A DNA stretch of 33,099 nucleotides. Origin: Magnetococcales bacterium DCbin2 (lineage in GTDB: Bacteria; Pseudomonadota; Magnetococcia; Magnetococcales; UBA8363). The translations under genes were made by a program, and so were the position numbers. Numbering within the stretch: the first letter of the stretch is position 1; each line of letters starts with the position of its first letter. The notes beneath the pieces were generated by a model. It searched no databases. It saw only the letters and a list, made by a program, of their open reading frames with translations, and was not told where the DNA came from. This document shows positions 1-33,099 of this stretch, one piece after another. The stretch lies in assembly GCA_002753615.1 (NCBI GenBank), contig PEAO01000031.1, positions 1 to 33,099 of the forward strand. Direction: 5' to 3'.

Positions 1-30
1 CAGACCCCTTTTTTCTTTTAATAATTTTAT
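1..30 (-). repeat. Truncated copy of dispersed repeat (core ataaaattattaaaagaaaaaaggggtctg...) at left window edge
   Basis: Bases 1-30 are the exact reverse complement of 33058-33087; related to the terminal inverted repeat arms at 7708-7782 and 7930-8004. Confidence 0.85.
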
Positions 31-61
31 ATGTTCAGTTTTTTGTCACAGGGGGCAGTGT

Positions 62-883
62 ATGGCGATTCGGGGAACCATTTTGGAGCAGATCATGGCC
101 ACCAAGCGGGAAGAGGTGGTCCGTAGCCGTTTCCGGTGGAGTGAATCGGACCTGATGGAAAAAATAGGCGAAGCCGGTCCCCCCATCGGTTTCATCAAAG
201 CGATCCAAGGTCATTTAAAAGAGAAAAATCCGGCGGTCATCGCCGAAATCAAACGGGCCTCTCCCTCCAAAGGGAGGATTTTTCCGGGCGATGATGCAGC
301 CTTCGATCTGATCCAAATTGCCAAAGGGTACCAGAAAGGTGGGGCGGTGTGTCTCTCCTGTTTGACGGATCGGACCTATTTCCAGGGGGCGGATGATTTT
401 TTACCCCTGCTGCGCCAGAAAAATACTTTGCCGGTTTTACGCAAAGATTTTATCTACGATCCCTATCAGATATTGCAATCACGCGCCTTGGGTGCCGATG
501 CGGTATTGTTGATCATGGCGGTGTTGTCACCCGCCCAGGCGTTGGAACTAGAAGCGGCGGCACTGGAGGTGGATCTGGATGTGTTGGTGGAGGTTCATGA
601 TGAAGAGGAATTGGCACTGGCTCATGATCTGGAAACACCGCTCATTGGGATCAACAATCGCAATCTGAAATCGTTTGAAACCTCCTTGGCCCGGTGCCAA
701 GCACTGGCAGCGCGGGTGGAACCGAGCCGTATCGTGGTGGCCGAGAGCGGCATTGATACCGGTGCGGATTTAAAAATGTTAATGGAGCAGGGGATTGGTG
801 CTTTTCTGATCGGAACCGCCCTTATGCGTCATGCCGACCCGGGTGCAGCGTTGGCTGGGATGCTGACCGAAGCTGCGGGATGA
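62..883 (+). CDS. trpC: Indole-3-glycerol-phosphate synthase
   Basis: Full-length ORF with characteristic IGPS motifs (AEIKRASPSKG, VLRKDFIYDPYQI, LIGINNRNLKSF, VAESGI). Confidence 0.97.
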   Translation: MAIRGTILEQIMATKREEVVRSRFRWSESDLMEKIGEAGPPIGFIKAIQGHLKEKNPAVIAEIKRASPSKGRIFPGDDAAFDLIQIAKGYQKGGAVCLSCLTDRTYFQGADDFLPLLRQKNTLPVLRKDFIYDPYQILQSRALGADAVLLIMAVLSPAQALELEAAALEVDLDVLVEVHDEEELALAHDLETPLIGINNRNLKSFETSLARCQALAARVEPSRIVVAESGIDTGADLKMLMEQGIGAFLIGTALMRHADPGAALAGMLTEAAG

Positions 884-891
884 ATGGCCAC

Positions 892-924
892 CATATCACG
901 CTCGGCCCACACCGCCCGGCCAAT
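892..924. repeat. Partial duplicate of the 3' end of the S24 repressor gene (other copy 2043-2075)
   Basis: catatcacgctcggcccacaccgcccggccaat vs catatcacgcccggcccaaaccacgcggccaat, 29/33 identical; reverse complement encodes IGRAVWAERDM vs repressor terminus IGRVVWAGRDM. Confidence 0.7.
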
Positions 925-931
925 ACTTCAG

Positions 932-1894
932 TCACTCTTTGTCCAAAAAAACGTCATCCAGTGATTGGGCATCAAAGATGCGGAGGCCCCATTCCTCTAG
1001 GGATGACATGCGAGATTTGGTAATCTTTTCACTGGCCCATGCGGGGAGGTCGCCAAAGCGGCGTTGCAATTGACTTCTCAGCATGGCAGCCCTGCCATCC
1101 CTCTCGCCATTTTGGTGTTCTTGTACCAGCCGATGCTCAAATTTTGGTAGAGAAAAAAGTTTTTCCTCTGGCGTTGCGTCAACCATCGACTCAAACCATT
1201 CTTTCCCAAGTTGCTTGACGTACTCCAGCGTGATTTCTTCTGTCTCAGGACGATTCAGGGCACTTTTCATTTTTATCCTCCATAAACCAATGATAACTTG
1301 ACCAAATGCCTCCGAGAGTTTGAACAACCCAGTGTGTTGAATCGTCTCGAACGCTTTTTTTTGCTCGTTCTGGCGGCTGGCGAAGCATTTGAGAGGTGCA
1401 TTGTGTGGTTCATCCGCCAATTCGTTCAGGAAAACCAACCGAACAACACCGCCCCAAGGGGGAATGCTCTCATAGACACCAGCCGCCCCAGCAGGATTGA
1501 AAGAATGTCTTACCAAGAATTCTTTCCGGGGTGTTATGGAACAGATCATCACACTCCTCAATTGATGGCGTTCCAATTTTGCCATGTTCAGATACAGGGT
1601 GTCGTACACCGAAAGCCATGTCAGCGTTTTTTCGTTCAGGCTTTCGGTAATTTTCATCTCGACCAAAATCTGGTTGGCCTCAAGGTCTCGCAACCCATCT
1701 GCCAAACGCAAACGTTGCTCCTCTGTCCACCCACTTTGGACCGTTTCTTTTCGCTGAATCAAGATAAGGTCTGCGACAGGTGGGGCAGAAACAACAGGAA
1801 CCTCCACGCGCACCTCAATGCCCACAGGCTCCAGCAACACTTTCAGTGTTTCGCTGGCCAAGCGGTGCCAATAGGTTTTGTTCTCTTTTTTCAA
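932..1894 (-). CDS. DUF4351-domain protein with PD-(D/E)XK-like N-terminal region
   Basis: C-terminus LRSQLQRRFGDLPAWASEKITKSRMSSLEEWGLRIFDAQSLDDVFL aligns with the 12012-13061 protein; N-terminal ADLILIQ...ILVEMKITES resembles a D...ExK nuclease core. Confidence 0.75.
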   Translation of the reverse strand: MKKENKTYWHRLASETLKVLLEPVGIEVRVEVPVVSAPPVADLILIQRKETVQSGWTEEQRLRLADGLRDLEANQILVEMKITESLNEKTLTWLSVYDTLYLNMAKLERHQLRSVMICSITPRKEFLVRHSFNPAGAAGVYESIPPWGGVVRLVFLNELADEPHNAPLKCFASRQNEQKKAFETIQHTGLFKLSEAFGQVIIGLWRIKMKSALNRPETEEITLEYVKQLGKEWFESMVDATPEEKLFSLPKFEHRLVQEHQNGERDGRAAMLRSQLQRRFGDLPAWASEKITKSRMSSLEEWGLRIFDAQSLDDVFLDKE

Positions 1895-2039
1895 GTCGGT
1901 TGTTTTCCATATCTCATGGTGTGTAAACCGATCCGCCCAATGGTTTTATCCGTCGAAATAGTTTTCCCACACTCGGATTATTTCGGATTCTACTTTCCCC
2001 GTCCACGGAAATTTCTCGCATCTAGCCGAATGAGACGGC

Positions 2040-2726
2040 CTACATATCACGCCCGGCCCAAACCACGCGGCCAATGATATCGATTCCCAGGGTTTGTCCC
2101 AGGGCCATGGGGAAGGGGGGAAAGGTGGGGTTGTCGGACTGGACCACAAGTTTGTGGTTATCCTTGGTGTGCAATCGTTTGGCGTACAGTTGGTTGTCCA
2201 GGCGCAACACGAAGATACGATTATCCTGGGGTTCTTTTTGGCGCAAATCCACCAAAAGGACATCGCCATCGCTGATGGTGGGATGCATGGAATCGCCGAC
2301 GGCATCGATGACGGTCAAAAAACGGGGATTGAGCCGCCGTTTTTGCAGCCAGACATTTTTAAACGCAAGATGGCCTTTGATGTTTTCTTCTTCGGGGGCT
2401 TCGGCACCCGTCCCCAGGCTGGCCATGATCTCCAAACGGGGGATCATGACAAATTCCGCCGCCTGATCTCCCTGAAACGGTGTGTCACCTCCCGGTGCTA
2501 TTTCCGGCAGGTCCATCCATCCCCGATGTTTGCCAAAGGCCTCTTCCAACCGTTGTGCCAAAAGATCACCCATGTTGCGTCGTCCGTGGGATCCCATAAT
2601 TTGGCTTAAATAACTGCGGCTCGTTTGCGCTTTGCGGGCAACATCCGCAGCATTGCCCACTTCACGCACCAGCCGCGCTAGACGCGCCTTGCGATTTTTG
2701 ATGCGTTCTGCATTCATGGTTTCCAA
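2040..2726 (-). CDS. XRE-type HTH transcriptional repressor with S24 (LexA/CI-like) peptidase domain
   Basis: N-terminal helix-turn-helix (ADVARKAQTSRSYLSQIMG) plus C-terminal S24 motif VGDSMHPTISDGDVLLVD and LYAKRLH. Confidence 0.88.
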   Translation of the reverse strand: METMNAERIKNRKARLARLVREVGNAADVARKAQTSRSYLSQIMGSHGRRNMGDLLAQRLEEAFGKHRGWMDLPEIAPGGDTPFQGDQAAEFVMIPRLEIMASLGTGAEAPEEENIKGHLAFKNVWLQKRRLNPRFLTVIDAVGDSMHPTISDGDVLLVDLRQKEPQDNRIFVLRLDNQLYAKRLHTKDNHKLVVQSDNPTFPPFPMALGQTLGIDIIGRVVWAGRDM

Positions 2727-3027
2727 TCCTCAAAGGAGGCCGATGAACCCGCCGTCAACACCTCATTTTCGTTAACCATCATGCAGAAATCAATACATCA
2801 TTGTTTAGCAAAGTGCAACAAAAAGGGTGGTCAATTGGCAGTTAAAAAAATTGCGGGGATGAACTCTCCCCGGGTTCCAGTATGTTTATTCCGTGAACCA
2901 TTCAAAGGAACGAGTCTTACAGATCGTGCGGTATGGGTTGGGTGGTATTGTGGCAGAAAATGTGACAGAATAACCGCTTCGATAGCCCTTGGGGAAAAAA
3001 ATGATACGATGAGGAGAGGGTCTTAGG

Positions 3028-3546
3028 ATGAAAGTTTTTCTTCTTTCCATCCATCGCTTCAGCAACGCGCTCAGTGAATGGATGGGGAAATGGGTCGCTT
3101 GGCTCACCTTGCTGATGGTGTTCATCGTCTTTGTGGTCGTCGTTCTGCGCTATCTGTTCGATTGGGGACGGATCGATCTCCAGGAATCGGCTATCTACGT
3201 CCATGCCGCTATCTTCATGCTTGGGGCCGCCTATACCTTGAAACATGATGAGCATGTGCGGGTGGATATTTTTTACCGGCCAGCCGCCCCCAAAACCAAA
3301 GCTTGGATCAACCTCCTCGGCGTGGTATTCCTGCTGTTCCCGATGATGGTCTTTATTTTTTCCATGAGTTGGGAATATGTCGCCGTCTCCTGGTCCATGC
3401 ACGAAGGGTCACGCGAAGCGGGTGGCCTCAATGGCGTGTGGCTCCTGAAAGGGCTGATCCTGGTCATGCCTTGTCTGGTTAGTTTCCAGGGGTTGGGACA
3501 GTTGGCCGAATCTTGCCTAACTATCCTGGATTGGAAAAAGGATTAA
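3028..3546 (+). CDS. dctQ: TRAP transporter small permease subunit (DctQ-like)
   Basis: Four-TM small protein directly upstream of DctM; DctQ-like LRYLFDWGRIDLQESAIYVHAAIFMLGAAYTLKHDEHVRVDIFY. Confidence 0.9.
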   Translation: MKVFLLSIHRFSNALSEWMGKWVAWLTLLMVFIVFVVVVLRYLFDWGRIDLQESAIYVHAAIFMLGAAYTLKHDEHVRVDIFYRPAAPKTKAWINLLGVVFLLFPMMVFIFSMSWEYVAVSWSMHEGSREAGGLNGVWLLKGLILVMPCLVSFQGLGQLAESCLTILDWKKD

Positions 3547-3552
3547 CGATTC

Positions 3553-4938
3553 ATGGAAGAATACGCCGCAATTTTCATGTTTGTCGCCGTGGCGACGATC
3601 CTCCTGGCCGGCTATCCCGTGGCATTTTCCCTGGCCGGGGCCTCCCTCATCGGGGCGTTGATCGGCAATGCCCTTGACCTCTTCGATCCCGCCTTCCTTG
3701 AAGCGGTCCCCAACCGCATCTACGGTATCATGATGAATGATACCCTCATGGCGGTGCCACTCTTCGTCTTCATGGGGGTTACCCTGGAACGCTCCCAAGT
3801 GGCGGAAGACCTCCTGGAAACCATGGCCCTCCTGTTTGGCCGCTTGCGCGGGGGGATCGCCATCTCCGTCATGGTGGTGGGAACCTTGCTCGCCGCCAGT
3901 ACCGGAATTGTCGGTGCCACCGTCGTCACCATGGGGCTGTTGTCACTCCCCACCATGCTGCGCCGAGGCTATGATCCCGCTTTGGCTTCGGGAACCATCT
4001 GTGCCGCCGGAACCCTCGGCCAAATTATCCCACCCTCTATCGTCCTGGTGATCCTCGGCGATGTCCTCTCCGCCTCCTATCAGCAGGCACAGCTTAAAAT
4101 GGGGGTCTTCTCCCCACGAACCGTGTCGGTGGGCGATCTGTTTGTCGGGGCCATCCTCCCAGGTTTACTCCTGGTGGTTCTGTATATCATCTATATTGCC
4201 GCCATCGCATACTTGCAACCGACCCGCGCACCCGCCATTCCCGCCGAAGAACGGGAATTCCATAGCAAGGGCCTCGGGTTGCGGGTTATCCAGGTTCTCA
4301 TACCCCCCGTGGTGTTGATCGTCTCGGTGATGGGATCCATCCTCGCCGGCCTAGCAACACCCACAGAGGCCGCTTCCGTCGGGGCGGTGGGATCCTTGCT
4401 CATGGCAACCTTGCGGGGCCGTATGAATCGAGCCTCTTTGGAAGAAATCCTTCGCAGTACCATGCGGATCACCAGCATGGTCTTCATGATTTTTATCGGA
4501 GCGGCGGTGTTTTCCCTGATTTTTCGTGGGTTTCATGGCGATGACATGGTTCACGACATGTTGCTTGATCTCCCCGGCGGTGCCATGGGTGCCCTGGCGG
4601 TGGTCATGGTGGTCATGTTTTTGTTGGGCTTTATCATCGATTTTATCGAAATTACCTATGTGGTGGTCCCGATCGTTGGGCCACCCTTGCTGGCATTGGG
4701 ATTGGATCCGATTTGGCTTGGTGTCATGATGGGCGTCAACCTGCAAACATCATTCTTGACGCCGCCGTTTGGCTTCGCCTTGTTTTACCTCCGGGGAATC
4801 GCACCTCCCTCGCTACGTACTGCCGATATTTATCGCGGTGTCTTTCCCTTTATTGTGATCCAGGTATTGGCATTGTTTCTTCTGGTATTTTGGCCATCGT
4901 TGGTCACTTGGCTGCCGCAGGTGATTTACGGAAACTAG
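3553..4938 (+). CDS. dctM: TRAP transporter large permease subunit (DctM-like)
   Basis: Multi-TM protein with GYPVAFSLAGASLIGAL, GTLLAASTGIVGATVVTMG, AAGTLGQIIPPSIVLVILGD, TPTEAASVGAVGSLL. Confidence 0.95.
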   Translation: MEEYAAIFMFVAVATILLAGYPVAFSLAGASLIGALIGNALDLFDPAFLEAVPNRIYGIMMNDTLMAVPLFVFMGVTLERSQVAEDLLETMALLFGRLRGGIAISVMVVGTLLAASTGIVGATVVTMGLLSLPTMLRRGYDPALASGTICAAGTLGQIIPPSIVLVILGDVLSASYQQAQLKMGVFSPRTVSVGDLFVGAILPGLLLVVLYIIYIAAIAYLQPTRAPAIPAEEREFHSKGLGLRVIQVLIPPVVLIVSVMGSILAGLATPTEAASVGAVGSLLMATLRGRMNRASLEEILRSTMRITSMVFMIFIGAAVFSLIFRGFHGDDMVHDMLLDLPGGAMGALAVVMVVMFLLGFIIDFIEITYVVVPIVGPPLLALGLDPIWLGVMMGVNLQTSFLTPPFGFALFYLRGIAPPSLRTADIYRGVFPFIVIQVLALFLLVFWPSLVTWLPQVIYGN

Positions 4939-4977
4939 ACCTCTGCAATCATCGGGCAATGGGATGATCACCAGATT

Positions 4978-6447
4978 TCAAGGTTTGGCATTGCTTCCCC
5001 GTAGATAACGTTGGAACAAGGTGCGGATTAACCACCTGGTTTTTCGGATCCATGCGTTGGACGATTTGGGGTCAAGAAGGAGAAATATCGGCTTTTGTGA
5101 TACAATGGCACTATGAACCAAAACCGTCTCAAGGATTGGGTGCAGGCCAAATTTGGAGCCAATGGAACGAACCATGAACAAAATATTTAACCGTTCATTG
5201 TTCTTGCGGATGTCGCTGTGGGACTGATGCATGGGCTTGGTGATGGGCGATTCGGTGTATCCCGACACCAGTTCTAGATTGTCTGGTAGGAGATCAAATT
5301 TTTTGGCAACCTCGTAGATCTCGCTGCCGGGATAGGGAAAAAAGAAAAAACAACGGCCATAATCGGCGCGCAATTCCTGGTTGAATCGGAAGGTTTCCTG
5401 GGCCATCGCGTTGGTTTCGAACGGGATGCCGACAATATTGAAGGCAAATGTCTTGATCCCATGTTTTCGTACAATGGCAAACGCTTGGCGAATTTTATCA
5501 TTGGAGTGATGACGATTCAGAAGATTTTTTCGCAACCATTCGCTGCCGGACTCGATGCCAAATTCAATGGATGCACAGCCCGAATCCTTCAAACTCTCAA
5601 CCACCGGCTCGGTGATGGTTTCGACACGGGCGTTGCAGATATAGGGTAACGGAATCACCTTCTTATATTCGGCACAGAACGGGATGATCCATTTCTTGTT
5701 CAGGGTAAACGTATCGTCGGCAAACAAAATCTGGCGGGTGTTTGGGTAAAGTTTCAGATTGCTCTGGATGATCTCGATGGATCTGGGAATGGAAGGAAAA
5801 CGGACATAATCCTTTTTGTTGGGGTAGCTGTCGCGCAGGACATGGTTGCAGCAATAACTGCACTTGTAGGGACAGCCCCGTCCCAGGAGCATGGGAAAGG
5901 ATTCGCCACCATCCCGGATGATTTGTTCATACTTGAACAGGGTGTAGTCGGGAAGTGCCAGATCATCCAATTGCGGCAGAGGGGCCACCGGGTTGGTGAT
6001 GAAGCCCTTTTCCGTTTTGAATATCATGCTGGCGGTGGTGGTGTAATCGGTACCGTTGTCCATCGCCCTTCCCAGGTCGCGCATGGGCAGTTCCCCTTCA
6101 CCGATACACAGGGCGTCAATCGATGGCAACTCTTGAAATAATCGTTCTTTGACCAGGGTGCAATGAACACCACCGGCGACGATGAGGGGTTTGTGTCTTT
6201 GTTCGTGGGATAGAAATGTGCGGACATATTGGAACTGGTTGGTAGTAAACGATAAACCCATGATCTGGGGTCGGATGGCATCCAGACGGGCGATCCCTTG
6301 GGGAATATCTTCCAGGGTCGCTAGGTGGTCCAGGGTGACGTGATGACCCTGTTCTTTCAGGGTGCCGATAATATAGGCCAAACCGTGATGGAATGAGGGA
6401 TAGAAACCTGTATCAACGTCAAAATAGACAATGTGAAAATGCGCCAT
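4978..6447 (-). CDS. B12-binding domain radical SAM protein
   Basis: Cobalamin-binding-like N-terminal region followed by radical SAM CxxxCxxC (GRGCPYKCSYCCNH). Confidence 0.9.
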   Translation of the reverse strand: MAHFHIVYFDVDTGFYPSFHHGLAYIIGTLKEQGHHVTLDHLATLEDIPQGIARLDAIRPQIMGLSFTTNQFQYVRTFLSHEQRHKPLIVAGGVHCTLVKERLFQELPSIDALCIGEGELPMRDLGRAMDNGTDYTTTASMIFKTEKGFITNPVAPLPQLDDLALPDYTLFKYEQIIRDGGESFPMLLGRGCPYKCSYCCNHVLRDSYPNKKDYVRFPSIPRSIEIIQSNLKLYPNTRQILFADDTFTLNKKWIIPFCAEYKKVIPLPYICNARVETITEPVVESLKDSGCASIEFGIESGSEWLRKNLLNRHHSNDKIRQAFAIVRKHGIKTFAFNIVGIPFETNAMAQETFRFNQELRADYGRCFFFFPYPGSEIYEVAKKFDLLPDNLELVSGYTESPITKPMHQSHSDIRKNNERLNILFMVRSIGSKFGLHPILETVLVHSAIVSQKPIFLLLDPKSSNAWIRKTRWLIRTLFQRYLRGSNAKP

Positions 6448-6544
6448 GGATGTTTGACCTTGAACCGTTGCTGTTATTTATAAAAACCCATGTGAACAGG
6501 CTTGGACGCAACCTACGCCATCGTAACTGTTCTTTGTGATTTAT

Positions 6545-7645
6545 TCATGGATTATTTCCGTTATCCCTCTGGGAGAGGAGGGGAGACGGTTTCGGTACAG
6601 CATCGGCATTCCCCAGTGATTTTCTAATTGTCTTAAATAGTTCCGTTCGCAGATGCTCCATGGAAGGCTCCCCTCCAGGATGAAATGGCAAGGTGCGGCA
6701 ACGGTTGATGGCGGCCAGACCAACCCGTGCCGTAAACAGCCCATTGGCCGCCCCCTTGCCAACCTGGGCCAGCATGATGGAGGCGGCATGTCCTCCCACC
6801 GCTTCCGCCACTTTGTCGGCCAATAAATCGGCTGTCCCCGCCATGAATAAACCCAACATAACCTCCTTGGCTAAAAACAGGCTGGCCGACCAACTTGGCT
6901 TAAGTCCATAACATTGGGCGATCATGCGGATCATCCGCAGGTTTTGCCATAGAAAAACCAAGCTATCCAGCCAGACAAAAGGGCTGATGGTCGAAGCCAG
7001 AGCCGTGGTACTGCCATGCTGGACAATCATGCGGTAGCAGTGTTGGTCGTGTTGGACATAAACCGTCCTGGATAAAAGCTCCAGAAGTTCCCGATCATCG
7101 TGATGTTCTCGGGCCATATCCTGATAGTGACGCCAAGCCGGTTGCAACCATTCTTCCTGGCTCATGTCATGGCGTAATCGCAGGGCCAGGGGGATCCCTT
7201 GGCCACAACTTCGGGTATCCCACATCTGCCGGATTTGGTGACGTAATCCGTCAAACCGGCGCAAACGGACAAATCCATGGGCCTCGTTGAACAGGATCAT
7301 CACGCTTGCCGTCAGGGTGATCAGGATCAACAGGCCAAATACCGCCCCCAATGCCCAGTGTTGTTGAAACTGATCCAGCACAAAATAGACCGCCTCCTCA
7401 ATCCATGCCCCCGCCAACCAAGTCATGCCGCCAAAAATGAGCCAAACTAGCCATCGATGTTGCACCAAAGAATCCCATCGTTGTACCGCCAGGGCCACCT
7501 CCTGGACGGGTGAAGGATCCTCTTCCGGTTCATCGGGGGCGGGCAATTCCACTGGAGTGATGGAGGGGGGGGCTTTTTCCGCGCTGGCGGTGGAACGGGC
7601 GGCGACCAGTTCAACGGGGGGGAGCCAGGGGTCGGAGGCGTTCAT
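6545..7645 (-). CDS. ycjF: YcjF/TIGR01620-family membrane protein (DUF697-like)
   Basis: Two hydrophobic segments and a C-terminal GTARVGLAAINRCRTLPF-like motif; ancestral ATGA overlap with a ycjX 3' end copy. Confidence 0.82.
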   Translation of the reverse strand: MNASDPWLPPVELVAARSTASAEKAPPSITPVELPAPDEPEEDPSPVQEVALAVQRWDSLVQHRWLVWLIFGGMTWLAGAWIEEAVYFVLDQFQQHWALGAVFGLLILITLTASVMILFNEAHGFVRLRRFDGLRHQIRQMWDTRSCGQGIPLALRLRHDMSQEEWLQPAWRHYQDMAREHHDDRELLELLSRTVYVQHDQHCYRMIVQHGSTTALASTISPFVWLDSLVFLWQNLRMIRMIAQCYGLKPSWSASLFLAKEVMLGLFMAGTADLLADKVAEAVGGHAASIMLAQVGKGAANGLFTARVGLAAINRCRTLPFHPGGEPSMEHLRTELFKTIRKSLGNADAVPKPSPLLSQRDNGNNP

Positions 7646-7707
7646 GTCAACTTGTCTCCCAGGAGAAAATCGAGGGCCAGATTCAGGCGCAGGTGACCCA
7701 GGCGATC
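7638..7707. repeat. Left copy of 70-bp direct repeat: ycjX 3' end plus ycjF start
   Basis: Matches 8421-8490 at 67/70 positions; encodes LDFLLGDKLT* overlapping the ycjF ATG on the minus strand. Confidence 0.95.
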
Positions 7708-8004
7708 GTAACCGTTCAGACTCCCCCCCTTAAAATTATCGAAAGAAAAAAGGGGTCTGGGGGATTGCCCCCAGGGTTTTGATGTTGTTTTTGAATTTAA
7801 ACAAAAAGGTTTCCATGCTTAAGCTTTTGACCTTGCTTTTGAATTTAAACAAAAATATTTCTAGCGGCTTTTGATTTAAAGTCAAAAACAAATTCAAAAG
7901 CAAAAAATTGAAGCTTTTGATTTAAAGTCAAAACCCTGGGGAAAGAATTCCCCAGACCCCTTCTTTCTTTTCAATAGTTTTTTAGGGGGGGTCTGAATGG
8001 TTAC
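7708..8004. mobile_element. MITE-like inverted-repeat element (~297 bp) with ~75-bp imperfect terminal inverted repeats
   Basis: Left arm gtaaccgttcagactccccccc...ggggtctgggggattgcccccagggttttga is mirrored by the reverse complement of the right arm gtaaccattcagacccccccct...ggggtctggggaattctttccccagggttttga; AT-rich core with duplicated ttgaatttaaacaaaaa and cttttgatttaaagtcaaaa motifs; no ORF. Confidence 0.75.
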
Positions 8005-8062
8005 GGCGAGTCTTTCTCGACAAAATCTCGGAGCAGGAACCTACTCGTGATCATTGCCACCG

Positions 8063-8368
8063 TTACGTTGTTTCTCTGATTGTCTGACAGCGACTCTTGC
8101 TCCGGTCTCGAAGTCGCTGAACGACATCACCGGCGAGCTGGACTTTGCCTTTCTCGACCTGAAGCGTGCCGAGCGCAAGAATTTTCAGAAGGGCCATGGT
8201 CTCCTGGTTTTGCTCATAACTTTCAATGTCCTGCATCACGACCTTGGCTTCGCCATTCTGGGTGATGACCAGGGGGCCGTCTTGCCCCGATAGGTTACGC
8301 ACGATTTCTGCGGCATGGGCCTTCAGACAACTGATTGGTTTGATCTGACGCGATAGTTTCATGACCAT
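8063..8368 (-). CDS. Phd/YefM-family type II antitoxin, apparently without an intact toxin
   Basis: MKLSRQIKPISCLKAHAAEIVRNLSGQDGPLVITQNGEAKVVMQDIESYEQNQETMALLKILALG, typical of Phd/YefM antitoxins. Confidence 0.9.
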   Translation of the reverse strand: MVMKLSRQIKPISCLKAHAAEIVRNLSGQDGPLVITQNGEAKVVMQDIESYEQNQETMALLKILALGTLQVEKGKVQLAGDVVQRLRDRSKSRCQTIRETT

Positions 8369-8420
8369 CCTCCCTTCATGACCAGATATAGTCTAAAAAC
8401 AGGTCGAATGTCAATCGGAT

Positions 8421-8490
8421 GCGTTCACGTTAACTTGTCTCCCAGGAGAAAATCGAGGGCCAGATCCAGGCGCAGGTGACCCAGGCGATC
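8421..8490. repeat. Right copy of 70-bp direct repeat (3' end of ycjX)
   Basis: 67/70 identical to 7638-7707; the ycjF start codon inside this copy reads GTG instead of ATG. Confidence 0.95.
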
Positions 8491-9861
8491 ATCGGCATCC
8501 TCCCGGGGAATCTTCGGCTCAAACTCCAAAAAATTAAATCGTTCGCTTTGCCAAGCTTCCGGTTTGGGGATTTTTTCGGGGATTTCACCACCGAATAACA
8601 ACACCTCCTCTGTGCGGCCTTTGGGACGCCCTTTGACGAAGGATAATCTCCGCCCCTGGTGTTCCTTGACCACGGTTTCCGTAGAGACCACCGAAGAGAT
8701 GGCCATGGTATCCACCGTGACCCCATGGAAAGTGGCATCGTTGACCGGATCCATCAAGATCCGTTTGAGCAGCCGTTCCAGGTTGCCATGCTGATTGGCG
8801 GCGACATGGTCCGCTTTGGTGGCGACAAATAACAAGCGGTCAATGCGGGGCTGAAACAGTCGGGATAGGGTGGAGGAGCGGCCATAATCAAAATTTTTCA
8901 AAATACTTTTCTCAGCAGGGTCCATATCGGCAAAATGTTCCGGCCCCCGGTTGAGACCTTTGAGGAGGTCCACCAGGACAATCTGCCGGTCAAAATGCGA
9001 AAAATGTTGGTCATAAAAACGACGGACGACCCGATCTTTATAGGATTCAAAGCGGTCTGCCATCACCTGGCCCAATGAACCGGGTTGCGTCGATTGGGTG
9101 GTGTGCCGGATCGGGCAAAAGGTCAGGATCGGCGCATCTTTCAGATCGCCGGGGATTAAAAAGCGGCCCGGTTGCAGATAGCTCAACCCCACAGGTTCCG
9201 CTTTGCACGCCAAAAGAAAGTCGGTAAACAAGCGACTCGCCTGCCGCAGAACCCCCTCTTCGGCATTTTGGTGCGGGTCCAGATTTTTAAGATATTCTAA
9301 CCAGGGTTGCGCTAGCGTAGCGCGTGGTTCACGGGTACACAGGGTGAACACCTCATCCGACCATTGGGCGAAACTTTGCCCCAAGAGCGGCAGATCCAGC
9401 AACCATTCCCCCGGATAATCGATGATGTCCAGATAGATCGTCGTGCTGGAACGGACGCGGCTTTGGAGAAATCCAGAAGGGCGGAAACGGATGGCCAAGC
9501 GGATTTCGCTCAGACCATCGGTCGCCTTGGGCCATGCGGGGGGGGTGGCGGTGAGGGTTTGAATGAACTGATCATACCGAAACGCCGGAATATCCATGTT
9601 GGGCTGGATCACCGTCTTGGCCCCCTGGAAACGCCCTTCGGCGACAACCTGAAAAAAAGGTAATCCCCCCAGGCGTCCCCCCTGAAGCAGTTGATGAATC
9701 ATCGCGGTGATGAAAACGGTCTTGCCCGATTGATTCAAACCGGTGACTGCGAGTCGGATGCGGCGATCCATCGCCAGATAAAGGAGATCTTCCAAGCCTT
9801 TTCTGGCTTCGTCCACCACGGATCCCAGATTCATCCTTTTGAGTTCGGGCACAGTCCACAT
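8425..9861 (-). CDS. ycjX: YcjX-family P-loop GTPase-like protein
   Basis: Walker A-like AVTGLNQSGKTVFITAMIHQLL; DIIDYPGEWLLDLPLL; FVATKADHV. Confidence 0.93.
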   Translation of the reverse strand: MWTVPELKRMNLGSVVDEARKGLEDLLYLAMDRRIRLAVTGLNQSGKTVFITAMIHQLLQGGRLGGLPFFQVVAEGRFQGAKTVIQPNMDIPAFRYDQFIQTLTATPPAWPKATDGLSEIRLAIRFRPSGFLQSRVRSSTTIYLDIIDYPGEWLLDLPLLGQSFAQWSDEVFTLCTREPRATLAQPWLEYLKNLDPHQNAEEGVLRQASRLFTDFLLACKAEPVGLSYLQPGRFLIPGDLKDAPILTFCPIRHTTQSTQPGSLGQVMADRFESYKDRVVRRFYDQHFSHFDRQIVLVDLLKGLNRGPEHFADMDPAEKSILKNFDYGRSSTLSRLFQPRIDRLLFVATKADHVAANQHGNLERLLKRILMDPVNDATFHGVTVDTMAISSVVSTETVVKEHQGRRLSFVKGRPKGRTEEVLLFGGEIPEKIPKPEAWQSERFNFLEFEPKIPREDADDRLGHLRLDLALDFLLGDKLT

Positions 9862-9958
9862 GGGCTTTTATTATCCTGGAAAAGACGTTAGGATGAAGGC
9901 AGGTTCATTGGGGGTTGACAAAGAATTGCGGTTGCGTTTTTGTATCGGGAGCCAATAC

Positions 9959-10390
9959 ATGGATCGTCGGACTCTGCTGAGAAAACTGGATGAAATTGAT
10001 TTTTTCAAAGACTTTTCCAGTGAGGAGCGGGCGTGGTTTTGCGATCATAAAGTGTTCCGCTCCTATGAGGATGGGAAAAAAATCATCGTCGAAGGGGCGC
10101 AAGACCGGACGTTTTATGTGTTGATCGATGGCGTCGTCGTGGTCACCAAGAACGCCAATCCCGATGAAGTCCTGGCAAAATTGGAGGTTGGGGCGGTCTT
10201 CGGTGAAATTGCCCATTTCGCCCGCCAGCAGCGGGCCACCAATGTCCTGGCCCAGGGAAAAATCCTTGTCTTTCGTCTGGAGCACGAGTTTTTTAAACAA
10301 CTTCCCCCCGATGTTAAGTTGAAGATCAATCATCAGGCCATGGCCATTTTGATGCACCGTCTTGAGAGCAAAAAAAACAATCAGAGATGA
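9959..10390 (+). CDS. Cyclic nucleotide-binding domain protein
   Basis: cNMP-binding fold FFKDFSSEERAWFCDHKVFRSYEDGKKIIVEGAQDRTFYVLIDGVVVV...LEVGAVFGEIAHFARQQRATNVLA. The ORF is open from 9839, but the ATG at 9959 fits the domain start better. Confidence 0.85.
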   Translation: MDRRTLLRKLDEIDFFKDFSSEERAWFCDHKVFRSYEDGKKIIVEGAQDRTFYVLIDGVVVVTKNANPDEVLAKLEVGAVFGEIAHFARQQRATNVLAQGKILVFRLEHEFFKQLPPDVKLKINHQAMAILMHRLESKKNNQR

Positions 10391-11118
10391 TTCTCCTCCG
10401 TTTTTTCCCACCATGTGGCGATGATCTCCGTAAGGCTCGTTAAATCTGGGACGATCCTGACCTCGGGGGGAAACGGATTGGTTCGGCCTGGGGCGACGAC
10501 CCCCAAAAAAGAGGCCCCGACCTCTTGGGCCGCCCGATGATCGGAATCGGAATCGCCAATAAATAAAAGTTCTTTGGGTTGGCACTGTTCCCGTTTGATT
10601 AACTCCGCCAAGACCGTATTTTTTTTCTTCGGGCCGCCGATGATCGCACGAAAATAGCGGTGAATATCCCGTTTTTGGGCAATTTCCACAACCTCCTGTT
10701 GCGGGGCCGCCGATACGATATACGATGGAATCAACGGCCAACTGCGTAAATATTCCAGACTTCCCACAATCGCCGGTGCTGACACCGTGCGTTGAAAGAC
10801 CGCCTCCTTGTAACGGGCCACAAGATTGTCCAGGGTGGCCTCTTCCAGATCACGCTGCAACACCGCCTTAAAAACCAACCCCATCCGTTCTCGACGAAAA
10901 ATACCCCGTGTCTGTTCCCACAGCTTTCTGGCTCTCCCCCCCTTTCCGGTTACTTCCTGGGATGCCAACATCTCCAAGGCATCATCCTTGATGGGGACGG
11001 AATCGGCCAAAACACCATCAAAATCAAATGCGACGGCCTGGATTTGCAAGGCATTGAACCGTTGGATCATCGCTTTGCGTTCCTGATAGTTCATCCCCAT
11101 ATGGCAAGGTGAAATCAT
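10381..11118 (-). CDS. HAD-superfamily hydrolase (phosphoglycolate phosphatase-like)
   Basis: AVAFDFDGVLADS (motif I), YIVSAAP (motif II), LLFIGDSDSDHRAAQEVGASFLGV (motif IV). Confidence 0.93.
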   Translation of the reverse strand: MISPCHMGMNYQERKAMIQRFNALQIQAVAFDFDGVLADSVPIKDDALEMLASQEVTGKGGRARKLWEQTRGIFRRERMGLVFKAVLQRDLEEATLDNLVARYKEAVFQRTVSAPAIVGSLEYLRSWPLIPSYIVSAAPQQEVVEIAQKRDIHRYFRAIIGGPKKKNTVLAELIKREQCQPKELLFIGDSDSDHRAAQEVGASFLGVVAPGRTNPFPPEVRIVPDLTSLTEIIATWWEKTEENHL

Positions 11119-11143
11119 ACGGTTTCTCCATGGCTTAGAAACA

Positions 11144-12007
11144 TTAATAGTTAAAGCCCGTAGACATCATCCCCTCGCGGGTTCGATTGAAAAATCGGAT
11201 CTTGACAAAGGAAAGGATGCGAGGATCCAATTGGGATCGGGAAATCGCCTGATAAAGCCTTTCATTCAAGATCCCCAGATGATCACCCCGTACCGCTGTT
11301 TGGATCCCCCACATCAGAAACAGACGATGCTCGTTGGTGGCTTCTCCGGCGAGCGGGGGTGGGCCGTGAAGAAATTCCATATGGACGGCGGGTGAGCGCA
11401 ATACCCCGATGGGGGTGAGTTCTTCCAGGCGCAAAACCGCCATCGCAATATGTTGTACCCGTTCCAGTTCCAGATCGCTAACCCCAGAATCTTTGAAAAA
11501 ATGGACCGCCTGGGAGAGAAAATTATATTCGCGTGTCATGACCCGGGCATTGGCTTTGATAGCCAGATCTAAATAACGCCAGGAGGCCTGGAAGTAACCG
11601 GAAATTACGCAATTTTTAACCAAAGTCCGCAACAGTTCACTATTGGCTGGGGCCAATTCATGGGCGCGTCGGGAGGTTTCTCGCGCTTGGGAATAGTAGC
11701 CCATTTTCCTTAAGGATTCGCTGTAGTCACGAAAGGAGGAAGAGTCATCGGGATTGGTTTCCAGGATGGCATAATGGTGGCGGCGCATGGTCGCTTCATC
11801 TTTGGCGAGGCAGGCCACGCGCGCCAAAATCAATCGGGCCACGTTACCATGGGAGGAAATCAATTCCTCCGCCCGCTCTTTCAGCGCGGTTATTCTGTCC
11901 GTTTCGATTTCCAAGTCATAATGGAACAGCTTCTCGGATTCTCTGAGAAGTTGGTTGACATATTGGTCTTCATCACGATACACCACGTTTCCTGAACTCC
12001 CTTGCAT
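11144..12007 (-). CDS. Hypothetical TPR-like helical repeat protein
   Basis: Helical repeat pattern (DSSSFRDYSESLRKMGYYSQARETSRRAHELAPANSELLRTLVKNC); no firm family. Confidence 0.6.
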   Translation of the reverse strand: MQGSSGNVVYRDEDQYVNQLLRESEKLFHYDLEIETDRITALKERAEELISSHGNVARLILARVACLAKDEATMRRHHYAILETNPDDSSSFRDYSESLRKMGYYSQARETSRRAHELAPANSELLRTLVKNCVISGYFQASWRYLDLAIKANARVMTREYNFLSQAVHFFKDSGVSDLELERVQHIAMAVLRLEELTPIGVLRSPAVHMEFLHGPPPLAGEATNEHRLFLMWGIQTAVRGDHLGILNERLYQAISRSQLDPRILSFVKIRFFNRTREGMMSTGFNY

Positions 12008-12011
12008 ATCG

Positions 12012-13061
12012 CTAGTTTTTCTCTAAAAAAACCGCATCCAACGACTGCGCATCGACAAATCGAAGACTCCATGCCTCCAACGAGGGGATGTCCGCTTTGG
12101 CAAGCTGTTCCACGGCCCAGGGCGGCAGGGTGCCAAATCGACGTCGGAGCATGTCCGTCAGCATCTGCATCTTGCCTTTTTTTTCACCGCGTTTTTCACC
12201 GCGTTTTTCACCGCGTTTTTCACCGCGTTTTTCACCCGCAATCAGACTTTTCTTTTCAATTTCCTTTGCCCACTTTTCGACTTGTGATTCAAACATGATT
12301 ACAATCTCCTCAAGTTGTTCAGGAATGGGCGGGAGAGGATTTGTCCCTTTCATTTTCTCCAGGTTTGCCGTCAATAACTCACGGAACAACCTTTTTATTG
12401 GCGGTCCATCGGGGTGATCGGCAAACCATGCGACAAGGTCACGGCTGGCTTCTACCATGGATTCCAGATTTTCCGGGTGCCCTATCCGAAAGAAAAGCGC
12501 GATCAAGGATTGGCGATTTTTTAATTCGGCATCTGGGAAACGTCCCTCATCAATCGCATAATAACGCATTTGCGGTTGATATTTCCACAAGGGAGAGCCA
12601 TCGGGAAGATGGATTAGCGCATGTAGGTTGGTCGCCGCCTTCCAACGTGCTTCCCCATTATAGAGAACAATGGGGAGAATGGGGGGGAGTCCGTCACCCG
12701 CTTTTAATTGACGTTCATCCACCAATTGTTGGTAGAGCAAACCGCTGTAGACATGAAGACGCAACACCATCCATGCGTCACTCTCCGATTGGAACTCCAG
12801 GATAAGCAACAGGAACAGACGACCGCCAAGCCGTGTGGGAATCTCCCATACCACATCGCCGCGCCGACGTTGACCGGTATGTGCCGTCAATTTGGTATTG
12901 AGTCGCGTCATCTTTGACAGATCAAGTTCTTCCAGGATGGCTGGCTCGAGAAAATGAGTCAGTAAATCGGCGACGATTTCTGGATGGGAGAAGAGTCGAT
13001 GGTAAAGGGAATCGTGATCGCTCATGGGGGATAGGGTATCTCCAACCCGTGAAAACTTCAA
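12012..13061 (-). CDS. Rpn-family putative transposase/nuclease with C-terminal DUF4351
   Basis: HDSLYHRLFSHPEIVADLLTHFL...DVVWEIPT...LFLLLILEFQSESDAWMVLRLHVYSGLLYQQL...ILPIVLYNGEARW is typical of Rpn/PDDEXK family transposases; C-terminus LRRRFGTLPPWAVEQLAKADIPSLEAWSLRFVDAQSLDAVFLEKN. Confidence 0.92.
   Translation of the reverse strand: MKFSRVGDTLSPMSDHDSLYHRLFSHPEIVADLLTHFLEPAILEELDLSKMTRLNTKLTAHTGQRRRGDVVWEIPTRLGGRLFLLLILEFQSESDAWMVLRLHVYSGLLYQQLVDERQLKAGDGLPPILPIVLYNGEARWKAATNLHALIHLPDGSPLWKYQPQMRYYAIDEGRFPDAELKNRQSLIALFFRIGHPENLESMVEASRDLVAWFADHPDGPPIKRLFRELLTANLEKMKGTNPLPPIPEQLEEIVIMFESQVEKWAKEIEKKSLIAGEKRGEKRGEKRGEKRGEKKGKMQMLTDMLRRRFGTLPPWAVEQLAKADIPSLEAWSLRFVDAQSLDAVFLEKN
12184..12235 (-). 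repeat. 12-bp tandem repeat (accgcgtttttc) encoding (KRGE)n inside the Rpn/DUF4351 gene
   Basis: Four near-identical 12-bp units read directly in the sequence; protein KRGEKRGEKRGEKRGEKKGK. Confidence 0.95.
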
Positions 13062-13076
13062 AGGGACAAAAGAGGA

Positions 13077-15563
13077 TCAGGCGAGAACGGGATGGGTGAC
13101 TTGATGCAGGGCATCGAGCAACACTTTTTTTCGGACCGGCTTGGACAAATACAGGGTGCATCCCGCCTCCTGGCTCCGTTCTTTTTCTCCCTCCATGGCA
13201 TGGGCCGATAGGGCAATGATGGGGACCGGGGGACGGGGTGGTTTCCCTTCCCATTGGCGGATTTGACGGGTGGCGGAATAACCGTCCAGATTGGGCATTT
13301 GGACATCCATGATCACGACATCAAACAATTTGTTTTTTACCGCGTTGACCGCTTGCACGCCATCTTCGACCATGGTTAACTGGTGAGACGATTTCGAGAA
13401 AAAGGCGGCAAACACCATCCGGTTTTCTTCGGCATCCTCCGCCAGAAGAACCTGTAATGGTTGCGCGGGGGAGGGTGCTGCGGGGTGTCGGTCGCTGCGT
13501 TCCTGTTGGGTTGGTGCCATCGCCACGCGCATGGGTAAGGAAAAATGAAAGGTGCTGCCATGACCCAAACGGCTTGTCACCTCCAACCGTCCCCCCATCA
13601 ACGCCACCAGGCGTTGAGAAATGGCCAATCCCAATCCGGTCCCACCATAACGTCGGGTAATTCCGGCATCGGCTTGGATGAAATGTTCAAAGATACGGTC
13701 TTTTTGCTCCGCATTGATGCCAATGCCGGTATCGGTGACGCTGAAAAAGAGGGTTTCCGGTTCATGAGGGTGCATGGCCAGTGCAACATCCACCCGACCG
13801 GTATGGGTAAACTTGACGGCGTTGCCGATCAGATTGATGAGAACCTGAATTACCCGGCTATCGTCACCCAAGACCGCCTCTGGGACGAGGGGCGAAACGG
13901 TCACGCCGAATGCCAGCCCTTTCCGTTCGGCGGACATACGCATCAGGTTGGAGGTTTCTTCCACCACCTGACGGGGTGAATAGGGGTTTTGGGCGATCTG
14001 GACATTGCCCGCCTCAAGCCGGGAAAAATCGAGAATATCGTTGATCACCCCCAGCAAAACTTTTCCCGATGATTGCATCGATTGGGTAAAACGACGTTGT
14101 TCGGGACTCATCACTGTTTCCAGCAACAATTCCGCCATCCCCAGAACCACGTTGAGCGGGGTCCGAATCTCATGACTCATGGAGGCGAGAAAACGCCCTT
14201 TTTCGCTATTGGCTTGGTCGGCAGTGATGATGGCTTGTTGCAGTCGTTCGTCCAATTGCTTACGTTCGATCACTCCCGCCAAGGTATTGGCCACGGTATG
14301 CAGCAAATCTTCTTCTTCTGCATTTCTGGCATGTCCCACCGGCATGTAAATATTCACAACCCCCAGAAACCGTTCTCTGGCGATGATCGGGACACAATAG
14401 TGTGCATGGGCAATCATCCCATCATAATGGACCGTATGTCTGGGATCGTTGGAATCGCAGAATATCAATTGGTTCGATGCCATGGCAGCACCGCACACAC
14501 ATTGGGTGCTGTTCACCCGGGAACAGGTCGTGATCAAATCCTCATGAAGCCCCTTTTGGATTTTTAAAACCAGTTCATCACGGAGATCGTCGTAGAGAAA
14601 AATAGCCCCCTTGTTCAGGGTCACCAGCCAACTGGAGGACAACACCAGATCCAAGGCAATCTCAAGCTGTTCATCCAGGGAGTGCGGACTGGCAACCAAT
14701 TGCAGCAGGGCGTTGATGAGGATTTGATTTTGGAGAAGACGTTGGGTCCGTTGCTCATTGTTTTTGCGTGCGGTAATATCCCGTGCCACGGCGGAAAAAA
14801 AATGTTTGGAATCGATCGTCCAGGAGGAGAGGGAAATTTCCAGAGGAAATTCGGCACCATCTTTTCGTTGGGCGACTACTTCAACCATTTGTCCAATCAG
14901 CCGCATTTCGCCGGTCGTCAAAACCCGTTGCATGGCCTGACTATGCGCATCGTGAAACCGTTTGGGTATCAACCGGGTCAACGGTTGTCCCAGAATTTCG
15001 TCTTCATCATATCCGAAAATAGCGGTGGCACCACGATTCCAAAAAATGATGGTCCCTTGGGCATCGGCGGATAAAATGGCATCGCTGGCCGAGTTGGCGA
15101 TGAAGCGAAATTGCAGAATGCTCTCCTGCAATGCCGCTTCTGCGGCATCTTTGCTTTTTAGAAGGTTTTGTTTTTCCAAAACCTTTTTGACGGTTTCGCA
15201 AAGAAGTTCCAGATAATTGCCACCCGATTCCTTGACGACATAATCGGAGGCCCCGCGACGAATGGCCTCAATGGCGATTTCAAGGCTGCTAAAGCCCGAT
15301 ACCATGATGACGGGCGGGGCGTTGACCTTCTGCATAATCTGCGACAGGACATCCAGACCATCCATGGATGGCAGTTTATAGTCCAAGACCACCACGTCGA
15401 AGGGGGTTGCCTGCAACATGTTCAATCCCGACAGACCGTCCAAGGCGATTTCCACATCAAACCCCTGGCGTACCAAACGGCGTTTAACCAGTTGCGCCAA
15501 GGCTTCGTCATCCTCCATGGTGAGGATGCGTGGTTTTGGGCTGTTGGATCGGGGCGGTGTCAT
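13077..15563 (-). CDS. Hybrid histidine kinase: REC-PAS-GAF-HisKA-HATPase-REC
   Basis: N-terminal REC (VVLDYKLPSMDGL), PAS (DAILSADAQGTIIFWNRGATAIFGYDEDEI), GAF-like segment, H-box [23 protein letters not shown]-binding DTGIGI and GGTGLGLAI, C-terminal REC (DVVIMDVQMPNLDGY). Confidence 0.95.
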   Translation of the reverse strand: MTPPRSNSPKPRILTMEDDEALAQLVKRRLVRQGFDVEIALDGLSGLNMLQATPFDVVVLDYKLPSMDGLDVLSQIMQKVNAPPVIMVSGFSSLEIAIEAIRRGASDYVVKESGGNYLELLCETVKKVLEKQNLLKSKDAAEAALQESILQFRFIANSASDAILSADAQGTIIFWNRGATAIFGYDEDEILGQPLTRLIPKRFHDAHSQAMQRVLTTGEMRLIGQMVEVVAQRKDGAEFPLEISLSSWTIDSKHFFSAVARDITARKNNEQRTQRLLQNQILINALLQLVASPHSLDEQLEIALDLVLSSSWLVTLNKGAIFLYDDLRDELVLKIQKGLHEDLITTCSRVNSTQCVCGAAMASNQLIFCDSNDPRHTVHYDGMIAHAHYCVPIIARERFLGVVNIYMPVGHARNAEEEDLLHTVANTLAGVIERKQLDERLQQAIITADQANSEKGRFLASMSHEIRTPLNVVLGMAELLLETVMSPEQRRFTQSMQSSGKVLLGVINDILDFSRLEAGNVQIAQNPYSPRQVVEETSNLMRMSAERKGLAFGVTVSPLVPEAVLGDDSRVIQVLINLIGNAVKFTHTGRVDVALAMHPHEPETLFFSVTDTGIGINAEQKDRIFEHFIQADAGITRRYGGTGLGLAISQRLVALMGGRLEVTSRLGHGSTFHFSLPMRVAMAPTQQERSDRHPAAPSPAQPLQVLLAEDAEENRMVFAAFFSKSSHQLTMVEDGVQAVNAVKNKLFDVVIMDVQMPNLDGYSATRQIRQWEGKPPRPPVPIIALSAHAMEGEKERSQEAGCTLYLSKPVRKKVLLDALHQVTHPVLA

Positions 15564-16018
15564 GGGCAGTGTGGATAGGACATGATGTTGATCAGGATCC
15601 CCATGGTTTGAATCGTTTTGGAAAACGTCAGGGGATCGACAGGTTTGGTGACGAAATTGTTACATCCCAGTTCATAACATCGTTGGACTTCATGGGGGTC
15701 GTTGGTCGTTGTCAGGACGATGATGGGGATGATCTTACATTCTTCGTCTTTTTTCATCTCTTTGATCACTTGAAAACCATCGATCTCCGGCATATTCAAG
15801 TCAAGCAACATCAGGAGGGGTTGGGGACGCGGATGGTTGGCAAACCGCCCCTTGTTGAACAAAAAATCGAGTGCTTCCCGTCCATTGAGGAGTCGCACAA
15901 GGGGATTGACGACGCCCGCCCGGCGAAGATTGCGTTCGATCAATGTTGCGTGGGCGTCATCATCTTCCACCAAAAGAATGGTAACCGGTTGCATCTTTTT
16001 CATTCGGCGTTCTCCCAT
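15560..16018 (-). CDS. Single-domain response regulator (Rcp1-like)
   Basis: ILLVEDDDAHATLIERNLRRAG...LLMLLDLNMPEIDGFQVIKEMK...PIIVLTTTNDPHEVQRCYELGCNNFVTKPV. Confidence 0.95.
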   Translation of the reverse strand: MGERRMKKMQPVTILLVEDDDAHATLIERNLRRAGVVNPLVRLLNGREALDFLFNKGRFANHPRPQPLLMLLDLNMPEIDGFQVIKEMKKDEECKIIPIIVLTTTNDPHEVQRCYELGCNNFVTKPVDPLTFSKTIQTMGILINIMSYPHCP

Positions 16019-18006
16019 GGCGTGCTGTTCGATTGCTGCGGGATGGTCGGAAAAGATAACTGAAAGGTTGTTCCTGCTCCCAAGGTCGATTGGCAGCGGA
16101 TGCGTCCGCGCAGACGCCGTACCAGGGTTTGTACACAGGCCAGACCGATGCCGTCACCGGGGGAATCTTGGTTTCCAACGCGCTGAAACATGATGAAAAT
16201 CTTTTGAATATCATCTTCCGCAATACCACGGCCATTATCTTTGACAAAAAAGAGGGTTCTCTGTTCCTTGGGGTCATCCACCGCGCTAATTTCTATTTTC
16301 CCGGGTCGTGATAGGTCACGATACTTGATGGCATTGGATAGAAGATTACCAAAAATCTGCTCCATAGCGAACCGATCGGAGACCAGAGGGGGGAGGGTTC
16401 CGACAGAAACATCGACCCCCGCTGCTCGGATGGTGAATTCCAACGCATTGATGTTATTTTCCACCAATTTTTGCATCTCCAGTCTTTCAAACTGGAGTTC
16501 CACACGACCCACGCGGGAAAGATTGAGAATACCATTGACCAATCCGTCCATTTTATGGGTGGAAGCGCGGATGTAACGCATATCATCCGGGAGGCGCACA
16601 TGGAGAATATCTTTGATGCTATGCGCAAATGCATCATCCTGGTCATGCAACAAGTGGGTGATGGGCTGTGCCAACGCCTCCAGGTCCATGTGCAATTCTT
16701 CGATAAATCCTTGGATGCTGAGGAGCGGTGAACGCAGATCATGGGACACAATGTAGGTAAAATTTTTCAACTCATTGTTGGCTTGGGCCAGGTTCAGGGA
16801 TGTTTGTCGATGCCGGGTGATCTCTTTTTCCTGCCCTTTGAATGCCGATTCCAACTTTTCCGCCATGACATCGAACGTTTGCCCCAGAACGCCGATTTCA
16901 TCCTGGCCGCGAATGCCACACCGGATGGTGAGATCGTTCTGGGAGATTTGGGCGGCGGCGTGACTGAGAACCGTCAATAGTCGGGTCTGTCTGCGGACCA
17001 TGAAGGCATTGGTCAGGACCAGCAGCAGGAACACGGTCAATGAGACGAAGACCAGGGTGGTAACCTCTTGCCGCAATGGGGCGAACAGTTCTTTTTGATC
17101 AATTTTGACGACGAGTCCCATCCCCCATACCGGGCTGATGCGTACATGGCGAAAGGCGGCGACGACCGGTTCATTGCGGTAATCCCGCGAGAGAATCAGT
17201 CCCTCATGACCACTGGCGGCCAATAATTCCGGTTTGGACTTCAGTTGATATTCCAATGGTTTTGGGACCGATCCATCGGGAGGGGGGTATTTTAATTGGC
17301 TGATGAGAAATCCTTGACCATTCACCAGGAACACCTCGCCTGTTTTTCCCAGGCTGTCGCCGACGTTGGGGAGTCGTTCCATGAGGGCGACGGGGCTGAC
17401 GGCGGCGATCAGCACTGCCACATCTTGTCCATGACGGTTGTGCAATGCGTGACCAATGCGGAAAACCGGCCATTTTCTTCCGGGGAGCATTCTGGCTCTT
17501 CCGACGTAACCATGATTGGACAGCAATACGTTGTGATAAAAACGATCTTTGATGAGCGGTTCCGGTGATTCGGTGGTGGTGGAAAAAACCAACTGATTGG
17601 CGATATCGACCAGTTGTAGAAATTCAAATTCGGGATAAGCTTTGGAGATCGTTTGCAGATAGGTGGATGCCAAATGGTCTGTTGGTTCTGTGAGCCACGT
17701 TTCCAACTCATCAAGCAAGAACGGATTGTTGGCTATGAAGTTCAAGTCTTTCCTTTTTTCCCAGAGCCAATCTTCGGTTTGTTCTTTGTGGAGGTTGGCG
17801 ATCAGATCCAGGTGTCTGATCATTTCGTTGCGTAACTGGTCCAGACGACCCTGGAAAGGGGTATACGGTATTCCCATCACCGTGACGTAAACGATCAAGC
17901 CCAGGCTTCCCAGGAACAACAGGCTGGACCAGAAGACCAATCGGGTTTCCAGGTTATTTTTCCAAGGTTTGCGAGCGGGGGCGACGTGGGAGGGGCGGGG
18001 GTTCAT
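16000..18006 (-). CDS. Membrane sensor histidine kinase with extracytoplasmic Cache-like domain and HAMP
   Basis: N-terminal TM, periplasmic region with GKTGEVFLVNGQGFLISQ, second TM, HAMP-like linker, DHp FTYIVSHDLRSPLLSIQGFIEEL, HATPase FVKDNGRGIAEDD and GDGIGLACV. Confidence 0.93.
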   Translation of the reverse strand: MNPRPSHVAPARKPWKNNLETRLVFWSSLLFLGSLGLIVYVTVMGIPYTPFQGRLDQLRNEMIRHLDLIANLHKEQTEDWLWEKRKDLNFIANNPFLLDELETWLTEPTDHLASTYLQTISKAYPEFEFLQLVDIANQLVFSTTTESPEPLIKDRFYHNVLLSNHGYVGRARMLPGRKWPVFRIGHALHNRHGQDVAVLIAAVSPVALMERLPNVGDSLGKTGEVFLVNGQGFLISQLKYPPPDGSVPKPLEYQLKSKPELLAASGHEGLILSRDYRNEPVVAAFRHVRISPVWGMGLVVKIDQKELFAPLRQEVTTLVFVSLTVFLLLVLTNAFMVRRQTRLLTVLSHAAAQISQNDLTIRCGIRGQDEIGVLGQTFDVMAEKLESAFKGQEKEITRHRQTSLNLAQANNELKNFTYIVSHDLRSPLLSIQGFIEELHMDLEALAQPITHLLHDQDDAFAHSIKDILHVRLPDDMRYIRASTHKMDGLVNGILNLSRVGRVELQFERLEMQKLVENNINALEFTIRAAGVDVSVGTLPPLVSDRFAMEQIFGNLLSNAIKYRDLSRPGKIEISAVDDPKEQRTLFFVKDNGRGIAEDDIQKIFIMFQRVGNQDSPGDGIGLACVQTLVRRLRGRIRCQSTLGAGTTFQLSFPTIPQQSNSTPWENAE

Positions 18007-19094
18007 GGCGGGATCCCCGCATAATCGAACGTGTCGAGGCGGTATTGGGTGGGAGCTGCAAGTATTTTTGTCCCCTTTTCGCGATGAAAACAGGCCGCAA
18101 CACGCTTCCAGGGGAGGTCCGAAGGCAATTTTCCGATGTGTTTTAAAAAATGGACCGCTTGGCCAACGTGTTCACTTTCCAAAAGATCGTCTTCGGGAAT
18201 CACGGGCATGGCTTGCAAATAACGGATACTGCTGTGTCCCAGCCGCAATGATTCTTTGATGGGAAGGGCAAAATCATAACCCTGGAATGGGCGAATGGTG
18301 GCATTGGACCAGAATAGGGCTTGGATAAAGTTTTTATCGGATGATATCAGCCAGTTGAGTGCCCGAAATTCGGCGGCGATCATCAGATCGATGATTTCAG
18401 GATACCGCTCGGCGAAAGGGTGGGAGAAATAAAGGTATCCTGAGGAGAGAAATTTGTGGATGATGTGATGGCCGTATAAATGCGCTGCCATGGTGGGGGT
18501 CGGTTCCCAAGCACTGAATGCATCGATGGTCCCCTGTTCCAGGGCTTGGGGCATGGCGTTGACCGCCATGGGGACCAGGGTGACATCCGATTCGGTCAGG
18601 TTATTGGCGCGCAAGGCATTCAAAAGGGCATAATGGGCATTGGAACCCAAGGCATATCCAATCCGTTGCCCCCGCAACTCAGACGGGAGTATCGGCTTGG
18701 GGGCGACAATGGCGGTGAAATAATAATCGGCCAGGGAGACGATATGCACCCGATCGGCGACACAGGCGGTGATGGCGGGCATATCACCGCCAATCCCCCC
18801 GTCCAGGTTTCCCTGATGGATCTGGGTGTTTACGTCCGCACCTTTGAAAAAGGGGTGGAAGCGGATTTTTTTCCCCAGTTGTTGTAACTGGGCTTCAAGG
18901 ATTGCATCGTGTCGCATGACTTCTGTGATGATGCCACTGGGAAACCAGAGTGGTTGGACACCGATGTCCACGATGGTCTCAGACTTGCTGCCGCTGGGGG
19001 AGGTTTCTTGAGCATGTCCGATGTTTGGGACCGACGAGAACAGCCCCAGCACCCAGAGGAGTATGACAAGGAAGTTGATGCGGCACTTGGACAT
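18003..19094 (-). CDS. NMT1/SsuA-type periplasmic solute-binding protein, no transporter partner nearby
   Basis: Signal peptide then IVDIGVQPLWFPSGIITEV...GNLDGGIGGDMPAITA...LRGQRIGYALGSNAHYALLNALRANNLTESDVTLVPM...ALEQGTIDAFSAWEP. Confidence 0.88.
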   Translation of the reverse strand: MSKCRINFLVILLWVLGLFSSVPNIGHAQETSPSGSKSETIVDIGVQPLWFPSGIITEVMRHDAILEAQLQQLGKKIRFHPFFKGADVNTQIHQGNLDGGIGGDMPAITACVADRVHIVSLADYYFTAIVAPKPILPSELRGQRIGYALGSNAHYALLNALRANNLTESDVTLVPMAVNAMPQALEQGTIDAFSAWEPTPTMAAHLYGHHIIHKFLSSGYLYFSHPFAERYPEIIDLMIAAEFRALNWLISSDKNFIQALFWSNATIRPFQGYDFALPIKESLRLGHSSIRYLQAMPVIPEDDLLESEHVGQAVHFLKHIGKLPSDLPWKRVAACFHREKGTKILAAPTQYRLDTFDYAGIPP

Positions 19095-19113
19095 GGCGGA
19101 CCGGGGTTAGCGA

Positions 19114-19983
19114 TCATTCTTTGGGTTGGAATCTCTTTTCCAATGCATGGTGTCTCTCCAGCCGGATGACCTGTTCAAAAGCCTTGAAGTTCATTGTATG
19201 TGCTAGGCCATCGGTTGTCCCATGTTTTTTTAAGTGAGCTAGGCAATTTTGCAGGGCTTCGGTGGCGGCGAAGAGTGCGGAGAGTGCGAATACGACCACT
19301 TTATACCCCATACGTTGGAGTTCATCGGCGGACAGATTGGGGGTTTTGCCCCCTTCGATGATGTTGGCGAATAGATATTGATGGGGGAAACGTTGTGCGA
19401 TGGCCTGTAATTCTTCGACCGACTGTGGTGCTTCGACGAACAACATGTCGGCTCCCGCCTCCAGGTAGCGTTCGCCCCGTTCCATGGCATCCTGAAGTCC
19501 ATGGATGGCGCGGGCATCGGTGCGGGCGACGATGACCAGACCGCTTTCTTGGGCGGCGAAGCGGGCGGCACGAATTTTTTCCACCTGTTCGGCGACGCTG
19601 ATGACTTGTTTACCTTCCATATGGCCGCACCGTTTGGGCCATACTTGATCTTCCAGGATGATGCCGGCGACGCCAGCTAAGACGGCATCTTCCACGGTAC
19701 GAATGACATTGAGGGGGTTGCCATACCCGGTATCCATATCGGCGATGACGGGGATGGCGGTTGCCTGGGCGATGGATCGGGCCGCTTGAATCATTTCGGT
19801 TGCCGTTAAGTATCCCAGATCGGGTTTGCCCAGTCGGGCGGCGGCAATGCTGAACCCTCCAGAGAAAATCAGATGGAAGCCGACTTGTTCGGCGATGAGG
19901 GCACCCAGACAATCATAAACGGCGGGGGCGATATGGATACCGGGTTCGGCCAGTCGGGATCTTAAGTGTTCTCCGGCGGTCAC
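19114..19983 (-). CDS. Isocitrate lyase / PEP mutase superfamily protein (oxaloacetate decarboxylase-like)
   Basis: IPVIADMDTGYGNPLNVIRTVEDAVLAGVAGIILEDQVWPKRCGHMEGK and VIVARTDARAIHGLQDAMERGERYLEAGADMLFVEAP. Confidence 0.93.
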   Translation of the reverse strand: MTAGEHLRSRLAEPGIHIAPAVYDCLGALIAEQVGFHLIFSGGFSIAAARLGKPDLGYLTATEMIQAARSIAQATAIPVIADMDTGYGNPLNVIRTVEDAVLAGVAGIILEDQVWPKRCGHMEGKQVISVAEQVEKIRAARFAAQESGLVIVARTDARAIHGLQDAMERGERYLEAGADMLFVEAPQSVEELQAIAQRFPHQYLFANIIEGGKTPNLSADELQRMGYKVVVFALSALFAATEALQNCLAHLKKHGTTDGLAHTMNFKAFEQVIRLERHHALEKRFQPKE

Positions 19984-20183
19984 GGGTGTTCTCCAGGGTT
20001 AGGTTGCTTGAGGATCATCGGGCAACAAATGATTTGAGATTTTTTCATGCTTTTTGGCCGATATGTAACCCATAAGTGTCTGTATATAGATTATTGCCAG
20101 TTTACTTTAAATGATTCATGCGATAGTGTTGGCGACAGTGCATTCGTGAGACTGTGGGGCATTCTATCGAGAGGAGAGTCATT

Positions 20184-21251
20184 ATGGAAGCGACGCATTT
20201 AAGTGCGGTGGTGTTTCAGGGGGGTGGTGCCTTTGGATCCTACGAATATGGTGCCTTCAAGGCACTGTGGGATCGGGGTATTCGGCCCAAGGTTGTGACG
20301 GGTGTTTCCATCGGTGCGGTCAATGCGGCGGTCATCGCGGGGTGTAAAAACGATGATCCACCGGCGGCTTTGGATGAGCTATGGGATCGTTTGAGTGCCC
20401 TTCCCATGCCGGGTTTACCCGATAGTTTGCATCATCTGCTCTCCATGCCGTTCAATCCCGGCATGTACTCTCCCAATCCATGGCTTTTGATTTCTCCGTT
20501 CACCCAGACCCATTTTTCCGACACCTATTTGCTGGAAAAAACCCTGAATGAGATGATCGATTGGGAGAAACTCAACCGGGGGACGACCCGTTTGGCGGTG
20601 ACCTCTTTGAATATTGAAACTGGCAAACTGGAAGTGTTTGCCAACTTTCCGCAGGAGGGGGACCAAGGACCGCCCACGGTGCTGAATGCTTCCCATATTT
20701 TAGCCAGTGGTGCGTTACCGCCGGGGTTTCCCATGGTGCAGATCAACGGTTCGCACTATTGGGATGGAGGGCTATTTGACAATACGCCACTCAAACCGGC
20801 CTTCAAGGCATTGAATGGGTTCAAGGATTCTTCCGAACAAAACTATACGCGCTCGGTTTATGTCTTTTCTCTGTTTCCCCAACGGGGGATGGTTCCGAAA
20901 AATTTGTTGGAAGTTGATGATCGTAAAATGAGCATTTCTTTTGAATGTAAGATTGATTATGACAAAAAACTGTACCAAAAGATGAACAGTCTTCGTGAGT
21001 TTGCCCATAAAGTGGATGCATGGCTCCCCAGTGACAGCCCCTTGCGTCATGACGAAGGGTTTCAGGATCTTCTTTCCTATCAACCGTTTTTGCCGCCGAT
21101 CATCATCGAATTGACCGAGAACTATTCGTTGCAGGAACAATTGCTCATCCCGGGGACCGATTTTACCCACAAGACCATCCAACATCGTTGCGGAGTTGGC
21201 TACCAGATCGCTATGGCGACGTTGGATGGTATGCTCCCTCAGGCTGCCTGA
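20184..21251 (+). CDS. Patatin-like phospholipase
   Basis: VVFQGGGAFGSYEYGAFKAL (oxyanion loop), GVSIGAVNA (GxSxG), WDGGLFDNTPL (Asp dyad). Start placed at ATG 20184 behind an AGGAGAG ribosome-binding site. Confidence 0.93.
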   Translation: MEATHLSAVVFQGGGAFGSYEYGAFKALWDRGIRPKVVTGVSIGAVNAAVIAGCKNDDPPAALDELWDRLSALPMPGLPDSLHHLLSMPFNPGMYSPNPWLLISPFTQTHFSDTYLLEKTLNEMIDWEKLNRGTTRLAVTSLNIETGKLEVFANFPQEGDQGPPTVLNASHILASGALPPGFPMVQINGSHYWDGGLFDNTPLKPAFKALNGFKDSSEQNYTRSVYVFSLFPQRGMVPKNLLEVDDRKMSISFECKIDYDKKLYQKMNSLREFAHKVDAWLPSDSPLRHDEGFQDLLSYQPFLPPIIIELTENYSLQEQLLIPGTDFTHKTIQHRCGVGYQIAMATLDGMLPQAA

Positions 21252-21268
21252 TGTAATCCTCACCAATC

Positions 21269-21349
21269 ATGGATAACGGGGACGACCCCCGTTACCCATG
21301 ATTGGCGGATTCACTTTCCGAACCCTGTCATGGGGTTGGACAAGGAAAT
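21269..21349 (+). repeat. 81-bp dispersed hairpin element, copy 1
   Basis: 71/81 identical, ungapped, to 29525-29605; 5' portion forms a 31-nt stem-loop. Confidence 0.9.
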
Positions 21350-21419
21350 AGGGGTTCTCCAGGGTTGGTGAAATGATCATCATGAAGAAACAAAAATATT
21401 CTAGGGTCTTAATCCCGAC

Positions 21420-22973
21420 TCACGTCGGTGCAAAGAACTCTATGGTGTCCAGAAGCTTCTGCTTTCCAATCGGTTTGGAAAGATGCAGATTGAAACCAGC
21501 CTGCCGGGTTTTTTCAATTTCGTCGCGCGTATTACTGCCGGTGAGTGCCAGAATAGGCGTTGGTGGCAGGTTTTGTTCCAGCTCCCAGGCGCGCATTTCC
21601 CCAACCGCTTGGTATCCGTCCATCCCTGGCATATGAATATCCATCAATACAAGGTTGAACCCGCCACTTTTAAAACAATCCAGTGCCTGCATCCCATCCG
21701 CCACCATGGTCAATCGGTGCGCCGTATGTTGGAGAAAATAGTGGATGACCATGCGATTTTCTTCGGTATCGTCTACCAATAAAATCGACAATCCAGAGTT
21801 GTCTGCTTTGGATTCGTGGATCTTTTGATCGGGATGGAAAATCGGTTTCTCATCCGAAAAATCTTGGCCAGCCGCGCCGTATCCCAAACTCTGACGCGGA
21901 AGAAACAGCGTAATCGTGGTCCCCTGTTGGGGCGAAGAGTCCATGTGGATGGTCCCCCCCAGGGTTTGGGTGATCAGCCGGGCAGAATAGGTTCCCAAAC
22001 CGGTCCCGCCACTTTTCCCCGTGGTGATATATTTTTCAAAAAACCTTCCACGGATGGCTTCGGGAACGACTCCCGAATTTTGAATTTGCACCCGAGCCAT
22101 TTTTCCAGTATCCATCCGAATCGTGACCGGTTCCCCATTTTCACTGGCTTCAGCGGCGTTTTTAACCAAATTGGAGAGCATGGAATAACAAAGCAGTTCT
22201 TCGCCCCAAATCGTAAAGGTATCGCCAGGAAGCACAGGTTGACCATCCAAGAACAGGCGGGGCGGCAAATAACGAACCTCGCCGAAGATGCGATGAATCA
22301 CCATCAATAGATCCACCGGTTCTGGGTCCAAGGTATAGTTGCCTTGCTCCATTTTTAACATGTCCAAGGAACGATTGATCATCTCCAACATTTTATAACC
22401 GGCCCGTTCCTGCATGACGAGCAATTGCCGGTGGTCCGGGAGAAGATAATCGGCCTCCAGGAGGAGTTGCGTCGATCCTAAAATGCCACTGAGCGGTCCT
22501 TTGAGATCATGGCGGGATATTTGTTCCACGGTTTCTCTCAGGACCAGCAATCGTTCCAGTTCCTTGTTTCGTTTCGCCAAAGATTCACGGGCCTGTTTGA
22601 GTCCCAGGTGCGTTCTGACTCGGGCCTGAATGATGGACGGACGCAAAGGCTTGATCAGGTAATCCACCGCCCCCATGGCCAATCCTTTTTTTTCATCTTC
22701 CTCTTCCGTCAGATTGGTGATGAAAATCACCGGAATATCGTGGGTGACCGGATCACCCTTCAACCGGGAACACACCTCATATCCTCCCATCCCTGGCATT
22801 TGGATATCCAAAATAATCAAGTCGGGTTTGGGATCGGACACGGCGCGCTTTAAGGCTTGTTCACCATTCACGGCGACTTTGATCTGATAGTCATCTTTTA
22901 AAATATCGTTGAGGACATTGATGTTCAGCCGTTCATCATCGACAATCATGATTCTGAATTTTCGTTGTGTCAT
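21420..22973 (-). CDS. REC-histidine kinase-REC hybrid protein
   Basis: REC (IIVDDERLNINVLNDIL...LIILDIQMPGMGGYEV), kinase core (ISRHDLKGPLSGILGSTQLL, GGTGLGTYSARLI), REC (LVLMDIHMPGMDGYQAV). ORF open from 23012; a start near 22973-22979 is more likely. Confidence 0.93.
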   Translation of the reverse strand: MTQRKFRIMIVDDERLNINVLNDILKDDYQIKVAVNGEQALKRAVSDPKPDLIILDIQMPGMGGYEVCSRLKGDPVTHDIPVIFITNLTEEEDEKKGLAMGAVDYLIKPLRPSIIQARVRTHLGLKQARESLAKRNKELERLLVLRETVEQISRHDLKGPLSGILGSTQLLLEADYLLPDHRQLLVMQERAGYKMLEMINRSLDMLKMEQGNYTLDPEPVDLLMVIHRIFGEVRYLPPRLFLDGQPVLPGDTFTIWGEELLCYSMLSNLVKNAAEASENGEPVTIRMDTGKMARVQIQNSGVVPEAIRGRFFEKYITTGKSGGTGLGTYSARLITQTLGGTIHMDSSPQQGTTITLFLPRQSLGYGAAGQDFSDEKPIFHPDQKIHESKADNSGLSILLVDDTEENRMVIHYFLQHTAHRLTMVADGMQALDCFKSGGFNLVLMDIHMPGMDGYQAVGEMRAWELEQNLPPTPILALTGSNTRDEIEKTRQAGFNLHLSKPIGKQKLLDTIEFFAPT

Positions 22974-22983
22974 GGCCATTCCT

Positions 22984-25900
22984 TCAACCGTGTACGCCGG
23001 TTTCTTGTGCAAATCTTTCCAAGGTCACCATGGCTTCTTCAAATTGAAAACCGTTGATTTCGTTCTGCAACGTCTCAAATTGTTCCCGGTGTTCCGCTCC
23101 AACCATCGGCTCCATACGCTCCAACACCTCCATGGATTGGGGAGATGCTTCGCGCAACGATTCTGCCAGTTCCTTCACCAATGGAAACAAGGTTTTTCTA
23201 TCGGTTTCCCGGTCTTTGACATCCGAATTTTCTCCATGTGGAGTCTGTTTCATCAACGTCAAGGCACCCATAAGTTCTTCAAAAGACCATTGAAAGATTT
23301 TCCAGTGTTTATCGATGGCCGTGAACGATTTGAGTCCCGTTTCCAGATGTCCCGCTGCCTTGGCAAGGTTGAGGGCACCCAGATTGCCTGCTGCCCCTTT
23401 GATGGTATGCGCCAAATGTTGGGCATCATCCAATCGTCCCTGGTCGATGGCCTCCCGCATCCGTAGGGAGCTTGCGCCATGATCCTGATAAAATTCTAGC
23501 AACAACTTGCGAAACAAAAGATGATTATACCGTACTTTGCTCAATCCCTGTTCCAGGTTGATACCCGGAATGGATTGGGGCAATAATCCCGCACCCGCAA
23601 CGTTCGGCACCACGATGGATGACTGGGGAGAAGACGGTTTTCCAGGCCGGAATGGCAACCATCGTCCCAAAGTCCGATAGAGGGCTGCCGGTTCCACAGG
23701 CTTGCCCACATGATCACTCATCCCGACGTTCTGACATTTTTCCAGATCCGAAAAAAGGACATGCGCGGTCATGGCGATGATGGGCAGATGGTCAAATCGA
23801 CCGTCGGCACGAATCCACTTTGTCGCCTGAAAACCATCCATCAAGGGCATTTGCACATCCATCAACACCAAGTCATACGGCTCCCGTTGTACCGCCTGGA
23901 TCCCCTCCTGGCCGTTGTTGGCAATAGTCACTTTCAAGCCAACCCCCTCCAACAGTTCCCGCGCAACTTGTTGATTGATCGCGTTATCTTCCACCAGCAA
24001 CACATGGGCGGGGAGGAATTCGGGGGGTACTTCCTCGGCGAAAGGATCCCCAGGGGGGGAATCGGAGGTATCTTGTTCGCCCTGAGGCAGGTCGAAACGG
24101 AGGGAAAAACCAAAAGAACTTCCGCAACCCGGTTCGCTGGCCACGCCGATTTCTCCACCCATCTGCGCCACCAACCGTTGGCTGATGGAGAGTCCCAGAC
24201 CGGTGCCACCATACTTTCGGCTGATGCTGGAATCGGCCTGAGAAAACGCCCGGAACAGATTCGCCTGTTCGGAAATCGTCATCCCAATACCGGTATCCTC
24301 GACCAAAAAGCGTACTATCACCTGTTGGGACTCCCAGGTATCACAGGAGATTTCAAGGCGAACCCAACCGGCTTCGGTAAATTTGATGGCATTGCCCACC
24401 AAGTTGGCCAATACTTGTTTGATACGTAAGGGATCGCCGATCACATATTCAGGGACATCTGGGGCTACCGAGATCTGGAATTCTAATTGATTGGATCGGG
24501 CTTTGGCGGAAAACAAACTGGAGAGACTTTCCACCACATCATTCAAAGAAAAAACGATCCGTTCCACCGCCATTTTTCCCGCTTCCAATTTGGAAAAATC
24601 GAGGATGTTATTGATGATATCCAACAGGTACCGGGTTGATAATCGAATTTTATTGAGGTATTCCCGCTGCTGAACGGTCAAGAGCGTCTGCAAAGCCAGA
24701 TGTGACATCCCTAGAATTCCATTCATGGGGGTCCGAATTTCATGGCTCATGGTTGCCAGGAATGCACTTTTGGCGGCACTGGCCTCATCGGCCTGGAGTT
24801 TTGCCGCCTCTAAATCTCGGGTCCGTTCCAATACCTTATGTTCCAAACCCTCCTTGGCCTGAATCAACAGTGCCTGTTCACGACGCTGCGCCATCTCCTT
24901 CTCCTGACGCAGAATATTGATGGTATCCGCCAAAGCCAGAGAGAAAAAGACCGCCTCCAACCAAATGCCAATACGGTTCCCCCAGGTATTCAAGATGCTG
25001 AATTCATTGAAACCCATCCAATGCACCAAGGGAAAAATGAGTAAAATACCCGCCATCCCCCAAGCCAAGGTATAAAATCGAACACGCTTTTCCCCCTTGT
25101 ACCAAGACCAGGCACTGATAAAAGGGAGAAGCATCATGGGAATAGGGATAACAAGTATCATACCAATGGCCAATTTTCGTTGACCAAAATTGAGTACAAT
25201 CACCGATAATAATGCGAATACGTTCCAGAGCAGATAGAAATTATCCAAACGAGGCATATACTTTTTTGTATTCAGAAATTTTCGACTAAACTGTATGGCC
25301 ATGATCATGGTAAAAGGCATAGATATCATGAATAGATTATCGGTTAACCATTCTGAATCGTTATAGAAATATCGATGCGCAAGTCCCAAAGAAGTGGCCG
25401 CTGTGAGTATTTGGAACAATAAGTAAAGGACATACCAGAGATATTCCTCCATGCGGGTCGCAAAGAAAAGAAACAAATTATAGACAAACATAAATGCCAT
25501 TCCACCAAAGAAGGCCCCCTGAAGTAATCCGATCAGGTCACGATGGTTGGCAAAATGTTTCGGGGACCATAGGCGAATCTGGGCATCAACCATCCCCATT
25601 TTTTCAAAGGCGAAGCGTACATAAACATGGTAATGCTCAGAGGGTTGCGTCGTCACGGGGATGACAAACGATTCAAAGGGGATGGGACGGTTGCCAAAGG
25701 GACGCATGTCACCCACCAAGTAGGTCTGGTAATTCCCCCGGTCATCGAAAAGATAAAAATCCAGAAAATCCGTTTGCGGATGCGTTGCTTCCAGCAACCA
25801 TTGCACCGCTTGGTTGGAATGGTTGACCACTTCCAATCGCACCCACCAAGCGGAGGTCTGCAATCCCTGATTCGCCTTGCCATCCTCGATGGGAACAAAA

Positions 25901-26157
25901 CGATTTTCCCATACCGGGGAGCGAATGGCATCGATATCCAACATCCCCCCTGGATCTTCCATGATGGCGATAAAAGGGGTCGCTGACAGCCCCTTCAACG
26001 CCGTTCCAACGTCCAGGACCAATCCATAGTTACGACTGTTTGCCCAACCGGGATGGATAAAAAAGAGAAACAACATGCCCATACAAGACAAAATACCCCC
26101 CTTCAGCCAACCGCCATGGCCGAACGGTCGGTTTCGTTGCGTGGGGTAACAAGGCAA
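22984..26157 (-). CDS. 7TMR-DISM hybrid histidine kinase with C-terminal REC and HPt
   Basis: Signal peptide, DISMED2-like periplasmic domain, seven hydrophobic segments, [40 protein letters not shown] ([14 protein letters not shown]), HPt ([18 protein letters not shown]). Confidence 0.95.
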
Positions 26158-26160
26158 TGT

Positions 26161-27246
26161 TTAATCTTCCTTTCCATTGAAGAAAAAATCCATTCTCAGT
26201 TCCACAAGATCCAGATCAACGGTATTTTTCCCTGTCAGCGTATGGTTATAACTCAAGTAAATATCTGCCGGGATGCCAAATTGAAACAATCGGATTCCCA
26301 TGCTCGGTTTGATCATCCATCGCTGCCAGTCGGTTGCGGCAACCGATGCCATAGACCCGGAAAATTCACCCGCTGTGGTATCAAAGCTTTGGCGTTTTTC
26401 TTTGTTTTGAATATCATAAAGCAAGCCCACTTCTGGTAGAAAATCCCATTTTCCCAGAGACCCACGGTATTGAGGAACCAACTCCAAATGATGGGCCATA
26501 CCCGGTTGGAATTTTTGCTTTCCTGCCTGTGCCGCATTGGTAGGAAAGGCGGCACTGCGATGCGCCGCCAATCCATAATCATGGCGGGGGCGGGAAATAA
26601 TAAAAAAGCGGTCGGTCAATTGATAATCGGTCCAGGTATCCAATCCCAGATCCCACTGTCCATCCCCCGTGGAAACATCATCGGCGTTTAACGGATCGGC
26701 AACATGTCCGGTTGGGATGCGGACACCGCCGCCCAACGCCAGTCGGAAAGGATCCTTGTTGGTTCCGGTCACTCTGTTTTTAAATCCGATGAACAAATCG
26801 CCGATACTGGAATGTTTGGGGTCGGTATCATCCAGGGTTGCCACTGCCCTGGCGATGGTCGTTTTTTGCACCGTCCCCAAGGATGACCAACCCGCCCCCT
26901 GGCTCAAAGAAGCACTTTGCCGGGTATCGTGACTGAAAAATGGCCACCATAAACCAAGGCTGAGATCATCGGTCACCCCATGGTCCAATGTCACGTCGGT
27001 GCGCCCCAGGCGATAACGGGCTTGGTTATCTATGGAATAACCATTGGTTACCGCGGTGGGTATCCCTTTGGCCTTGAGCTTGTCCAAGCCCACCTGACCC
27101 AAGGGTTGCCGCTCTTGACTGTCCGAAAACCACTGATCGCCGCCACCCACATTTTCAAATATGCGTACACGCGACACCCCTTTGGGCAACAGTTTGGCAC
27201 TCAAGGCCCAGGACTCACACGCCCCTCCCAGCGAAACAACGGCCAT
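26161..27246 (-). CDS. Predicted outer-membrane / transporter-like beta-barrel protein; true start probably at 27298 but out of frame in this sequence
   Basis: Secreted-type N-terminus, alternating beta-barrel-like C-terminal strands ending LRMDFFFNGKED; upstream ATG at 27298 with AGGAG Shine-Dalgarno is 1 nt out of frame across A9/G9 tracts. Confidence 0.7.
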   Translation of the reverse strand: MAVVSLGGACESWALSAKLLPKGVSRVRIFENVGGGDQWFSDSQERQPLGQVGLDKLKAKGIPTAVTNGYSIDNQARYRLGRTDVTLDHGVTDDLSLGLWWPFFSHDTRQSASLSQGAGWSSLGTVQKTTIARAVATLDDTDPKHSSIGDLFIGFKNRVTGTNKDPFRLALGGGVRIPTGHVADPLNADDVSTGDGQWDLGLDTWTDYQLTDRFFIISRPRHDYGLAAHRSAAFPTNAAQAGKQKFQPGMAHHLELVPQYRGSLGKWDFLPEVGLLYDIQNKEKRQSFDTTAGEFSGSMASVAATDWQRWMIKPSMGIRLFQFGIPADIYLSYNHTLTGKNTVDLDLVELRMDFFFNGKED

Positions 27247-27258
27247 CGTGATGACCAG

Positions 27259-27280
27259 CCCCCCCCCGCCATTTTTTTTT
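27259..27280 (-). repeat. Paired homopolymer tracts (C9 at 27259-27267 and T9 at 27272-27280 on + strand; G9/A9 on coding strand)
   Basis: Read directly from gaccag-ccccccccc-gcca-ttttttttt-cag. Confidence 0.97.
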
Positions 27281-27586
27281 CAGTCTCTTTTCTGGCATAT
27301 CCGATTTCTCCTGCCACATTGTGAAGAATTGCCGCCGGCTCCATTGTCTCAAGAACTGGGCCATGGCCCATAGAATCAAATTTTCACTTTTGATAACAAT
27401 AATATAAAAAGATAATCAATAACCATCCCACTGCACAGGGCGGGTGCGTCAAAACAGAAACCGATCCGGGACAAGATCAACGTAAACCGAGAATTATGTC
27501 AAATTTAACAAAACGATTCCACGATTTATCACGGCACATTAGGTACGTATCCCTGTTTCATTTGGCACACCCCCTAGACAGAAAGA

Positions 27587-29110
27587 TCATGAATGGGGGA
27601 CGATATGGGATTCGTGATTGCCTTGCTGACGCCAGCGACGACTGAGACGGCGGTTGAGGGCGGTCCGGGATATCCCCAGCAGGGAAGCGGCAATACCTTG
27701 ATTGTTTTGTGCTTGGCGCAGTGCTTCGTCCACAAGAAACGTTTCGGCTTCCTCCAAGGTAGGCAACCGATTGCCAATACGAAACAAGGGGTGAGATTGG
27801 GTATCCATGACCGACAAAGAGGTCGCACCAGAGGTGCTGCGGCGTTCTTCGATGGTTGCCTGGATGCTTTTCATGGAGAGTACCGGCCCCGAATGATGCT
27901 GCGCCACGGCGTCAAAGATCATGGCCCGCAGTTCGCGCACGTTGCCTGGAAAAGGATACAATTGCAACAATTGCAGCAATTGTGGCGGCGGTTGCGGTGC
28001 CGGACGACCCATGGCGATTCCGGCCTCTTCGAGGAAATGATGGGTCAAGAGGTGTATATCTTCGATGCGTGATCGCAGGGGTGGCACCTTGATATGATGA
28101 ACGGAGATGCGAAAGAACAGATCCTGTCGGAATTGCCCCTCGTTCATCATCGCCTGCACATCGCGGTTGGTTGCGGCAATGAGGCTGAGATTCATTTTTT
28201 TGGGGAGATCGGAACCCAAAGGGTAATATAATTTTTCCTGGATCAGGCGCAACAGTTTGACCTGCGATGCGGGATCCAGATCACCGATTTCATCGAGGAA
28301 CAAAGTTCCCCCCTCGGCTTGACTGACGAATCCTTTGCGCATCTGGTGCGCTCCGGTAAATGCCCCTTTTTCATGGCCGAACAAGGTATCGGAGAAGGTG
28401 GTATCATCCAGGCCAGCCAGATTGACGGAGACCAAGGGGCCTTTCCGTTGCCCTAAGCGGTGAAGTCCCTGGGCGATCAATTCCTTGCCCACCCCCGTTT
28501 CGCCGGTAATCAGGACCGGTTCTCCGGTATCGGCGATGGCCTCCATATAGTGGAAGATCGTCCGCATGGCGGGATGATTGGAGAACAGCCCGATGAAGGC
28601 TTCGGGATGGCGCAGGGAGGCACTTTCCAGGCTACGATTCAAGGCTCCAATCTGTTGTTGCAGGGATTGCGCTTGCAGTTGTGCTGTATGGGTTTCACGA
28701 AGACTTTGTTGAAGTAGCAGATGGTTTTTGATACGGGCATGGACGATGGTTGGCGAGAACGGTTTGGTAATATAATCGACGGCTCCCCCTTCCAACCCAC
28801 GAATTTCGTCCTCTTCGGCATCCAGGGCTGTCAGGAAGATCACCGGGATACCACGGGTACGCACATCTTGTTTGAGTCCGGCCAACACCTCAAACCCATC
28901 CATGTCAGGCATACGGACATCCAGGAGGATGAGATCCGGTTGGGGATCGGCCACCGCCCTTTCCAGTGCCTGAAGGCCATTCATGGCGGCCTTGATGGCA
29001 TAGCGATCCTTCAACATGTCGTTGAGTACGTTGAGATGTAACCGTTCATCATCAACGAGCAGCAACCGGAAACGAACTTCCTTTGAGTTGAAAGGGATCT
29101 CTTGTGACAT
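27587..29110 (-). CDS. Sigma-54-dependent response regulator (REC-AAA+-Fis HTH)
   Basis: REC (LLLVDDERLHLNVLNDML...LILLDVRMPDMDGFEV), Walker A GETGVGKE, GAFTGA loop, LFLDEIGDLD, C-terminal Fis HTH GIAASLLGISRTALNRRL. Start at 29110 fits the domain; ORF open to 29296. Confidence 0.95.
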   Translation of the reverse strand: MSQEIPFNSKEVRFRLLLVDDERLHLNVLNDMLKDRYAIKAAMNGLQALERAVADPQPDLILLDVRMPDMDGFEVLAGLKQDVRTRGIPVIFLTALDAEEDEIRGLEGGAVDYITKPFSPTIVHARIKNHLLLQQSLRETHTAQLQAQSLQQQIGALNRSLESASLRHPEAFIGLFSNHPAMRTIFHYMEAIADTGEPVLITGETGVGKELIAQGLHRLGQRKGPLVSVNLAGLDDTTFSDTLFGHEKGAFTGAHQMRKGFVSQAEGGTLFLDEIGDLDPASQVKLLRLIQEKLYYPLGSDLPKKMNLSLIAATNRDVQAMMNEGQFRQDLFFRISVHHIKVPPLRSRIEDIHLLTHHFLEEAGIAMGRPAPQPPPQLLQLLQLYPFPGNVRELRAMIFDAVAQHHSGPVLSMKSIQATIEERRSTSGATSLSVMDTQSHPLFRIGNRLPTLEEAETFLVDEALRQAQNNQGIAASLLGISRTALNRRLSRRWRQQGNHESHIVPHS

Positions 29111-29355
29111 AAATGGCAGGCCTGGATGGATACGCGATGGAGGCCAAGAAACACACCTGGGAAAAATCGACCTCCGGCCTATCAACAGTTTACTACCAAA
29201 TATGATGCTTTCGTGCAAGAGATGAACATCAATGTTAAATTTACGATCCATGGGAGAAACCCATGCCCAGGGCATCGATGATCCTCCACCCTTCACCCAA
29301 CCCCTGCGACCATTTTCTTAAGCCGCGACTCTCCAAATGGTTCTGGTCTCAATGA

Positions 29356-29481
29356 TCACACGCTGACCCAGGATAAGGCCAGAAGGGTGAACAAGAATAA
29401 CAAAGCTGGGAGGATCACTTCTTTCCAGTCGTGTTCACCCCTGTCCCCATGGATGCCACTGTCGATGTGTGCGATGTGCAT
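29356..29481 (-). CDS. Small 41-aa single-TM protein (MHIAHIDSGIHGDRGEHDWKEVILPALLFLFTLLALSWVSV)
   Basis: ATG preceded by AAGGAG at ideal spacing (gcAAGGAGACGGCCATG); hydrophilic His-rich N-terminus then one hydrophobic helix; below the size cutoff of the ORF track. Confidence 0.6.
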   Translation of the reverse strand: MHIAHIDSGIHGDRGEHDWKEVILPALLFLFTLLALSWVSV

Positions 29482-29524
29482 GGCCGTCTCCTTTGCAATC
29501 TTCACTGAGGTACGACGCCCATCT

Positions 29525-29605
29525 ATGGATAGCGGGGATGATCCCCGCTATCCATGACTGGCGGACCCACTTTCTGAACCCTGTTATGGGGTTGGACAAG
29601 GAAAT
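29525..29605 (+). repeat. 81-bp dispersed hairpin element, copy 2
   Basis: 71/81 identical to 21269-21349; all ten differences are transitions. Confidence 0.9.
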
Positions 29606-29644
29606 GGCGGGAAAGTTCCCAAAAAAGATGAGGGTTTTGAGATG

Positions 29645-29686
29645 GACCCTATTGTAAGGACAAACATTGTCTCTTACAATAGGGTC
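29645..29686. promoter_or_regulatory. Perfect 14-bp inverted repeat (gaccctattgtaag / cttacaatagggtc) upstream of the coiled-coil gene
   Basis: Arms 29645-29658 and 29673-29686 are exact reverse complements; an inner gaca/tgtc stem extends the hairpin. Confidence 0.8.
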
Positions 29687-29767
29687 TACATCATTTATCT
29701 GTTGTTTGGTGATGACTTGTGGTACGCTTACTCCCGTTGCACCCTTGTTGGAGGGAGAAAATCACCG

Positions 29768-30304
29768 ATGAATCCTGCGATTGCGTTTGACACGTTGGCG
29801 TATGCCAAGAGACTTAAATCTGTGGGTGTTCCCGAAGCCCAGGCAGAAGTCCAGGCCGAAACCATTGTTGAACTGATGGAAGAACGGCTTGCGACCAAGT
29901 TGGACATTGAGATTGTCCGGCGCGAAAGCATCAAAATCGAGGCTAGCCTCAAGCGCGATATCAAGGATATTGAAGCCAGACTAAAGCTCGATATTGATCT
30001 TGTCCGGCGCGACATGAAGGAAATCGAAGCTGGCCTCAAGCGCGATATCAAGGATATTGAAGCCAGACTAAAGCTCGATATTGATCTTGTCCGGCGCGAT
30101 ATGAAGGAAATCGAAGCTGGCCTCAAGCGCGATATGAAGGAAATGGAAAATGGCCTCAAGCGCGACATGAAGGAGATGGAAAATGGCCTCAAACGCGACA
30201 TGAAGGAGATGGAGTTGCGGTTAAAACATGATCTGACCCTGCGTCTTGGCGGGATGATGGCGGCGTCTATCGCCGTTGTGGCGGCACTGGTGAAGTTGCT
30301 TTAA
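29768..30304 (+). CDS. Coiled-coil protein with C-terminal TM helix (DUF1640/CCDC90-like)
   Basis: FDTLAYAKRLKSVGVPEAQAEVQAETIVELMEERLATKLDIE followed by repeats and a C-terminal hydrophobic helix GGMMAASIAVVAALVKLL; start at ATG 29768 with GGAGGGAG upstream. Confidence 0.82.
   Translation: MNPAIAFDTLAYAKRLKSVGVPEAQAEVQAETIVELMEERLATKLDIEIVRRESIKIEASLKRDIKDIEARLKLDIDLVRRDMKEIEAGLKRDIKDIEARLKLDIDLVRRDMKEIEAGLKRDMKEMENGLKRDMKEMENGLKRDMKEMELRLKHDLTLRLGGMMAASIAVVAALVKLL
29957..30229 (+). repeat. Nested in-frame tandem repeats: 87-bp unit x2 followed by 33-bp units
   Basis: gatatcaaggatattgaagcc... unit starts at 29957 and 30044; 33-bp ga(t/c)atgaagga(a/g)atggaaaatggcctcaa(g/a)cgc units at 30131 and 30164, with a degenerate third. 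Confidence 0.92.
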
Positions 30305-30366
30305 TTCTTCTCTATATTCTGAATATCATTAACAAAAGCCTGACTAGGAATAACCACCATCTTTCA

Positions 30367-31602
30367 TCAGGGAAGAAAGCTTTCCAAACTTTTCAAAGCG
30401 CGTTTGACGACGGGAAATTCGTTGAACAAAAACCCGTGCTGTTGGAAATGGGGGGATTGTTCCAGTTTTTGGGCGGTTTGGGGATCTTTGGCCAGGTGGC
30501 GATCGACGGCGATGGCCAGATTGGGGTGTTTTTTTGTTTTTGGGGGTGTTTCCAGTTGCAGCAGACGCCGGTGCAGGGGGGAGAGATGCCAGCGATGAAA
30601 CATCTCCAGGTGGACGACCCGCTTGGAGGTGTGGCGAAAGGTGAAATCGGCGACGATCAGATCACTCCCCTCCAGACGGAGCGTCTCCGTGTCGGGAACC
30701 AGAGTCCAATCGGTCGCCTCCTCGGCAAATTGCATGGCAAACAGTTCAAATTCCGGCGGAATATAGGCTTTCTGACGGGAATAGTGGGAAACCAGTCCAT
30801 AATCTTGGTCTAATTGCATCATTCCTTTGGCTTGACCGTTGGGACGGACCTCGGCGGAAAGATTCCACTTTTCCAGATGGCAGATGGCGGGGAGAATCGA
30901 CGCGAATTGAAGGCCATATTTTCGCACCTGATCAAACAGGCTCAACGGTCCATCCAACCGAACATGAAAATGGCCCGGTTTTTCTTGTTCGATGGTGGCC
31001 AGGAGCCGGAAAAATTTAAGATGCCGAAAAAATTGCCGTAACCGACCCACATCGGGGTCGATGATCTCCAGGTCCAAATGGCTCGCCCCCAACAAAAGTC
31101 CCTGCACCTGGGCCATGTTATAACGGTGCAACAACCGTTCCGGCATCAGGGGGTCGAAGGATTTCAAGGTTTGACGGTTGGACAGGTCGGAAAACAGGGC
31201 CGCCGTCAACGCTTCTGCCGTCGTCCCTAAAGCCTGGGCGACCCCTTCACGAAATACCTCCAGACGACCGACGGTGGCGGCGGTCAGTTGCCGTGTGGAT
31301 TCCTTGAAAGCCTCCATGCGAATCTCCTCCAACCGAGGATCCGGTTCGCAAAATTCACAGCGGTCCAACAACAGTTTGTTCAACCCCTTGGCGATCAAGG
31401 CGGAACGGCTGGCGTCGATGGCGGGGTGAACCAGTTCCAGCAACTCCTCGCGGCTTAACCCCTGATTTTCCTGGGCTTGGGCATAGATGTCGATCATCTC
31501 CGCAGCCAGATCCAGGGTGACGCGATTGTTCGTATCGACCAAACGGGGGATGATCCGGCCATCACGACGGCGATCAAAGCGGAGTAATTCTTTGGTTAAC
31601 AT
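30367..31602 (-). CDS. DUF790 (Bax1-like) nuclease-family protein
   Basis: MLTKELLRFDRRRDGRIIPRLVD start and a PD-(D/E)XK-like C-terminal region (GSDLIVADFTFRHTSKRVVHLEMFHRWH), adjacent to an XPB-like helicase. Confidence 0.85.
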   Translation of the reverse strand: MLTKELLRFDRRRDGRIIPRLVDTNNRVTLDLAAEMIDIYAQAQENQGLSREELLELVHPAIDASRSALIAKGLNKLLLDRCEFCEPDPRLEEIRMEAFKESTRQLTAATVGRLEVFREGVAQALGTTAEALTAALFSDLSNRQTLKSFDPLMPERLLHRYNMAQVQGLLLGASHLDLEIIDPDVGRLRQFFRHLKFFRLLATIEQEKPGHFHVRLDGPLSLFDQVRKYGLQFASILPAICHLEKWNLSAEVRPNGQAKGMMQLDQDYGLVSHYSRQKAYIPPEFELFAMQFAEEATDWTLVPDTETLRLEGSDLIVADFTFRHTSKRVVHLEMFHRWHLSPLHRRLLQLETPPKTKKHPNLAIAVDRHLAKDPQTAQKLEQSPHFQQHGFLFNEFPVVKRALKSLESFLP

Positions 31603-31614
31603 CCCGACTGGCCT

Positions 31615-33003
31615 TTATGCGGTGGGTTCATGGGTCTCCTTTTGATAGGCGGCATGTTGGCGGCGGCGGACGGAGGTAAAGGTTTCGGCGGTATCCTCGG
31701 AGACCATTTCATAAAGGATGGCCTGTTTGCCTTCCCGTGGTCGAAGAATGCGTCCCAACCGTTGGACATGTTCGCGGACCGAACCGCTGCCAGAGACGAT
31801 GATCCCGACCGAAACGTCGGGGACATCGACCCCTTCGTTGAGGATGCGGGAGTTGACCAGAAACGGCAGGCTCCCATCCCGAAATCCATCCAAAAGTTTG
31901 GCCCGTTCAGCCGCTTTGGTGTTGTGGGTGATTACCGGCAGAAAAAAAGTTTCGGCGATGGCATAGGCGGTGGCATTGTCATCGGTAAACAGCAACACCC
32001 GTTCCCGGCGATGTTTGATCAGAAGACGCCAGACCGCCCGCAATTTGGCACGGCTGGCGCGGGCGATCTTTTTTTGCATACGGTAGGCGGCATAAGCTTG
32101 GCGGCCTTCTTTGGATCGTGCGCATACTTTGATAAACTGACTCCACCCCTGGGGTTGACCAAAACTGATACCACTGGCGCGGGCAAAGTCTTTGTATTGC
32201 TTGTAGGCGGCATCATAGGCGATCCGTTCATCCTCATCCAAACTGATGGGGATGGTCTCCAGATGATAGGGGGAGAGGAATCGCCCCTCCAGATCGCCGA
32301 TTTCGCAGCGGTGACAGATGGGGCCGACCAGCTTTTCCAGGTCACCTTCGGTGCCGTCGGCCCGTTCGGGGGTGGCGGTGAGGCCCAAACGGAAGGGGGC
32401 GATGGCCATGGCCGCCATCAGACGGTTGCTGGGGGCGGGGAGATGATGGCATTCGTCAAAGACGATCAGACCAAACCGATTGCCGATCCTGTCCATGAAG
32501 ATGACCGCAGAATCATACGTGCTGACGGTGATGGTTTCAATGATATGGCTGCCTCCCCCCAGAAGGCCGATGGTGATGCCGAAACTTTGTTCCAGTCGTT
32601 GATGCCATTGCAACATGAGATCGATGGTGGGGACAATGATCAGGGTATTGCGACGGACATGGGCGATGGCCATGTGGGCCACCAGGGTTTTCCCGGCACC
32701 GGTGGGGAGTACGACGACCCCCCGACGTCCTGCGCCAATCCAGGCGTCCAGTGCCTCTTTTTGGTGTGGTCGGGGTGGGGGATCGTTTGGGGGGGTCAGA
32801 GAATGAATGGCAAACTGCCGCGCTTCATCGGTGAATGGGGTTTTCAGTTGGTGCAATGTGAGGAGGATAGGGCTGTAATTCAGGGCCTCGGCGCGATAAC
32901 ACGCGCTACGCTCATCCCACAGGACATGTTGGGCCACCGGGGCGAGTTCTTCGGGGGTGCCGTGAATGGCGAGGGTTCCTTGATCGAACGCAATACAAAC
33001 CAT
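31615..33003 (-). CDS. SF2 DEAD/DEAH helicase, XPB/SSL2-like
   Basis: VVVLPTGAGKTLVAH (Walker A), LIVFDECHHLPAP (motif II), LGLTATPERADG (motif III), VQRLGRILRPREGKQA (motif VI). Confidence 0.93.
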   Translation of the reverse strand: MVCIAFDQGTLAIHGTPEELAPVAQHVLWDERSACYRAEALNYSPILLTLHQLKTPFTDEARQFAIHSLTPPNDPPPRPHQKEALDAWIGAGRRGVVVLPTGAGKTLVAHMAIAHVRRNTLIIVPTIDLMLQWHQRLEQSFGITIGLLGGGSHIIETITVSTYDSAVIFMDRIGNRFGLIVFDECHHLPAPSNRLMAAMAIAPFRLGLTATPERADGTEGDLEKLVGPICHRCEIGDLEGRFLSPYHLETIPISLDEDERIAYDAAYKQYKDFARASGISFGQPQGWSQFIKVCARSKEGRQAYAAYRMQKKIARASRAKLRAVWRLLIKHRRERVLLFTDDNATAYAIAETFFLPVITHNTKAAERAKLLDGFRDGSLPFLVNSRILNEGVDVPDVSVGIIVSGSGSVREHVQRLGRILRPREGKQAILYEMVSEDTAETFTSVRRRQHAAYQKETHEPTA

Positions 33004-33057
33004 GGTTTCTATGAGTCCTCAAAACTGGGGATTCTCTTTGGATCGTGTCGATATTAG

Positions 33058-33099
33058 ATAAAATTATTAAAAGAAAAAAGGGGTCTGGGGGATTGCCCC
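33058..33099 (+). repeat. Dispersed repeat copy at right window edge (ataaaattattaaaagaaaaaaggggtctgggggattgcccc)
   Basis: First 30 nt are the exact reverse complement of bases 1-30; also matches the left arm of the 7708-8004 element. Confidence 0.9.

Follow-up and report, generated by a model that had tools for sequence, protein, structure and literature searches.

There is little explanation for how toxin-antitoxin (TA) operons move when no transposon, plasmid or phage carries them. In a 33,099-nucleotide stretch of the Magnetococcales bacterium DCbin2 genome (contig PEAO01000031.1; hereafter the window, in genome G000), a small insert separates ycjX from ycjF, and a long direct repeat flanks it. 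What entered this gene junction, how did the repeat arise, and why are both neighbouring genes whole? The best explanation, which we regard as probable, is that a TA operon inserted with a long target duplication in the ancestor shared by G000 and its sister genome G004, and that the toxin was lost later.

A duplicated gene junction encloses a small insert

A repeat search of the window recovered two direct copies of the ycjX/ycjF junction, identical at 72 of 76 positions (95%), which enclose a 713-bp insert (7708–8420). The features of the locus are collected in Table 1. The initial annotation had claimed a 67/70 match between 7638–7707 and 8421–8490; recomputing gave the same figure, and the repeat extends to 7632–7707 and 8415–8490. 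The right copy holds the last 66 nt of ycjX, and the start codon of the ycjF-like gene sits within the left copy. The reading of the junctions also holds: the left copy ends in LDFLLGDKLT and a stop codon, with an ATGA overlap into ycjF; the right copy is the present end of ycjX and has GTG where the left copy has ATG; and both host genes are intact, the ycjX 3′ end and the ycjF start each being preserved. The vestigial five-codon frame is the residue of the duplicated ycjF start, and an ATG version of it is found in G004. The further claim that this GTG is a mutated start turned out to be uninformative, as ycjF starts with GTG at the empty junction in G001, G002, G003, G005 and G006; in G004 the ycjF start is ATG in both repeat copies.

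Table 1. Coordinates of the features around the ycjX/ycjF junction in the window
Feature	Position	Strand	Basis or remark
ycjF-like gene (TIGR01620 / DUF697)	6545..7645	-	366 aa; TIGR01620 above cut-off; PF05128 match
Left target copy: ycjX 3′-end duplicate and working ycjF start	7632..7707	-	inner ~7 bp missing relative to G004
MITE-like imperfect palindrome, ~300 bp	7707..8005		inverted repeat; ends [GA]TAACCGTTCAG
~89 bp unmatched in G004	8006..8094		between palindrome and conserved part of antitoxin; overlaps altered 3′ end of antitoxin
Orphan Phd/YefM antitoxin, 101 aa	8063..8368	-	PF02604 2.8e-12; TIGR01552 above cut-off; alignment to G004
TA promoter	8385..8414	-	-35 TTGACA 8414–8409; -10 TATATC 8390–8385
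Vestigial 5-codon frame GTG AAC GCA TCC GAT TGA	8411..8428	-	read from sequence
Right target copy: ycjX 3′ end and first ycjF codons	8415..8490	-	repeat search 95%; single-copy in six congeners
ycjX (DUF463/YcjX-like)	8425..9861	-	478 aa; PF04317 2.5e-169

Close relatives carry an uninterrupted junction

The initial annotation had proposed looking for a single-copy empty site in close relatives, and such a site is present in six of seven congeners (G001, G002, G003, G005, G006 and G007). In these six genomes the junction is uninterrupted, and ycjX meets ycjF directly through an ATGA or GTGA overlap. Among the more distant relatives of the same order that were checked, ycjF lies close behind ycjX in most. 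A genome-wide search found neither repeat copy elsewhere in G000. Since there are no other copies in G000 and the junction is single-copy in six relatives, the repeat is not due to chance.

The sister genome retains the complete operon

The sister Magnetococcales MAG G004 (record JADGCQ010000027), whose ycjX protein is 98% identical to that of the window, carries the complete form of the insert. There, 731 bp lie between two 83-bp repeat copies (92% identical) and contain an antitoxin gene (PF02604) and a gene for a 112-aa protein of the ParE/RelE toxin superfamily (PF05016, 4.1e-19), nothing else. The insert corresponds to no known mobile element, and the complete 731 bp encode no recombinase or integrase remnant. 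Judged by domain content, the adjacent Phd/YefM and ParE/RelE genes, which carry their own promoter, form a predicted type II TA module, and the ParE/RelE protein would presumably be toxic. The direct repeat of the occupied allele, 76 bp in the window and 83 bp in G004, is far longer than the target duplications of transposons.

Over 76 bp, the two repeat copies differ at four positions in G000 and at six in G004. Meanwhile, the left copy of G000 is nearer to the right copy of G004 than to the left one. These copy-to-copy differences and the cross-similarity suggest that drift or conversion has somewhat blurred the repeat record. The same direct repeats would result from Campbell-type homologous integration of a circle, or from transformation, provided that the donor already had the ycjX-ycjF junction beside the TA genes, and one copy could then depart from the local sequence. 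However, in sequence the two copies lie nearest to each other and to the local genome, with every congener more distant; no donor was seen, and the donor's own origin would still have to be explained. We consider this origin of the repeats very unlikely.

The insert of the window has lost its toxin

Compared with G004, the window has lost the toxin, the G004-type tail of the antitoxin and ~7 bp at the inner edge of the left copy. The orphan antitoxin that is left keeps its conserved core, and its C-terminal part is unlike that of G004. Across 88 codons the two antitoxins differ by eight synonymous and four nonsynonymous changes, numbers that do not settle current selection. The 5′ end of the cassette, on the side of the TA promoter, directly adjoins the right repeat copy. 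Alignment to G004 picks up again at 8095, and the unmatched segment before it marks the junction of the event that deleted the toxin. In G000, a genome only 78% complete, a search recovered no further toxin of this family.

The palindrome next to the left copy has the features of a MITE: it is short and high-copy, it has terminal inverted repeats, and it lacks coding capacity. Dozens of copies occur in G000 and in G004, and we notice that a palindrome of ~250–330 bp with the ends [GA]TAACCGTTCAG is common to the genus. As the gene order on both sides of the palindrome agrees with G004, a chimeric assembly at this repeat is unlikely.

Because the palindrome abuts the left repeat copy in the window, it could be imagined that this inverted-repeat element mobilised the antitoxin and created the duplication. 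The palindrome is missing from the ycjX/ycjF site in G004, where the duplication is full; it is therefore the later arrival and not the cause of the duplication. Full-length copies listed in G000 likewise show no clear target duplication, nor do other copies in that genome have a long one. This explanation is refuted. The initial annotation had described the 713-bp insert as an inverted repeat plus an antitoxin, which is correct for its present content but not for the original cassette, a complete TA operon as in G004. Its broader proposal, insertion of a cassette with a long duplication, is borne out by the six empty sites, except that the palindrome is a later, unrelated element that replaced the toxin.

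The ends of the transferred unit coincide with the repeat boundaries

A search with an alignment of the toxin gave 80 loci, spread over many phyla, that belong to the same TA family; these were aligned to the G004 insert. Similarity of the DNA across the family starts at TCnGATTGAC, that is, at the -35 box of the TA promoter, and most of the ~80 listed family loci share the promoter block TTGAC...GACTATATT. At the other end, similarity falls off ~6 bp beyond the toxin stop, and locus L175 has the same letters, GCATAACTCTC, up to that point. Both limits of the family homology are the repeat boundaries in G004, and the transferred unit is thus the bare TA transcription unit. Where the cassette joins the target on the promoter side, it ends in TCCGA in G004 and in TCAGA or TCCGA in relatives, and the target reads TCCGA, possibly a 5-bp microhomology.

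Flanking repeats at other loci of the TA family

Upstream and downstream flanks were compared at 83 loci of the TA family, with 1500 mismatched flank pairs as the control. Flank repeats scored above all 1500 mismatched pairs at five of the 83 loci. These are the G004 insert itself (L171, 83 bp), a locus in another genome of the same order (L090, 51 bp), L191 (24 bp), L207 (357 bp) and L189 (79 bp), of which the last two have repeats in repeat-rich DNA and weigh less. About 78 of the 83 copies lie without a flanking repeat; a long duplication is thus not a required mark of these insertions, if decay of old repeats is left aside.

Two of these loci have surroundings of their own. In L191, from a Gammaproteobacteria MAG (3601–4518), the TA relative and its 24-bp direct repeat lie beside what appears by eye to be a tmRNA 3′ end. 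In L207, from a Desulfobacteraceae MAG (3280–4712), the TA relative is placed between two 97% identical copies of ~357 bp, consisting of a MITE-like repeat and adjacent DNA.

Other cargo with long duplications

The initial annotation had further suggested searching the genome for similar duplications beyond small inserts. In search of single-copy direct repeats we scanned ~1.04 Mb of G004 in 100 stretches, 20 of which had been picked for TA or palindrome hits, and the scan gives no unbiased frequency. Besides the ycjX case, two loci with empty sites in relatives were recovered. One (L299, G004:C172, 9561–10542) is a ParD-ParE operon between a small gene and the downstream gene, with a 132-bp repeat beginning 11 bp past the toxin stop, and its site is empty and single-copy in G001, G002, G003 and G007. 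A ParD-ParE copy in G005, used to fix the exact ends of this operon, gave no clear boundary. The other (L252, G004:C2, 11671–12545) is a gene for a 120-aa coiled-coil CCDC90/XhlA-like protein with a 145-bp repeat, and the empty site is single-copy in six congeners. At both loci the repeats include the end of the first gene together with the start of the second, or a region near that start, and the neighbours are whole. Sequence and length of the repeat differ by locus (83, 132 and 145 bp), and there is no constant att core.

These loci bear on two other routes to the same arrangement. Tandem duplications are common, and the same end product is expected if replication slippage or unequal exchange first doubled the junction in tandem, with the TA operon entering between the copies later, or if the TA operon came first and duplication with partial loss followed. 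However, none of the relatives compared has a tandem duplication of the junction without the cassette, the repeat boundaries are the cassette ends, and the two further G004 loci, with different targets, would require this coincidence to have occurred at three places. We therefore hold two separate steps to be unlikely.

Integrases often rebuild the 3′ ends of genes. A decayed integrative element, with a site-specific recombinase acting at gene 3′ ends, would leave the repeats as attL and attR and the TA genes as leftover cargo; the 24-bp repeat of L191 beside an apparent tmRNA 3′ end would agree with this habit. On the other hand, no integrase remnant exists in the 731-bp insert of G004, the cassette ends are TA operon ends in unrelated genomes, and the three G004 loci have unlike repeats, which extend to the beginning of the next gene or into it. 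An integrative origin is accordingly quite unlikely in our judgement.

The scan and the inspection of TA loci gave further candidates of unequal value. At L257 (G004:C7, 7874–9544), a 205-bp stretch from the pheA 5′ region is repeated on both sides of a gene for a membrane protein and one for a GNAT acetyltransferase; the pheA side is single-copy in G000, G007 and G005 and the other flank is not conserved, which gives partial support only. A Transposase_31/DUF4351 (Rpn-like) gene with a 42-bp direct repeat (L348, G004:C50, 5668–6808) is a plausible but weaker candidate. At L112 (G000:C18), a Phd-ParE pair has a 79-bp repeat at the start of a Fur gene, and G004 differs there by a larger segment. 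Within L304, a 111-bp repeat lies in a HigA-like gene. Further two-copy repeats were seen in G004 at L276, L305, L294, L291:9272, L260 and L360 and as a second pair in L252.

Other candidates were rejected. The Phd-PIN locus L098 (G000:C100) has an 80% repeat whose left copy runs into a deleted remnant of vapBC, and the right part is missing from G004; within 1238–2900 an intact vapBC, the Phd-PIN pair and the deleted remnant together mimic a target duplication. The repeat of L132 is a multi-copy motif found at other loci and hence not a unique target, and those of L277, L266 and L298 are paralogous genes or domains.

Proposed history and mechanism of the insertion

Returning to insertion of a TA operon with target duplication, we propose the following course. 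In the common ancestor of G000 and G004, a Phd/YefM-ParE/RelE operon of ~731 bp with its own promoter would have entered the ycjX/ycjF overlap, and ~83 bp of the target would have been doubled, so that the right copy kept the ycjX 3′ end and the left copy the ycjF start. The product looks like that of a single step. Probably the TA DNA was captured at a break where the cuts or processed ends of the two strands lay ~80 bp apart (~80–150 bp across loci), and filling of the single-stranded gaps then gave the duplication. The 5-bp microhomology TCCGA at the promoter-side joint possibly helped the capture. In the G000 lineage only, the MITE-like palindrome and an accompanying deletion would then have replaced the toxin and the antitoxin tail and trimmed the left copy at its inner edge, leaving the orphan antitoxin. 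Neither a donor sequence nor an extrachromosomal form came to light, and the mechanism of insertion is therefore read from its products alone.

At tight gene junctions, insertions with a duplication long enough to rebuild both genes would preferentially survive, and the duplication may be visible through selection as well as chemistry. A broader reading, which we put forward tentatively and hold to be somewhat doubtful, is that this lineage has an active route, independent of any recombinase, for the insertion of small self-contained operons, TA pairs above all, at tight junctions with duplications of 40–200 bp. The duplication would spare the neighbours, and such a route could explain the spread of lone chromosomal TA pairs.

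Comparison with known systems

In domain content, antitoxin-first order and a promoter upstream of the antitoxin, the cassette resembles Phd/YefM-ParE/RelE modules, whereas the window has only the antitoxin and no toxin. The window thus makes a later fate of such an insert visible, in which the antitoxin is retained and the toxin is gone. Like integrase-type islands at gene 3′ ends, the insert has a direct repeat that regenerates a 3′ end; unlike them, it has no recombinase, its repeats are locus-specific, and the 5′ end of the next gene is regenerated as well. Non-transposon genes with flanking repeats at new sites are likewise described, for a eukaryote, in a report on transposed genes of Arabidopsis (PMC2869330).

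The closest likeness is to restriction-modification systems. A review describes their insertion in the absence of a mobile element, the target duplications being long and variable (~100 bp) (PMC3874152), and another article illustrates such an insertion (PMC1643837); through these two articles the case goes back to Nobusato et al. (2000, Gene 259:99) and Furuta et al. (2010, NAR 38:2428). Shared features are an addiction-type pair, a variable direct duplication on the order of 100 bp, the lack of a mobile element and discovery by comparison of close genomes. In contrast, the cargo here is a type II TA operon, with a ParD-ParE operon and a lone coiled-coil gene as further cases, the host is a lineage of the Magnetococcales, and the boundaries can be assigned to the TA transcription unit. 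In the literature searched, whose coverage is incomplete, we found no report of insertion with long target duplication for TA operons. The mode of insertion is already known for restriction-modification systems; what is new is that it reaches TA operons and that the ends fit the operon exactly. A naked TA operon has been caught here with precise ends, six empty sites, both neighbours rebuilt and two more cases in G004, which extends the restriction-modification mode of insertion to TA operons and provides a signature that can be searched for.
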